A DNA stretch of 64,000 bases from Bartonella tribocorum (GTDB lineage: Bacteria; Pseudomonadota; Alphaproteobacteria; Rhizobiales; Rhizobiaceae). The stretch covers positions 1-64,000 of the forward strand of contig NZ_NJGE01000003.1 of assembly GCF_002777915.1 (NCBI RefSeq), read 5' to 3'. Made by a program: the position numbers and the translations under genes. The notes below the pieces were generated by a model. That model saw only the letters and a list, made by a program, of their open reading frames with translations, did no database searches and was not told the origin of the DNA. This document shows, in pieces, positions 1 to 64,000 of this stretch. How positions within the stretch are numbered: position 1 is the stretch's first letter; every line of letters starts with the position of its first letter.

Positions 1-757
1 ACGAGAAACAACGAGAAACACGCCCTATCCGCCCCTCTTGCTCGGCTGCCAACATTTCCCTCTGATAGTAAGCACCTTGAACCGCTGTAAGATAAGCCCC
101 TTCCCATATATGCTTATAAGTCTCGGGGCGGTTTCTCAAATCATCAAGCCGTGCTTCATTTAAGATCTTGGGAAACTTCGGATTGTCTAACCAATTGATC
201 TCTACACGCTTAATGGCTTCATTGTCTGAAAAGCGAAACCGCCTTTCAACCGGTGCATTATCGCGCAACGGGTTCCATGTGACCCATAACTCTGCTCTCC
301 ACCCCTCTCCCTCTTCACGTAAAGTCGGTATAAGCGTCTGCCAAGCTGTCTCAGTAACGGGCTCTGCCTCATCAACCCAACAAAGCAAAATACGCCCCAT
401 CGATTTGATACTTGCAATATTGCGGTCCAGTCCAGAAAACTGAAACGCTATACGACCATCATTTGACTTAATTGAAGCCTCCCCTACCTTGTAATAGCTC
501 TTTAAAAAGTCATGGGCTTCAATCGCGCGCTTAATCTCCTCCAATGAACTTTCTGCTAGCGAATTTTGAAACTGACGCGCACAAAGAATAGTCCCTGATA
601 TTCCTTGCATACCAAATTGATAGCCTTTTAAAGCAGCCATCAAGGCAAATGATCTTGTCTTCCCAGACCCTCGTCCACCCCAAGCCGCTCGTACCAAAGC
701 ATCTCCTGTAAAAATCGGTATAAGTTTTGGTACAATCTTAATCTGTCTTGTCGTCAT
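1..757 (-). CDS. Phage terminase large subunit (N-terminal part, cut by window edge)
   Basis: ATP-driven DNA-packaging motor of a tailed phage. The reading frame stays open from an ATG at 757 to the left edge, about 252 residues, and holds only the ATPase half. The Walker A motif GGRGSGKT lies at residues 27-34, and a Walker B-like acidic stretch (ILLCWVDEAE) lies near residue 120, followed by the coupling-type segment ending in VTWNP. The nuclease domain would lie outside the window. The start overlaps the end of the upstream small-subunit-like gene by 20 bases, the usual translational coupling of terminase pairs. The family is a PBSX/Terminase_3-like large subunit, judged from the motifs. 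Confidence 0.9.
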   Translation of the reverse strand, partial: MTTRQIKIVPKLIPIFTGDALVRAAWGGRGSGKTRSFALMAALKGYQFGMQGISGTILCARQFQNSLAESSLEEIKRAIEAHDFLKSYYKVGEASIKSNDGRIAFQFSGLDRNIASIKSMGRILLCWVDEAEPVTETAWQTLIPTLREEGEGWRAELWVTWNPLRDNAPVERRFRFSDNEAIKRVEINWLDNPKFPKILNEARLDDLRNRPETYKHIWEGAYLTAVQGAYYQREMLAAEQEGRIGRVSRCFS

Positions 758-1073
758 TCATTGTTAAAGGAGCAATTTCTACACGCCCTATGATCTTAAT
801 CGCCCCCCCATCTTCCCCTGTCACTTGCAAAGGCAAGATCTTGCCAAGCAACGCTAAATAAGCCGCGGGGCATCTTATTGCCTGCTTTTCCAGATAAGAG
901 ATTAGTCCTTCCTTGCCATACTTATTGCCTGCTAATTCAGCGGCTTTAAGAATTGCTTCTTTCAAAAGGCGTGTATTCTTATTTGGGACACCTTTGACAC
1001 GCCCTTGACCTGCTTTTGGTGGTCTATATTTTTTCTTTGTTTGAGAAACCTGTTCTGTATTTTGTGATGTCAT
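738..1073 (-). CDS. Putative terminase small subunit-like phage protein
   Basis: A 111-residue basic protein directly upstream of, and overlapping, the large terminase gene. The frame is open further upstream, but the start at 1073 is chosen because a strong ribosome site (GGAGGGTG) stands seven or so bases before it and the extension would read through a terminator hairpin. The N-terminus is rich in Lys, Arg and Gly (a GRVKGVPNKNT segment), as in the DNA-binding end of many small-subunit-like proteins encoded before terminases. The middle is helical. No catalytic motif is seen. The role in recognising packaging sites is inferred from position, not from sequence identity. Confidence 0.65.
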   Translation of the reverse strand: MTSQNTEQVSQTKKKYRPPKAGQGRVKGVPNKNTRLLKEAILKAAELAGNKYGKEGLISYLEKQAIRCPAAYLALLGKILPLQVTGEDGGAIKIIGRVEIAPLTMNDDKTD

Positions 1074-1094
1074 AAAATACACCCTCCAGATAAT

Positions 1095-1116
1095 AAAAAA
1101 CCCCGCAAATGCGGGG
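1095..1116 (-). terminator. Hairpin with U-run on the minus strand
   Basis: CCCCGC and GCGGGG form a perfect six-pair stem around AAAT. On the minus strand it is followed by GTTTTTTATT, so it fits a factor-independent terminator placed just before the terminase operon. On the plus strand only a short T-run follows. Confidence 0.65.
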
Positions 1117-1278
1117 ATTTTCGACTGTACATTTCCCTCTCTAGACACAATACGCCTAAGTACAGTAAGGTCATTAAATACGATTTGCTACACTTTGTCA
1201 ACATAAAAATAACACATATTGATAATTTTGAAGGGAATCGGTTAGACAAATAAGGTGTAAATTAAAGGTAAAAAAATA

Positions 1279-1788
1279 ATGTTTATAAAAAAATCTTTAT
1301 TTAGAAGCGTACTAATTGTAGCACTTTTTACAACGTCTCTTATATCCCCTTCAAACGGATATGCTAATCCAAACGAGTTATTCTGTTCGAAAGAAATTAT
1401 AGAACGAGAGAGCGCGCTCCGTAATTACATGTTTCATGTAGATAACTGGTGGGAAAGTACTTTCCGCAACACTTTATGGTTCGCGAATACCTCACGTTTG
1501 TCAAAGCATAAGATTGAACAACACGCCAGCATGATGCAACAATGGCATGATATAATCATAGAACGAATGAGAAAATCTCGTCAATTAATTGAATATATGG
1601 CAAATGAAATAACTGAAATAGAAAATTTAAATAAAGCAAAACAATCTAAAAACCATGCGGAGGTAACAGAAATTCTAGAACGCCTTTCCGGAATTCAAAA
1701 TTTGATAGCTCAAACTAAGAAAGAAGTTGAGAAACAAGATTATAAAATGGAGATATTATATAAGCTTCTCAGAGATATTCGTCAATAA
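1279..1788 (+). CDS. Secreted/periplasmic hypothetical protein, candidate prophage cargo gene
   Basis: 169 residues. Residues 1-30 form a classical signal peptide: KK, a hydrophobic stretch, then a likely cut after SNGYA-N. The mature part is helical and strongly charged, with aromatic residues early (a DNWWEST segment) and a long coiled-coil-like region from about residue 95 to the end. One Cys remains in the mature protein. It stands alone on the plus strand inside leftward prophage genes with its own AT-rich upstream region, the usual layout of a lysogenic cargo (moron) gene. No family was recognised. An exported helical protein could act in the host envelope, but that is only inference. 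Confidence 0.7.
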   Translation: MFIKKSLFRSVLIVALFTTSLISPSNGYANPNELFCSKEIIERESALRNYMFHVDNWWESTFRNTLWFANTSRLSKHKIEQHASMMQQWHDIIIERMRKSRQLIEYMANEITEIENLNKAKQSKNHAEVTEILERLSGIQNLIAQTKKEVEKQDYKMEILYKLLRDIRQ

Positions 1789-1798
1789 TTACATAATT

Positions 1799-2323
1799 TT
1801 ATGCAAAATGTTTCTGAAGCGTATTAAGAGCAACGCGTAATGAATTCACAAGATGCGGTAGCATTTGATCTTCTATCACGAGATACTGTAGCGCAGCATA
1901 AAGACTGTACTGTCTATAAAGGCATTGGGCTTCTTTTAGTGCCTCTTGCATGTTGATAAACTGCTCTGTTGCAAATGCTACCCACTTATCTCTTGCCTTA
2001 TCATCAGATGATGACGGCATTTCGTCATAAATCGCATTAGGCAAGCCCTTTGCACAAAGGTAGTTATTTCTTATCTGTAAATACTGTTGCGCGGCGTCAT
2101 ATTGCTCTTGTGTAAGCACGCCTTGTAAACAAAGCCGACCTATATAAGACCCAGAAAGTGGATTTTTTGCCTCGTGTAGGGTTAAACCGAAGCGCTTTGC
2201 ACGTATCTCTATTGCCAATTGATCAGCAGCTTCACGAAGTGTTTTAGAGCGCGATATACGCCCATTGGCTTCTCTTATTTGCCCTATGATTTTAGGGCGT
2301 CCCCTCTTTTTGTTTTTTTTCAC
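1799..2323 (-). CDS. Prophage hypothetical protein
   Basis: 174 residues, unrecognised. The N-terminus is basic (KKNKKRGRPK) like an AT-hook or DNA-binding tail. The rest is predicted helical with many Ala, Leu and Gln residues. No membrane segment or signal peptide is seen. It follows ssb by 14 bases on the same strand, so the two are probably cotranscribed, suggesting a role in DNA metabolism or regulation of the phage. It ends 10 bases from the convergent secreted gene on the plus strand. Confidence 0.7.
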   Translation of the reverse strand: MKKNKKRGRPKIIGQIREANGRISRSKTLREAADQLAIEIRAKRFGLTLHEAKNPLSGSYIGRLCLQGVLTQEQYDAAQQYLQIRNNYLCAKGLPNAIYDEMPSSSDDKARDKWVAFATEQFINMQEALKEAQCLYRQYSLYAALQYLVIEDQMLPHLVNSLRVALNTLQKHFA

Positions 2324-2337
2324 AACACCGCCTTCGT

Positions 2338-2781
2338 TTAAAAAGGAACATCATCATTCATAACGATATGGGGTGTATCAAGAGGTCTGTAAATGCTTCT
2401 GTCATAAGCAGATGATGACGGCTCTTGATTATCATCATTTTTACCATCTAAGAGCTTTAAGTCGCCTTTGTACTTAGGCAAAATGACTTCTGTTACGAAC
2501 CGTTCAATACCGTTTTTATCTTGCCATTTACGCGTTTGAAGCTGCCCCTCGATATAAACTTTGCTGCCTTTATTGAGATATTGAAGCGCTATTTTTGCTA
2601 AATGTGGATTAAACACCACAACGGAATGCCATTCTGTTTTGTCTACTTTCTTATTGGTAGCCTTATCTGTATAGCTCTCAGACGTTGCTATACGAAAATT
2701 GACCACCTCGGCGCCAGATGACATTGTTTTACTTTCTGGATTTGCACCTAAATGACCAATTAAAATCACTTTATTAAGCAT
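2338..2781 (-). CDS. ssb: Single-stranded DNA-binding protein (phage copy)
   Basis: 147 residues with one OB fold. The start MLNKVILIGHLG is the typical SSB N-terminus, so the start at 2781 is preferred over the upstream ATG at 2796. The motif TEWHSVVVF near residues 48-56 and the YIEGQLQTRKW strand near 80-90 are family hallmarks. The protein ends in the acidic tip DDVPF, the tail that recruits recombination and repair enzymes. Residues 110-140 form the flexible linker. It coats ssDNA in phage replication and probably works with the Bet/RecT and exonuclease genes further right. Confidence 0.93.
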   Translation of the reverse strand: MLNKVILIGHLGANPESKTMSSGAEVVNFRIATSESYTDKATNKKVDKTEWHSVVVFNPHLAKIALQYLNKGSKVYIEGQLQTRKWQDKNGIERFVTEVILPKYKGDLKLLDGKNDDNQEPSSSAYDRSIYRPLDTPHIVMNDDVPF

Positions 2782-2919
2782 ATTTGTAAATTCCATTAAA
2801 CGATGGAAAGATCATAACATACTTTAAGTATTTTTACAATATTTTCAATGATTAAAAAAGATATTTTCACATAAAAGATTAGAATTGACATTGTTTATTT
2901 TGTTGTTTATAAGCTACGT

Positions 2920-3228
2920 ATGTTTATTATTAAGAAAACGATATACTTCACTAAATGGTTAAACTCTTTAAGAGACAAACAAGCGCAAAAGAAGATTGCT
3001 ATGCGCATTTTGCGTCTTGAATATGGACTTTTGGGTGATGTTAAGTTCTTCAATGGCATAGGTGAATTACGCATCCATTATGGGGCTGGTTACAGAATTT
3101 ATTTTGTAAAAAGAGAGAAAGAGATTATTTTATTATTAAACGCAGGCGATAAATCGACCCAACAAAAGGATATCGAAAGAGCCCTTCAATTAGTAAAAGA
3201 GATTAACAATGAAAATAACACCATTTGA
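2920..3228 (+). CDS. HigB/RelE-like toxin
   Basis: 102 residues, the size and layout of the phage-derived Gp49/HigB branch of the RelE superfamily: FTKWLNSLRD near the start, a basic middle (KIAMRILRLE), ELRIHYGAGYRIYF near 50-63, then KREKEIILLL and a GDKSTQ turn. Such toxins cleave mRNA on the ribosome. The toxin precedes its antitoxin, the HigBA order, and its stop overlaps the next start by 20 bases. It is divergent from ssb, with an AT-rich promoter region of about 120 bases between them. Confidence 0.85.
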   Translation: MFIIKKTIYFTKWLNSLRDKQAQKKIAMRILRLEYGLLGDVKFFNGIGELRIHYGAGYRIYFVKREKEIILLLNAGDKSTQQKDIERALQLVKEINNENNTI

Positions 3229-3526
3229 TGCTAGCGAATTTTTTAAAACCACTGAAGATTTTAAAGAATTATTACAAGATGCTTTAGAAACTAAAAACAG
3301 TGGGTATGTTTCATATGTGTTAGGAATTATTGCACGTAAACAGGGAATGACTGCAATTTCTCATGAGACAGGGTTAAATCGTGAATCTCTTTATCGCTCT
3401 TTAAGTAAAAAAGGTGATCCACGGCTTTCTACTTTCTTTAGTGTTTTAGACGCTTTAAATTTACAAATCAGTTTAAAACAAACCCATAATAATTGTGAAA
3501 AAACAACAGCTTTAGAGAAGCTTTAA
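3209..3526 (+). CDS. HigA-like antitoxin with helix-turn-helix
   Basis: 105 residues. After about 40 residues of N-terminal extension (FDASEFFKTTEDF...), a helix-turn-helix runs from about 42 to 90 (GMTAISHETGLNRESLYRSLS). It would neutralise the toxin encoded just upstream and repress the pair. The overlap with the toxin frame points to coupled translation. It belongs to the addiction-module antidote family with a C-terminal-type HTH. Confidence 0.85.
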   Translation: MKITPFDASEFFKTTEDFKELLQDALETKNSGYVSYVLGIIARKQGMTAISHETGLNRESLYRSLSKKGDPRLSTFFSVLDALNLQISLKQTHNNCEKTTALEKL

Positions 3527-3627
3527 AAGCGACTTTTCTCTTGCGTTTTGATATAAAACTATCTAATAGTTTTATTGATTTTGATAAGAATCCTCTATTA
3601 TCATTACTCTATTGTGGGTTTGTATTA

Positions 3628-3660
3628 AAAGCCGCGTCTTTAAAGACACGGCTTTTTTTA
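3628..3660. terminator. Bidirectional terminator between antitoxin and antirepressor genes
   Basis: AAAGCCGCGTC and GACACGGCTTT form an 11-base stem with one mismatch around TTTAAA, with a run of seven T on the plus strand and A-rich sequence on the other side. It can end both the toxin-antitoxin transcript (plus) and the antirepressor gene (minus), whose stop is at 3662. Confidence 0.8.
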
Positions 3661-3661
3661 A

Positions 3662-4423
3662 TTATTGCATATTTCCGTAAATTTGCTCTCTTAAGCAAGC
3701 CAATCCTTTAGATGTAATCTTTGTTGACGGTACGGTTTTTTCTGTACCATCGTTTTTTTGAATAGTAATGGCTGTGCAATCCATTAATCCCTTTTGGATT
3801 TTATCTTGATATGGTAATAAAGGACTGCTTGGCATTCTTCTGTAAACCCAACCATATCTTCGCAAATAATCTGTTAAATCCTTAGGTCTTACTTCCAATA
3901 TTTTTGCTGCCTCTGTAATACCAAACAAGCCGTCGGAACGCTTTAAACCATCAAGAGCTATTGCTTTTGGTTTTAACTCTGCAATTATGATGTCTTTACG
4001 CTCATTTTCGTTTTTTAGATGAGTTAATACACCTAACATTACCTGCGGACTTGAGTAATCGATTTGCTGTGATGTTACTGCCTGCTTTGCACGCCGCTCA
4101 CACTCGATAAAGTATAAACGGGCTTGTTTTCCTTTTTCATTACGCTCTACCATGGCAAGCTCTTTTGCCATGTCTAATGTGAGCTGATAATTAATTGCAA
4201 TAACAGCTCTAGATTTTGCGCTCCCCGATTTTGGGGACCGCAAATCTTGTGTTTTTATGAAATCTTTGCCCTCTTCAAATGCATACTGATTAATACGATC
4301 TTTAATCCAAGTAGAAAAATCTTTACCTACCTCTAAAAACGCGTGCAAATCACGAGCATTTACAGTTTGAACTAATTCACCATCGATTTGAGTTTGATTT
4401 ATGTTAATTAAATATTGCGACAT
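3662..4423 (-). CDS. Phage antirepressor, AntA plus KilAC domains
   Basis: 253 residues. Residues 1-110 match the AntA/AntB fold (VNARDLHAFLEVGKDFSTWIK; ALTLDMAKELAM-like LTLDMAKELAMVERN). Residues 135-253 match the KilAC/ANT DNA-binding domain (GLFGITEAAKILEVRPKDL; LRRYGWVYRR; KITSKGLACL). Such proteins lift repression during lytic induction by binding repressor or DNA. The last gene of a leftward segment, it ends at a bidirectional terminator. Confidence 0.88.
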   Translation of the reverse strand: MSQYLININQTQIDGELVQTVNARDLHAFLEVGKDFSTWIKDRINQYAFEEGKDFIKTQDLRSPKSGSAKSRAVIAINYQLTLDMAKELAMVERNEKGKQARLYFIECERRAKQAVTSQQIDYSSPQVMLGVLTHLKNENERKDIIIAELKPKAIALDGLKRSDGLFGITEAAKILEVRPKDLTDYLRRYGWVYRRMPSSPLLPYQDKIQKGLMDCTAITIQKNDGTEKTVPSTKITSKGLACLREQIYGNMQ

Positions 4424-4488
4424 CTTTTTTTCCTTAAAAATTTAATAAAATTTAAAAAGAAGGCGCCCCCGCCGCGCCCGCGCGTCAT

Positions 4489-4803
4489 TTAAGCAGCCTC
4501 ATTTAGGCTATGCACATTATTCAAATCGGGACTATAAGCTTTCAAAAGAGAAGCTATTGATTTAATTGGTTCAGAATGACCAAACTCTGTAATGATTGCT
4601 AAAATTCTTGTAAAATTAGGAATTTCGTTTTGTAATTTAAAAACCAAGACCTTTTCAAGATCTGCCATAAGTTCCACTAAAGAAACATGATATCCATCTT
4701 CACAATCAATATTTTCACTATTAGCTTCTTTAAACACTGCCATCCACAAATCACATAAGAAATCAGTGGTTATTTTGATGTCGTTTTTTTCTTTAGAATG
4801 CAT
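4489..4803 (-). CDS. Prophage hypothetical protein
   Basis: 104 residues, unrecognised, acidic. The start at 4803 is chosen because AGGTG stands in front of it; the frame is open 13 codons further. It is largely helical (DFLCDLWMAVFKEA; LMADLEKVLVFKLQ) with a Cys pair and no membrane segment. It lies just upstream of the antirepressor on the same strand, separated by a 65-base spacer that holds an unusual 25-base G+C block. Its function is unknown. Confidence 0.6.
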   Translation of the reverse strand: MHSKEKNDIKITTDFLCDLWMAVFKEANSENIDCEDGYHVSLVELMADLEKVLVFKLQNEIPNFTRILAIITEFGHSEPIKSIASLLKAYSPDLNNVHSLNEAA

Positions 4804-5089
4804 TTTAACACCTATTGGTTGGAGTTTTGATTGACAACCCATAAGGGCGCCGGGCGCTCAAAACACGGCCAATAGTCCGTTGCTACGCTTTTCCCATAGG
4901 GGTATTTTATGGCGTAACTACACCCGACATAATCGTTATATGCCAATGACAGCATAAAAGAAAGTCAGTATTTTAAAGAAATGGGAGAAACCTTTTCGTG
5001 GTTTATCCGCTATTGGTCAGTGTTTTGATCACTTGCCAACCTTAATAAACGACCTTTTCTTTAAAGTCAATACGTATTTTTTATTTTTT

Positions 5090-5515
5090 TCACTTTTTTT
5101 CATTTTGATATCTACACAATTGAATATCAAGTGCTTTTTCTAACTCACTGTCTATATCATCATAAGTTTTCACTGCTTTCACTGTACGTTTTTTGATTTT
5201 CGAATTCACCTCATCTATCAATGCCTCATAACTCAATACGCTTTTTGGTAAATCACCTCCGTATATCCACGCTTTCACTTGAGCCTTGGTACTGTAATCA
5301 ACTTTGTCAGGCATCTTATGATCATGATACTGTCCACCATCAAATTCCTCATATTCTCTCTCTCCATCTTCGTATTCGTAAAGATTATAAAAATACTCTG
5401 CTACCCTCGTTCCCCATGGTGCATGCCCCACCGCCGTTGCTACAAACTTCTTTTGAATAGGCTGTTTACGTTTTTTTAAAAACATCTGATTTAATATCCC
5501 CTTGCTTAAATCCAT
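5090..5515 (-). CDS. Prophage hypothetical protein
   Basis: 141 residues, unrecognised. The centre is rich in Tyr, Asp and Glu (YFYNLYEYEDGEREYEEFDGG), and the C-terminal third alternates Lys and Asp/Glu. There is no signal peptide or membrane segment. It stands alone between two spacers of 250 and 210 bases on the leftward strand, with no recognisable partner. Length and reading-frame quality support a real gene, but its role is unknown. Confidence 0.6.
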   Translation of the reverse strand: MDLSKGILNQMFLKKRKQPIQKKFVATAVGHAPWGTRVAEYFYNLYEYEDGEREYEEFDGGQYHDHKMPDKVDYSTKAQVKAWIYGGDLPKSVLSYEALIDEVNSKIKKRTVKAVKTYDDIDSELEKALDIQLCRYQNEKK

Positions 5516-5725
5516 AACTTTACCAATGGGTTTATTTGCCTCAAAATGGACCGTGCAGAAGCGTTTTAAATTTCAATATGGTTTTCATCATAAAATCTTT
5601 AAATCGCTTTGTACGGTACCTTTTTGACGATTTAAACGCATATCTATTCTCAAAACTATCAGCTCTTTTCACTATTTTGCTGTTTTTCGAATGCGATTAA
5701 ATACGATTCCATTATTTAAGTGTCT

Positions 5726-6988
5726 TTAAGCATAGATTGCTGTTGGAAGTATGCTAAATCTTTTTGACTGTTTGTTTTCAAAGATGTTTGACAGTGGTTT
5801 ATAGCATGCGTTTTCATATGATACTTTCACTTCTAATGCTTCTTTCAATTCTAATTCTACGTGTTTCTTAGTTGCCAATCCATATTTTGGATGCGTAATC
5901 CAATTATCCCAAGCAATTTGCCAATTGCGTTCATGTGCATTTCGACATGGATGGGCTTTTGAAAAGCGTACAAATTTTTTAAACTCTGATAACGCTTCAT
6001 CATGCGTTAATCCTAGATCAATTGCGTATTGAAAATCGGGTTTGAAATCTTCTAGTATTCTTTCAACTTCTTGTTTTTCCCTCGTTTTCTTTGTTTCTTC
6101 AAAAAATTTTGCTTTCTCTGGAAAACAAGCAGGCATCACCTTGTCAAGGATTTCTGAAAGTTGTTTACCAACCTTTTTACTTTTTCGTGAAGGCAATTTC
6201 TCAATCATCGCTTCGTTAAGTTGCCATCGGTTGTTAGCTTCGTTTGAAAGATTGATATTTTGCTCGTGAACGATTGGTTGTTTGGTTTCTATCGTTTTGA
6301 TTTGTTCTAATTGAACATCATCACTCTCGATTGCTTTTTCAACCAAATCGTTTGTTTCTAAATTTTCAAAATCAATTTCTTTTTTTGATAAAATAATATT
6401 TTTATCTTTTTTGTTATTGTTAATATTATTGTTAATGTGAATGTTATTGTTATATATATAGGCATCATTAAGCATCGATTTAGCATCATGCTTAGCATGC
6501 TTAGCATCATTAAGCATACCACAAGCATCATGCTTAGCATGCTTAGCATCGTTTTTATTAGTATTTTCAATAACTTGAGCATCATCACAAGCATCACAAG
6601 CATCATTTGCATGTTTATCCCATCTTGCCTGCGCTGCTTTCTTTGCTCTCTCCGATAATCTCTTTGACCGTGATGTTTTTGATGCCTTTTCTAAACTCTC
6701 ATGAGAGTTAGTAAGCTCTTCCTCAACATCTAAATTCCACAAACGACCGTTTGCTAAACGAACAAGGTATCCTTCTTCAAGCAAAACATTTAACGCTGCT
6801 TCAAACTTCTTCACTGAATAACCAGTGTAATGAGATAAAACTTTAATATTATAAAAAAGAGGTTCACCAGTACGCAACATACGTAACCGTAATCGCATAT
6901 AAATATTGCCCTCTACAGCAGGCAAATAATCAACAACCATTGCCCACTTATCTGCAAAAAACCTTGTCCATGGTAATTTACTGGACAT
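5726..6988 (-). CDS. Phage replication protein, DUF1376/YdaU-like
   Basis: 420 residues. Residues 3-90 form the DUF1376-type winged-helix region (LPWTRFFADKWAMVVDYL; LSHYTGYSVKKFEAALNVL), found in prophage replication initiators. Residues 120-200 are a low-complexity linker of repeated DACDD, DAKHAKH and NNN blocks. The C-terminal 190 residues are helical and may bind helicase or loader. The gene lies where replication genes sit in lambdoid phages, overlaps the RuvC-like gene by 11 bases, and its repetitive linker DNA looks like a replication origin (see the separate entry). The initiator role is inferred from family and context. Confidence 0.75.
   Translation of the reverse strand: MSSKLPWTRFFADKWAMVVDYLPAVEGNIYMRLRLRMLRTGEPLFYNIKVLSHYTGYSVKKFEAALNVLLEEGYLVRLANGRLWNLDVEEELTNSHESLEKASKTSRSKRLSERAKKAAQARWDKHANDACDACDDAQVIENTNKNDAKHAKHDACGMLNDAKHAKHDAKSMLNDAYIYNNNIHINNNINNNKKDKNIILSKKEIDFENLETNDLVEKAIESDDVQLEQIKTIETKQPIVHEQNINLSNEANNRWQLNEAMIEKLPSRKSKKVGKQLSEILDKVMPACFPEKAKFFEETKKTREKQEVERILEDFKPDFQYAIDLGLTHDEALSEFKKFVRFSKAHPCRNAHERNWQIAWDNWITHPKYGLATKKHVELELKEALEVKVSYENACYKPLSNIFENKQSKRFSILPTAIYA
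6395..6612. repeat. Iteron-like GCATC/GCATG repeats beside an AT-rich tract (possible phage origin)
   Basis: Inside the replication gene, two identical 27-base copies at 6482-6508 and 6524-6550 lie in a cluster of about a dozen GATGC/GCATC words, several forming near-palindromes such as ATGCTAAGCAT. Immediately left, 6395-6465 is almost pure A+T (TTATTGTTAATATTATTG, then TATATATATA). Repeats followed by an easily melted tract inside the initiator gene is the layout of the lambda origin in gene O. The origin function is inference. Confidence 0.5.
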
Positions 6989-7451
6989 ACCCCAATTCCC
7001 TTTCTTTAACTAAATGTAAAATTGCTAAAGCATCTGCTTCATTGTCATCACAAGGCGCGTGACCCTTTGCACGCATTGCCTTAATCATTTCTTCTTTTGA
7101 CGCATTCCCCTTCCCCGCCGTCGCTTTCTTAATCGTACTTACTGGAATGCCCTCATAAGGTATCTGATGATGTTCACACCACGCCGTTAATGTTGCTAAT
7201 AAACCACCGTAAACGTGCGCTGCATCAGTTCCAACATGACGCCTCACTTCTTCAAAATACACCGCGTCAATATCACCTGCTGTATGCTTTATCTCATTAA
7301 GCCATTGCTTAAAGCGTAAATAACGCATTCCCCCGCCTTCAAAACGACGGGGTTGTAAACTCATCGTACCACTGAATATATGACCATTTCCCCCTCGTAT
7401 CGCCCACCCCATCTTCGTACCTAGATCAAAACAAAGAATCGTGTTAATCAC
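6978..7451 (-). CDS. RuvC-like Holliday-junction/phage endonuclease
   Basis: 157 residues, close to RuvC size. The first strand ILCFDLGTKMGW carries the first catalytic Asp (residue 9), FEEVRRH near residue 68 the second acid, and CDDNEADALAIL near 138 the closing acids of the RNase H fold. It would resolve branched DNA made during phage recombination or packaging. The gene is coupled to the replication gene by an 11-base overlap. It is clearly distinct from a housekeeping ruvC, since no ruvA or ruvB is nearby. Confidence 0.85.
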   Translation of the reverse strand: MINTILCFDLGTKMGWAIRGGNGHIFSGTMSLQPRRFEGGGMRYLRFKQWLNEIKHTAGDIDAVYFEEVRRHVGTDAAHVYGGLLATLTAWCEHHQIPYEGIPVSTIKKATAGKGNASKEEMIKAMRAKGHAPCDDNEADALAILHLVKERELGYVQ

Positions 7452-7514
7452 CGCACCGCTCCATACATAATGTGTTTTATAAGATTGTTTTTTCCTAAAA
7501 GCGGGTAAAGAAAG

Positions 7515-8453
7515 ATGTTGAAGCGTGCAAACGTATATAAATACGGGAGTATATTCCTTACATTAATTGGAATAGTGATTATGTTCCTTAATTGGAAGGT
7601 ATGCTTAAATTGGATAGAACAACACCCTACCCTTTTTTCTGCACTTTCTTCGGTTGGTGCTTTATTATCCGCAATTTTTTCTTTTCGTTCTATTAAACAG
7701 ACATTGAATTTAAGAAATGAAGATCGAATAGAAGCTGCAAAATTGAGAAGAGAAGATCGAATAGAAGCTGCAAAATTGAGAAGAGAAGATCGAATAGAAG
7801 CTGCAAAGTTTAGAAGAGAAGACCGAGAAAAATTTGAAACAGAATTAGCCAATGCCGTGGACATAGCTAAATCAACTAAACAACAAGCAATATCAATGGA
7901 AAAGCTTGCCACAGTTCTGGAAAAACAATTAGAGATTTTAGAAGAAAAAAAGCTCCGTGTTACCACACACAGTTCATGGATAAGTGATAATCCTAATGAT
8001 ATCTTTCCAGTAATATATGTATCTTTAATCATTACAAACCCCACAAAACAAACAATTAAAATCAACTCTATCAGCATACAGGATAATAGCCTTTTTATCT
8101 TTATGTCCGCATGCTATCGCGAACTTTCGCCACAATCATTAGGAACACTACATTACATCCATCCTCAACAGGAAAAACACTTATGCTTAAAGAAACCTCG
8201 AGTCGATCCACCCATACATAGCGATATTGATCCATTTAGCCTCAAACCTTCTGGTCTATTAGGACTAATTATTCGTGTTTTTCCTATAGACAGAAACTCA
8301 GAAATTCCTTTAATATTGACTATGGAGCACACTGCCGTAAATCCTTTAAATCCACCAGAAAAAGTGACTTTTTGCCCCGAATATTTTAATATTAAACCAA
8401 GAAATAAACTATCCGATCTGTTGTATTCCAAGCTGTTTCCATTCAATAAATAA
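7515..8453 (+). CDS. Membrane protein with coiled-coil repeats, prophage cargo candidate
   Basis: 312 residues, unrecognised. Two hydrophobic segments (about residues 10-27 and 40-57) are followed by a charged coiled coil containing three copies of an 11-residue RREDRIEAAK unit (residues about 69-101). A C-terminal soluble domain of about 170 residues is rich in beta-type sequence (VIYVSLIITNP; LGLIIRVFPIDR). It is read against the surrounding leftward genes with its own start (AAAGAAAG before ATG). The minus-strand frame across it is a shadow. A membrane-tethered sensor or superinfection-exclusion role is possible but not shown. Confidence 0.7.
   Translation: MLKRANVYKYGSIFLTLIGIVIMFLNWKVCLNWIEQHPTLFSALSSVGALLSAIFSFRSIKQTLNLRNEDRIEAAKLRREDRIEAAKLRREDRIEAAKFRREDREKFETELANAVDIAKSTKQQAISMEKLATVLEKQLEILEEKKLRVTTHSSWISDNPNDIFPVIYVSLIITNPTKQTIKINSISIQDNSLFIFMSACYRELSPQSLGTLHYIHPQQEKHLCLKKPRVDPPIHSDIDPFSLKPSGLLGLIIRVFPIDRNSEIPLILTMEHTAVNPLNPPEKVTFCPEYFNIKPRNKLSDLLYSKLFPFNK
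7719..7817 (+). repeat. Three tandem 33-base repeats in a coiled coil
   Basis: Units begin at 7719, 7752 and 7785 with almost identical bases (GAAGATCGAATAGAAGCTGC at the start of each), and a decayed fourth start follows at 7818. Each unit encodes exactly 11 residues, so copy-number change would lengthen or shorten the coiled coil without a frameshift. Confidence 0.9.
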
Positions 8454-9057
8454 CCGTTTTCCAACATGATGAATAACGATGTTGTTCCTCAGGGCTTTTT
8501 TCAGCCAACTCGGCCCATGTCATTGGCTTTGGTTTCATAAGAAGAAATGATAAATATTGTGCCCTATCCCATTGATTGGCTTCTGCAACTGTAACCGATT
8601 GTTTTGCCATAAACCATCTATTGAAATCTTCAATAATTTCAATTGCTTCATTCTTTGTCTGTTCATCCTTCCTCAATTGTTGCAATATCTTTCGTGCTCT
8701 ATCATCATCTTTTTCATCACTATATTTATTTATAATTGGAGCTTTGTTTACAAACTCTCTTACAAGCGCACGAACATCTTCAGACTCTTGAAGATTGTCA
8801 TTAATATTTTTATATGACGTCACACATTCTTGCTCTTTAGGATTCTTCTGTAAACGTTCCTGCTCTTTTTGTTCTTGCAATTCTTGTAACCATTTAATTT
8901 CTTTATCATTTTCTGCTAATTGTCCCTCCATCAACGCTTTTTGTGACGCTATTAACTCATCTCTTAATTCTATCTCTTTTGCCAGTTTAGAAGCTTTGAA
9001 ATAATAGTAGAAAGCCAAAGTTATTGCTAAAATCACTAATATCGTTGTATCTTCCAT
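8443..9057 (-). CDS. Membrane-anchored coiled-coil prophage protein
   Basis: 204 residues. A short N-terminal hydrophobic anchor (residues 4-19, ILVILAITLAFYYYF) is followed by a coiled coil to about 75 rich in Glu, Gln and Lys. A helical C-terminal domain (about 90-204) contains DDDRARKILQQLRKDE and ends in a Trp-containing tail. It has no known family. The start has GGAG eight bases upstream. It lies 10 bases after the next anchored coiled-coil gene, so the two are likely one transcript, and it overlaps the convergent plus-strand membrane gene by 11 bases. Confidence 0.7.
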   Translation of the reverse strand: MEDTTILVILAITLAFYYYFKASKLAKEIELRDELIASQKALMEGQLAENDKEIKWLQELQEQKEQERLQKNPKEQECVTSYKNINDNLQESEDVRALVREFVNKAPIINKYSDEKDDDRARKILQQLRKDEQTKNEAIEIIEDFNRWFMAKQSVTVAEANQWDRAQYLSFLLMKPKPMTWAELAEKSPEEQHRYSSCWKTVIY

Positions 9058-9067
9058 CTCTCTCTCC

Positions 9068-9652
9068 TCACTTACTTTTCTTCTTATTTTTATGAGGCTT
9101 TTCTTTTACAGATTCACCACGCTGCTTAAGCTCGTCTTTAAGCCTCTCAATTTCTTCATCACGTGATTGAGCTTCTGCTGTTAGTCTATCTACGACTTTT
9201 TCTGTCCGTTTGAATACTTCTTCATACTCATCTATCTTTTGCTTCAGTTCTTTAATTTCTGTATCGTGTAATTGGGCTTCTGCTGTTAGTCTATCTATAC
9301 GATAATTTTTCCCTTTTAATGTTTCTTTGGAATCATCTATCTTTTGTTTCAGTGTTTTAATTTCTTCACTACGTGATTTAACTTCTTTTTCTAAGGACCT
9401 TATAATTGCATTTTTCTGTTCAAACTCGTCTTTATACTTTTGTATATCCTCATGACGCTTATCAATGGTCTTCTTAGCTACGTTGAATTCTTCTTTTAAA
9501 ACCCTAATTTGCAATTCTTGACCTTCAACTTTCTCTTTAAGCTTTTTAACTTGAGCGCGATAATACAAAGCAAAACGAAACATCACTCCGCATAAAAGCA
9601 ATGCTCCAAATACGACACACACAACTATCGCTATCATTTCATTTAAACTCAT
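9068..9652 (-). CDS. Membrane-anchored long coiled-coil prophage protein
   Basis: 194 residues from the start at 9652, which has AAGGAG six bases ahead; the longer frame starts inside the upstream repressor gene. Residues 5-28 are one membrane span (IAIVVCVVFGALLLCGVMF). Nearly all the rest is heptad coiled coil with two DRLTAEAQ repeats, ending in a basic KPHKNKKKSK tail. The shape resembles a spanin or a membrane tether, but the operon lies in the immunity region rather than among lysis genes. The function is unknown. Confidence 0.7.
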   Translation of the reverse strand: MSLNEMIAIVVCVVFGALLLCGVMFRFALYYRAQVKKLKEKVEGQELQIRVLKEEFNVAKKTIDKRHEDIQKYKDEFEQKNAIIRSLEKEVKSRSEEIKTLKQKIDDSKETLKGKNYRIDRLTAEAQLHDTEIKELKQKIDEYEEVFKRTEKVVDRLTAEAQSRDEEIERLKDELKQRGESVKEKPHKNKKKSK

Positions 9653-9662
9653 TTTCATCTCC

Positions 9663-9914
9663 TTAATGCTGTAAACTATCGCCAGTGTGATCAACACCGC
9701 GGCTTTTAGAAATTGAAGAAAAATTCTCTTGATACCAATCGCTAGGACTTATGTAATTATCAGTAACTTCTGCTATTTTTTGTATTATCCTAGGATGCGG
9801 AAATCGCTTCTTATTCACATAGCGTGCTATAGATGCTTGTGTAACACCTACCAAAATCGCAAACTCGGCATAAGTAATATTATTCTTTGATAAATACAGT
9901 TTTAGTTTAGACAT
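9663..9914 (-). CDS. Cro/CI-type helix-turn-helix regulator
   Basis: 83 residues with one HTH at about 13-48 (ITYAEFAILVGVTQASIARYVNKKRFPHP), the Cro/CI-like fold of phage repressors. It faces the plus-strand regulator at 10006, so the two share a divergent control region with repeated operators. It is followed after 10 bases by the anchored coiled-coil genes, which it probably leads in one operon. The start is uncertain: 9914 has AGAGG too close, and an alternative ATG at 9929 overlaps an operator. Confidence 0.75.
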   Translation of the reverse strand: MSKLKLYLSKNNITYAEFAILVGVTQASIARYVNKKRFPHPRIIQKIAEVTDNYISPSDWYQENFSSISKSRGVDHTGDSLQH

Positions 9915-9923
9915 TCCTCTTTT

Positions 9924-9969
9924 TACCATATCGGTATTATTAAGACAAGCATATTTTACCATATTGGCA
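9924..9969. promoter_or_regulatory. Two operator-like sites between the divergent regulators
   Basis: TACCATATCGGTA (9924-9936, a perfect TACC-N5-GGTA dyad) and TACCATATTGGCA (9957-9969) lie 33 bases apart in the divergent promoter region. Two further sites of the same type lie upstream of the gene at 10515. This is the layout expected of a lysogeny switch. Confidence 0.6.
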
Positions 9970-10005
9970 TTTGAAAGGATATTTTTTTTAATTAGGATAA
10001 GAATC

Positions 10006-10308
10006 ATGAATAATTTGAAATTTTTCAGACAAAAAGTAGGTTTAACTTCAAAAGAATTAGCCGAATTGGTAGGGACTAGTCAGCCACAAATTTTTCGTTT
10101 AGAAAATGGACAACGAAAATTAACAAAGGAGTGGGCTGTACGTTTGGCGCCACACTTAAAAATTACCCCCAAACAACTGTTGTTTTCGGGAAATAAGCCT
10201 AATAGCTTAGATGAACAAATTGAAGATATGTTAGAGCATCTAAGCTACGATAATAAGGTTAAACTTCTTGATCTCCTTTCTTCATTTTATCAAGATAAAA
10301 AAGAATAA
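10006..10308 (+). CDS. CI-like HTH repressor (XRE family)
   Basis: 100 residues. The HTH lies at about 5-60 (NLKFFRQKVGLTSKELAELVGTSQPQIFRLENGQRKLT), a textbook XRE domain. The C-terminal 40 residues are helical, with no peptidase domain, so this is not a LexA-cleavable repressor. The start at 10006 is preferred over the track of open frame from 9964 because AGGATAAG precedes it. It is divergent from the regulator ending at 9663. One of the two should be the lysogenic repressor and the other the lytic counterpart; which is which cannot be read from sequence. Confidence 0.8.
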   Translation: MNNLKFFRQKVGLTSKELAELVGTSQPQIFRLENGQRKLTKEWAVRLAPHLKITPKQLLFSGNKPNSLDEQIEDMLEHLSYDNKVKLLDLLSSFYQDKKE

Positions 10309-10384
10309 ACTCTCTTTTTTCATCTTCTGTCAATTTATCCCATAGTTCTAATATTTGCGTATTAATTGACCATTTTTCATCCAT
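10259..10384 (-). CDS. Small ORF antisense to the repressor end
   Basis: 41 codons, beginning MDEKWSINTQILELWDKL and ending in a Lys-rich helix. It is read on the minus strand across the last 50 bases of the plus-strand repressor. Its composition (charged, amphipathic helix, no rare residues) looks coding, and the start sits in the AT-rich region left of the second operator pair. It is too short to trust without expression data. Confidence 0.3.
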   Translation of the reverse strand: MDEKWSINTQILELWDKLTEDEKREFILFYLDKMKKGDQEV

Positions 10385-10419
10385 TTTTTCTACTCTAAAA
10401 AAATATAAAATAAAAAAAT

Positions 10420-10457
10420 AACCATTTTGGTATTGACTTTAAATTACCGTTTTGGTA
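10420..10457. promoter_or_regulatory. Second pair of operator-like sites
   Basis: AACCATTTTGGTA (10420-10432) and TACCGTTTTGGTA (10445-10457) repeat the TACC-N5-GGTA pattern seen between the divergent regulators, 25 bases apart. Weaker matches follow near 10466 and 10491. TTGACT at 10433-10438 lies between the two sites and could be a -35 box, so the sites are placed to control the rightward early operon. Confidence 0.55.
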
Positions 10458-10514
10458 TCGAATATCCCATATCGTAAAAAATAACCATTGCCAATAGGCT
10501 CTATGGAGGCGTTT

Positions 10515-10934
10515 GTGAACAAACCAGTGTTTATAAATTCTGATGAAATTCTCTTAGTCATCTGCGAAAATGAAGAACAAAATCTCGCGAAATCCGGTCC
10601 TTTCTTAGAAGAAAAGGACATGATCAAATTTATCGACCAAGCCGATAATGCTGTGCAAATTTTCCGTGTCGAACCAACGACTAATCGTTGTGAAGATATC
10701 TCTGAAGATCTTGCCGAATGCTATCTTAAAGAATGTGAAGAAGACTGCTTTAATGGAAACATACCTCACGACTTTGTTAAAGACAGTAGCGCATACGATT
10801 TTTTTTTAGAAGAAATCGAACAGCAGCGATATGAAGATGAAATATACGGGACTTATGAACAGCAGCACCGTTTAACTCTTTCAGATGTCATTCCAAATTA
10901 CCCTCATTATACACACTACAGAGGGCGTTTTTAA
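10515..10934 (+). CDS. First gene of the rightward early operon, hypothetical
   Basis: 139 residues from a GTG at 10515, chosen because GGAGG stands five bases before it; ATG codons at 10488 and 10503 are in frame but lack a good ribosome site. The protein is very acidic with five Cys residues (DLAECYLKECEEDCF in the middle) and many Tyr and Glu residues at the C-terminus. Its family is not recognised. It lies directly downstream of the second operator pair, so it is probably an early gene under repressor control. A Cys-rich acidic protein might bind metal or mimic nucleic acid; this is speculation. Confidence 0.65.
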   Translation: MNKPVFINSDEILLVICENEEQNLAKSGPFLEEKDMIKFIDQADNAVQIFRVEPTTNRCEDISEDLAECYLKECEEDCFNGNIPHDFVKDSSAYDFFLEEIEQQRYEDEIYGTYEQQHRLTLSDVIPNYPHYTHYRGRF

Positions 10935-11027
10935 GAGCGCCCCCTCTTTTCAAAAAATTACAACACAAACCAATGCCGTTCTTTTCAAGAGCGACAAAGG
11001 AATACTCTAACTTAAAGGAAATAAATC

Positions 11028-11660
11028 ATGGAAAAAAAATACGAACTTACTGATGAGAAAATTCAACCTGGCTTTAAGAAACTTCATAGAATTAGAGCAT
11101 TGAGAGACTTTGGAGATGTTAAAGCTGGTGATTTAGGCGGCTTTATAGAAAAAGAAGATAACCTATCCCATGAAGGCAATTGCTGGATTGGTGATAATGC
11201 TCGTGTTTATGGTCATGCACAGATTTTTGGTGATGCCTTGGTTTATGATGATGTCAATGTTTGTCGTCATGCCAAGGTTTTTGATAATGCCCGTGTTTAT
11301 GGGAACGCATGGGTTTTTGATGATGCACATGTTTGTGGTAATGCCGAGGTTTATGACCATGCACGTGTTTATGGGGATGCCAAGGTTTATGGTGATGCTA
11401 AGGTTTTTGGAAATGCCGTGATTTCTGATGATGCCAAGGTTTATGAAAATGCATGGGTTTATAGCAATGCCGAAGTTTTTGGCAATGCCAATATTTATGG
11501 CAATGCGCGAGTTTTCGGTAAAGCAAATGTTTCCGGTAATACGAAGATTTACGACAAAGCTAGTATTTTGGGGAATGCCAAAGTTTATGGCAACAACTGT
11601 ATTTATGGTGATGCACAAGTAACTGGAAATACAGAAGAATCCGAAAACGACTCTGTTTAA
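11028..11660 (+). CDS. Hexapeptide-repeat left-handed beta-helix protein, copy 1
   Basis: 210 residues. Residues 1-50 form a conserved cap (MEKKYELTDE; KLHRIRALRDFGDVKAGDLGGFIE). From about 55 to 200 the chain is a run of about 25 six-residue units of the form N-A-x-V-Y-G, with D/N, A and V/I at fixed places, the rule of left-handed parallel beta-helices. No acyltransferase catalytic His loop is visible, so it may be structural or a binding protein. It is followed 14 bases later by a paralog. The units repeat at DNA level in 18-base steps. Confidence 0.8.
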   Translation: MEKKYELTDEKIQPGFKKLHRIRALRDFGDVKAGDLGGFIEKEDNLSHEGNCWIGDNARVYGHAQIFGDALVYDDVNVCRHAKVFDNARVYGNAWVFDDAHVCGNAEVYDHARVYGDAKVYGDAKVFGNAVISDDAKVYENAWVYSNAEVFGNANIYGNARVFGKANVSGNTKIYDKASILGNAKVYGNNCIYGDAQVTGNTEESENDSV

Positions 11661-11674
11661 GGTAGGGGGTAATC

Positions 11675-12199
11675 ATGGAAAAGAAGTACGAACTGACTGA
11701 TGAGACAATCAAAGTTGGTAGAAAAACACTTCACCGAATTAGAGCATTGAGAGACTTTGGAGATGTTAAAAAAGGTGATCTAGGTGGATTTATAGAACAT
11801 GAAGACAACCTAAGCCATGAGGGAAATTGCTGGGTAGCGGGTTCGCATAGACCATTTGACAGTGGATATGTTTTTGGAAATGCTAAGGTTTTTGGAAATG
11901 CCGTGATTTCTGATGATGCCGCGGTTTATGGTGATGCCATGGTTTATGACAATGCAGAAGTTTTTGGCGGCGCTAAGGTTTATGGTGATGCACGTATTTA
12001 TGGAAATGCCAAGATCTATGAGACCGCCTTCGTTTTGGGTCGTGCATGGGTTTATGATCATGCCAAGGTTTATGGTTGTGCCGTGGTTCGTGGTCGTGCC
12101 AAGATTTATGACCATGCCAAAGTTTATGGTTTTGCTAACATTTATGGGAAAGCCCACATTCGCGACAGAACAAGAATTCTTCAAGATATAAAAATTTAA
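11675..12199 (+). CDS. Hexapeptide-repeat left-handed beta-helix protein, copy 2
   Basis: 174 residues, a paralog of the preceding gene. The first 55 residues are almost identical (MEKKYELTDETI; LHRIRALRDFGDVKKGDLGG), then about 18 N-A-x-V-Y-G units follow. It differs by a shorter helix, an inserted HRPFDSGYVFG stretch at about 55-65, and a different end (FANIYGKAHIRDRTRI). GGTAGGGGG precedes the start. The tandem copies probably arose by duplication and then unequal exchange of repeat units. Confidence 0.8.
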   Translation: MEKKYELTDETIKVGRKTLHRIRALRDFGDVKKGDLGGFIEHEDNLSHEGNCWVAGSHRPFDSGYVFGNAKVFGNAVISDDAAVYGDAMVYDNAEVFGGAKVYGDARIYGNAKIYETAFVLGRAWVYDHAKVYGCAVVRGRAKIYDHAKVYGFANIYGKAHIRDRTRILQDIKI

Positions 12200-12228
12200 C
12201 AACCAAACCAAACAACTTTTAACACAAG

Positions 12229-12266
12229 CGTGATTCACGCCACGGGGGAATTGCGCGCAAATCAAG
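12229..12266 (+). promoter_or_regulatory. Leader element upstream of recT, repeated at 13785
   Basis: A small palindrome CGTGATTCACG followed by CCACGGGGGAATTGCG and an AAGGA ribosome site. A near copy (GTGACTCAC, then ACGAGTGAATTGCG and AGGAG) stands before the gene at 13833. Shared leaders in one operon suggest a common RNA or protein regulator, or a small mobile repeat. Confidence 0.4.
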
Positions 12267-12275
12267 GAAACAATA

Positions 12276-13097
12276 ATGACAAATACACAATTAGCCACTA
12301 TGGCAAAAAAATATGGGTTTTCTCATGATGAATTTCGTAAAACAATTATCAAAACATGTATCAATCATAACTTCTCTGATGAAGAATTCGCTGCTTTTAT
12401 CTCTGTTGCCAATACTTATGGATTAAACCCATTAACAAAAGAAATCTATGCATTCCCTAAAAAAGGCGGCGGTATTATCCCTGTTGTCTCTATTGATGGG
12501 TGGATTAAAATCATTAAATCTAATCCTCAATTTGATGGCATGACTTTTCAAGATCAACTCGATAAAGATGGTAATCTCATTGCTATCAAATGCGCTATTC
12601 GTCTCAAAGGCATTAAAGATCCTATCGAGGTTACCGAATATTTAAAGGAATGTAAGAAAGAAAAAAGTGACCCATGGGACCAATATCCAGCACGTATGTT
12701 GCGTCATAAAGCAACTATACAATGTGCTCGCTATGCTTTCGGTTTTTCCGGTATTTATGAAGAAGATGAAGCGGCTCGTATTAATAATACCACACCAGTA
12801 CAACTTATTTCTTATGACATGCTTGAACAAATCAAAGAATTAATTAAAGAGACTGGAACCAATGAAAATAATCTTCTCTCTTACACAAATGTAAAAAACC
12901 TAACAGATCTGTCTTGTGAAAAAGCACAAGAGGTTTTGGCGCTTTTGGAAAAAAGGAAAAATATTCAAAGAGAAAGAGCTCTACAATCTCACACGCAACA
13001 AGAGCAAATAAACGCGTCTATACAAGATGCCGAATATATTCATATCCAAGATATTGAATATGCACCAACTCAACAAGAACAAGAAATGGCGGTGTGA
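12276..13097 (+). CDS. bet: Phage recombination protein Bet/RecT family
   Basis: 273 residues. It anneals complementary ssDNA in Red-type recombination. Family hallmarks are seen at NTYGLNPLTKEIYAFP (about 48-63), VSIDGWIKII (about 73-82), WDQYPARMLRHKATIQCARYAFGFSGIYEEDEA (about 130-165). The C-terminal third is a Gln-rich variable tail. It is directly followed, with a single base between, by a YqaJ exonuclease, which makes the ssDNA it binds. The phage SSB further left should take part. Confidence 0.92.
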   Translation: MTNTQLATMAKKYGFSHDEFRKTIIKTCINHNFSDEEFAAFISVANTYGLNPLTKEIYAFPKKGGGIIPVVSIDGWIKIIKSNPQFDGMTFQDQLDKDGNLIAIKCAIRLKGIKDPIEVTEYLKECKKEKSDPWDQYPARMLRHKATIQCARYAFGFSGIYEEDEAARINNTTPVQLISYDMLEQIKELIKETGTNENNLLSYTNVKNLTDLSCEKAQEVLALLEKRKNIQRERALQSHTQQEQINASIQDAEYIHIQDIEYAPTQQEQEMAV

Positions 13098-13098
13098 A

Positions 13099-13722
13099 AT
13101 GGAACAAAGAACAGCAGAATGGTTTCAAGCCCGTTTAGGAAAAGTCACCGCTTCAAATATTTACAACGTTATTAGTAAAACAGCAAAGGGAACCCCTACA
13201 AGCAAATATGAAGATTATAAAATTAAACTCATTACAGAGCGCTTAATAGGCGAAGCAAACCCCTATTATGAAACTGAAGATATGAGATGGGGAATTGAAC
13301 ATGAAGAAGATGCTTTGAGAGAATATGCATTCATTTATGATACTGAAGTCACAAGATGCGGCTTTATCCAACACCCCACAATCCAAATGGCGGGGGCAAG
13401 CCCTGATGGGCTTATTGATAAAGACGGATTAATTGAAATCAAATGTCCAAGATCAACTACCCACATGCGTTTCTTTATCAATAATGAGATCAAACCAGAA
13501 TATCTTGCACAAATGCAATTCCAAATGGCTTGTACAGAGCGCAAATGGTGCGATTTTATCAGTTATGACCCGCGTTTTGCGGGGGATTCATCTCACTTGC
13601 GTATGAAAATCAAACGTATCCACCGTGATGAAAAGCAAATTGAACAGATTAATCAAGCGGTTGAAAACTTTTTAGCAGAAATAGAACAAGAGATAATAAA
13701 GATCTCGACAAAAGCCGCATGA
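13099..13722 (+). CDS. YqaJ/lambda-type exonuclease
   Basis: 207 residues. The start at 13099 lies one base after the recombinase stop, so the longer frame from 13027 is rejected. The motifs of the YqaJ fold are visible: QRTAEWFQARLGKVTAS at the N-terminus, WGIEHEEDALREY near 60-72, GASPDGLID and then LIEIKCP near 100-117 (Asp ... Glu-x-Lys catalytic set), and YLAQMQFQMAC near 137. It resects dsDNA 5' to 3' for the annealing protein next door. A strong hairpin follows the stop. Confidence 0.92.
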   Translation: MEQRTAEWFQARLGKVTASNIYNVISKTAKGTPTSKYEDYKIKLITERLIGEANPYYETEDMRWGIEHEEDALREYAFIYDTEVTRCGFIQHPTIQMAGASPDGLIDKDGLIEIKCPRSTTHMRFFINNEIKPEYLAQMQFQMACTERKWCDFISYDPRFAGDSSHLRMKIKRIHRDEKQIEQINQAVENFLAEIEQEIIKISTKAA

Positions 13723-13728
13723 AGTTAT

Positions 13729-13756
13729 GGGGGTGCTACGCGCTACCAGCACCCCC
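13729..13756 (+). terminator. Strong hairpin after the exonuclease gene
   Basis: GGGGGTGCT and AGCACCCCC form nine perfect pairs around a ten-base loop, seven bases after the stop codon. There is no T-run behind it, so it may protect mRNA or block exonuclease rather than end transcription; the next gene follows in the same direction. Confidence 0.5.
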
Positions 13757-13784
13757 CACCCTTTCCTAACAATTTTAATCAATT

Positions 13785-13824
13785 CGTGACTCACCACACG
13801 AGTGAATTGCGTCTCAATGTAGGA
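13785..13824 (+). promoter_or_regulatory. Second copy of the early-operon leader element
   Basis: GTGACTCAC (a 9-base dyad) followed by CACACGAGTGAATTGCG and AGGAG, upstream of the gene at 13833. It resembles the element before bet at 12229 in both order and spacing to the start codon. Confidence 0.4.
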
Positions 13825-13832
13825 GAAGAAAT

Positions 13833-14051
13833 ATGGCGCCTCGTAAAGCTATCATAACGCAAGCAGCCATTGCACGCGCTTTAAGAGAAGCTAAAAAGCA
13901 AGGGTGCGAACTCATAGAAATCAAACCTACCGGTGAACTGCTTATCTATCTTAAAGCAGATATTCCAATACCAAATTCAGTTAACCACCCAGACACACTT
14001 CTAGATTTGTCAAAGAATGAATATTACGAAATCGCACTCTCTAAGATGTAA
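13833..14051 (+). CDS. Small prophage protein upstream of integrase
   Basis: 72 residues, unrecognised. The N-terminus is basic and helical (PRKAIITQAAIARALREAKKQG), the middle has a short beta hairpin (LIEIKPTGELLIYL), and the end is acidic. It lies eight bases before the integrase start with a good AGGAG site. Small basic genes in this place are often excisionases or integrase partners, but the HTH of an Xis is not clear here. Confidence 0.65.
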   Translation: MAPRKAIITQAAIARALREAKKQGCELIEIKPTGELLIYLKADIPIPNSVNHPDTLLDLSKNEYYEIALSKM

Positions 14052-14059
14052 AATTGCTT

Positions 14060-15097
14060 ATGCCTAAACCACGCCCCCCCTATCTTCTAAAAGAAGTCAC
14101 ACGCCATAACAAAATCATATGGTATGTACGTATCGGTCATGGAAAACGTATTAGAATACGCGGAACCTATGGAACGCAAGAGTTTGTTGACAACTACAAA
14201 AGCGCACTTGCCGAATTACAAGGCATAATCCATCCAAAACCGAAAACCGGAAAACTGATTGAAGGGTCATTTGCATGGCTGCTTAAACAATATTTTAATA
14301 GCTCTGATTGGTATTGCCTTGCTAAAGCTACTAAAAGACAAAGAGAACTTCTCCTTATGAAGGTATGTGATAGCATAGGAAATATTCCATACAAAGCAAT
14401 TGAAAAAAAACATATTATAGCCGGTGTTGAACGGCGTAAAGAAACACCATCAGCTGCTCAAAATTTTTTGAAAGCTCTTAATGGGCTTTTTAATTGGGCA
14501 ATTGACCAAGGACTTTTGGAAAATAATCCAACAATAGGAGTAAAAAGACCAGCTCTTAGCAATAAAGATGGATTCGCTGTTTGGACGGAAGATGATGTTG
14601 AGAAATATTACCAACGCTGGTCACATGGTACCCATGAACGGGTTTGGATTGATGTTCTTTTGTATACGGGCTTACGCCGTGGTGATGCCGTTCGCATTGG
14701 TTGGAAAGATGTTAATGATAATATCATTCATCTGAAAACAGAAAAGAGCCAATTTAAAACAGATGTTTTTCTACCCATTTTGCCTGAATTAGCAGAAACC
14801 CTTAAAATTGGTCCTATTGGAAATGAAACATTCATTTGCGGGAAAAATGGAAATAAGCTCGTAAAAGAAAGTTTTGGCAACCTGTTTCGTGAAGCATGTA
14901 ATACAGCAGGTATTAAAAAATCAGCCCATGGATTGAGAAAATTAGCAGCCACACGCGCAGCAAATTCTGGTGCAACAGTTTCACAATTGAAAGCAATTTT
15001 TGGCTGGACAGAAGATAAAATGGCATCTCTTTATACAAAGAGCGCAGATCGTAAAAGATTAGCTCTTGAAGCTATAAAAAAGCTCCAAAAAAGTTAG
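14060..15097 (+). CDS. int: Tyrosine site-specific integrase
   Basis: 345 residues. It inserts and removes the prophage. The N-terminal 60 residues bind arm sites (a basic KRIRIRGTYGT strand) and about 65-160 form the core-binding domain. The catalytic domain carries the Arg of YTGLRRGDAV (about 207), the HGLRKLA box (His about 290, Arg about 293), GW near 315 and the nucleophile Tyr of ASLYTKS (about 325). The ATG at 14060 is preferred over TTG at 14054. It sits at the right prophage end next to a likely attachment site. Confidence 0.92.
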   Translation: MPKPRPPYLLKEVTRHNKIIWYVRIGHGKRIRIRGTYGTQEFVDNYKSALAELQGIIHPKPKTGKLIEGSFAWLLKQYFNSSDWYCLAKATKRQRELLLMKVCDSIGNIPYKAIEKKHIIAGVERRKETPSAAQNFLKALNGLFNWAIDQGLLENNPTIGVKRPALSNKDGFAVWTEDDVEKYYQRWSHGTHERVWIDVLLYTGLRRGDAVRIGWKDVNDNIIHLKTEKSQFKTDVFLPILPELAETLKIGPIGNETFICGKNGNKLVKESFGNLFREACNTAGIKKSAHGLRKLAATRAANSGATVSQLKAIFGWTEDKMASLYTKSADRKRLALEAIKKLQKS

Positions 15098-15163
15098 GGA
15101 TAGAAGCAAAAAAAACTTAAAAAAAACAATACCTACAATATTCCCTTATATTTTATTAATATG

Positions 15164-15182
15164 TTGATTTTATTAAAATCAA
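15164..15182. promoter_or_regulatory. Near-perfect palindrome between int and attachment site
   Basis: TTGATTTTA and TAAAATCAA flank a single central base, a 9-base dyad 66 bases after the int stop and 7 bases before the tRNA-like core. It could be an integrase arm or core-flanking site, or a weak terminator of int. Confidence 0.4.
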
Positions 15183-15188
15183 TTAGAA

Positions 15189-15203
15189 CGGCCCGGGGAG
15201 CCA
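15189..15203 (+). other. Likely attR: 3' end of a tRNA-Asn gene
   Basis: CGGCCCGGGGAGCCA reads as the last four bases of a T-arm, acceptor strand CCGGGGA, discriminator G and CCA. Discriminator G and a TCCCCGG 5' strand are typical of bacterial tRNA-Asn. A T-run (CTTCTTTTTT) follows, like a tRNA terminator. No tRNA body precedes it, so it is a duplicated 3' fragment as left by integration. An intact tRNA-Asn would be expected at the left prophage end, outside the window. Confidence 0.5.
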
Positions 15204-16530
15204 CTTCTTTTTTAATCCACCCATAGAATCGTTTTTATTTGCATTTTTAAACGTGAAGGATGCGTAAATAAAAGTGAGAGAATAGGATTTTTGCAATAAA
15301 AATAAAGTAGAAATGCAATGTCCTATGGGGTCCTTTTTGTAATGAGCCAAAAAAACAATTGTGTCATTTTAAAGAGAAAACTATTGTATAAGTTATTTCT
15401 TATTGATTAATTTCAAAATAATTACTTTTTCAAACTACCGCTCCCTCTATCAGAGAGCACTGTAATTTTTAGCAGATTATAAATTACGATTTCTTTCATG
15501 AGAGAGAATTGTTCAATGCTACCAGTCATGAAAAGCTCCCGTATAATCTTTGTTTACCAACCCAAAAATAATTTTTACTCAATAAAACAATTAAGCGCAA
15601 AAATTTGCTTTTGAAGCAAGCATTTAAAAAAATGGAAGAACAATAATCAAAATCATCTATATTATCGCCATATACCCCGTAAATCCCCCCTGAAAGCAAA
15701 AACTCCCAACCAAAAAGTTTGTAAAACCCAGCTTCTTATCTAGAAAATTCCTCCTACTAATCAATTCATAAACTCTACAATTAGCCCCTTGCCTTGAATA
15801 GTCATTACCCTGTCATAAAAATACTGAATGCGTAAATTTTATGGGCTTTATATCACAGACTTAAACAAGAGTGTTTTTACAGTGCAAACAATATAATAAT
15901 CTAAGTTGTTGAGAATGCTGTAAAAGCCCTCAAAAAATCATGAACATTTCCCCTAGCATTTTTATCCATTGTATTGTGCATCTACCATATATTGAGAGAC
16001 ATTTCTTAAATCCCCCAAACCCGTTTCACAATAGCTCCCGTAAATGGTATAAAAATCCATTGATGAGCACCATCTTTGACTTACAATAAAAGTCACTACC
16101 ATCATACTATTTTCTAACGCTCAATGTTAGAAATATTCCTTGTCTTTGCAAGAAGTGACAAGAATCATTTTATTGATTGCTTAATTTTTTATCCATACGA
16201 TAATCTCGTTTGTAACATGCAAACGAATAGTTTTAATGGATCAATATAAACAGATTCGAAATGAGAAAACTTCACAATATAGGTGGATTATTTAATTTAT
16301 AAAACAATCAGTTATCATTACTCATATTTTTTAATGAAAATAATAAAGCAAATAAATAATTACCTCTACAATGAGACTTTCTTTTCAAAAGATTTTTATC
16401 AAAGGTTTTCATTTTTTAGAAATGAAAATCTCTCTTATTTTGGCAAGAAGGCTGTATATCTCTTTTTAATTGAAGAAAAATCAATAAAAGCAAAAAAACG
16501 CCCAAAACATGATCTCTTTTCAAGATTTTA
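15204..16530. other. Gene-poor host spacer right of the prophage
   Basis: No convincing gene is seen. The stretch is AT-rich and looks decayed. A 31-base piece at 16020-16050 recurs with six differences at 59689-59719, so dispersed-repeat remnants are present. An 83-codon open frame with a GTG start (16283-16534) runs into the convergent helicase gene and is not trusted. Confidence 0.6.
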
Positions 16531-17970
16531 TTAAGCAGCCTTCTTGACTGACTTGCGGAAACGAAGGGACTTCGCACGCCTTACTGCTGCTTTTGCTTTT
16601 TTATGTCTCTCATTTGGAGATGAAGAATTCTTCCTCTGTAACTGTGCTGCATCATCTTTTCGACCTAAAAACCGCTTCTGACGTTTAGATTTTTTTAAAC
16701 GACGCTCTTTATTGTTTTCTTTTTCCCCACTTTGGGGCACATTTAGCTTTTCTGGAAATGCTGCAAATTGTTCTGGAACAGATTCAGACACCAATTTCAT
16801 ACGAATCAAGCGCTCTACAGCACGTAACCTAGTCTTTTCTATCTTTTCGTCAAAAAGCGTAAGAGCTTCACCAGATGCCCCATTGCGTCCTGTCCGCCCA
16901 ATACGATGCACATAACTTTCAGCTTCATCTGGTAAGTCATAATTAATAACGTGGCTTATCCCTGGTATATCAATACCGCGAGCAGCAATATCTGTTGCAA
17001 CAAGAATCTGTACCGATCTTTCACGAAAAGCTTTTAAAGCAGATTGGCGAGCACCTTGTGATTTATTACCATGAATTGTTGCAACCAAATAGCCTATTTT
17101 TGCTAAATGACGGGTGACAGCATCAGCCCCATATTTCGTTCGAGTAAAAACAATAACCGAATCAAAAGCTGGATTTGTCAAAAGTTTACTTAAAACATTC
17201 TTTTTTTCACTGGTAGGAACACAATATAATTTCTGAGCAATCTCTAAAGCTGTAGTGCCTTGAGGAGCAACTTCAATCTTAACTGGATCATTGAGTAAAC
17301 ACTTTGCGAGCGCAGCAATTTCTTTCGGCATTGTCGCAGAAAAAAGTGCTGTCTGACGCTCTGGATGCAAAAGCTTTGCAATTTGCTTAACATCATGAAT
17401 AAACCCCATATCCAACATACGATCTGCTTCATCCAAAATCAAAAAACGAGATTGAGAAAGATCAACACATTTGTCACGAACAAGATCTCTCAAACGCCCT
17501 GGAGTCGCGACCAAAACATCCACACCTGCTTCCATACGTTTAATTTGCTTTAAACGTGATACTCCCCCAAAAATAAGACATGTCGAAAGATGCGCCCCTT
17601 TCGCCACAGTGCGAATTGCTTCATCAATTTGAACAGCAAGTTCACGCGTTGGAGCTAAAATCAAAGCACGCGCAGTTTTAGGACAGCGTTTATCACCCAA
17701 AGTTAAAATTTGACTTAAAATAGGTAAGCCAAATGCCAAGGTTTTTCCAGAACCTGTCTGTGCAATCCCTAAAATATCGTGTCCTTTCAACATTACTGGA
17801 ATAGCTTGTTCTTGTATAGGCTTAGGTTTACTCATTCCAGAAATGCGTAAATTTTTAACCAAAAGAGTAGGCAAACCTAACTTTGTAAAAACATCTTCTT
17901 TTTTTATAGACAAAATAAAATCTTCCCTCAACTGAAGCACTTTCACGAAGTAACCAGCTGAATTCTTCAC
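16531..17970 (-). CDS. DEAD-box ATP-dependent RNA helicase, RhlE-like
   Basis: 479 residues. It unwinds RNA in ribosome assembly or decay. The Q motif PKPIQEQAIP lies at about 49-58, motif I AQTGSGKT at 70-77, PTRELAVQI near 111, LILDEADRMLDMGF near 175, SATMP near 210, and YVHRIGRTGR near 350. The last 100 residues are a Lys/Arg-rich tail for RNA binding. The frame opens with GTG at 17970; a TTG at 17913 with GAGGGA ahead is a possible start, and no internal ATG precedes motif Q. Confidence 0.93.
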   Translation of the reverse strand: MKNSAGYFVKVLQLREDFILSIKKEDVFTKLGLPTLLVKNLRISGMSKPKPIQEQAIPVMLKGHDILGIAQTGSGKTLAFGLPILSQILTLGDKRCPKTARALILAPTRELAVQIDEAIRTVAKGAHLSTCLIFGGVSRLKQIKRMEAGVDVLVATPGRLRDLVRDKCVDLSQSRFLILDEADRMLDMGFIHDVKQIAKLLHPERQTALFSATMPKEIAALAKCLLNDPVKIEVAPQGTTALEIAQKLYCVPTSEKKNVLSKLLTNPAFDSVIVFTRTKYGADAVTRHLAKIGYLVATIHGNKSQGARQSALKAFRERSVQILVATDIAARGIDIPGISHVINYDLPDEAESYVHRIGRTGRNGASGEALTLFDEKIEKTRLRAVERLIRMKLVSESVPEQFAAFPEKLNVPQSGEKENNKERRLKKSKRQKRFLGRKDDAAQLQRKNSSSPNERHKKAKAAVRRAKSLRFRKSVKKAA

Positions 17971-18199
17971 TCAAGAATCCGCGCAAGAGAAATCCTTGAC
18001 ATTTTAAACGAAGCAACGCTTGAAAAGCGACCTGCGCAACTCATGAGCACCTTGAAATTAAGGTAAAGGTATATACTTTCACTTTACAAAAAGCCAACAA
18101 ACCAGCTTAAATACCTTTATCCTTATTATCCTTTTATTATGATAAAAAAGCAAGGGCTTTCCCAAATACATTTATCACGACAAAAAATATTTAAATCGT

Positions 18200-18730
18200 T
18201 TATTTCTTGATAACTGTTTCCATTGGTAAATGTACCTTAATAAAATGAGGATAAATCTCGAGAAAAACTGAATTTTGTAAAGTTTTTTGACCTCCATAAA
18301 TTAAATACCATTGGTCTTTATCAAAAATCGCCAAAGTTTTATATTGAATAATGCGATCCTTCATCTCAAGAGCCGTTGGAATTAAAGCATATAAAGTACC
18401 GTCATCTGTTTGAAGATACTCAATATTTTCTTTATCTAAACGATAAGCACCAGAAGGCAAATTCTCAAATTGCCTATGCAACTGTTGGAGAAAATCACTC
18501 CGTAAAGCATCCTCTGTTGTATTCAATCGACGTGCCATCTCTTTATAAAGCCGCTCAGGCATATAATGAGATATAAGTGAAAAATCCCCTTTTTTTATAG
18601 CATTATTGATATCAACAACTATTCTGGATAGTTCAGTTTTTTGTATTGTCGTTGGCTGAGATGCTAAACTCTGTTGATGAACAATCAAAAAGAAAAATAG
18701 ATTCAGCACAAAATAAAAAATAGATTTCAT
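18200..18730 (-). CDS. Exported hypothetical protein
   Basis: 176 residues. Residues 1-23 form a signal peptide (MKSIFYF, hydrophobic core, cut near LAS-QPT). The mature part is a helical first half (ISRIVVDINNAIKKGDF-like; YMPERLYKEMARRLNT) and a beta-rich second half (ALIPTALEM; YLIYGG). The fold suggests an NTF2-like or DUF4864-like periplasmic protein, but I do not recognise the family with confidence. It is 36 bases downstream of ilvA on the same strand, possibly cotranscribed. Confidence 0.75.
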   Translation of the reverse strand: MKSIFYFVLNLFFFLIVHQQSLASQPTTIQKTELSRIVVDINNAIKKGDFSLISHYMPERLYKEMARRLNTTEDALRSDFLQQLHRQFENLPSGAYRLDKENIEYLQTDDGTLYALIPTALEMKDRIIQYKTLAIFDKDQWYLIYGGQKTLQNSVFLEIYPHFIKVHLPMETVIKK

Positions 18731-18765
18731 TTTTATATTTCTCGTTTTCGTAAAATTTCAATTTC

Positions 18766-20031
18766 TCAAATAACAAAATCAAATAATGTTTGATCATCAG
18801 TAATATCACGATAGCGCCAACCTAACACTTGAAACTTTTCCTCTAAGAGACGAAAATTATCGTATCTTTTTGTTTCAATCGCAACCAAGACAGAACCAAA
18901 GTTTCTCGCTGATTTTTTAAGATATTCAAAGCGCACAATATCATCATCCGGTGATAATGTGGAAAGAAAATGACGCAATGCACCAGGATGTTGCGGAAAA
19001 CTAAAAATAAAATATTTTCTCAAGCCTTGGAAACGTAGAGAACGCTCTTTAATCTCTGGCAAACGCTCAAAATCAAAATTACCTCCTGAAATAACGAGAA
19101 TAATTTTTTTACCCTTTAACTCTTGAGGTGGAATACTGTTCAGCGCATCAATCGATAAAGCACCAGCCGGCTCAAGAACCACACCTTCTACATTAAGCAT
19201 TTCAACCATCGTAGAACAAACGCGATTTTCAGGAACTGTAATAACACTATCAGGAGAAAAATGCTTTAAAATTGTATAGTTTAATGCACCAATTTCAGCC
19301 ACCGCAGCCCCATCTACAAAAGTATCAATATTGTCCAGTTTGACCCGTTTTCCACTCTCCAAACAAGCAAGCAAACTTGCAGCTCTTTGGGGCTCAACAA
19401 AACGAAGCTTTGTGTTCCAACCATATTCACGTAAAAACTTACTCACCCCACTTGCTAAACCACCTCCCCCTACCGGTACGATCATTAAATCCGGCTCACT
19501 TTCTCCATTGAGTTTTTTCCATTGCAAAGCAGCTTCGCAGAGCACTGTTGCCTGCCCAGTAATAATGCGAATATCATCAAAAGGAGGCGCCATCACACCA
19601 CCGCTCTCCACGACAAAGGATTGTGCAGCTTCATAACATTGATCAAATGTTTCACCAACCAAACGAATATCAATAAACTCTTTACCAAAAATACGTGTCT
19701 TCTCAATTTTCTGCTGTGGCGTTGTCATAGGCATAAAAATCACGCCTTTACGTTTAAAATAACGACAAACAAAAGAGACTCCTTGCGCGTGATTCCCCGC
19801 TGAAGCACACACAAATACAGAATCGGATGATATACTACTCAACATTTCTGAAACAAAATTGAAAGCACCACGAATCTTATAAGACCGCACCGGTGTTAAA
19901 TCTTCACGCTTCAAATAAATTTCTGCATCATATTTTTGGCTTAGAAAATCATTTCTTTGAAGGGGTGTTTCAGCAAATACATGATGCAATCCCACCATAG
20001 CTTTTGTGACGTCTTGAATAAATTTACTCAT
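18766..20031 (-). CDS. ilvA: Threonine dehydratase (threonine ammonia-lyase), biosynthetic type
   Basis: 421 residues. It makes 2-oxobutanoate from threonine, the first step to isoleucine. The PLP lysine is in SYKIRGAF (about residue 53), the asparagine site SAGNHAQG near 82, the phosphate loop PVGGGGLASG near 190. The C-terminal 85 residues form an ACT-like domain (FSFPQHPGALRHFLSTL), the short type of Rhizobiales enzymes. The start MSKFIQ at 20031 is preferred; 20043 is an alternative. ilvI and ilvC are elsewhere in the window. Confidence 0.9.
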   Translation of the reverse strand: MSKFIQDVTKAMVGLHHVFAETPLQRNDFLSQKYDAEIYLKREDLTPVRSYKIRGAFNFVSEMLSSISSDSVFVCASAGNHAQGVSFVCRYFKRKGVIFMPMTTPQQKIEKTRIFGKEFIDIRLVGETFDQCYEAAQSFVVESGGVMAPPFDDIRIITGQATVLCEAALQWKKLNGESEPDLMIVPVGGGGLASGVSKFLREYGWNTKLRFVEPQRAASLLACLESGKRVKLDNIDTFVDGAAVAEIGALNYTILKHFSPDSVITVPENRVCSTMVEMLNVEGVVLEPAGALSIDALNSIPPQELKGKKIILVISGGNFDFERLPEIKERSLRFQGLRKYFIFSFPQHPGALRHFLSTLSPDDDIVRFEYLKKSARNFGSVLVAIETKRYDNFRLLEEKFQVLGWRYRDITDDQTLFDFVI

Positions 20032-20191
20032 AACACTGATCATTTCATACTTTGTTTACATTATACAAGCTTCTTCTAGCGATAAAGAAAACCATTGTCA
20101 GTCAAAATTTCACTTAAAAAAATGATTTTTTTTTCTTTTGTCATTAATTCTTGATTCAATAAAAGATATAGCTTATGAGAGAACACTCATC

Positions 20192-20277
20192 GCGGACGTG
20201 ATGAAAACGGTAAACATAGCAGACTTAAAATCTGCCGGTCGAAGACCTTGCGGGTTCAAGTCCCGCCGTCCGCACCA
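20192..20277 (+). tRNA. tRNA-Leu (UAA)
   Basis: 86 bases including an encoded CCA. GCGGACG pairs with CGTCCGC, the anticodon stem GCAGA/TCTGC encloses CTTAAAA with anticodon TAA, a long variable arm follows (CGGTCGAAGACCTTG), and the T-arm is GCGGG-TTCAAGT-CCCGC. The class II shape and anticodon identify Leu. Confidence 0.96.
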
Positions 20278-20615
20278 TTCTATGCATTTTTTATTTTCTA
20301 ATCATTTGAATAGAAAAACAATTTTTAAACAATACTATAACGATATTATCAAATGAAACTGTAAGAATGCGAAAGACGAATCGTCCTTTTTGTGTAAGCA
20401 AATTTTGGCCATACCTTATGAATTAAAGAAAATTCATTCTTAATAGTTAAGAATCTGAGCAACTTTTCCTTACCTCCTCATCGTCACTCAAAGTCAAAGA
20501 CTTCTTCTTCATCATAAAATAGCATTTAAAATGCATAAAATTTAAAAAGATAAAGGCCCTATCAAAGATAGGACCTCTTAAACTTAAGCTTCTTTATTTC
20601 CACATTTCCACAAAA
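20278..20615. other. Spacer with a terminator at its right end
   Basis: No gene is seen. It separates tRNA-Leu from the convergent Hbp-like gene, and the only recognised element is the minus-strand terminator listed separately. Confidence 0.7.
20554..20576 (-). terminator. Terminator of the Hbp-like gene
   Basis: On the minus strand AGGTCCTATC and GATAGGGCCT pair over ten positions (one G-U) around TTT and are followed by TTATCTTTTT, 40 bases after the stop of the outer-membrane gene. Confidence 0.8.
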
Positions 20616-21521
20616 TTAGAATTTGTAAGCTATTCCTGCACGGAAATCATTCGTCTTATACTTAAGTTCAATCTCATCTTTAAATTTCTTTTTACCAAAA
20701 TCCGAATAACGATATTCCGCACGTACAATAAAATTATCTGTCATTGCAAAATCAACACCACCACCAAGAGTATAACCAATCATCGTTTTCTTAGCATCCT
20801 CTGTCTTATTAAAAGGCTCTTCTCCCGTAATAACTGTAGATAAAATATCTTCAAACTGTCCATAAGCGACACCACCAGCAATATAAGGCATCACACGCCC
20901 CGCAGAAAATCCAACACGCACCCGTGTAGCACCCGTCCATTTTTGTTTGAACGTATGATTAAAAGTTAAACTACTTTTCTTTTCTTTATCCTCTGAAGCA
21001 GATCGAAAAAAGTCTTGCTCCTTTCCATTGGAAAAGCTTTCCTCTTTAAGACTTCTCTCTTCTGTGTCTTTAGAACCCGATCCATTAGGTTTAGTTCCTT
21101 CAACGCCCGATTTCTCAGCCTTAAATTTCGTTTTTGTATCCTTTTTTTCCGTTAAAAGGATATCCGTATCAAGCCCAGCAATAAAATTATTACCGAGATC
21201 AAAATTAACACCCGCATATAAACCACCTATAAACCCAGAAAGTTCAGGCGTATACTGTTTCTCAAGGGGCACCCATGGCTTATTTTTACTCTTCTCATCA
21301 GGAAAGAGAGGAATATCAACATCACGCGTTGTTCCAGAAGTCTTACTTGAAAACCCACCAATTTGACCTCCAAAATAAAAGCCTGCCCAAGAAAAAGGTG
21401 AAGAAGCAACAATTGCTGAAGCAACATGTACTGGCTCCTCCGGAGCCACCACATCTGCAGCCTGTAGTATAGAAGGTGAAATTAAAGAAAAAAAAGATGC
21501 TGTTACAATTTTTGTATTCAT
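20616..21521 (-). CDS. Outer-membrane beta-barrel, Bartonella hemin-binding protein (Hbp) type
   Basis: 301 residues. Signal peptide at 1-22 (MNTKIVTASFFSLIS, cut near LQA-ADVV). The mature protein begins with the WAGFYFGGQIGG strand typical of Omp25/Hbp proteins and ends in ADFRAGIAYKF-like strands with the terminal Phe required for barrel assembly. Between about residues 110 and 185 lies a long charged Lys/Glu/Ser segment (EEKDTKTKFK-like; DKEKKSS), larger than a normal surface loop. In Bartonella such proteins bind heme or act as porins. The start MNTK at 21521 is chosen over 21536 by signal-peptide fit. Confidence 0.85.
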   Translation of the reverse strand: MNTKIVTASFFSLISPSILQAADVVAPEEPVHVASAIVASSPFSWAGFYFGGQIGGFSSKTSGTTRDVDIPLFPDEKSKNKPWVPLEKQYTPELSGFIGGLYAGVNFDLGNNFIAGLDTDILLTEKKDTKTKFKAEKSGVEGTKPNGSGSKDTEERSLKEESFSNGKEQDFFRSASEDKEKKSSLTFNHTFKQKWTGATRVRVGFSAGRVMPYIAGGVAYGQFEDILSTVITGEEPFNKTEDAKKTMIGYTLGGGVDFAMTDNFIVRAEYRYSDFGKKKFKDEIELKYKTNDFRAGIAYKF

Positions 21522-22084
21522 AAAATTATACCCCATTGCTAAATTTAAATATAATAAAAAATCACATTTAGAAAAACAAAGTTTTATAAAATATTATGCC
21601 TATTATGTTATGCCGCAAAATCGCCAGTACTCCTTATATAGTTAAGTACTCATTATACAGTTAAATTAAATAATAACTATATAAATATATCATTACATCA
21701 AAATTGAAGTTTTGCAAATAAATTTTAATAATTAAAATAGTAAATATTTAATGTAAACTATATATTTTAAATACAAGTAAATATAAAAACATTTTGTATT
21801 AAAATAACATAATAAAAACACAAAATAGAATATTTTTAGTTATTTTAATGATATAAATTCTTAAATTTTATAAAATAAATATTTATTAAAAGCATTATAA
21901 ATATAATTCAATATTCTTATATCAAAAATTCATAATATAGATTATCTCTCTATATAAAATAACATCTATTTTATACTAAAATCATCTCTTTTTTCCTAGC
22001 ATTTTTCAAAGGAATAAGATTACTAATACGTGGAATATCATTATTCTTTTAGAACTTATCTCTAAACAAAAGTTTTCAATCATT
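21522..22084. other. Very AT-rich regulatory spacer upstream of the Hbp-like gene
   Basis: About 560 bases with runs of A and T and only a short near-repeat, TATAGTTAAGTACTCATTATACAGTTAA around 21640-21665 (two ATA(T/C)AGTTAA units). No gene is seen. It must hold the Hbp promoter; heme- or iron-control boxes could be here but I cannot name one with certainty. Confidence 0.6.
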
Positions 22085-22357
22085 TCATTTAAAAATTGCT
22101 CTTCCCCTACTGATTTCTATATTATCGTCTGCTTTTATTACGAAACGGTCTTTATTAGGAAAAGTAATAAAGCATCCCTTCATACAAATTGTTATTGTTT
22201 GATAGGTATTTAAAGAAAATTTTGAAGGTACACTTCCTTCGACAATAATGAGAGAATGTATCTTTAAATCCGTATTCTTCACGGTTGCAGCAAAAGTCGT
22301 TATGGTAGAGATATTCAACAGAGTAACTGTCATCAAAGTATAAATATATCTCAACAT
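22085..22357 (-). CDS. Small exported protein coupled to the mechanosensitive channel gene
   Basis: 90 residues. Signal peptide at 1-24 (cut near TFA-ATV), then a beta-rich mature part with a Cys pair (TICMKGCFITF) spaced for a disulfide. The start overlaps the end of the MscS-type gene by seven bases, and GGAAGGAATC precedes the ATG, so it is translationally coupled. No family is recognised; a periplasmic partner of the channel is possible. Confidence 0.7.
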   Translation of the reverse strand: MLRYIYTLMTVTLLNISTITTFAATVKNTDLKIHSLIIVEGSVPSKFSLNTYQTITICMKGCFITFPNKDRFVIKADDNIEISRGRAIFK

Positions 22358-24726
22358 TCTAAGATTCCTTCCTCAACAAAACGCTTATATAAGACAAATC
22401 GGAGAGTATTGGTTACATGAGAAGGTGCGGTAATATTAGGCACATAAATAGCCAAATTAAAGGAAAAGCTCTTATGATCAAATGCCGTAAAACTCACCTG
22501 TGGGATAGGATTTTTTAAAACGCCTTCTGTCGAAGCAGCAATCTCTAACAAAATTTCAACAACATGCTCTGGAGCAACCTTAGATGATACAGTCACTGGA
22601 ATATCAATTCGTCCTACTTTATTGCGTCGTGTCCAATTACTAACGTTATTATTAATAAGGCTTGAATTGGGAATAATAATCGTTTTACGCTGAATGGTCT
22701 CAAGTTCTGTTGCACGCACACTAATACGCTTAACAACCCCTCCTACTGATCCGGATTCTATATAGTCTCCTATTTTAAATGGTCTTCCAACTAAAATAAT
22801 AAGTCCAGAGACAAAGTTTTGAACAATATTTTGTAAACCAAAACCTATACCAAGTGAAAGCCCTCCAGCAATAAGAGCAAAATTTCTAAGATCCAAACCT
22901 GCCATTGATAATCCTGTCAAAGCAGACACAACAACGCCCCCATAACTTATCACTGTTTTGATAGAATTACGGATACCAGAATCAAATTCTCCCTGGGCCA
23001 ACACCACATGATCTAACCAACCAATAAATCGGCGAATAAGGAACCAACAGACACAAAAAGAAATAATTCCTGTTACAAGAGAAATCAAAGAAAGAGTCAT
23101 ATTTCCGATCTGAAAACCGGTCACCGATTGCCACAAAACTGCTTTCAAATCAGAATAGGAAAATCCAAACTGTACAGCAATTAGCATTGCACAAAATACA
23201 ACAACAATCAAATTGAGAAAAACGCTTATAACAATTCCCAATTGATTCATCATTTTTTCTTCTAAATGAAACCTCTGTATCAAAAAATGACCAACAGCTG
23301 TTTTCATAAATTGTCCTTTAGTTCCAAGTGATTGAGCACTTTTTATGCCTAAATACATGAAAATTAAAAATGCTCCACCAATCAGAATTTTCTGCATAAT
23401 AAAACGTGCGAGACCAACATAGCCTAAAAAATTCAACACAAAGAGCAATAATCCCAAGCCGATAAAAGGAATGCGTATATAAAATGGCCAAAAATATGCT
23501 TCTCTTTTCTCTTCTTGAAAACGCCTACGACGAAACCGCAAAGGGATAAATGTTATTATAAACAGCAATACCGCGACAAGAAAAACAGCAATAAAACTTT
23601 TAGCAATTGTCAAAGATAGAGGCGCTGAAATAATTTGATAAATACTATCAAAAACAGCATCAAATGCCAAAACGCCCCCTAAAGAAGTGAATAAAATCAC
23701 CAATTGATAAGCAGACGATGATGCAACATTGAAAAGACGGATATGGAGCATATTTGATGATAAAAGAACAACTGATAAGCGATTGATTAAAAATACTAAA
23801 ATAATTTGACAACCGATCATATTAAAAACAGGGGTCAGCTTACCTGGATCTAAATTAAAATGACGAAACAAAAACAACACAAGATAAACGCAAAGAACAC
23901 AGATAAGCAAAGGTAAGAGAACCGAAATAAAGGCGATTAATAAGCGTTGTAAATAAGATATTTCCTCGTTAGATTTGGTAAAATGGCGATATACATGGAT
24001 AAGAATCTTACGAGAAAAATATGAAAGTCCCAAAGTGATAAAAAGTGGAATCAAAAAGCAAAGAAAAAGTTGTAACAATTTGAAATAAAATATAAAATCC
24101 CACCAAGAACTCAACAACAAAAGAAAATCTGATGAAGCCTCTTTTGTTTTCTGGACAAGATGTTTAATCATCGGGACTGAAAATTCAACCCTATCTGTCA
24201 GTGTGCGTTTAAAAAGCTCACGCGATTGAGAAATAGAAAGTTCCGCTATTCTATTTGTCGCCAAAAAAATTGCTTCAAACCGAAGTATAATACTATTAAT
24301 TTTAGCTTTTTGCTCTATCAAGTAAGTGTATTCCTTCACTGAGCTTTTCAGTTGTTTTACATCATGATGAAGCTCGGTTAATTGATCAAGAAGTGCATTA
24401 ATCTCATTGAGGGGCGACCGCAAAACAAATGCAGCCTCCAGAGCACGTTCACTGATATCTTGTGCACGTAAGCGTAGTTCTTCCAAAGCACGCTCATCTT
24501 CTAGTTTCCTGTCAAAATCTCTTTTTAAAGTTTCAGTATTTTCTTCAAGATTCTCAATAATCAACTGTTGTTGTTGAATAATTTCATCAACTGAATAAGA
24601 AGCTATTGTTTGTTCGACAATTGTATTTTGTGCTCCCCTATTTCCCCATGCGCCAGAATTAAAAACAAAGATAATCCCCAAAAGAAGGAAAAGTATATGG
24701 GTATTTTTTCTACAAAATGAATACAT
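22351..24726 (-). CDS. Large MscS/KefA-type mechanosensitive channel
   Basis: 791 residues. Signal peptide at about 1-28, a periplasmic coiled coil at about 40-165 (LEENTETLKRDFDRKLEDE), about eleven membrane spans from 200 to 640, and the MscS pore and beta domain at the end. The pore helix GLSLGIGFGLQNIVQNFVSG near 625 and GRPFKIGDYIESGSVGG near 650 are diagnostic. It protects cells from osmotic downshock. The size fits the KefA/YbdG-like large class. It ends overlapping a small exported protein. Confidence 0.9.
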   Translation of the reverse strand: MYSFCRKNTHILFLLLGIIFVFNSGAWGNRGAQNTIVEQTIASYSVDEIIQQQQLIIENLEENTETLKRDFDRKLEDERALEELRLRAQDISERALEAAFVLRSPLNEINALLDQLTELHHDVKQLKSSVKEYTYLIEQKAKINSIILRFEAIFLATNRIAELSISQSRELFKRTLTDRVEFSVPMIKHLVQKTKEASSDFLLLLSSWWDFIFYFKLLQLFLCFLIPLFITLGLSYFSRKILIHVYRHFTKSNEEISYLQRLLIAFISVLLPLLICVLCVYLVLFLFRHFNLDPGKLTPVFNMIGCQIILVFLINRLSVVLLSSNMLHIRLFNVASSSAYQLVILFTSLGGVLAFDAVFDSIYQIISAPLSLTIAKSFIAVFLVAVLLFIITFIPLRFRRRRFQEEKREAYFWPFYIRIPFIGLGLLLFVLNFLGYVGLARFIMQKILIGGAFLIFMYLGIKSAQSLGTKGQFMKTAVGHFLIQRFHLEEKMMNQLGIVISVFLNLIVVVFCAMLIAVQFGFSYSDLKAVLWQSVTGFQIGNMTLSLISLVTGIISFCVCWFLIRRFIGWLDHVVLAQGEFDSGIRNSIKTVISYGGVVVSALTGLSMAGLDLRNFALIAGGLSLGIGFGLQNIVQNFVSGLIILVGRPFKIGDYIESGSVGGVVKRISVRATELETIQRKTIIIPNSSLINNNVSNWTRRNKVGRIDIPVTVSSKVAPEHVVEILLEIAASTEGVLKNPIPQVSFTAFDHKSFSFNLAIYVPNITAPSHVTNTLRFVLYKRFVEEGILEC

Positions 24727-24907
24727 GTCTACCTTATATGCACAAAAAGGATTTTACACCTCCTCTTTTAGATATAGTATAAGGCAGATATTTTCAAGTT
24801 TTGTAGAATAATCTTATAAAAGCTTTTCCTTATCCTATAATACTGATAATAAGAGAAAAGAATAATCGTAAGCTGAACTTAATAAGATTAAAGAAGGCAC
24901 CTCTTGT

Positions 24908-25285
24908 ATGCTTTTTTTGTACCTCTATTGCAAAAAAGAAAATTTGCTCCCTTTTATGACTTGGTTTTTTCTATCCAGTCTGGGAATGTTTTTAACGAGC
25001 AACCTAGGAGCGCGTGCTTATTTAACCAAACAATCACACACCAATAATATCATTAAAGCAAATAGATTTGATTTACAAAACAAGCATGACCAATTGAATG
25101 TTATCATAACTGAAACCAAAAAGCTTGTAACACTCCATGCAGAATCTATTTTTATAAAGATCTTTCAAAAAATCCTAACATTAAATCTCTTTTTAATAAA
25201 GATTCCAGCTATTGACATACGGCTTCGTGATTTTCGAATGCAATATTTTTCAAATAAACGTGCTCCTCCCAATGAACACACCTAA
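24908..25285 (+). CDS. Hypothetical protein upstream of secDF
   Basis: 125 residues, unrecognised. A hydrophobic segment near residues 15-35 (FMTWFFLSSLGMFL) may be a signal anchor. The rest is mixed helical and basic. AAGAAGG precedes the start by about ten bases. It lies 91 bases before secDF on the same strand, where yajC stands in many bacteria, but the sequence does not match YajC. Confidence 0.5.
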   Translation: MLFLYLYCKKENLLPFMTWFFLSSLGMFLTSNLGARAYLTKQSHTNNIIKANRFDLQNKHDQLNVIITETKKLVTLHAESIFIKIFQKILTLNLFLIKIPAIDIRLRDFRMQYFSNKRAPPNEHT

Positions 25286-25376
25286 TCCTCTTCCTTGAAT
25301 TATAAAACGATCATCTTATTTTACTTGTGCTTTTAACTTTGAATAACTGTTAAATTGCCTATTAGCGGAATACATC

Positions 25377-27890
25377 ATGCGTACACCTAGTTGGTTAACT
25401 ACCCTTTATTGCTTCATCCTTTTAAGCAGCATTTATGTTGCCTTACCCAATTTATTTTCACACGAACAAATTAAAAACTCCAGATTCTTGCCCGACACCC
25501 GTGTAACCCTTGGTCTTGATCTTCAAGGAGGCTCTTCTCTCCTACTCGAGGTTGATAGCAAAACATTAAAACGCGATCAATTACACATCGTTTTGAGCAA
25601 CGTACGCAACACACTGCGTGAAAAACAAATACGCACATCAAGTGTACGTATCATTGAAGATAGTGTTGTTGCCCTTATTTCTGATCCATCACAAATCGAA
25701 ACAGCACTCTCTGCTTTAAAAACATTAATAATCCCCATACACAGTAGCTTTGGCACAACAGAACATAATATCATGATCAGTGCTCAAAATAAAACTCTTC
25801 GCGTCACATTAACGGAAGCTGGTATAAAAGACCGTGTAAGCAACGCTATTGAACAAAGTTTAGAAATCATCCGTCGCCGTATTGATCAAGTTGGTGTTTC
25901 AGAACCAGCAATCCAAAAGGTTGGAAATGATCGTATTATGGTCCAATTACCTGGGTTACAAGATCCAAAACAACTGCGAGATCTTTTAGGCACAACCGCT
26001 AAGATGAGTTTTCATCTTGTTCCTGCTAATGTGGACCCCAATAATCCTCCTATAGGTGTTTCTATCCTTCCTGGATATACGGATGAAACACAACGTTATG
26101 CAATTTATGATCAAATTGCCTTAGATGGGAATGTCCTTAAAGACGCCCGCGCTGGTTTCGACCCGCAAATGCCAGGACGTTCTATTATTTCATTTACGCT
26201 CGATTCCGTTGGTGCAAAAATATTTGCCGATATAACACGACAAAATATTAACCGTCCTTTTGCTATTGTTCTAGATAATAAGGTTTTAACCGCTCCTACC
26301 ATCAATAGTGTTATTCCCAATGGACAAGGTCAAATTACAGGAAACTTTGATGCCAAAGAAGCCTCAACTTTAGCGGCTCTACTTCGCGCTGGATCCCTCC
26401 CTGCCCCACTCACGGTCATTGAAGAGAGAACGGTAGGTCCAAATCTTGGTGCTGATGCCATCCAAATGGGACTTTACACTGGCATAATCGGCTTTATGCT
26501 TGTTGCAATTTTTATTTTTCTTCTCTACCGGATTTGGGGACTCATTGCCAATATAGCACTAGCACTCCACACGATTTTAACATTTGCAGCTCTCAGTCTG
26601 CTCGGAGCGACTCTGACCCTACCTGGTATTGCTGGTATTATCTTAGGCATCGGTATTGCCGTTGATGCGAATATTCTCATCAATGAACGTATCCGTGAAG
26701 AAAGTCGAAAAGGTGTAAGTGCTTTTGCAGCTCTAGATCGTGGTTTTAAACAGGCTTTTGCAACCATTGTTGATGCAAATGTTACGGCAATTATAGCAAC
26801 TGTTTTACTATTTTGGTTTGGCACCGGACCCGTTCGTGGTTTTGCCGTAACAATGTTGCTTGGTATTATTATCTCCATGTTCACAAATATCACCATTGTA
26901 CGCATCATCATGATTTGGATTGTTCGTAAATGGAAAATTAAAAAATTGCATATTCATTCTGCTTTCAACATTATCCCCCAAAATACAACTTTTCACTTTA
27001 TGAAAGCGCGATTCATTGGTATCGGCGTCTCAATTATTTTATCAATAGCCTCAATTTTCCTCTTTTTTAAGCCTGGCTTGAATTTCGGAATTGATTTTAT
27101 TGGCGGAAGCCAAATGAGCATTACCACGAAAGCACCAGCGGACCTAGCAACCCTGCGTTCCAAGCTTTCTACCCTTAATATTGGTGAAATTACCCTGCAA
27201 AATATCGATAACGAAAATACTGTACTCATTCGCATGCAAAAACAAAGTGGAAGCGAAGCACAACAAACCATCGCTATTGATAAGGTCAAAACAGCTGTAC
27301 AAAATATCTATCCTGATACCACATTTGATCAAATAGAAGTTGTTGGCCCTAAAATTTCAGGAGAACTTGCTACAGCTGCGTTTACGGCTGTTATTCTCGC
27401 AGCGATTGCCATGACTCTTTATATATGGTTACGCTTCGAATGGTTCTTTGCTATTGGAGCCATTGTCACGCTCATTCTAGACACCACAAAAATGATCGGC
27501 TTTTTTGTTTTATTTCAATTTGATTTCAATTTAACAGCCATTGCTGCACTCTTAACAATTGTTGGATATTCTATAAATGATAAGGTTGTTGTCTATGATA
27601 GGATGCGTGAAAATATGCGCCTTTATAAAAAAATGCCGTTGCGCGAACTGATTGATCTGTCCATTAATCAGGTTCTTATCCGTTGCTTTTTTACATCAGC
27701 CACAACAATTCTTGCTATGCTTCCTATGGCGATATGGGGTGGAAGCGCCGTTCATAATTTTGCATTACCCATGGTCTTTGGGATTATTATTGCAACATCA
27801 TCTTCTATCTTTATTGCTGCTCCTATTTTACTCCTGCTAGGAAATTGGTGGCGTGAACGGAATAGTCGTGTAAATATTAAAGCAAAATAA
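25377..27890 (+). CDS. secDF: SecD-SecF fused protein translocase subunit
   Basis: 837 residues. It uses the proton gradient to finish export through SecYEG. The SecD part (1 to about 515) starts with one membrane span, then DTRVTLGLDLQGGSSLLLEV (the D1 motif), a P1 domain, and spans after GPNLGADAIQMG. The SecF part (about 545-837) repeats the design with FGIDFIGGSQMSI and GYSINDKVVVYDRMREN. Both halves keep the conserved Asp/Arg relay (VDANILINERIREE). The fusion is common in alphaproteobacteria and some Gram-positives. Confidence 0.96.
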   Translation: MRTPSWLTTLYCFILLSSIYVALPNLFSHEQIKNSRFLPDTRVTLGLDLQGGSSLLLEVDSKTLKRDQLHIVLSNVRNTLREKQIRTSSVRIIEDSVVALISDPSQIETALSALKTLIIPIHSSFGTTEHNIMISAQNKTLRVTLTEAGIKDRVSNAIEQSLEIIRRRIDQVGVSEPAIQKVGNDRIMVQLPGLQDPKQLRDLLGTTAKMSFHLVPANVDPNNPPIGVSILPGYTDETQRYAIYDQIALDGNVLKDARAGFDPQMPGRSIISFTLDSVGAKIFADITRQNINRPFAIVLDNKVLTAPTINSVIPNGQGQITGNFDAKEASTLAALLRAGSLPAPLTVIEERTVGPNLGADAIQMGLYTGIIGFMLVAIFIFLLYRIWGLIANIALALHTILTFAALSLLGATLTLPGIAGIILGIGIAVDANILINERIREESRKGVSAFAALDRGFKQAFATIVDANVTAIIATVLLFWFGTGPVRGFAVTMLLGIIISMFTNITIVRIIMIWIVRKWKIKKLHIHSAFNIIPQNTTFHFMKARFIGIGVSIILSIASIFLFFKPGLNFGIDFIGGSQMSITTKAPADLATLRSKLSTLNIGEITLQNIDNENTVLIRMQKQSGSEAQQTIAIDKVKTAVQNIYPDTTFDQIEVVGPKISGELATAAFTAVILAAIAMTLYIWLRFEWFFAIGAIVTLILDTTKMIGFFVLFQFDFNLTAIAALLTIVGYSINDKVVVYDRMRENMRLYKKMPLRELIDLSINQVLIRCFFTSATTILAMLPMAIWGGSAVHNFALPMVFGIIIATSSSIFIAAPILLLLGNWWRERNSRVNIKAK

Positions 27891-27994
27891 AAATGTCCTT
27901 TAATTTAATGCATATGATACACTGTTTCCTCCTCCTCAAAGAAATAAGAGGCATTTCATTCATTCGCTTTTTGATCAAGAATAGTAAATAATCC

Positions 27995-29737
27995 ATGCTC
28001 CACGACACACCACTTATCACAACCATTGTTGCCGGTTTATGTTTAGCATTTCTCCTAGGAATGATTGCGAGCCGTTTACGAATTTCCCCCCTTGTGGGCT
28101 ACTTGTTAGCTGGCGTTATTGTGGGGCCCAATACAGGCGGATTTAAAATAGATTCCGTTATTATCAACCAACTTGCTGAAATTGGTATTATTTTGCTCAT
28201 GTTTGGTGTTGGGCTACATTTTTCTTTAAAAGACCTTTTATCTGTCAAAGCAATTGCTGTCCCCGCAGCTATTGCACAAATGGCATTTTCTACTCTTCTA
28301 GGCTTGTGCCTTGGTCTGATTATGGGATGGGGCCTTAGTGGAAGTTTGATTTTCGGCCTTGCTTTATCCATAGCCAGTACTGTTATCCTTCTCCGCGCTT
28401 TACAAGAGCGTCATCTTATTGAAACAGAAAAAGGACGCATTGCCGTTGGATGGTTGATTATTGAGGATTTAGCAATGGTCCTTATACTTGTTCTCATCCC
28501 ATCCTTGGCAAGCACCCTTAACAGTACAAACAAAGAAACATTAGACCCTCTCGTTCAATGGTTGGATTTAAGTATTTGGGGTGTTTTTGGTCTCACCATC
28601 TTGAAAGTAATTATATTTATCGCACTAATGCTCGTCATTGGACGACGCGTTATCCCATGGCTCTTAAAAATGAGCGCACACTCGGGATCACGTGAATTAT
28701 TCCGTCTTAGCGTCTTTGCTATTGCCCTAGGCGTAGCTTTCGGAGCTGCTCATTTATTTGGGGTTTCTCTTTCTCTTGGTGCTTTTTTTGCTGGTATGGT
28801 CATGAGCGAATCAGAATTAAGTCACCGTGCAGCTGAAGAATCCTTACCCCTGCGCGATGCCTTTTCTGTTCTCTTTTTTGTCTCTGTGGGCATGTTATTT
28901 GATCCAGAAAAACTTTTGACTCATTTTTTTCCTCTCTTAGCAACCTTATTCATTATCGTCATTGGAAAATCTGCTGTTGCTTTTTTCATCGTTAAAGCTT
29001 TTCGCTATTCTAATGCAACAGCTTTGACGATTGCTGCAAGCCTAGCCCAAATCGGAGAATTTTCCTTTATCCTTGCTGGTTTAAGTCTAAGCTTAGGACT
29101 TTTAAACAATGACGCTCATGATTTAATTCTAGGAGGAGCAATTTTTTCTATTTTGCTCAATCCTCTTGTTTTCATTGCCTGTAATAAAATTAAAAAACAT
29201 CTAGAAAAGTTTTCTGCTTCTTTACAAAATGCCCAAACAATTATTGATATTGATCCACAAGATCCTGACCAAGATTTTTTACCAATGACCTTAAAAAACG
29301 ACCATATCGTCATTATTGGCTATGGACGTATTGGTAAGTGTGTTGCATTATCTTTAATAAATAAAGATAAACCTATAGTGATTGTGGAAGAATCAAAACG
29401 CCTTGTTGATAAAGCAATTTCAGATGGCTTTGAGGCTATTTGCGGCAATATCATTCAACAAGAAATCATGAACGCAGCCAATATAAATAATGCACATAAA
29501 GTTGTTATTACAATGCGAAGTACCATTGAAGTAGGAGAATGTATCGTGAATATACGTGATATGAAAAAGGATATCCAGATAATCACCCATGCATTGTCCG
29601 ACACAGAAACATCTTATCTCATTGATTTAGGTGCTAATGTTGTAGTAACGGATGATGAAGAAATTGCCAATGGCATTATAGAGCATATAACAGAACAAAG
29701 GTCTGTAAAAAATATGCATAATCATGAAAATTTATAG
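27995..29737 (+). CDS. KefB/YbaL-like cation:proton antiporter (CPA2) with TrkA-N domain
   Basis: 580 residues. Residues 1-390 form about twelve membrane spans of the CPA2 Na+/H+ exchanger fold (SPLVGYLLAGVIVGPNTGG; GIILLMFGVGLHF; LGAFFAGMVMSESELSHRA). From about 430 a Rossmann TrkA-N domain (HIVIIGYGRIGKCVALSL) binds NAD or nucleotide. It exchanges K+ or another cation for H+. No glutathione-gating partner (KefF/G) is nearby, and YbaL/RosB is the closer relative. It is followed 24 bases later by a YbhN-like gene. Confidence 0.92.
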   Translation: MLHDTPLITTIVAGLCLAFLLGMIASRLRISPLVGYLLAGVIVGPNTGGFKIDSVIINQLAEIGIILLMFGVGLHFSLKDLLSVKAIAVPAAIAQMAFSTLLGLCLGLIMGWGLSGSLIFGLALSIASTVILLRALQERHLIETEKGRIAVGWLIIEDLAMVLILVLIPSLASTLNSTNKETLDPLVQWLDLSIWGVFGLTILKVIIFIALMLVIGRRVIPWLLKMSAHSGSRELFRLSVFAIALGVAFGAAHLFGVSLSLGAFFAGMVMSESELSHRAAEESLPLRDAFSVLFFVSVGMLFDPEKLLTHFFPLLATLFIIVIGKSAVAFFIVKAFRYSNATALTIAASLAQIGEFSFILAGLSLSLGLLNNDAHDLILGGAIFSILLNPLVFIACNKIKKHLEKFSASLQNAQTIIDIDPQDPDQDFLPMTLKNDHIVIIGYGRIGKCVALSLINKDKPIVIVEESKRLVDKAISDGFEAICGNIIQQEIMNAANINNAHKVVITMRSTIEVGECIVNIRDMKKDIQIITHALSDTETSYLIDLGANVVVTDDEEIANGIIEHITEQRSVKNMHNHENL

Positions 29738-29761
29738 AAAACATAAAATGGATAAAGAAGC

Positions 29762-30715
29762 GTGAAAATAAAGCAATTTATATGGCCCTTAATTGGTATC
29801 TTAGCAATGCTGATATCTATTCGGATTCTTTATATAAAGCTCTCTGCCATTTCGTTCGAAGACGTATTGGGACGTTTGAGCGATTTAGATGCACAGCACT
29901 GGTTATTAGCCTGTTTATGTTCTCTCCTTGCTTATGCTGCTCTTGCTGGATATGATCGCATTGCCTTGCAACATCTAGGCCATAAAATTTCTTGGATTTT
30001 TATCGCTATCTGTTCATTTACAACTTACGCTCTTTCACACAATATCGGTGCTTCAGTTTTTTCTGGTGCTGTCGTGCGTTATCGCGCCTATAAAATGAAA
30101 GGATTAAATGGAACAGAAATCGCCATATTAGTAGGTTTTTGCTCTTTTACTTTTGCCATTGGCACAATCTTACTGTTGGGGATCGTTTTGGTTCTGCAAC
30201 CGCAAATTATTACTCTCATTCATGAAGAGCTTCCTGATTGGCTTGGAACGATAGTCGGAGCAATTTTACTCGGTTGCATCGCACTTTATACATTTGGTAG
30301 CTGGCTTCAATTGAAGCCTTTACGTTTGGGCAAGAAAATTCAGCTTTCCTATCCACGGCTAAAAATCGTTATTCAACAGCTCCTCATTAGCCCCCTAGAG
30401 CTTTTAGGAGCAGCAGGAATTATCTATGCTGTTCTCCCCTACAATGCAGATATTCATTTTATTTCTGTTCTTGGTGTTTTCCTAGCATCTTTTACAATAA
30501 CGCTTCTCTCCAATGCACCAGCAGGTGGCGTAGGCGTTCTTGAAGCGCTCTTCATAACAGGTATGCCCAATGTAAATCCGACCGATGTTATCGCAGCACT
30601 CATTGTCTTTAGAATACTTTATTTGATCATACCACTCATCATTTCATTATTTGTGGTCGCCATTTTTGAAGCGCAACAATATTGGAAAAGATCCGCCCAA
30701 AAACCGCCTGAATAA
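29762..30715 (+). CDS. YbhN/UPF0104-type membrane protein (lysyl-PG synthase TM-like)
   Basis: 317 residues, GTG start. About eight membrane spans with the family signatures LLACLCSLLAYAALAGYDRIAL near 50-70, YALSHNIGASVFSGAVVRYRAYKMKGL near 90-115 and SNAPAGGVGVLEALFI near 252-267. These define the flippase-like membrane domain of MprF and its stand-alone relatives. The substrate is not known. It follows the antiporter gene by 24 bases and is probably cotranscribed. Confidence 0.85.
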   Translation: MKIKQFIWPLIGILAMLISIRILYIKLSAISFEDVLGRLSDLDAQHWLLACLCSLLAYAALAGYDRIALQHLGHKISWIFIAICSFTTYALSHNIGASVFSGAVVRYRAYKMKGLNGTEIAILVGFCSFTFAIGTILLLGIVLVLQPQIITLIHEELPDWLGTIVGAILLGCIALYTFGSWLQLKPLRLGKKIQLSYPRLKIVIQQLLISPLELLGAAGIIYAVLPYNADIHFISVLGVFLASFTITLLSNAPAGGVGVLEALFITGMPNVNPTDVIAALIVFRILYLIIPLIISLFVVAIFEAQQYWKRSAQKPPE

Positions 30716-30959
30716 ATAAAAGGCTATCAATGGTCTCTTTTTTGTGTACTTATAAATGATATATTCATGCTAAAGTTTAATTGCGTAGGTGAATTAATAG
30801 AATTATTATTTGTCTTTATCTTTTTTACCTTCAGACTTGGAATCCCCCCTTTATAAGAAGCTTATTCTAAGTAAAAATAGAGCAATATTTATCTATTTTC
30901 CCTCAAAATAATTCCCATAAACCTGAATATACCCGAGTAGAAAATAATCGTTTCTATAA

Positions 30960-31164
30960 CATACAATATATTGATTTATAAATATAATTTATCGTTATTC
31001 AACTGGAACTAGAACCTTGAATACTGTAAGATTCTCTCATTTCAAATTTCTTCCATATTGAATCAATCAAAACCATTCACTTGCACGTTATAAGCGGGAA
31101 GAGCCGTGTGGAGCGAAACTGTACAAGGAAAGGGCTAAAAATGCCTCTTCTGAATCGTTTCAAA
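30960..31164 (+). repeat. Dispersed intergenic repeat, copy A
   Basis: About 205 bases matching 59756-59952 with many point differences. The core TTGAATCAATCAAAACCATTC is identical in both, and pieces such as AACTGTAC and CTAAAAAT keep the same order and spacing. No coding frame is shared. It lies in a 590-base spacer (30716-31305) that holds nothing else recognisable. Confidence 0.75.
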
Positions 31165-31305
31165 ACCAAGAGCTGTCGAGATAACATTGGAGCCTAGCCA
31201 AAAGTGTATGGTGGTGTAAGCTTTCTCTTACTCCCGAATTTCATTTAGCCTCTTATATCTTAAAAAATTTTACGCAATCAATAAATTATTTATGTACAAA
31301 ATAAA

Positions 31306-31381
<76 letters not shown>

Positions 31382-31816
31382 ATAAACTTCCCAAAAGATG
31401 AGAATGAGCGTTTCTATAACGCTCCTAAGGATGGATGTCTAGATATTTTGTTGTTTTTTATATAGTCTTATTGTCTGTAGGGTTTAAAATATGATATTCA
31501 CCACTTGATCTTATATAAAAATAAACCCATTATAAGAGGCTCTATAAATAAATGTTCTGATTGTTATACAGAATCTATCGTTGGAGGATTATCGAGCATA
31601 ATGCCCGAGCAAAATTTAGAGGAACCTTCTTGTCGTTGCCAGCGGAATGGGATATGGTTTTGTTTTGTCAATAATCATATGCGTTTAAGCAATATTTTTC
31701 TGTTTTTTCCTTTGAATATAAGTTTTTTACATTCAATGTTCATGATCCTACGCACGAATAAAATCCCATGTTTTTTTTTGTCAATCGCGCGCTTTTGAGC
31801 TTTTAAAGGGTGAGAA
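31382..31816. other. Spacer between tRNA-Lys and the TerC-type gene
   Basis: About 435 bases with no gene that I trust; a 97-codon frame at 31505-31798 has poor composition. The promoter of the TerC-type gene should be here. Confidence 0.6.
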
Positions 31817-33385
31817 ATGATGGAATGGATCACTGATCCCCATGCGTGGTTTGGTTTGATCACGTTGGTTTTTCTCGAAATTGTTTTAGGAATAGATAAC
31901 CTTATCTTTATTGCAATTTTAGCTGAAAAATTGCCCTTGCATTTGCGTGACCGAGCGCGCTTGATAGGTCTTACTTTAGCATTAATCATGCGGCTTTTCC
32001 TTCTCACCGTTATTGGATGGGTCATGAGACTCGATACGGTCATTCTTTCATTTTCATCTTTTGTCTTTAGCTGGCATAGTTTTATTTTAATTGGTGGTGG
32101 AGCCTTTTTGCTAGCAAAAGGAACTTTAGAGTTGCATGAAAGGTTAGAAGGCGTATCGCATGAAAGAAAAGCAGGCGTTGCTTATGCTGTTTTTTGGCAA
32201 GTAATTGTTCAAGTCGTGGTGCTGGATGCGGTTTTTTCACTCGATAGTATTATTACCGCAACAGGGATGATAGCAAAAGAACAGGCAGCCGTTATGTATA
32301 TCGCGGTCATTGCTGCTATGGGAGTAATGATGTGTGGCTCTGGCTCTCTTATGCGTTTTATTAATCGTCATCCCACCATTGTCATCCTTTGTCTTGGCTT
32401 TTTGATGATGATTGGCTTTACACTCATTGTTGAAGGGTTTGGTTTTCATATTCCAAAGGGATATTTATATGCTGCTATTGGTTTTTCTGTTCTCATCGAA
32501 GCTTTTAATCAAATTGGACGTCGTAACCGAGAAAAAATGATTACGACGAATGATCTACGCAGTAGAACCGCTGATGCTGTTTTAAGGCTTTTAGGAGGGG
32601 GAAGTAAAGATAGCCATCTTGCTGAAACTGTAGATGTCATTGCTGAACAGGCTGCAGCTTCTGAGTTGTTTAGACCAGAAGAAAAGGAGATGATTCGTGG
32701 TGTTCTTGATTTAGCTGATCGCCCTGTTCGCTCTATCATGTCCCCACGCAATGAGATTGAATGGTTAGATTTAAATGCTGATGAAAATGAAATGCGTGAA
32801 GAATTACAAAAGGTTAAACATAGCCGCTTAATTCTTGCACGTGAAAAAGTAGATGAATTTGTTGGCGTTGCATTGACAAAAGATCTTCTTTTAAATTTGG
32901 CTGAAGGTAAAAAAATTAATTGGAAAAAAGCGATGCGAGAACCCCTTGTTGTTCATGAAAACACAAGTGTTTTACGATTGATGGAGCAATTACGTCATTC
33001 TTCTATTCAGCTTGCAATTATTGTTGATGAACACGGATCTTTTGAAGGAATTGCAACACCAACCGATATTCTTGAAGCTATTGCAGGAGACTTTCCTGAT
33101 GATGATGAAGAGCTCATGATCGCAGAACAACTCGAAAATGGCAGCCTTCTTGTAGAGGGATATGCTGATATCCGCCGTTTAAGTGGTTATCTTGGACGAA
33201 ATCTTGTTGATGAGGCAGATCGTTATACGACTCTGGCAGGCTTTATGCTTTGGCAGTTTGGTCATTTGCCAAATGAGGGAGAAAGTTTTGAAACGGATGG
33301 TTTACGCTTTAAAGTGATTGAAATGGAACGCCGAAATATATCTAAAATTCTTATTTCTCCACTTGTTTCCCCAGAAAAAAGCTAA
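31817..33385 (+). CDS. TerC-family membrane protein fused to CBS and CorC/HlyC domains
   Basis: 522 residues. Residues 1-235 are the seven-span TerC domain (WFGLITLVFLEIVLGIDNLIFI, with the acidic motif in span 1; VVLDAVFSLDSIITATGM). Residues 305-425 hold a CBS pair (RSIMSPRNEIEWL; IVDEHGSFEGIATPTDILEAI). The end is a CorC/HlyC transporter-associated domain (EADRYTTLAGFML). It belongs to the YegH/YoaE class, proposed to export metal ions such as Mn2+ or to act with secreted metalloproteins. It is monocistronic. Confidence 0.9.
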   Translation: MMEWITDPHAWFGLITLVFLEIVLGIDNLIFIAILAEKLPLHLRDRARLIGLTLALIMRLFLLTVIGWVMRLDTVILSFSSFVFSWHSFILIGGGAFLLAKGTLELHERLEGVSHERKAGVAYAVFWQVIVQVVVLDAVFSLDSIITATGMIAKEQAAVMYIAVIAAMGVMMCGSGSLMRFINRHPTIVILCLGFLMMIGFTLIVEGFGFHIPKGYLYAAIGFSVLIEAFNQIGRRNREKMITTNDLRSRTADAVLRLLGGGSKDSHLAETVDVIAEQAAASELFRPEEKEMIRGVLDLADRPVRSIMSPRNEIEWLDLNADENEMREELQKVKHSRLILAREKVDEFVGVALTKDLLLNLAEGKKINWKKAMREPLVVHENTSVLRLMEQLRHSSIQLAIIVDEHGSFEGIATPTDILEAIAGDFPDDDEELMIAEQLENGSLLVEGYADIRRLSGYLGRNLVDEADRYTTLAGFMLWQFGHLPNEGESFETDGLRFKVIEMERRNISKILISPLVSPEKS

Positions 33386-33479
33386 TTCTTTTGATCCATC
33401 AGGTGATGTAAGAAATTTTTTCTTAATGATTAAAATAGGAAATTGATATCTTATTGATCTGGCATGCAAAAATAACAGA

Positions 33480-34075
33480 GGAAACAGCCAAGAAATTGTG
33501 TAAATGTAAAATAGTAGAACGATTTGCTATCGGTTATGACCAAGTAAATTACGAAGCGCTAAAAAACACGATATTGAATTTACCAACACCCTTTCTTGTA
33601 TAAACGAAACCACCAACGATTTAGCAAAAAATATGATAAAACATGGCAAGAAAAAATCTTAAAATATTCCATCCAAAACATAAAACCATTGAGTTTGGAA
33701 AAATAGGAAAAGCAACATTAGGACGTTAAAATCTTTTGGGTTCAAAATTCTTGCTCTATGAGCAACATACTGATGAATGTCTTGCTAAATTACCCAATTT
33801 CAAACTTTTAAAAGATATGAATGCACGTCTAGAATAATCTGATATGGTATCATTACACAGCCCTCTTACCAACAAAACATATGGCAATGATTCATTCAAA
33901 ACGCCTCAAAAAGAATAGGAAAAAAGCTATCTTTGTGAACCCAAAAAAATAAAATACTCAGCGATTTTAATTGCTTAGGAAAATATCTAAGCAAAAATCC
34001 TGAGTTCCACACATTCCTTAATGTTCTTCCCGTAGAGCCACCAATAGCCGCCCTCTCATTAAAGCTTGGAGAGAC
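33480..34075 (+). pseudogene. Remnant of a D-isomer 2-hydroxyacid dehydrogenase
   Basis: Several frames must be joined. In order they read VERFAIGYDQVNYEALK (substrate domain), then KATLGR in the place of the NAD-binding turn, then LLKDMNARLE-stop-SDMVSLHSPLTNKTYG, and finally NVLPVEPPIA. These match the order of serA-like enzymes (SDVVSLH.PLT..T is a family hallmark). Stops and frameshifts occur every 20-60 codons, so the gene is dead. An intact relative is at 44855. The next gene on the same strand is an FAA hydrolase. Confidence 0.75.
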
Positions 34076-34221
34076 AATGCTGACTATTTATCATCAAAAT
34101 TGGTTATTAATCTACATAATACATATTTTTTAAAATCACATATATCGATATAAGAAAAAATATTGTTTCCACAGTGATATCTTTTTTATATAAAAGGAAA
34201 AGAAAAACTTGGGGGTTTCCT

Positions 34222-34830
34222 ATGATTAATAATATTTACTGCGTTGGACGCAATTATGTAGAGCATGCTCATGAACTTGGCAATGTTGTTGAAGATGAAC
34301 CTGTTATATTTAGCAAGCCAAATAGTTCACTTGTGTTAGGAAACCAAATTGATCTTCCTAATTTTTCCAAAGAAATACATTTTGAAACTGAAATTGTGCT
34401 CAGAATATCAAAGGACACTTTTATGGTCAATGAGAGTGAAGCTAAGGAATGTTATGATGCGGTAGCAATAGGTCTTGATCTAACAGCGAGAGATTTGCAA
34501 ACAAAATTAAAAGAAAAAAAGCTTCCTTGGCTTTTGTCTAAAGGTTTTAAAGGAGCCGCGTACGTCTCTGACTTCATAAAAAAAGAAAAAATGAATGACT
34601 CCATAACCTTTACAATGAAGTTGAATAACGAAACAAGACAAGTTGGCAATACGAAAAATATGATCTTTAGCTTTGAGAAAATAATATCATTTTTAAGTCA
34701 CTACATTCAGCTAAGGCGTGGTGATATCATATACACCGGCACTCCACAGGGTGTAGGAAAACTCTCTAAATTTGACAGAATAGAACTCTATCTTGAAGAT
34801 CAATTAATTTCAGAGCTAAAAGTAAAATGA
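34222..34830 (+). CDS. FAA hydrolase-family protein (fumarylpyruvate/acylpyruvase-like)
   Basis: 202 residues from MINNIYCVGRNY at 34222, which has GGGGG ahead; the frame is open 16 codons further. The family core is clear: IYCVGRNYVEHA, PVIFSKPNSSLV, FETEIVLRI (metal-binding Glu near 56-60), GLDLTARDLQ and GDIIYTGTPQGVG. The small single-domain type hydrolyses acylpyruvates or decarboxylates oxaloacetate. Its stop overlaps the next start as ATGA. The neighbours (dead dehydrogenase, broken exporter) suggest a catabolic operon in decay. Confidence 0.87.
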   Translation: MINNIYCVGRNYVEHAHELGNVVEDEPVIFSKPNSSLVLGNQIDLPNFSKEIHFETEIVLRISKDTFMVNESEAKECYDAVAIGLDLTARDLQTKLKEKKLPWLLSKGFKGAAYVSDFIKKEKMNDSITFTMKLNNETRQVGNTKNMIFSFEKIISFLSHYIQLRRGDIIYTGTPQGVGKLSKFDRIELYLEDQLISELKVK

Positions 34831-35389
34831 GTCATCAAATACTGACCTTTTTCATTGTTTCATTTTTTTAGTCATCTCACCGGAACCAAACATGGCCCTT
34901 ATCATCGATAAGGCAACGAGATTGGGAAAAAAGAATGCATTTTTGAACGTTTTAGGGTTGTGTACAGCAACATATGCGCATGGAGCATTTTCCATATTAG
35001 GTGTATCAGCACTCATTCTCAACAACAAAACGCTCTTCCTTTTAGTAAAACTCATGGGAAGCTGCTATTTATTATATATGGGCTTTAAATCGATTAAATC
35101 TGGAATACATAGCTTAAATTCAAAAGAAAAATATCAACGATATGAAAAAAGCATTGTCGGTAAAACAAAGCTTTTTACCAGCTATATGGACGGTTTTTTA
35201 ACACAAATACTAAATCCCAAAGTATCAATATTTTACATAGCAGCCTTTCCAAAATTCTTAGCTTCTGGCGGTAGCATTAAAAAAGGCTTTGAACTTGTAA
35301 CGATACATTCCTTCAACATCTTTGCATGGTTTACTTTAATGACCATTTTTATATCATTCGCAAGCGCCACTTTAAAAAAGAAAAAATAA
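34827..35389 (+). pseudogene. LysE/RhtB-type amino-acid exporter with a frameshift in a T-tract
   Basis: An ATG at 34827 (overlapping the hydrolase stop) starts MSHQILTFFIVSFF and then meets TAG at 34869 after a run of seven T. Adding one T gives FFLVISPEPNMALII, the first span of LysE proteins (normally TPGPNM). From 34892 the frame is open for 165 residues with five hydrophobic spans and FLTQILNPKVSIFYIAAFP, a family signature. As written, only an N-truncated protein could be made. A slippage-prone tract, a true mutation or a base-call error would all explain this. Confidence 0.75.
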
Positions 35390-36222
35390 AAGGATGCATT
35401 AATAGTGCAACAGGAACAGTTTTATCGCTATTTTCTTTTTTCATTTTCTTTGGATAACACTTCCTCTTTTGATAAAAGCTTGCAAAGCTAACAGAGTAAT
35501 CTTTTCATGATGTTGTCTCTCACTATGAATAGTCAAACCTCTCACAGAGCTTATATAATCTTGAATTCTTTCTTATTTTCTCTGTAAAATTGAAAAACGT
35601 TGCTTTTTTATCGTCGTCTCAAAAACTTTTATGTAAGCGATATGAAATTATCGCAACGTTTTATCAATATCTAAATGAAATTCTTATTCACCACTTTAGA
35701 AGAAGAAAGCTAAAGCGTCCTTCTTTTCCTTTGTAAAAAAAGCCCCCCTTTTTACTTATGATAGCATCATAAAAATAAAACAGTGATTTTAGAAATCATT
35801 TATTTTCTATCACTAAAGACTTTTCTCTATACTTAAGATGACAACTCTCTAATGCTACTTTAGAAAACTTAAAACTCTCTCTATCATCAATAACAACATA
35901 TTAATTATAAAAGATAAATTTTATAAAGTTATAAAAAACTAATAACTTTTCAAAATAACTTTAAAGGCCCCTTAAGATGAGGCCTTTTTTTAGCCATTTA
36001 TTTGTTATCAAAATAACAAACAAACTCCCAATTCAAATCTCTGTCAGCTTATTTAAGAGGAATATATTATCTTTTTTCAAAACCGTATTCTTTTCTTTAT
36101 CCACACAAAATCATAAAAAATGTTTTTTTCCTTTACACCTCATTTATATCATGCTTCGATACGAAATAATGCCTTTTTTAGCATAATTTAATCTCAAAAT
36201 AATTAAAGGGAACCCCTAAAAA
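35390..36222. other. Spacer upstream of the first cycA-like gene
   Basis: About 830 bases without a convincing gene; 35870-35950 is very AT-rich. A hairpin AAAGGCC / GGCCTTTTTTT at 35963-35990 is listed separately. Confidence 0.6.
35963..35990 (+). terminator. Hairpin with T-run 230 bases before cycA
   Basis: AAAGGCC and GGCCTTT form a seven-pair stem with an 11-base loop and a run of seven T. No gene ends just before it, so it may stop a short leader transcript of the permease or be left from a lost gene. Confidence 0.55.
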
Positions 36223-37623
36223 ATGAACTGTAAAGAAAATTTAAAAGATGATCCTCAGAAGAAACTACAACGTGGTCTAGATAACCGTCATGTGCAACTT
36301 ATAGCCCTTGGTGGGGCTATTGGAACAGGGCTCTTCATGGGATCAGGAAAAACAATTAGTGTAGCCGGCCCTTCCATCATACTCGTTTATGCTATTATTG
36401 GATGTGCCCTATACTTTGTCATGCGCGCAATGGGTGAATTATTGCTTTCTAATTCACAATATCGATCTCTCATTGATTTCTCAACCGATATGCTAGGACC
36501 GGGAATCGCTTTTTTTGTTGGCTGGAATTATTGGTTAAGCTGGGTTGTGACTGGAGCTGCAGATATTATTGCGATCATTAACTATATGCATTTCTGGTGG
36601 CCAACACTTAATCCTTGGATTGTTGTTTTTGCTTGCATTGGTTTCTTTTTAATCCTTAACCTCCTTGCCGTAAAATTTTTCGGGGAACTGGAATTTTGGT
36701 TTGGTCTTATCAAAGTCGTAGCAATTTTAGCGTTAATTATTGTTGGATTTTATATGATTACTACAGGCTTTACCTCTCCAAGTGGTACTGTTGCTTCTCT
36801 CAGTCACGTATGGAATGGTGGAGATATATTTCCCCGAGGAATTACAGGTTTTTTTGCCGGATTTCAAATTGCCATTTTTTCTTTTGTTGGGATTGAAATT
36901 GCTGGAACAACGGCAGCTGAAGTCAAAGACCCTAAAAAAGTTCTCCCTAAAGCAATTAATGCAATACCGGTGCGTATTGTTCTCTTTTACATCCTTTCTC
37001 TTGCTGTGATTATGTCAGTTACACCTTGGGATCAAATTGTTCCAGATCAAAGCCCCTTTGTCTCGATGTTTTGGCTTGCGGGCATTCCAATAGCTGCTGG
37101 GTTGGTCAATTTTGTTGTTCTCACTTCAGCGGCTTCTTCAGCAAACAGTGGTATTTTCTCCACCAGCCGCATGATATACGGACTTGCAACCCAAAAAGGC
37201 GCTCCTCCAATTTTAGGGAAGCTTTCCAAGTACCATGTTCCAGCCAATGCTCTGTTCTTTTCTTGCCTATGTATTTTAGTAGGATACACAATTGCATCAT
37301 CATCTCCAAGCATCATAAGTGCCTTTACAATTGTGACAAGTATTTCAGCTATTGCATTTTTATTCGTATGGTCCGTCATTTTGATTAGCTATATTGTATA
37401 TCGTCGCAATCACCCTCATCTACATGCTGAATCCGTCTACAAAATGCCAGGAGGTACCATTGTGTGCGGGGTTGTGTTAGTGTTTTTTGCTTTCATGCTC
37501 TATTTGTTGACATTAGAACATGATACCCTAATAGCTTTAAAATACAGTATCTTTTGGTTTATTTTCTTAGGCATAATGTATTTTATATTTATAAGGAAAA
37601 GAATTTCTCCAAAAAACAAATAA
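36223..37623 (+). CDS. cycA: CycA-like D-serine/D-alanine/glycine permease, copy 1
   Basis: 466 residues, the usual size of CycA. Twelve hydrophobic spans of the APC family. RHVQLIALGGAIGTGLFMGSG near 22-42, LYFVMRAMGELLL near 65, GFFAGFQIAIFSFVGIEI near 208-225, TSAASSANSGIFSTSRM near 295-311 and YKMPGG near 405 follow CycA very closely. It imports small neutral amino acids with H+. The leader of about 30 bases (AAAGGGAAC before the ATG) is shared with the second copy. A terminator follows. Confidence 0.9.
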   Translation: MNCKENLKDDPQKKLQRGLDNRHVQLIALGGAIGTGLFMGSGKTISVAGPSIILVYAIIGCALYFVMRAMGELLLSNSQYRSLIDFSTDMLGPGIAFFVGWNYWLSWVVTGAADIIAIINYMHFWWPTLNPWIVVFACIGFFLILNLLAVKFFGELEFWFGLIKVVAILALIIVGFYMITTGFTSPSGTVASLSHVWNGGDIFPRGITGFFAGFQIAIFSFVGIEIAGTTAAEVKDPKKVLPKAINAIPVRIVLFYILSLAVIMSVTPWDQIVPDQSPFVSMFWLAGIPIAAGLVNFVVLTSAASSANSGIFSTSRMIYGLATQKGAPPILGKLSKYHVPANALFFSCLCILVGYTIASSSPSIISAFTIVTSISAIAFLFVWSVILISYIVYRRNHPHLHAESVYKMPGGTIVCGVVLVFFAFMLYLLTLEHDTLIALKYSIFWFIFLGIMYFIFIRKRISPKNK

Positions 37624-37642
37624 AATCTATACAAAACATCTC

Positions 37643-37672
37643 AAAAAAAGGGTAACTAAAGTTGCCCTTTTT
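37643..37672 (+). terminator. Terminator after cycA copy 1
   Basis: AAAAAAAGGGTAAC and GTTGCCCTTTTT pair through eleven positions with one G-U, around TAAA. It starts 20 bases after the stop codon. It resembles the terminator after copy 2. Confidence 0.85.
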
Positions 37673-38409
37673 CTCCTTAATCTCCTCCCCCCGCCTCAAA
37701 ATAAAAAGTTTCCTCCCAGCACCGGTTTGTAAACAATCTGACTTGTTCAGGAAGAGATGCTACTAACCGCTGATATGGTTCACCTTAAGGCTCTATGGGT
37801 AAACCCTGCTCTAAATACACCACCATTCTAAAAATACTTCATAGGTAAAATGTTCTATGCCTTAGCACTGCTCTAAACAACACTGTTGTACGGCATAAAT
37901 AGGATAAAGCACGAGTTATTTTCTAAAGATGCTATAACCTTCACTTACATCGCTTACTAAAAATATTTAGATTTTACCTAAAACACTCCCTTAAATTTTC
38001 TATATAGCTTTTTTCAAGATTTAAAATACACCTCTCAATGGAATATCTCCTAACTGCTATCTATAATAATAAAAATTTTTATTAAACTATTTTTTTCCTT
38101 TTAAAATAAATTATTATAATAAATATAGATATATTATTTATAATTAATACTAATTTATTAATATAATTATAATATATATTTAAATTAACTATGTATAAAT
38201 ATACAAAAATTAAATTTTATACTAAAATTTATATGACATTAAATTTCATAGAAATAGTTATAGCATTAATTAATAAAATTTTTTCTTTATTTATATAAAA
38301 TAATAGAAAAAAATTCCTTTACTCCTCAAACATATCATGTTCCGATAGAAAGGATTACCTTTTTTAGGGTAATTTTTATCTTAAAATAACTAAAGGGAAC
38401 TTCCCAAAA
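37673..38409. other. Spacer between the two cycA copies
   Basis: About 740 bases with no gene. The left half has higher complexity without a recognisable coding frame, and the right half (about 38040-38330) is almost pure A+T. The last 35 bases before copy 2 repeat the ones before copy 1. Confidence 0.65.
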
Positions 38410-39801
38410 ATGAACAAACAAAATTTAGAAAAAAAACCTAAGAAGAAATTGCAACGTGGACTACATAATCGCCACATACAACTTATAGCCCTTGGTGGAG
38501 CGATTGGAACAGGTCTCTTTATGGGATCAGGAAAAACAATCAGTGTAGCTGGTCCCTCAATCCTCCTCGTTTATGCGATTATTGGTTGTGCTCTATACTT
38601 TGTCATGCGTGCGATGGGAGAATTATTGCTTTCTAATACACAATACCGATCTTTTATTGACTTCTCGACTGATCTTCTAGGACCATGTGCTGGTTTTTTT
38701 ATCGGCTGGACATATTGGTTGTGTTGGATTGTCACTGGAACAGCTGAAATTATTGCTATTGTCACTTATGCACAGTTTTGGTGGCCCGAACTCAATCCAT
38801 GGATTCCTGTTATCATTGGTCTTATGTCCTTTTTAATCCTTAACCTCGTCGCCGTAAAACTTTTCGGCGAACTTGAATTCTGGTTTGGTTTTATCAAAAT
38901 CGTAGCAATTTTAGTTTTAATTGTTGTGGGATTTTATATGATCTTCACCGGTTTTGTCTCTCCAAACGGTACGGTTGCTTCCCTTAGCAATATATGGAAT
39001 GGTGGAAATCTTTTTCCACGAGGAATTACAGGATTTTTTGCTGGATTTCAAATTGTTATCTTTGCTTTTGTTGGCATTGAGCTGGCAGGAACAGCCGCAG
39101 CTGAAGTAAAAGAGCCTCAAAAAGCCCTACCGCAAGCCGTTAATTCAATACCTGTCCGCATTGTATTCTTTTATATTTTTTCACTCCTTGTTATTATGTC
39201 TGTAACGCCTTGGAATCAAATCAGTCCGGAAAAAAGCCCTTTTGTAATAATGTATGCATTAATTGGTATTCCAACTGCTGCTGGTTTGATGAACTTTGTT
39301 GTCCTAACAGCAGCCGCCTCTTCAGCAAATAGTGGAATTTTTTCTACCAGTCGTATGGTCTATGGACTAGCAACCCAAAAAGGGGCTCCTAAATTTTTAG
39401 GCAAACTTTCTCGCAATCACGTTCCAGCTAACGCATTATTCTTTTCATGTCTATGCATCTTATTAGGTTATGCGGTTGTATCGTTATCTCAAACCCTCAT
39501 AGCTGCTTTTACAATTGTTACGACGATTGCTGCAACGTTATTTATATTCGTATGGTCTATCATTTTGATTAGCTATATCGTCTATCGTCGCAATCGTCCT
39601 CTCCAGCATACTGTCTCTCCTTATAAAATGCCAGGAGGTGTCATTATGTGTTGGGTGCTTCTCGTTTTCTTTGCATTTATTATTTATTTATTGTCATTAG
39701 AAGCAGATACTGCCATCGCTTTAAAATACACGCCAGCATGGTTTATATTTTTAGGCATTGTATATTTTCTTTTTGGAAGAAAGAATTATGCAAAAAATTA
39801 A
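38410..39801 (+). CDS. cycA: CycA-like D-serine/D-alanine/glycine permease, copy 2
   Basis: 463 residues, a close paralog of the preceding permease over its whole length, including HIQLIALGGAIGTGLFMGSG, GWTYWLCWIVTGTAEIIAI, GFFAGFQIVIFAFVGIELAG and TAAASSANSGIFSTSRMVYG. The GWTYW...W.VTG span resembles E. coli CycA even more than copy 1 does. Differences cluster at the N-terminus and in spans 3-4, so the copies may differ in substrate preference. The stop is followed by a bidirectional terminator shared with ilvC. Confidence 0.9.
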   Translation: MNKQNLEKKPKKKLQRGLHNRHIQLIALGGAIGTGLFMGSGKTISVAGPSILLVYAIIGCALYFVMRAMGELLLSNTQYRSFIDFSTDLLGPCAGFFIGWTYWLCWIVTGTAEIIAIVTYAQFWWPELNPWIPVIIGLMSFLILNLVAVKLFGELEFWFGFIKIVAILVLIVVGFYMIFTGFVSPNGTVASLSNIWNGGNLFPRGITGFFAGFQIVIFAFVGIELAGTAAAEVKEPQKALPQAVNSIPVRIVFFYIFSLLVIMSVTPWNQISPEKSPFVIMYALIGIPTAAGLMNFVVLTAAASSANSGIFSTSRMVYGLATQKGAPKFLGKLSRNHVPANALFFSCLCILLGYAVVSLSQTLIAAFTIVTTIAATLFIFVWSIILISYIVYRRNRPLQHTVSPYKMPGGVIMCWVLLVFFAFIIYLLSLEADTAIALKYTPAWFIFLGIVYFLFGRKNYAKN

Positions 39802-39831
39802 AAAATAAAACTTATGTGCAAAAAAATATAT

Positions 39832-39861
39832 AAAAAAGGGTAACTTGAGTTACCCTTTTTT
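39832..39861. terminator. Bidirectional terminator between cycA copy 2 and ilvC
   Basis: A perfect 14-base inverted repeat (AAAAAAGGGTAACT and its complement) with T-runs on both strands, between convergent genes. It serves both. Confidence 0.9.
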
Positions 39862-39912
39862 GATATTTATCTATAAAATTATAAACGTGACAAAATATCT
39901 CTTTGAGAAACT

Positions 39913-41881
<1,969 letters not shown>

Positions 41882-42616
41882 TTACGATAATAACCGGATA
41901 AAACGCTGAACAGTCTCATGCATTCCATATTCCAACGCATCAGCAATAAGCCCATGACCAATAGAAACTTCATCAAGCCAAGGAATATTTTTGACCAGAA
42001 CAGGAAGATTCATAATTGTTAGATCATGCCCTGCGTTCACACCTAACCGCAATTCTTTCGCTCTTTTTGCAGCTAAAACAAGTTTATTAAGCTCTTGATC
42101 TTTTGTTGTTTTGTCCTGAAATGCAGCACCATAAGGTCCAGTGTAAAATTCCACACGATCAGCTCCTATTGCTTTAGCAATATCAAGACCATCGATAGTA
42201 GGATTAGCAAAAAGTGATACACGAATCTTTCTTTTTTTTAAACGCCGAATAATAGGGGCTAAAAACTCTGCATCATGAGCAAAATTCCAACCATGATCAG
42301 ACGTTGATTGATCTGGATCATCAGGAACAAGCGTAATCTGGTCCGCATAGTTTTCAGCGATATCCAAAAACCGATCACTTGGATAACCTTCAATATTAAA
42401 CTCAGCAGGAGGAAAAGAGTTTTTTATTAAGCCGTATATATCTGGCAAATCCGCAAAACGAATATGCCTTTCATCGGGGCGTGGATGAACTGTCAAACCT
42501 GCCGCTCCAGCGGCAAGCGCTATATGCCCAATATTCTTAATATTTGGCCACGGAAGATTACGTCGGTTGCGCAAAACAGCAACAGCATTAAGATTAACCG
42601 AAAGTTTTACCGCCAT
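41882..42616 (-). CDS. pdxJ: Pyridoxine 5'-phosphate synthase
   Basis: 244 residues, a TIM barrel that joins deoxyxylulose phosphate and 3-amino-2-oxopropyl phosphate to make vitamin B6. [15 protein letters not shown] at 4-18, [11 protein letters not shown] near 48-58 (active-site His and phosphate-binding Arg), FNIEGYP near 74, VEFYTGPYG near 152 and GVNAGHDL near 190 are family motifs. The start [10 protein letters not shown] at 42616 fits the family N-terminus; 42622 and 42628 are alternatives. It follows the helicase gene on the same strand after 85 bases. Confidence 0.94.
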
Positions 42617-42700
42617 GCCCATTTCCATTTTTCTACAGTGTGTAATAAGATAGAAAAAAGGCATTTTCCATCTGAAACTTGGATGATACACATATTTTCT

Positions 42701-43822
42701 CTATCGAACAATCGTTAAACGCTCTGCTGCGCGGGTAATTCCCGTATAAAGCCAGCGTGCATACATATCACGAAATGCAAAGCTTTCATCAAACAAAACG
42801 ACGTTATTCCATTGAGAACCTTGCGCTTTATGAACCGTCAACGCATACCCATAATCAAAATCATCATAGCGCTTCTTTAATTGCCATGAAATTTCCTGAT
42901 CAGGATTTTCAAATGCTGCTTTTAAAAGTTTAATCTTTGTTACCCCACGCTCACTTTCTTCTGGTTTCACAAGAAGATTAATACTTGGTTTCACTGTTTC
43001 CTTCTGTGAAGTCATCACCTTCCATAAAGAGCCATTTAACAAACCTTTAGGGGGATCATTTCGCAAACACACAAGCTTATCTCCCGCTTGCGGATACTCT
43101 GCTGTAAATCCCTTTAACATACGCAAACGCTGATTATAAAGGTGGCGTGTACGATTAATCCCTACCAAGACCTGATCAGCATCCAAAACCAATTGTTGAT
43201 TAACCTCTTTACGCGTCACAACGCGCGCTTCTCCATAATCACCATAAGCAATATCGCGTCCTTCACGCACATCCATAGCAAGACGTATAATCGGATTATC
43301 TTGCGCTTGCCGATGAATTTCTGAAAGAAGAAAATCTGGTTCTCCATTGGAAAAAAAGCCTCCTCCTGATATAGGAGGTAATTGACCTGGATCGCCAAGA
43401 ACAAGAATTGGTGTTCGAAAGCTCATTAAATCACGTGCCAATTGTTCATCGACCATCGAGCACTCATCAACAATAATGAGTTTAGCTTGTGTCGCAGCAC
43501 TTCTTCGATTTAATGTAAATGTTGGAGCAATAGACTTTTTTCCTGTAATCTCATCAGAAACTTCCTCTTCTCCACGCGGACAATAAATAAGAGAATGAAT
43601 CGTACAAGCATTGCTTGCACCTTTAGAACGTAAAACCTGCGCTGCTTTCCCTGTAAAAGCAGCAAACTGGACAGAACCATCAACTGTTTCTGCAAAATAG
43701 CGCGCAAGCGTTGTCTTACCGGTTCCCGCATAGCCAAAAAGGCGAAAAAGAGGAGAACGCCCTTCCCTCAACCACGCAGCAACAGCCTTCAATGCATTAT
43801 CCTGTTCCCGTGAAAACTGCAT
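42701..43822 (-). CDS. RecD/Dda-like superfamily 1 DNA helicase
   Basis: 373 residues. Walker A FGYAGTGKTT at about 29-38, IIVDECSMVDEQLA near 116-129 (Walker B), LVLGDPGQLPPI near 140-151, and the C-terminal TVHKAQGSQWNNVVLFDE near 335 and YTGITRAAERLTIV at the end are helicase motifs of SF1B enzymes. Single-domain relatives are annotated as exonuclease V-like or ATP-dependent RecD-like helicases in alphaproteobacteria. No RecB or RecC is near, so it acts alone, probably at replication forks. Confidence 0.9.
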   Translation of the reverse strand: MQFSREQDNALKAVAAWLREGRSPLFRLFGYAGTGKTTLARYFAETVDGSVQFAAFTGKAAQVLRSKGASNACTIHSLIYCPRGEEEVSDEITGKKSIAPTFTLNRRSAATQAKLIIVDECSMVDEQLARDLMSFRTPILVLGDPGQLPPISGGGFFSNGEPDFLLSEIHRQAQDNPIIRLAMDVREGRDIAYGDYGEARVVTRKEVNQQLVLDADQVLVGINRTRHLYNQRLRMLKGFTAEYPQAGDKLVCLRNDPPKGLLNGSLWKVMTSQKETVKPSINLLVKPEESERGVTKIKLLKAAFENPDQEISWQLKKRYDDFDYGYALTVHKAQGSQWNNVVLFDESFAFRDMYARWLYTGITRAAERLTIVR

Positions 43823-44854
43823 GATTTATCAAAATAAGATTCGCATAAAAAGAGCAAGCATTAAAAATATAATCAAAAAAACTGTCGTTAAGAATTTTTC
43901 ATACATAGGCTATTTAACAACTTTCGTAGCACAATTATCAATTATTTACCCATTGCTTTTTCAAGATATTGTAACAATCTAAATTTTATCTATACATCGA
44001 TCCCCTTGGTAACACCTTATACTTATCAAATAAAATACCATTTTTTACAACAGTACTACCAACAATGGAATATGTATATCTTAAATTAAAAAAACACCTA
44101 TATACGCTTTTTCTAACCCAAATTGAGAATGAGAAAAAGAGCATTGCAATTGCAAAACCATCGCTAGAAAAAATGTCCTTAACAGGATAAGAATAATGTA
44201 ACTTTATGGATAATATTTTACATAATCAATCAGCTTTCTTGCACATAAAAATAAAGTATATCCACTATGGCGAACTAATAATTAAATATATCAAAAATCT
44301 TTTGGCAGAAATAGAAATAGCTCTCAACAAAACGACTTAATCCTATGACGATACACCAATAAAGTTCCTCTCTTCCTCTTATCATGATTTTAATAAATTT
44401 ACTCTTCATTCTACAAATAAGTTATATCGCAATGAATAAAGAAAGACATCACGCTTCTATGAGACACGCTTTATCTCGTACAAATATATCGCTTTTTCTG
44501 TTCAACAATAAAATCTGGTTCGTAAATATAGCCTTTTTGATAGTCTATGATAAGAAAACCGGGACACGGTTTCAGACCAGCGCAACACTTCAGGTTCATC
44601 CTCTAGAATATGAGAAAAGCGCAATTCTCCATCGACTAAGTCAAACTTTTCTTTCTGTCTTAATGTGTTAAAGTTTATAAAAACGAACTAATTAATGCTA
44701 TTCTTATTGCTAGAAATAAACATGAAATTAAAGGGTATAATTTATTAAGAAACTTGGCGTTATGTCAAAATATCAGCAATGAGATTGCTTTTTTGTTATT
44801 TTAGCAATGAAATAATAAGCGCCAATATTTGATGAATGAAACGGAAGATTTAAA
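43823..44854. other. Decayed spacer with a minus-strand coding remnant
   Basis: About 1 kb without an intact gene. At 44502-44687 (minus) 61 open codons (FDLVDGELRFSHILEDEPEV, then LRWSETVSRFSYHRLSKR) look protein-like but lack a start and end in a stop; the family is not recognised. A short hairpin AGCAAT/ATTGCT with T-run at 44775-44794 could end transcription just before the dehydrogenase gene. Confidence 0.5.
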
Positions 44855-45805
44855 TTGAAAATATTAATTCCAGATGACTATCAAAAAGCCACCCTAACAT
44901 TACAGTCTATTACAAAATTGATGAAATCACATGAAGTGCTAGTTATAAATGATTTAGCTAAAGAATGTGATTTAGAAGATAAGCTCAAAGAGATCGATAT
45001 TCTTATCTTAATCAGAGAACGGACTAGTGTTGATAGAAATCTTCTCCTGAAACTGCCAAATTTAAAATTAATCTGCCAAACAGGCCCTATAGGTTCACAT
45101 ATTGATATAGAAGCGTGTAGAGACTTAGGCATTGAAATATTAGACGGTGGTGGAGATCCAACTTCTGCTGCTGAATTTGCGTGGCTCTTAATGATGTCTG
45201 CGCGTAGAAAACTCTATAAATCTGTGTCTGATATGCAAAAAGGACAATGGCAAACAACATTTGGCAACCAAATGAAAGGGGCTACTCTTGGAATATACGG
45301 GTTTGGTCGTATTGGTAAAATGGTTGCTCAATATGCTGAAGCTTTCGGCATGTCCATCTTGGTTTATGGAAGCGAGCGTGCAACGCAAGAAGCAAAAGAT
45401 TTAGGTTATCATTTTACGCATTCAAAAGATGAATTTTTTACACGTCCTGACATTATATCCGTCCATTTACGTTTAAGCGATAAAACCAGAGAAATCATTC
45501 AATTAGATGATCTATTGCGCATGAAACCTCATGCTATTTTTGTTAACACAGCGCGTTCAGCTTTGGTTGAAAAAGGAGCGATAGAAAAAATACTAAGTTT
45601 GGAAAATTCAATTTACTTTGCACTGGATGTTTATGACAGCGAGCCAGTATATGAGAGCAAATTATTGCAATCAGATAGAGTTCTTTGCACACCGCATCTT
45701 GGCTATGTGACTGAAGAAAGCTTTGAGAATTATATTGAAAAAGCTTGCCAAAATATAGCGTCTTTTATGAAGAGCGCTGAATGCCGGCTGAGCCAATATT
45801 TGTAA
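44855..45805 (+). CDS. D-isomer-specific 2-hydroxyacid dehydrogenase
   Basis: 316 residues, TTG start with GGAAG eight bases ahead. NAD-dependent reduction of a 2-oxo acid or the reverse. The Rossmann turn is GATLGIYGFGRIGKMVAQYAEAFG (from about 140). Catalytic residues are visible: Arg in HLRLSDKT-type ISVHLRLS and NTARSALV (about 230), Glu in DVYDSEP (about 260), His in CTPHLGYVT (about 280). The family does not tell the substrate. It leads a cluster with a broken MFS transporter and a broken oxygenase. Confidence 0.87.
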   Translation: MKILIPDDYQKATLTLQSITKLMKSHEVLVINDLAKECDLEDKLKEIDILILIRERTSVDRNLLLKLPNLKLICQTGPIGSHIDIEACRDLGIEILDGGGDPTSAAEFAWLLMMSARRKLYKSVSDMQKGQWQTTFGNQMKGATLGIYGFGRIGKMVAQYAEAFGMSILVYGSERATQEAKDLGYHFTHSKDEFFTRPDIISVHLRLSDKTREIIQLDDLLRMKPHAIFVNTARSALVEKGAIEKILSLENSIYFALDVYDSEPVYESKLLQSDRVLCTPHLGYVTEESFENYIEKACQNIASFMKSAECRLSQYL

Positions 45806-46008
45806 AATTCATCTTATAATGCTAGCGTATCAAATTTGCACGACACATAACAGCTTATTTCCTTCAATTAAGCATATTCCTTAGTTTTTTAATACCAATC
45901 GTATTGACAGATTTTTATATCATCAGCGTAAAATCCCTAATTTATTGTTGCAGTCATTATTTAAAAAGGCCTCTTTATTGGAATACACTTTAATTGGAGG
46001 GGAGCGTC

Positions 46009-47204
46009 GTGCGCAATAATAAATTTATAGAAAAAAGTTATTATAGATGGATTGTATTGCTTGTTGCCACGATCTCTCAAACATCAGCCTGCTTCTTTGT
46101 TCAAGGGATTGGTTCTTTAGCTGAATTTTTTTAAGAAGGATTTCTCGTTTAGGGACTCTCAGATAGGTTTGCTGTCTTCAGCAGCGCAGTTCCTACCTAT
46201 TATTGGGTTACTTGTAGCGGGTGAATTATTGGACAAGTTAACGAGCGTTATATTGTTGGCGTTGGCGCGGTCGGCGTTTCTCTCGCTCTTTTGTTTGGAG
46301 CAATCGCAAATAACTATATTTCCCTTTTGGTTTGTTTGCTCATTGTAGGGGGATTTTACAGTTCTGCTCAACCTGGTGCTGCTCAATCTGTTGCTTCATG
46401 GTTTCCACAATCACAGCATGGACTAGCAACGGAAATAAGGCAGGCAGGACTCCATTAGGTGGGGCCATTAGCTGGGATAGTTCTTCCTGCTAGTGCACTT
46501 GTCTATGGCGTACAAGGTGCGTTTTTGGTCGGTTCCATAGTTTCTTTTTTAGGTGGCTGTCTATTTATTATTTTTTATCACTCACCAGCAAAAGTTGTCG
46601 CTATCATTCCAGAAAGCAAGGCAAGAGTTTCGTTCTATGCAAATGTAAGATCTCGTCTTGCAATGTTGGCTGCGCCGCATATGAAGAATATTATTTTTTC
46701 AGGCGTTTCACTTGTGATCGTTCAATATGTTTTAACCATCTTTATAACGATTTATTTTTATAGAATCTATCACCTGTCTTTAGACAAAAGTATTTATTTT
46801 TTTGTTTCACAGGCTTCTGGTGCCTTAGGAAGAATTATTTTAGCAGCGTGGAGTGATCATTATAGAAAAGAACGATTTTTTCCTGTCTTGTTTTACATGA
46901 TTGCAGTCGTTTTTGGGTTTTTAAACTTAATTTTGGGCATGAGTGGATCCATAATTTATTTAACTATTTTATCTGCTTGGTTCGTTTTTTTGGAATGGGA
47001 TGGTATGGCCCTTGGGTTGCTTATATTGTAAACTCTTCGCCAAAAGAAAGCGTTGGCTTTTCTCTGGGTTTAGCCATGTCTGTCAATCAAATCGCAATGA
47101 TTACTGCCCACCATTCTTTGGTAATCCAAGATTTTACCGATAGTTATTTACGAACATGGCTGATTTTAATTATTGTTTTTTCACTTTTCTTAATAAAAAA
47201 GTAG
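46009..47204 (+). pseudogene. MFS transporter, inactivated by frameshifts and a stop
   Basis: A GTG start with GGAGGGGAG opens MRNNKFIEKSYYRWIVLL, meets TAA after about 40 codons at GSLAEFF, and continues in other frames: GVGAVGVSLALLFGAIANNY, SSAQPGAAQSVASWFPQ, then a TAG at 46457 before GGAIAGIVLPASALV-like sequence. A further slip near a T-run at about 46985 precedes GWYGPWVAYIVNSSPKESVGFS. Together they form a twelve-span transporter of about 395 residues. At least three lesions make it non-functional. The spacing suggests an operon with the upstream dehydrogenase. Confidence 0.85.
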
Positions 47205-47231
47205 GGAAATATAATAGGGGAGGAAACTATA

Positions 47232-48100
47232 ATGATCAATGAAAATACTTTTGAATTGAGCAATGTCGAAAGAGACAAACTTTAGGAGGCTTTAGACCAT
47301 GTTATTTATGATCCATACGGTGGTATTGAATATTCGCTTGAGCTAAAAAAAATAGCATTTTCGCTGCTAGCCCATAAAGTATTGACAATTCTTATGAATC
47401 AAAAGGTGTCTATGATCCCTAGACCATATTTAATCTTTGAAAACCTTCCAATTGACAGACAAATTAAGACGTCACCTAATCCTTATAATTTAGATACGTC
47501 TTGTAAAAGTGGCTATATTAGCAAAAATTTAATGATGATGTTTTCTTTATTAATCGGAGAGCCTTATTCAATGAAGTTTGAAGGCGAACATATAGTCACT
47601 AACTAAGTATCCTTTAGAGGATAATAAAAAAGATTATACAGATTTAGAATCTGAAGTTGAGTTAGATTTTCATATAGAAAATGCTGCACTAAAATTTATA
47701 AGTGAGGAGGATTTGAAGAGCTTAAGGGATAATTATATATAATCAATGTTCCCTATAGATGGAAAAAATGAGATAACCTCTACAAGTAAAGTGCCCCTCG
47801 TTCAAGGAGATAATGAATTCCCAGATATCAGCGCTATTTTTTATCTCGGCATGTTAGAGCCCCAGTCAAAAAAAGCTAAGGAAGCTGTTATCTTTTAGAA
47901 TTGATCTACAACCAAGAAGACTATTATACATTGATAACAGAATGGCTCTACACTCTAGAGATAAATTTTTTGGATCATTTGATCGTTATGAAAATCCAAT
48001 GCGGTGGATTCAAAGAGTGTTTGATTTTCAATATTAATGTCCTGATAATGATATGACATTGAGTATTATTCTGGTTTAGACATATCGACGATACATCTCA
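47232..48100 (+). pseudogene. Clavaminate-synthase/AsnO-like Fe(II)/2-oxoglutarate oxygenase, dead
   Basis: Joined frames give MINENTFELSNVERDKL, a stop, then DHVIYDPYGGIEYSLELK and a 74-codon stretch (RPYLIFENLPIDRQ; LIGEPYSMKFEGEHIV). The next frame has SEVELDFHIENAALKF, which matches the SEVELEFHTE iron-ligand motif of AsnO/VioC-like hydroxylases. A last piece IDNRMALHSRDKFFGSFDRY, then WIQRVF, matches the C-terminal His-Arg motif (VDNRRAVHGR...RWLQRVF). Stops and frameshifts are frequent. Such enzymes hydroxylate free Asn or Arg in peptide natural-product pathways. Confidence 0.8.
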
Positions 48101-48653
48101 TCTGTACAGATTTCCCCCGCATAATCAGGTAAGGTTACGACCTGATTATAAACTATGGTGGCCTATTGAGTTTCTATGGCTGCATTTAATCTTTGTTATT
48201 TTTGCCCTTCCTTTCAAGCCGCTAGGGGAATTCGATCAAAACTTTGAAAGAAAGATTTGGGGTAATTTCATAATGCAAAACCAAAACATAGTGATAAACT
48301 TTTCTATTTTTTTCATAGGCATAACGGTTTGCATGGTTGCACCCTTCAAGCACGGTAGCTTTTTTCTTGCAAAAATGTATTATCTAAAAAATGCAACGAA
48401 ATCGCTATTAATGTGAACAGATGAATTTTAAAAAAAACATCGCGTACAAACAAATTCAAACATAATTGGACACACAACTTATAACATTTTTTAGATGAAC
48501 AAATAATAAGATACCCCATGTCTTTAAACAAAGAATGAAAATCATAAAATGAGCTCTCAGGATAATAGGAGCTCTCTACAAAGAAGAGACAGAGATGAAG
48601 ACTCTAAAGACTTCATCATCACCATCCTTCACCGTTTTTCTAACATATTCATT
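48101..48653. other. Spacer downstream of ilvI; no ilvH found
   Basis: About 550 bases. An eight-base inverted repeat AATCAGGT/ACCTGATT lies at 48123-48147. No frame encodes an ACT-domain small subunit, although ilvH normally follows ilvI. A 61-codon minus frame at 48346-48531 has no support. Confidence 0.6.
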
Positions 48654-50465
48654 TTATACAAGAATTTTTCCCTCAGAAGAAACAGCATTTGCAACAGCTT
48701 CCTCACTTGCCTCATCGGGTAATAACATCTCATTATGGGCACATCCCGATGGGATCATAGGAAAACAATTTTCTAAATGATAAACACGACAATCGAAAAG
48801 AACAGGCTTATCACAGTCAATCATATGCTGAATTTTATCATCAAGTTCATCGGGTTTTGAACAATAAATTCCCACCGCTCCATAAGCTTGTGCCAATTTC
48901 ACAAAGTCAGGCATCGATTCCGTATAAGAATGAGAAAGACGATTACCATGCAGTAATTGCTGCCACTGACGAACCATTCCCATATACTGATTATTTAAAA
49001 TAAAAATTTTCACAGGTGTGTCATGCTGAATAGCTGTTGCAAGTTCTTGAATGTTCATCTGAATAGAAGCATCACCAGAAATACATACAACAAGTGCATC
49101 AGGATGCGCTATTTGAACACCAATCGCGGCAGGCAGACCATACCCCATCGTTCCAAGACCACCAGAAGTCATCCAATGTTTTGGTTCATCAAAGTGATAA
49201 TACTGCGCGGCCCACATCTGATGCTGTCCGACGTCCGTTGTAATATAAGCACGAGCATCTTTGGTCAAAGTATAAAGCCGTTCAAGAGCATATTGTGGCA
49301 TGATAACATCTTTTTTTTCCATATATGCCAATGACTTGCGTGATCTCCAGCGATTAATTTGCAGCCACCATGTTTTACGACTTTCTTGATCAAACTTTAA
49401 TTGATGCTCATGCAAATATTGCATTATATCTGCCAAAACATGTGCCACATCGCCAATAAGTGGCACTTCTGCTTTGACAATTTTATTGATTGAAGAAGGA
49501 TCAATATCAATATGAATAATACGCGCATGAGGTGCAAATGCATCAAGGCGCCCCGTGATACGATCATCAAATCGTGCTCCAACAGCCAACATGACATCAC
49601 AATCATGCATAGCCATATTCGCCTCATAGGTTCCATGCATTCCCAGCATTCCGAGCCAATTTTTTCCAGAAGCAGGATAAGCACCAAGTCCCATTAAGGT
49701 TGAAGTAATCGGAAAATCCCCCAATTGAACCAAATTACGCAAGAACTGTACAGCTTCCCCTCCCGATGAAATCACACCACCACCAGAATAAATAACAGGG
49801 CGTTTTGCCTCCATTAAAAGAGAAACAGCCGATTTGATAGCTTCACAATTATTCCCTTTATTCCCTTTCAGCGATGGAAAAGAATGTAATGTTTTCTGAA
49901 CTTGAGGCGCTCTATAAAATCCTGAAGCAAATTGAACATCCTTAGGAATATCAATCAAAACCGGTCCTGGACGCCCAGATTGAGCAAGAGAGAAAGCTTC
50001 ATGAATAATATCCGCAAGATCATTGACATTTTTAACCAGCCAATTGCCCTTCGTACAAGGTTTTGTAATTCCCACTGTATCTGCCTCTTGAAAAGCATTG
50101 GTTCCAATCAGCGTTGTCGCTACCTGACCAGAAAAACAAACAAGAGGGATCGAATCCATGAGTGCATCTTGCAAAGGTGTCACAGCATTCGTTGCTCCTG
50201 GACCAGAAGTCACAAGCATAACACCAACCTTTCCAGTACTGCGTGCATAGCCTTCCGCCGCATGCCCTGCAGCTTGTTCATGGCGTACCAAAATATGCTG
50301 GAGTGTATCTTGGTGATAAAGAACATCAAAAATAGGCAAAACAGCCCCACCAGGATAACCAAAAATATGTTTAACGCCTTGATCTATAAGAGCCTGAACG
50401 ACTATTTCAGCTCCCGACATCATTTTTTCATCTGCACTCTCTTGCTGTCTTGGATCATTTCTCAT
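48654..50465 (-). CDS. ilvI: Acetolactate synthase large (catalytic) subunit
   Basis: 603 residues. A TPP enzyme joining pyruvate units, the first common step of valine, leucine and isoleucine synthesis. [15 protein letters not shown] near 37-51, the catalytic Glu in [15 protein letters not shown] near 61-75, FAD-binding region [12 protein letters not shown] near 280, and the TPP-Mg motif [15 protein letters not shown] with [11 protein letters not shown] near 470-510. The ATG at 50465 is chosen over GTG at 50474 by ribosome-site spacing (AGGTGAG). Tandem terminators stand just upstream. The regulatory subunit gene is not next to it. Confidence 0.95.
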
Positions 50466-50495
50466 TTTTCCCACTCACCTATTTGATAGGACAAT

Positions 50496-50556
50496 AAAAA
50501 AGCCCCTAAAGGAGCCCATAAAAAAAGACCCCGAAGGAGCCTATTACACAACACAT
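50496..50556 (-). promoter_or_regulatory. Candidate attenuator: 16-codon leader ORF with two tandem terminators before ilvI
   Basis: On the minus strand GGGGGTG precedes an ATG at 50556 that encodes MCCVIGSFGVFFYGLL and stops at 50506. Its codons run through hairpin 1 (GGCTCC/GGGGTC, six T, 50521-50541) and into hairpin 2 (GCTCC/GGGGC, six T, 50496-50515). Only about 30 bases separate hairpin 2 from the ilvI start, too few for a promoter after it, so transcripts must read through both. Control by leader translation is inferred. Confidence 0.55.
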
Positions 50557-50699
50557 ATTGTATGATCACCCCCACTATTCTAATGCATAAAATATATAAA
50601 AAAATTCCTTATAGAAGAATTTCTAATTCCATTGACACCATTCGTCAATAAAAAATTAATATTTTTTAAAAATTTCTTCTTAAAGCTCCAGATCTTTCA

Positions 50700-51572
50700 T
50701 CAAGAAGTCAGTACCCATTCTTCATCAAATTGATGACGAAACCATGTCATTTGTCTTTTTGCATATCTCCTCGTTTGTGTTTTCACTGCTTCCAGAGCAT
50801 TTTCAAAGCTTCTATGTCCATCCAAATAAGCCATGAATTCAGATACACCTATCGCTTTCATCGCAGGTAACGAAGGGGAAAGCATGAGTTTCTTCATGGC
50901 CACCACCTCTTCTAAAGCACCTCTTTCAACCATAGAGTCCAAGCGTTTATGAATGCGTTCATAAAGCAGAGAACGTGGAAGCATGAAAAGAATTTTTTCA
51001 GCACAATGAGGAGCAATGAGAGGTGTTGTTTTTTGCTTCTGCCACCAACTAAGCTTCTCACCGGTTGCATCGTAAACTTCCAAAGCACGAACAATACGCT
51101 GTCCATCTTGCGAAGAAATCTTTTCAGCAACAACAGCATCAATCTGTAACAACTGGCGATAAAGATTTTCAGCTCCCTCTTTATCAAGCAGCAAACGCCA
51201 TTTCTGCCGCACAACATCTGGAACATGAGGAATTTGCGAAATCCCCTCCAAAAGAGCACGAAAATAAAGTCCTGTTCCACCAACAAAAATAACGGATCTC
51301 GACGTAAAAGTAACCAACAGCTTCTCAACATCACACAACCATTGTCCTACTGAATAATTCAAAGTAGGACTCACATGACCATAAAGATAATGGGGAACAA
51401 TTGCGGTATCAGCCTCGGGAGGCCGTGCCGTTAAAATATTTAAAACGTTATAAACCTGCATTGAATCAGTATTAATAATGAGAGCATTTTTTTCTTGAGC
51501 CATTTGCAAAGCAAATTCTGATTTCCCACTTGCCGTGGGCCCTGCTATCAATGTAATCGTTCTCTGTGTCAT
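50700..51572 (-). CDS. miaA: tRNA dimethylallyltransferase
   Basis: 290 residues. It adds an isopentenyl group to A37 of tRNAs reading U-starting codons. The P-loop AGPTASGKSEFAL lies at about 9-21, NTDSMQVYNVLNILTARP near 33-50, FVGGTGLYFRALLEGI near 95-110, and QDGQRIVRALEVYDATGEKL near 150-170. The start at 51572 has AGGAAG nine bases ahead. It precedes ilvI on the same strand; a candidate promoter and terminators lie between them. Confidence 0.95.
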   Translation of the reverse strand: MTQRTITLIAGPTASGKSEFALQMAQEKNALIINTDSMQVYNVLNILTARPPEADTAIVPHYLYGHVSPTLNYSVGQWLCDVEKLLVTFTSRSVIFVGGTGLYFRALLEGISQIPHVPDVVRQKWRLLLDKEGAENLYRQLLQIDAVVAEKISSQDGQRIVRALEVYDATGEKLSWWQKQKTTPLIAPHCAEKILFMLPRSLLYERIHKRLDSMVERGALEEVVAMKKLMLSPSLPAMKAIGVSEFMAYLDGHRSFENALEAVKTQTRRYAKRQMTWFRHQFDEEWVLTS

Positions 51573-52537
51573 AAATAGCACTTCCTACCAAGCAGCAGCT
51601 TATTGCAATATACATGACTGCCCGCAAAGCCCCTATATTTTCTCTCCATTATCATAAAGTAAAAACTTTGAACAAAAACACGAACAAGACTTCTCCTTCA
51701 AGATAAAGAAAACCCTTATGAAAATTATAAAAAAGAGAAAATGGGCTTAATAACAACATCAAAGGAATTTTCCAAGCATCTTTTGTTATCATACTTCAAT
51801 AACAAACCATAGCCATAATCATTATTGTCTATTAGACCATTAAAACAGCCCTTTATCTTCGTGTACGAAAATAATACTAAGCTAAACCTACACAATCAAA
51901 CAGATTTATTTTTTTCCTATAAATACAACATACTGCTCTGGCTTATAATAAAATAACTTTCTTCTTCACACTTTCTTTTTTATCACTATTTTTTTCATTC
52001 ATTATAAAGAAAGATGTCAATATATCGATAAGCGATTGTTTCTCATACGATTTTTATATGGAATGACTTTTTTCAAACTGAAGAGAAAAACTCCTCTACA
52101 GTACAAAAAGTACAATCACACAGCACTGAAAATCTCTTTCACATAAAACATTATTTATAACCGTTGAACATTTTGCATTCTGCATGCAAGCCCCCAATAT
52201 CATAAGACTTACGCATTTTTCTCCCTCTCTCATAAGGCGTTATATCAACACCATTCACCTGCACAACTCCAAAGATATAAAAACCACCTTAAGAAACGGC
52301 AAATATCCCCCCTATAACATTTTAAAGAAAAGGCTTTTCCAATATTGAAAATCGGCACATACTACTGTCCAACCTGCACTTTTATTCAGCTGCAAAAATA
52401 AAGCCGTCCAATGGATTTTATGTTATACAATCCATACTCTTCATCATGAAATGGGCTTTTAAAAATAGTAGATACTCCATGAGTAAGTAACCTAAATACC
52501 CATATATTAAGGCTAATAAAAAACTCATTTTTAAACA
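51573..52537. other. Long spacer between miaA and degP
   Basis: About 965 bases, AT-rich, no gene seen. In related genera a serB-type gene lies in this neighbourhood, but I cannot find a remnant. A piece near 52230-52265 (CACCATTCACCTGCACAAC) weakly recalls the core of the dispersed repeat at 30960. Confidence 0.55.
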
Positions 52538-54064
52538 TCAATCCATTGGGATCGTTACAAACCGTAGCTCTCCATCTGGACGCGCCACGATGAATAGAGC
52601 ATTTTTGCGCCCAGCTTCACGTAATTTATGAAGACGTTTTTTAGCTTCATCAATTGTTGTGACAGCACTCTGATTGATATCAACAATCACTTCACCCACG
52701 CGAATACGCTTTTTATCCGCGGCACTATTTTGTGCAACAGATGTCACCACGAGTCCTCGAAGTTTATCTGAAATTGAATAACGATGACGCAAATCCTCTG
52801 TCAATTCAGATAACGTCATTCCCATCAATTGCATTGTCACGCCTTTCGGCAAATCATTATTCGTTTTATCATCAACTTCTTCTTCTGCATCTTCATTGGC
52901 ATCGGTCTCAATCAAACGTCCAAGCTTAACTTTTACTGTTTTCTCTTGCCCATTCCGTAAAATAGTAACATCCACAACTCTTCCTTCTGAACTCTCCGCG
53001 ACTAAACGCGGCAAATCACGTGCATGCTTAATTTTGGAATTCCCAAAAGAAAGAATAACATCTCCAGTTTGCAATTGGCTATTATCGACATTATTTTCTT
53101 CTGTTTGTTCTATTTTACCAGCCACCAACGCTCCTACAGCATTGTCTAGTTTTAAACTTTTTGCAATATCCTCTGTTACCGGCTGAATACGAATAGCCAA
53201 CCAACCACGTCTTATTTCTCCAAAATCACGCAATTGATTAATAACAGAAAGTGCCATATCCGACGGAATAGCAAACCCAATACCAATAGACCCTCCAGAA
53301 GGGGAAACAATTGCTGTATTAATGCCAATGACTTCACCATTTCTATCAAATAACGGACCTCCAGAATTGCCTCGATTAATCGCTGCATCCGTTTGAATAA
53401 AATTATCATAGGGACCAGCATTAAGATCACGGTTACGTGCAGAAATAATCCCAACCGTCACACTCCCACCAAAACCATAAGGATTACCAATAGCCATAAC
53501 CCAGTCACCAATACGTGCTTTTTCTGAGTCACCAAAACGCACAGCTTTTAATTTTTTACTTCCCGCATCCACTTGAAGCAACGCCAAGTCCGTTTTGCTA
53601 TCCTTTCCAAGGAGCTTTGCCTTTAGTTTTGTCCCATCGGTAAAATTAACTTCAATATCATCAGCATCAACGATAACATGATAATTTGTAACAATAATCC
53701 CTTTTTGCGCATCAATTACAAAACCAGACCCCAAAGAACGAACCTTTTGAAATTGACTATTTTTTTCCCCCTCTTTAGGGGTAAAAAAATCATTAAAATA
53801 TTCCTCCAGCAATGAATCTTTGGGAATAACGGGTATCGAAGTATTTTCATCCTGTTCTGTTCCTTCAACGGTCTGTGCCGTAGAAATATTCACAACTGTC
53901 TCCAAAAGCTCAGAAGCTAAATCTGGAACAGAAAGCAATGTCTTATTTGTCTCTGCCCCCCAAGACAAACTTGCTGATCCTGATAAAAACAAAATCACAC
54001 AAACAACAAACCTTGTGATAAAAGACTTTAAAAACTCACTTTTACTCACGACACTTCTACCCAT
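52538..54064 (-). CDS. degP: Periplasmic serine protease, DegP/HtrA (Do) family
   Basis: 508 residues. Signal sequence at about 12-37 (cut near SWG-AET). The trypsin-like domain has the triad His in VTNYHVIV (about 129), Asp in SKTDLALL (about 159) and Ser in GNSGGPLF (about 233). Two PDZ domains follow (about 290-380 and 410-500). It degrades misfolded envelope proteins. It lies downstream of hflC with a 160-base gap, in the usual alphaproteobacterial order hflK-hflC-degP, and known Bartonella HtrA proteins are immunogenic. Confidence 0.95.
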   Translation of the reverse strand: MGRSVVSKSEFLKSFITRFVVCVILFLSGSASLSWGAETNKTLLSVPDLASELLETVVNISTAQTVEGTEQDENTSIPVIPKDSLLEEYFNDFFTPKEGEKNSQFQKVRSLGSGFVIDAQKGIIVTNYHVIVDADDIEVNFTDGTKLKAKLLGKDSKTDLALLQVDAGSKKLKAVRFGDSEKARIGDWVMAIGNPYGFGGSVTVGIISARNRDLNAGPYDNFIQTDAAINRGNSGGPLFDRNGEVIGINTAIVSPSGGSIGIGFAIPSDMALSVINQLRDFGEIRRGWLAIRIQPVTEDIAKSLKLDNAVGALVAGKIEQTEENNVDNSQLQTGDVILSFGNSKIKHARDLPRLVAESSEGRVVDVTILRNGQEKTVKVKLGRLIETDANEDAEEEVDDKTNNDLPKGVTMQLMGMTLSELTEDLRHRYSISDKLRGLVVTSVAQNSAADKKRIRVGEVIVDINQSAVTTIDEAKKRLHKLREAGRKNALFIVARPDGELRFVTIPMD

Positions 54065-54223
54065 GACATGCCTTTAAACCAAAGCCGCAAAGAGCCTTAT
54101 TCAATATTTATTACGCAAAATATGCAAAATCAGTATGGCTTAACATTCTCTTACATCCATCATAAAAACAAGCAACGATAGAGCATACTTTTCATACGCG
54201 TATCCTCCACACATTGTTTCATC

Positions 54224-55159
54224 CTATTCTCCACTGGACTTTGAATCAGTTTTATTCAAACTAGGACTCATTGTTGATGAAAGTCTTTTCTTTGCTTGCG
54301 AAGAATTTCGAAAATAAAAAAAGAAATCCTCATTTGGTGAAATCACCATCGGAGTTTTCTCTAAATTCTTATACTGTTCCATCGCTAACCAAAAATCATA
54401 AAAAGATGGATTAGCTTCTCGTGCATTTAATAAAATGCGAATACTTTCAGCCTGTCCTTCACCGCGCGTAATTTCAGCATCACGCTTTGCAGCAGCCACA
54501 ATTTCTTCATATTCACGATTTGCTTCTGCTACAATACGATCTCGCTCTTGTTGACCTCGAGCCCGAATATTTTCGGCAGCTGCTTCCCGTTCTGCTGCCA
54601 TTTGTCGGTAAACATCTTCTGAAACAGCATCTGTTAAATCGGTTTTTCGAATACGCACATCAACAATCCTAATACCCAGTGAACCTGCATCTATAGAAAA
54701 TTGCTTTTGGACCTCAGCCATCATTGCTCCTCGTTCATCCGATAAGGCTGCTTTAAATTCTCGCTTACCATAAACAGCCCGCAAAGCGTCAATAAAGCGT
54801 GGTGCAAGATTTTCACGTGCAGCAATTTGCGGGCGCCCTGAAGCAATCCGCTGTAAAAACAATTTAGGATCTGTAATACGATAAATAAAGAACGCATCCA
54901 CTTCGTAATAAGCGCCCCCACGAACTTGCACAGATTGCGTAGGAACATCGTAACGCAACAACCGATTATCCACCACAATCATCTTATCCAAAAAGGGCAT
55001 TTTAAAATAAATTCCAGGATTAGACTCTACCTTAACGATTTGTCCAAAACGCTTAATGGCGACTTGTTGACGAGGATAAACAATAAAAAATGACATCCCC
55101 AAAACAACTAAAAGAATCATTATAGTACTAAAAACAAACAAAAAACGAGACTGCTGCAT
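54224..55159 (-). CDS. hflC: HflC, FtsH-protease modulator
   Basis: 311 residues. One N-terminal membrane span (about 7-26), then the SPFH/band 7 domain (KRFGQIVKVESNPGIYFKMPF; VVDNRLLRYDVPTQSV) and a coiled coil with ARGQQERDRIVAEANREYEE and GEGQAESIRIL, all typical of HflC. With HflK it forms the cage that limits FtsH proteolysis. It starts two bases after the hflK stop, with GGAGG inside the hflK end. Confidence 0.95.
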   Translation of the reverse strand: MQQSRFLFVFSTIMILLVVLGMSFFIVYPRQQVAIKRFGQIVKVESNPGIYFKMPFLDKMIVVDNRLLRYDVPTQSVQVRGGAYYEVDAFFIYRITDPKLFLQRIASGRPQIAARENLAPRFIDALRAVYGKREFKAALSDERGAMMAEVQKQFSIDAGSLGIRIVDVRIRKTDLTDAVSEDVYRQMAAEREAAAENIRARGQQERDRIVAEANREYEEIVAAAKRDAEITRGEGQAESIRILLNAREANPSFYDFWLAMEQYKNLEKTPMVISPNEDFFFYFRNSSQAKKRLSSTMSPSLNKTDSKSSGE

Positions 55160-55161
55160 TA

Positions 55162-56307
55162 TTAACGTCCTCCAGAAGTCTGATAATCCAAGAGCGATGT
55201 GGAACGTGCTGATTTTATTTTTGCTTTTTCTGATAAATTATTACGCAGCAATTCATTCAAAGGAAGATAAGGCACCGCAGGAGAATTAATTTGATCAAGC
55301 ACCAATTTATTTGGTGAAGAAAAAATACGCCCCATCGTCTCCATATAAAGACGGTAACGCGCCGCTTCTGGCGAAATTGCAGCCTCACGGGCTATGGCTT
55401 GGAAACGTTCAGCACGCCCCGTTGCCTCTTCAACCATTTGTGCTTTTTCACCTTTTGCGATTTCCCGTGTACGGGAAGCTTCACCATTTGCTAAACCAAT
55501 CTTCGTAAAACGCACACGATTTCCTTCTTCAATCATTCGTCCCCGTTCCTGCTCTGCCTGCTGAACAGAATTAAACGCCGCAGCAACTTTGGTAGGAGGA
55601 GCTGCTTCACTGATCGATACACGACTTATCTCGACCCCGAGTTGATACTTATCTACAGTCAACTGAGTAATCTTTCTCACATCATTAGCAACTTCTTCTT
55701 TTTTATCGCGTAAAACATCATCAACAGGTCTTGAACCAATGACCTCTCGCATTGCACTTTCAGCAACCTGACGAACAGTTCCTTCTTGATCATTTACATT
55801 GAATAAAAACTGTCCTGGCTGTGAAATGCGATAGTAAACAGAAAAATTGACATTCACAATGTTTTGATCACTCGACAGCATCAAACCTTCACTTTGTTGT
55901 CTCTGTCCAGGCTGCCCACCAATTGCAATTGTTTTTTCCGTTAAAGGCACTTTCATATAAGTCTCAATTGGCCAAAAATGAAAATGCAAACCATCACCGA
56001 TAATTCCTTCCTTAGGCACACCGAAACGCAATTCTACCGCTTGCTCATTTTGTTGGACAATATAAAGTGACTTGTAAAGGAAAAAACACACAGCAAGCAG
56101 AAGGAACAAAATAAAAGCTCCTCCTCGATTAAATTGTTTAAACTGATCCTGTCCTTTACGCAAAATATCATCAAGATTGGGACCACTTCCGCCACCATTA
56201 TTGCCACCAGAACCAAAAAGATTCTTAGCGGATATTTTTTTGTCACCATTGTTCTTGTTTTTATCGCCACTCCAAGGGCCACCACCATTTTGATTTGTCC
56301 AGGGCAT
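55162..56307 (-). CDS. hflK: HflK, FtsH-protease modulator
   Basis: 381 residues from MPWTNQNGGGPW at 56307 (GAGGTG just ahead). A Gly/Asn-rich cytoplasmic N-terminus (about 1-45), a membrane span near 62-80, and the band 7 domain (YIVQQNEQAVELRFG; GLHFHFWPIE; VNFSVYYRI). The coiled coil ends in a Pro-rich tail. It pairs with HflC encoded directly after it. Confidence 0.95.
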   Translation of the reverse strand: MPWTNQNGGGPWSGDKNKNNGDKKISAKNLFGSGGNNGGGSGPNLDDILRKGQDQFKQFNRGGAFILFLLLAVCFFLYKSLYIVQQNEQAVELRFGVPKEGIIGDGLHFHFWPIETYMKVPLTEKTIAIGGQPGQRQQSEGLMLSSDQNIVNVNFSVYYRISQPGQFLFNVNDQEGTVRQVAESAMREVIGSRPVDDVLRDKKEEVANDVRKITQLTVDKYQLGVEISRVSISEAAPPTKVAAAFNSVQQAEQERGRMIEEGNRVRFTKIGLANGEASRTREIAKGEKAQMVEEATGRAERFQAIAREAAISPEAARYRLYMETMGRIFSSPNKLVLDQINSPAVPYLPLNELLRNNLSEKAKIKSARSTSLLDYQTSGGR

Positions 56308-56428
56308 TATCACCTCTTTAACTGACTACCATTCATTCAAATACCGACCCTACACTTAAAGCTTATAGGGTTCCTCTTATCTCTAATCACGCAACTGATA
56401 AACCCTTTCCACTTCATATTACAAAAAA

Positions 56429-56938
56429 CTATTTCCGCTCATAAACAACAAAACGTGTCGGATGGCTATCTTTTTCTCCTTTTGGAATATCTTGTGTTTG
56501 CACAATAGTCCACTTTTCTTTATCAACAATAGGAAAAAAACAATCACCTTCTATAGAAGCTAAAACTTCTGTAAGAAATATTTTATCAGCAAGACGAAAC
56601 CCTTGTTGAAAAATTTCACCCCCTCCAATAATAAAAATCTCCTCTAGGTCATTTTGAGAAGCAACGCTTGTTGCAAGAGAACAAGCCTGTGATAAAGAGT
56701 GCGCAACAACAGCCCCTTCAGCACTAAAGGTACAATCGCGCGTAATGACGATATTCGTGCGCCCTGGTAAAGGTTTTCCGATAGAATCCCAAGTTTTTCG
56801 CCCCATTATAATGGGCTTACCCAACGTCAACGCCTTAAAGCGTTGCAAATCTGTTGATAAATGCCAAGGCATCGCACCTTCACGACCAATAACACCATTT
56901 TCTGCAACAGCAGCAATTAAACAAATAGAGATCGTCAT
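56429..56938 (-). CDS. folA: Dihydrofolate reductase
   Basis: 169 residues. It regenerates tetrahydrofolate. The N-terminus [23 protein letters not shown] carries the substrate loop, [25 protein letters not shown] the catalytic Asp region and NADPH site, and [11 protein letters not shown] the late nucleotide turn. The start overlaps the thyA stop by four bases (ATGA), so the pair is coupled; thymidylate synthase makes the dihydrofolate that this enzyme reduces. Confidence 0.95.
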
Positions 56939-57729
56939 ATTGCTACCGGCGCTTTAATATGAGAATGCGCTTCATAATTAAGCAATTCAAAATCCTCAAA
57001 TTTAAAAGAAAAAAGATCCGTTACCGCTGGATTTATGCGCATACATGGCAAAGCATTTGGTATACGAGATAGTTGATGTTTTGCCTGTTCAAAATGATTA
57101 GAATAAAGATGAGCATCTCCCAGCGTATGAATAAAATCACCCACTTTAAGGCCACTGACTTGCGCAATCATCATCGTTAACAATGCATAGGACGCAATAT
57201 TAAATGGAACCCCTAAGAAAATATCCGCTGAACGCTGGTAAAGCTGACAGGACAATTTACCCTCAGCAATGTAAAATTGAAAAAGACAATGACACGGAGG
57301 CAAAGCCATTTCTTCTATTAATGCGGGGTTCCAAGCTGATACAATCAAGCGACGAGAATCTGGCTTTTCCTTAATCATCTTTAAAAGATTATTAATTTGA
57401 TCAATATGGCGTCCATCATGAGCAGGCCAAGAACGCCACTGATATCCATAAACAGGACCAAGATCTCCCTTTTCATCAGCCCATTCGTCCCAAATAGAGA
57501 CACCATGCTCTTTCAACCACGTAATATTTGTATCGCCTTTAAGAAACCACAAAAGTTCATAAATAATTGAACGTAAGTGTAACTTTTTTGTTGTTAACAA
57601 TGGAAATCCCGCTTGTAAATCAAAGCGCATCTGATACCCAAAAATAGATCGCGTCCCAACACCCGTTCGATCTATCCGATCAATACCCTGATTTAAAACA
57701 TGAGATAAAAGAGCAAGATATGATTTCAT
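56935..57729 (-). CDS. thyA: Thymidylate synthase
   Basis: 264 residues, the standard ThyA size, from [12 protein letters not shown] at 57729; the open frame extends 21 codons upstream. The catalytic Cys is in [12 protein letters not shown] (about 146), the folate-linked [22 protein letters not shown] follows, and [11 protein letters not shown] near 22-32 binds phosphate. The end [16 protein letters not shown] is the conserved C-terminus. It converts dUMP to dTMP and is coupled to folA. Confidence 0.96.
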
Positions 57730-57949
57730 AGGGCTATTATGTCCGATTCTTTTCATTATAGAAAATAAAAACTGTAAAATCCCTATAAACATAATTCAAA
57801 TCTTTTTCCAAAAACATCTTACACAAGAAATTATCATGATCTGACTAAAATTTTGATGTAAAAGATAAAATACTATAGACAGCTTCTAAGAAAATAACAT
57901 AGAGGGATAATGAACGAAAATGGATGAACGTGAAATGAAGGAAGCGAAT

Positions 57950-59257
57950 ATGGAAAAACAAGAAGCTTTAGCACCACATGATACAAGAAAACGTATCTGG
58001 GCTATTGTGTCCAGTGCATCAGGTAATCTAGTAGAATGGTATGATTTTTATGTCTATTCTTTTACATCCATTTACTTTGCATCACAATTTTTTCCCTCAG
58101 ACGGCGATGTCGTTGCACAACTTTTAAAGGCCGCTGGTGTCTTTGCTATTGGTTTTCTTATGCGCCCAATCGGTGGGTGGCTCTTTGGGTTTATTGCTGA
58201 CCGCTATGGACGTAAACGCTCAATGCTTATTTCTGTTTTTATGATGTGTGGAGGTTCTTTCTTAATCGCCATACTTCCTACTTATGAAACGATAGGAATG
58301 GCAGCAGCAATTCTTTTGCTTTTACTCCGAATGCTTCAAGGACTTTCTGTCGGGGGTGAATATGGTACGACAGCCACTTATATGAGCGAAATTGCCCTCA
58401 AAAACCGCCGTGGATTTTTTAGCTCTTTTCAATATACCACATTAATCGGTGGACAACTTCTAGCCAGTCTCGTTATATTTATTCTCGCCCTTTATCTCAC
58501 AGAGGATCAACTAAAAGCGTGGGGATGGCGTATTCCATTTGCCATTGGTGGATGCGGCGCAATTGTTGCAATTTACCTCCGCCGCACACTTCATGAAACA
58601 ACCACAGAAGAAAATCGTTCTAAAAAGCAAGCTGGTAGTCTTTTAGAGCTGCTACGCAATCACAGGAAAGCTTTTTTTCTAGTTGTTGGCTTTACAGCAG
58701 GGGGATCGCTCACATTTTATACCTATACAACTTATATGCAAAAGTATCTGATCACAACCACCGGCTTTGACAAACATACTGCAACAACAATCATGACAGT
58801 TGCACTGTTTGTTTTCATGTTACTTCAACCTGCATTTGGTTTTATGGCTGATAAAATTGGAACAAGAACTTCACTCCTTATTTGGAGTGTTTTGTCTATT
58901 ATCTTTACAATTCCTGGACTTCATGTGATTGGTAATACTGATAAAACATGGATTGCTCTATCAGTCATTATTGGAATGCTATGCATTATGAGCTTTTATA
59001 CGTCCATCTCTGGTATTGTAAAATCAGAAATGTTTCCCGCTTCAGTGCGAGCAACAGGTGTTGGACTCTCTTATGCTATTGCCAATGCAGTGTTTGGTGG
59101 TTCTGCTGAATACGTAGCACTTGGATTAAAAGATCTTGGACACGGATCTATCTTCTATTTTTATATAACTGGCATGATGATTATTGCATTCGTTGCAGTT
59201 CTCTTGATGCCCGATGCTCGCAAAAAAGGATATTTACAAGGGGACAACATTCATTAA
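57950..59257 (+). CDS. kgtP: KgtP-like 2-oxoglutarate permease, copy 1
   Basis: 435 residues from 57950, where AAGGAAG precedes the ATG; this start aligns the N-terminus with the two paralogs, so the ATG at 57920 is less likely. Twelve MFS spans of the metabolite:H+ symporter family. [26 protein letters not shown]-type start, [21 protein letters not shown] (MFS signature), [29 protein letters not shown] and [12 protein letters not shown] follow E. coli KgtP closely. It imports 2-oxoglutarate with H+. A terminator follows. Confidence 0.9.
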
Positions 59258-59267
59258 CTTTTGGTGT

Positions 59268-59297
59268 TAAAAAAGCCCAGTATTCTGGGCTTTTTTT
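59268..59297 (+). terminator. Terminator after kgtP copy 1
   Basis: AAAAAAGCCCAG and CTGGGCTTTTTTT form a 12-base stem around TATT, eleven bases after the stop. The same design follows copy 2. Confidence 0.9.
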
Positions 59298-60711
59298 ATA
59301 TCTGTTCTACAAAAATTAAAGTTTACAATTTTTTATTTTTATCCTTTCAAATACTCTAAAGAAGAAATTTTCTCTCCTGTATAGATCGCTTATCACAATA
59401 AACGGCTTTATATCGTTATGAAGAGATACTTCTTGAGCTGAATTGAGTTCACTGAAGCTAAGAAGCATTTGTTTTATTTTAATATTTCTATTCCTCATCA
59501 AAATCGAAGCCAAACGATCATCTTTCAAGAAATTTTATCAATAATAAATGACACATTATCTCATGCTTTTGTTTAATACGTTCTTTAGTAGCCCAACATA
59601 CAAAACAAAGCCCCATGAAAAATAGAAAATACCACTATGTTATGAATTCTTGCACTTTTTGAAGAAATATTTCTCAAATATACTCAAGCCCATTTCACGA
59701 TAGCCCCCATGAATGGCATAATGATAAAGCGCATATACAGTATAAATATTACACAACACATTGATTTATAATAATATATCTAGCATCATTCAACTTTAAC
59801 TAAAACCCTGTGGAGCGTAGGATTTTCCATTTCAAGTTTGTTTTATGTTGAATCAATCAAAACCATTCGCTGACACATTACAAGTAAGGGAAAAGCCATG
59901 CGGATAAAACTGTACGAGAAAAGCCTAAAAATACCCCTTATGAACCGTTTCAATAGCTCAAAGACTGCGTAACATTGTAAACCACAATCTTTAGCTTAAT
60001 AAAAATGCAAAACACGCTATCATTATCCTATTTGTTAGCGCTATACTATTTATAGCGCCCTTAATTTTTCATACTCCCTTGATATTTAAGATGATTCATA
60101 AAAAGATTTTACACATACATCAATCTCGCATGTAATCGGCAGTAACGCCATTTTACGAAACAAGATCAAGCCTATAAAACAAAGAATATCATATCCTCGC
60201 AAACGCTCTCGTATGCAAATAATTCACAATGAAACAAAAAAACAATCTTTCCTTAAAAGATAACCAAAAGCACACGATTTATGCAATACACCATAAGTTC
60301 AAAACAGTATTGATCACTCGAGAGAAAATCTTACACGAAAACCTCTGAACTTTAAGTTGCAAGTTCATTCTTTTACCATTTCAAGTTTTTAGGCTATACA
60401 AAAGGATATAATCATAAAATAAAATTCTATTTTATGCTTACCAAAAGTATAATTTAAGTTATGCTCCATACAATAATTCAATCAAAATTTAATTTATTTA
60501 TTCACTGATAATATAAAAATAACATATATTAATATAAATATTATTTATGTTGTTTCATTAAAAATAAAATACCTTAAAAAATTAAAAGTATCACAAGTTT
60601 TATTAAAGTGTGTTCCTAATAAATTATCATGATACAATTGCATTTTTATGCTATACATTGTCAACAAATTTAACAAACAGAAAATTTATTTATCTAAAAG
60701 GGGAATACTTC
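59298..60711. other. Long spacer between kgtP copies 1 and 2
   Basis: About 1.4 kb without an intact gene. It holds dispersed-repeat copy B (59756-59952), a smaller repeat (59689-59719), and a very AT-rich right end (about 60380-60600). A 70-codon minus frame at 59316-59528 (ending FFFRVFERIKIKNCKL) has fair composition but no ribosome site; I give it little weight. Confidence 0.6.
59756..59952 (+). repeat. Dispersed intergenic repeat, copy B
   Basis: About 195 bases aligning with 30960-31164 in the same orientation. Shared blocks in order: TTGATTTATAA, ATTCAACT, CATTTCAA, TTGAATCAATCAAAACCATTC, AACTGTAC, CTAAAAAT, CGTTTCAA. The two copies are far apart by point changes, so the repeat is old. 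Confidence 0.75.
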
Positions 60712-62019
60712 ATGAATAACCAAGCAACTTTAGATCCACATGATACAAGGAAACGTATTTTTGCTATCATATCCAGTGCATCAGGAAATCTCGTAGAATG
60801 GTATGACTTTTATGCTTATTCCTTTGCATCGGTTTATTTTGCATCACAATTTTTTCCTGAAGATGAAGATATTGTTACACAACTGTTAAAAACTGCAGGA
60901 ATATTTTTTATTGGCTTTCTTATGCGTCCAATTGGAGCATGGCTCTTTGGCTTCATTGCTGATCGCTATGGACGTAAACGCTCAATGCTTATTTCTATTT
61001 TTATGATGTGTGGAGGTTCTTTTCTCATTGCTATACTTCCTACCTATAAAACCTTAGGAATAACAGCAGCATTTCTTCTCCTTTTAGTCCGTATGTTTCA
61101 AGGACTCTCCGTTGGCGGTGAATATGGTACAGCAGCTACTTATATGAGCGAAGTTGCCCCTAAAAATCGTCGTGGGCTCTTTGCTTCTTTTCAATATGCA
61201 ACAACGATCTCAGGTCAACTTCTCGCAAGTTTTATAATATTTATTTTAGCCATTTACCTTAACGAAGATCAGTTAAAAGCGTGGGGATGGCGTATTCCTT
61301 TTGTCATTGGTGGCTTTGGAGCAATCGTTTCAATTTATCTTCGAAGCTTGCTTCATGAAACAACAACCCTCAAAAGCCGCTCTGAACAACACGCCGGTAG
61401 TCTTAGGGAGCTTTTTCGCAATCATAAAAAAGCATTCTTTTTAGTTGTTGGTTTTACAGCGGGTGGATCACTCACATTTTATACATATACCACTTACATG
61501 CAAAAATATCTTATCACAACCACTGGCTTTGATAAACAAACTGCAACAACGATAATGACGGCTGCCCTCTTTATTTTTGTGTTATTCCAACCCCTTTTAG
61601 GTTCTCTCGCCGATAAAATTGGAGCAAGAGCTTCACTCATTATTTGGAGTGTCTTATCCATTATCTGCACCATTCCTGTGCTTAAAATGATTGGAAATGC
61701 TCATAATCCATGGACAGCGCTCTTCATCATTATTGGAATACTCTGTGTTATGAGTTTTTATACATCTATCGCAGGTATCATAAAAGCAGAATTATTCCCT
61801 GCTTCAATCCGAGCAATTGGTGTTGGATTTGCTTTTGCCATCGGTAATGCACTCTTTGGCGGTTCTGCTGAATATGTAGCACTTGGACTAAAAAATATGG
61901 GATACGAATCTGTTTTCTTTTTTTATATCGTTGGAATGATGATTATTGCCTTCATATCTATTCTCCTTATGCCTGATATAGATAAAGGAGGATATCTCGA
62001 TAAAGACCACCTTCATTAA
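60712..62019 (+). CDS. kgtP: KgtP-like 2-oxoglutarate permease, copy 2
   Basis: 435 residues from 60712 (AAAGGGGAAT ahead); the frame is open 34 codons further upstream but that part is not conserved. It is a close paralog of copy 1 throughout: [97 protein letters not shown]. Differences concentrate in spans 5-6 and 9-10. A terminator follows. Confidence 0.9.
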   Translation: MNNQATLDPHDTRKRIFAIISSASGNLVEWYDFYAYSFASVYFASQFFPEDEDIVTQLLKTAGIFFIGFLMRPIGAWLFGFIADRYGRKRSMLISIFMMCGGSFLIAILPTYKTLGITAAFLLLLVRMFQGLSVGGEYGTAATYMSEVAPKNRRGLFASFQYATTISGQLLASFIIFILAIYLNEDQLKAWGWRIPFVIGGFGAIVSIYLRSLLHETTTLKSRSEQHAGSLRELFRNHKKAFFLVVGFTAGGSLTFYTYTTYMQKYLITTTGFDKQTATTIMTAALFIFVLFQPLLGSLADKIGARASLIIWSVLSIICTIPVLKMIGNAHNPWTALFIIIGILCVMSFYTSIAGIIKAELFPASIRAIGVGFAFAIGNALFGGSAEYVALGLKNMGYESVFFFYIVGMMIIAFISILLMPDIDKGGYLDKDHLH

Positions 62020-62030
62020 ATTTATTGACT

Positions 62031-62060
62031 GGAAAAAAGCCCAAGAAATTGGGCTTTTTT
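62031..62060 (+). terminator. Terminator after kgtP copy 2
   Basis: AAAAAAGCCCAA and TTGGGCTTTTTT pair perfectly over 12 bases around GAAA, eleven bases after the stop. Confidence 0.9.
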
Positions 62061-62704
62061 ATCATTATTTACCCAACAACTTAATTTTTTATATTAAAAC
62101 CCATTTCGTTATCGTACTTTCAACGATGAAGCTAACTCTCAATAATGAAAAATTACAGAATACCTTCTATGATTTTCAAGGGTCATTCTTATAACATATT
62201 GATTTAATTATTATTTACTGTTTTATATATCAAATAAAAAACCTCAACACCGCAAAATCTCCTCATTTTCACCCTTTTATATAAGCCCCCTCACAACGAT
62301 ACCTCTTGCAATGCATAAGAAGAATTAGTCTATGGGTAAAATTATTTAATAAATTAATAAAATTACATATCTATGAATTATTTAAAGTAAAAATTTAGTT
62401 TATTTTTGTAAACAATTTATAATTAATGATTTATCGTAATAAAAGTTGGATATATACAATAAAAATTTCATTGAATATTGTTAAAAGAACTTTATAATTT
62501 ATTTTATACATTATTATAACATAATATAAATATTAAAAACATTAATAAAGCTATATATAATATATAATAAACAGCTAAAATTTAAAAAATATTATTTTAA
62601 ATATTTTTCATAAAAAATAACTATTATACACTTGAATTTTTCTGAAAATCGTAAAGAATTAAGTTTAGAAAATATGGATAATAAATCCACAAGGGGAACA
62701 ACTC
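62061..62704. other. AT-rich spacer before kgtP copy 3
   Basis: About 640 bases, no gene. 62330-62640 is nearly all A+T. AAGGGGAACAAC, ten or so bases before the ATG, is the ribosome site of the next gene. Confidence 0.65.
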
Positions 62705-64000
62705 ATGGAAAATGGAACAATTTCAGCATCACAGGATGCAAGAAAACGCGTTTTTGCTATTATAGCAAGCGCATCAGGAAATCTCGTAGAATGGTATGAT
62801 TTTTACGTTTACTCATTTGCATCGATTTATTTTGCATCACAATTTTTTCCTTCAGATGGTGATACGATTACGCCACTGTTGAAAACAGCGGGGGTATTTT
62901 TTATTGGCTTTCTTATGCGCCCTATTGGCGCTTGGTTTTTAGGATTTGTCGCCGATCGTTATGGACGTAAACGCTCAATGCTTGTATCCATTTTTATGAT
63001 GTGTGGTGGCTCTTTTTTCATTGCCATACTTCCCACCTATGAAACCTTGGGAATAACATCAGCGATCCTTCTCCTTTTAGCGCGAATGATGCAAGGCCTT
63101 TCAGCGGGGGGTGAATACGGTACAGCAGCCACTTATATGAGTGAAGTTGCCTTAAAAAAGCATCGTGGGCTTTTTGCTTCTTTTCAATCAGCCACCCTTA
63201 TTACAGGTCAGCTTCTTGCCAGTTTCATTATATTTATTCTAGCATCTTATCTTTCTGAAGATCAGTTAAAAGCATGGGGATGGCGTATTCCTTTTGTGAT
63301 TGGTGGGTTTGGAGCACTCATTGCGATTTATCTACGTCGTGCCCTCCACGAAACAACCACGAAAGAAAGCCGCTCTCACAAACACTCTGGTAGTCTTAAG
63401 GAACTTCTCACCAAACATACAAAAGCCGTTGTCGTGATTGCCTGCTTTGCATCAGGAGGATCACTCACATTTTACACCTTTACGACTTATATGCAGAAAT
63501 ATCTGATCACAACCACCGGCTTTGATAAACATACAGCCACAACGATTATGACAGCTGTACTATTTATCTTCATCCTGTTCCAACCCATAGCAGGTATCAT
63601 CGCCGATAAAATTGGAACAAAAACTTTACTCATCATTTGGAGTATACTTTCTGCCATCTTTACCTTCCCTGGACTTTGGATAATCGGTAACACCCATAGT
63701 ATATGGGTTGCTGTATGCGTTATTATTGGCTTGCTCTTTATTATGAGCATGTATACATCTATCTCTGGTGTGGTAAAATCAGCTATGTTCCCAGCTTCAG
63801 TACGGGCATTAGGCGTTAGCATCTCTCATGCCATTGGTAATGCCTTATTTGGCGGTTCTGCTGAATACGTCGCGCTTGGACTAAAGAAGTATGGTCATGA
63901 ATCACTCTTTTACTTTTACATAACCATCGTGATGATCATGGCTTTCATTGCGCTTCTTTTTGTTCCAAGTATGCGTAAGGGAGGATATCTCCAAGACGAT
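62705..64000 (+). CDS. kgtP: KgtP-like 2-oxoglutarate permease, copy 3 (3' end cut by window)
   Basis: 432 codons are visible and the frame is still open at the right edge; by comparison with copies 1 and 2 only a few residues are missing. [54 protein letters not shown] (Ala where the others have Val), [12 protein letters not shown] and [15 protein letters not shown] identify the family. It is the most divergent copy in the middle (KAVVVIACFASGGSL in place of [13 protein letters not shown]). Confidence 0.9.
   Translation, partial: MENGTISASQDARKRVFAIIASASGNLVEWYDFYVYSFASIYFASQFFPSDGDTITPLLKTAGVFFIGFLMRPIGAWFLGFVADRYGRKRSMLVSIFMMCGGSFFIAILPTYETLGITSAILLLLARMMQGLSAGGEYGTAATYMSEVALKKHRGLFASFQSATLITGQLLASFIIFILASYLSEDQLKAWGWRIPFVIGGFGALIAIYLRRALHETTTKESRSHKHSGSLKELLTKHTKAVVVIACFASGGSLTFYTFTTYMQKYLITTTGFDKHTATTIMTAVLFIFILFQPIAGIIADKIGTKTLLIIWSILSAIFTFPGLWIIGNTHSIWVAVCVIIGLLFIMSMYTSISGVVKSAMFPASVRALGVSISHAIGNALFGGSAEYVALGLKKYGHESLFYFYITIVMIMAFIALLFVPSMRKGGYLQDD

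Follow-up and report, generated by a model that had tools for sequence, protein, structure and literature searches.

A virus remnant in Bartonella very likely carries its replication start inside the gene of the protein that would bind it, as judged by comparison with related genes. The DNA analysed here, referred to as the window, is a stretch of 64,000 nucleotides of Bartonella tribocorum. Comparison of relatives shows a shared layout, in which a winged helix is followed by a linker containing repeated DNA words (iterons), an A+T tract, an inverted repeat and the C-terminal part of the protein. It also shows that a basic segment of 12 residues, encoded next to the iterons, matches the class of iteron that the gene carries. 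In the window gene, these elements are placed as follows:

5726-6988, minus strand: initiator-type gene of 420 aa, DUF1376 / phrog_3992 'primosomal protein' (Pfam PF07120, E 2.5e-7; PHROG 3992, E 2.8e-37)
6713-6973, minus strand: winged-helix DUF1376 domain, aa 6-92 (Pfam; confident AlphaFold2 region)
6620-6655, minus strand: basic segment SERAKKAAQARW, aa 112-123, putative iteron-specificity determinant (12-aa nearest neighbour, sliding window, predicted helix)
6462-6607, minus strand: iteron array with the words ATGCT/AGCAT and the dyads AGCATCATGCT and ATGCTTAGCAT in plus-strand reading (synonymous shuffle p = 0.001)
6482-6508: 27-base repeat, copy 1, exact match
6524-6550: 27-base repeat, copy 2, exact match
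6391-6461: A+T tract, putative DNA unwinding element (62 of 71 bases A or T)
6387-6406: inverted repeat with 7-bp arms (6387-6393 and 6400-6406) and a 6-nt loop
5789-6268, minus strand: C-terminal domain, aa 241-400 (AlphaFold2)

The protein matches DUF1376 (PF07120) with 31.4 bits, above the curated cut-off of 30.1, and the same profile is matched by all 34 relatives of set A1 (E <= 0.01). In the AlphaFold2 model, the winged helix is confident and the C-terminal domain mostly so; a helix at residues 109-138 has low confidence, as does the region 128-242, hence the linker whose coding sequence contains the iterons is probably floppy. For the winged helix, VIA-align returned general winged-helix proteins only (Z up to 8.8). 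A match to DnaT (PF17948) is weak, being found in seven of the 34 relatives (best E 0.00098), and is absent from the window protein itself. As a single query, the window protein retrieved no relative from the viral, genome and plasmid collections, and only phiLM21, under two accessions, from the phage collection. A sequence search of solved structures gave no match and Foldseek none at E <= 0.001. Membership of the Phage_rep_O / lambda O family (PF04492, TIGR01610) was rejected, with no Pfam match at E 0.1 and no NCBIfam match at 0.01. The gene is surrounded by other prophage genes. It lies downstream of a RuvC-like gene on the same strand (6978-7451), anti-repressor and SSB genes are found further down, and the next minus-strand genes (5090-5515 and 4489-4842) belong to PHROGs of unknown function without a Pfam family. 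No helicase or loader gene was found among the 13 window proteins scanned with Pfam and PHROG.

The repeats of the window gene are real and far beyond chance. The sequence-only reading had reported two exact 27-base repeats and near-palindromic words beside an A+T tract, all inside a DUF1376 gene, and had likened them to the lambda origin. Both repeats are exact, the dyads AGCATCATGCT and ATGCTTAGCAT occur twice and four times, and all of these elements lie within the minus-strand ORF. Its 'about a dozen' GATGC/GCATC words are indeed in excess but were overcounted, as the plus strand of 6395-6612 contains nine GCATC and no GATGC; in 2000 draws from a first-order Markov model of the gene, GCATC occurred 0.42 times on average and at most four times. 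The A+T tract is likewise present, but 'almost pure' was slightly strong for a content of 87% (window mean 64%). Over codons 100-177, 76 repeated 8-mer pairs were counted against 24.7 expected from synonymous-codon shuffles that preserve the protein (p = 0.001), the shuffles reproducing about one third of the linker repeats. Three other stretches of the gene gave no significant excess (p 0.25, 0.77 and 0.15), and lambda O, serving as positive control, gave p = 0.001 over its iterons. Lysine is encoded by four AAG and two AAA codons in linker 126-180, versus ten and 32 elsewhere in the gene. Across the window's genome, the iteron pattern with up to two mismatches has four matches in the window gene and one elsewhere, with two mismatches. 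A DnaA-dependent iteron origin was also considered and rejected, since TTWTNCACA is found on neither strand of window positions 4001-9000.

Relatives were found in 30 of the 61 genomes searched, all within the genus of the window and often several per genome. A total of 113 distinct full-length genes, window included, was taken from Bartonella genomes and from viral contigs with no named host, after exclusion of ORFs containing X, broken by stops or shorter than 260 aa. An inverted-repeat frame stands behind the repeat-bearing linker and the A+T tract in 106 of them; the seven without this palindrome frame (L041, L085, L096, L101-L104) were dropped before the counts. Of these seven, L096 shows a different, longer dyad when inspected by eye. 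The tract often encodes NNNNIYNKK, and the A+T maximum of the gene falls at the tract before the inverted repeat in 101 of the 106 genes. Many initiator genes are preceded by short ORFs of about 110-140 aa whose predicted product has a winged helix resembling that of DUF1376; these are possible competitors or regulators (L042, L043, L048, L049, L054, L058, L065-L067, L076-L079, L081, L086, L089-L092 and L095).

Linker repeats exceed synonymous shuffles at p <= 0.05 in 92 of the 106 genes and at 0.01 in 68; summed over the 106 linkers, there are 2384 repeated 8-mer pairs against 575. A C-terminal region of the same size, taken as control, holds 175 pairs against 82, with 18 of 106 genes at p <= 0.05, indicating that the repeat test has some background. 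The sequence-only reading had proposed an alignment of relatives, and had held that relatives lacking repeated words in the linker would speak against it. In this comparison, the DNA words persist and the encoded residues shift in frame and identity. Linkers of the adverse kind form a minority (14 of 106 not significant at 0.05; L065 has no repeated 8-mer at all). The comparison supports the lambda-ori-like reading and, at the level of sequence, demonstrates selection acting on the DNA of both the linker repeats and the inverted repeat.

The iteron word differs among relatives and falls into classes. Clustering of the linkers by 6-mers gave six groups, the largest of which was split by word counts into A, B and mixed AB, making seven classes without the mixed one. 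Class A (38 genes) carries ATGCT/AGCAT dyads, class B (8 genes) GCAATGC, class C (12 genes) TCATGATGA, class D (6 genes) TCTTCAAGA, class E (28 genes) TTTGCTGAAGCAAA, class F (8 genes) ATACGGAAT and class G (2 genes) ATGCG words, the mixed class AB comprising four genes. GCAATGC occurs in all three reading frames (12, 6 and 7 times), as does ATACGGA (3, 15 and 6 times), and most other class words occur in two; AGCAT is almost always in one frame (81 of 84), and TCTTGAAGA and GCGATGCG are in one frame each. Because the same word is found in different frames within a class, protein function alone is an insufficient explanation. Incompatibility between prophages of one genome was looked for and not seen: prophages sharing a genome differ in class no more than by chance, with eight same-class pairs among 51 against 8.6 expected.

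Judged by nearest neighbours, the iteron class is unrelated to the C-terminal part of the protein and partly follows the winged helix. It goes with a protein stretch of about 12 residues, SExAxKAAxARW, which lies between the winged helix and the repeats and may read the adjacent DNA words. The nearest neighbour by these 12 residues has the same iteron class in 102 of 102 genes at three redundancy cuts, strict counts that exclude the four mixed AB genes; with A, B and AB merged, agreement is 106 of 106. The initial test had used 22 residues (101 of 102) and was redone with 12 because the 22 partly encoded the iterons. At the same three cuts, the class is right in 80, 80 and 76 of 102 genes by the winged helix, in 82, 80 and 70 by the 22 residues that directly follow the iterons, and in 23.2, 20.8 and 6.5 by the C-terminal part, for which random expectation is 24.1, 23.9 and 21.5. 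In a window slid along the protein, agreement is 0.65-0.80 in the winged helix, climbs from residue 85 and reaches 1.0 at 109-120. The winged helix as sole specificity determinant was rejected, its association with class being only partial. Winged helices that are 98-100% identical can differ in class (L092/L217, L068/L087 and L050/L089), 52 pairs differ in class at an identity of at least 80%, and 400 pairs share a class with winged helices less than 45% identical. A quick winged-helix tree requires at least 22 changes of class, and a C-terminal tree 53. Since the segment adjoins the iterons, linkage adds to the match between segment and class, and the perfect agreement may partly reflect this neighbourhood; the persistence of the pairing in unrelated phages argues for a function.

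Beyond Bartonella, the pairing of segment and word appears to recur in unrelated phages. Excess repeats (p <= 0.05, word length 9) were found in 14 of 22 non-Bartonella DUF1376 genes, including ydaU and phiLM21; this count excludes L251, which has an N run, L266 and L267, which gave no hit, and three Bartonella loci. In L262, L263, L264 and L269, the profile built for this analysis placed the domain poorly (E 0.24-4.8). Among 77 non-redundant genes, which include two Bartonella genes of the run-off replication (ROR) type discussed below (L259 and L260), one of four segment motifs is present in 68 and none is recognised in nine. At least two copies of the motif-typical word are present in 48 of the 68 genes (shuffled labels: mean 15, maximum 25 in 2000) and two copies of another motif's word in one gene only, the motifs and words of this count having been picked by eye from those same sequences. 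With reversed words as control, the counts for the four motifs were 0, 0, 0 and 6, the six belonging to the ACCCAG type. When motifs and words were frozen and applied to held-out genes, 14 of 19 motif-bearing genes agreed (shuffles: mean 7.2, maximum 12). Of these 19, 12 are AGKAS and nearly all come from viral contigs related to training loci; nine of the 28 held-out genes have no recognised motif. The four pairings are:

SAxxRW with GCAATGCG-type words: 20 of 23 genes; held-out, 1 of 2
AGKAS with GTTCAAC/GTTGAAC: 18 of 26 genes; held-out, 11 of 12
ANxxRW with AAATCAGA-type words: 6 of 9 genes; held-out, 2 of 2
NGxxGGR with ACCCAG-type words, the weakest pairing: 4 of 10 genes; held-out, 0 of 3

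A further test used the chosen motifs and no chosen words: when each gene was compared by linker DNA with genes whose winged helices are less than 45% identical to its own, the nearest neighbour carried the same motif in 80 of 87 cases, versus 24 expected. Another repeat stands behind the iterons, where at least three AACC words exactly seven bases apart were found in 62 of 105 DUF1376-like genes. Of the 87 genes with a motif, 59 show this spacing, and all four groups are represented among them; of the 18 genes without one, three show it. A seven-base period passes through each of the three frames, hence this spacing, too, looks like a DNA element. AAC repeats with a period of six were not found in the non-Bartonella phages, the period being seven.

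The inverted repeat behind the tract was found in the present analysis and is absent from the sequence-only reading. Its form in the window, GATAAAA-ATATTA-TTTTATC, occurs once in the genome at up to two mismatches and is weak as a hairpin (z -1.25). In relatives, it takes the form CTAAxAC-TATC-GTx'TTAG directly after the A+T tract; in the window's genome, this form is exact in two DUF1376 paralogues and is found with one mismatch at one place, in an ORF read by eye as ValS-like. At the variable pair, 50 genes have A.T, 28 have T.A and 27 have C.G, and one is unmatched, so the repeat is symmetric at this site in 105 of 106 genes. One side of the pair falls on the third position of a Lys/Asn codon and, in 100 of the 106, the other falls on the synonymous third position of a Val codon. 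Over 54 distinct rows, 96.8% of cells are paired versus 82.5% in shuffles, the covariation score is 0.296 versus 0.067 +/- 0.014 (reached by 0 of 500 shuffles), and 52 cells are changed on both sides versus 23; slid partners score at most 0.027. Two of the five covariation measures lend no clear support to the stem; pairs changed on both sides number 3 versus 2.0 (10 of 500 shuffles) and pair types 4 versus 4.0 (494 of 500). The outermost stem pair is unmatched in eight of the 54 rows. On a quick C-terminal tree, the variable pair changes state at least 28 times, although block transfer of the segment by recombination is possible and the changes are therefore not necessarily independent mutations.

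The window gene has the lambda-type architecture, with several dyad iterons inside an initiator-type gene and an adjoining A+T-rich tract. The lambda ori is described as containing four iterons with dyads of 18 bp and an A+T region of 39 bp (PMC6022878), an in-gene origin with dyad iterons and an A+T region being the lambda design. Lambda O and the window protein share an N-terminal DNA-binding domain, iterons in their own gene, the adjoining A+T tract and then an inverted repeat, whose arms in lambda, as read from the sequence, are 7 bp long (GTCAGAG/CTCTGAC) and stand in the same place as in Bartonella. They differ in family, as lambda O itself matches the PF04492/TIGR01610 profiles and the window protein PF07120, with an hhalign probability of 0.2. 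In addition, no P-like gene was recognised among the 13 window proteins scanned, and the iteron words are unrelated.

In Bartonella, a lambda-O-like in-gene origin was proposed for gene 4 of run-off replication (Guy et al. 2013, PMC3610622), and an amplification peak was reported near a phage helicase (Berglund et al. 2009, PMC2697382). The window gene was rejected as the ROR initiator, because it is not just upstream of a phage helicase gene and because an ROR-like DUF1376 gene is present on contig C25 of the same genome. This gene (L239:8787-9842) is probably ROR gene 4; it lies upstream of an ORF read as helicase-like, which fits that assignment. Like the window gene, it belongs to the same genus and to DUF1376, and the in-gene origin proposed in PMC3610622 follows the lambda O model, but it seems only distantly paralogous, scoring 27.7 bits against the window protein, and it has an AGRSS segment and no palindrome frame. 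In the linkers of its relatives L259 and L101-L103, TTCAAC words are seen by eye, as the AGKAS pairing would predict; the strict word count for ROR-type genes is one in L259 and zero in L260.

The gene ydaU of the E. coli Rac prophage (L242:8120-8977) is likewise a DUF1376 gene and encodes the basic segment SAAGKASVQAR. It carries TGTTCAAACA twice and TGTTTGAACA once (TGTTCAAACA-type words at L242 8512, 8545 and 8568), then an A+T stretch and a C-run/G-run, but the strict form GTTCAAC/GTTGAAC is absent (count zero). The next gene, ydaV, is annotated as a putative ATP-binding protein. The repeat region of ydaU is a candidate for oriJ of the Rac prophage.

Taken jointly, a temperate-phage origin located in its own initiator gene, with iteron binding, melting, DnaB recruitment and cassette exchange, is in our view highly probable. 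The initiator would bind the mostly dyad-symmetric words through the basic helix just behind the winged helix, with the winged helix assisting, and would pile up on the iterons. Once stacked, it would help to melt the A+T tract adjoining the inverted repeat, and the C-terminal domain, DnaT-like in some relatives, would recruit the host DnaB helicase. The basic helix and the iterons would travel between phages as one cassette, so that each allele carries its matching site, the winged helix and the C-terminal part being exchanged on either side. We infer origin function, binding, melting and helicase loading, as well as specific contacts made by the segment.

Such an origin could also be read by the winged helix, the basic segment merely hitch-hiking as the nearest piece, a possibility that we regard as rather unlikely. 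Winged-helix windows do predict class well above chance (0.65-0.80), the stretch beyond the iterons predicts it as well (70-82 of 102) and, for 65 of 87 genes from other phages, the closest gene by winged helix has the same motif. However, this does not account for nearly identical winged helices that differ in class, for the 52 such pairs at 80% identity or above and the 400 same-class pairs below 45%, or for a pairing kept across phages with winged helices less than 45% identical. The inverted repeat could be an RNA hairpin in the message, involved in stability, processing or attenuation and without a role at the origin, and the covariation, which preserves pairing and not sequence, would agree with this. 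It is nonetheless improbable, as the stem is short and A/T-rich, with DNA folding energies of -3.3 to -5.4 kcal/mol in four sequences, and lies within a translated frame, and the lambda inverted repeat is found at the same place.

Replication might instead start elsewhere, the iterons serving the DUF1376 protein, or the short DUF1376 proteins encoded upstream, as operator-like or copy-control sites. The short winged-helix ORFs upstream of many genes favour such regulation, and an upstream ORF with an RW-type basic segment precedes a class A, AB or B gene in 16 of 17 cases. Yet the words stand mid-gene, beside the A+T tract and the covarying dyad, as in the lambda ori, and the genome contains the iteron pattern at a single other place besides the four in the window gene; the inverted repeat of the window is unique there, and the relatives' form is limited to the two DUF1376 paralogues and the one-mismatch ValS-like ORF. 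A purely regulatory role thus seems very unlikely. That the linker repeats are functionless slippage expansions is hardly credible: the region is predicted to be disordered and some arrays are tandem, but the repeats exceed synonymous shuffles and are found in more than one reading frame and, in unrelated phages, word and upstream segment remain associated.

The origin reading extends to a broader proposal, to which we give somewhat better than even chances: DUF1376 proteins would be widespread phage initiators with a simple and mostly legible DNA-recognition code, in which the iteron would be specified by some 12 residues following the winged helix, and segment and target would be swapped within the gene as a self-matching cassette. 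Besides the four pairings listed above, the proposed code would pair SEKAIKAANT with TCATGATGA and AERAAKAANT with TCTTCAAGA. On balance, we also lean towards the covarying dyad in Bartonella and AACC at seven-base spacing in many other phages being further DNA elements. If true, a domain of unknown function common in prophages would gain a function and a mechanism, and origins could be read from sequence in uncultured phages. It would also be relevant to oriJ of the E. coli Rac prophage as well as to the run-off origin of Bartonella, and the natural segment/site pairs would provide a set for testing a short DNA-recognition code. In the literature searched, which covers few subscription papers, no account of DUF1376 origins or of the segment-word pairing was found. 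The in-gene origin is a known kind; as far as searched, the family and the code are new, together with the generality of the in-gene layout, the covarying dyad and the segment-word pairing.

Other repeats and remnants were observed along the way. Contig C37 (L038) carries a broken copy of the C-terminal part of the window gene, 92% identical and with an in-frame stop. At window positions 7719-7826, a 33-bp unit is present in 3.3 tandem copies within the ORF 7515-8453 and encodes a charged repeat. Two adjacent ORFs at 11028-12199 consist of short repeats of the DAKVYGNARVFGNA type and look beta-helix-like by eye.
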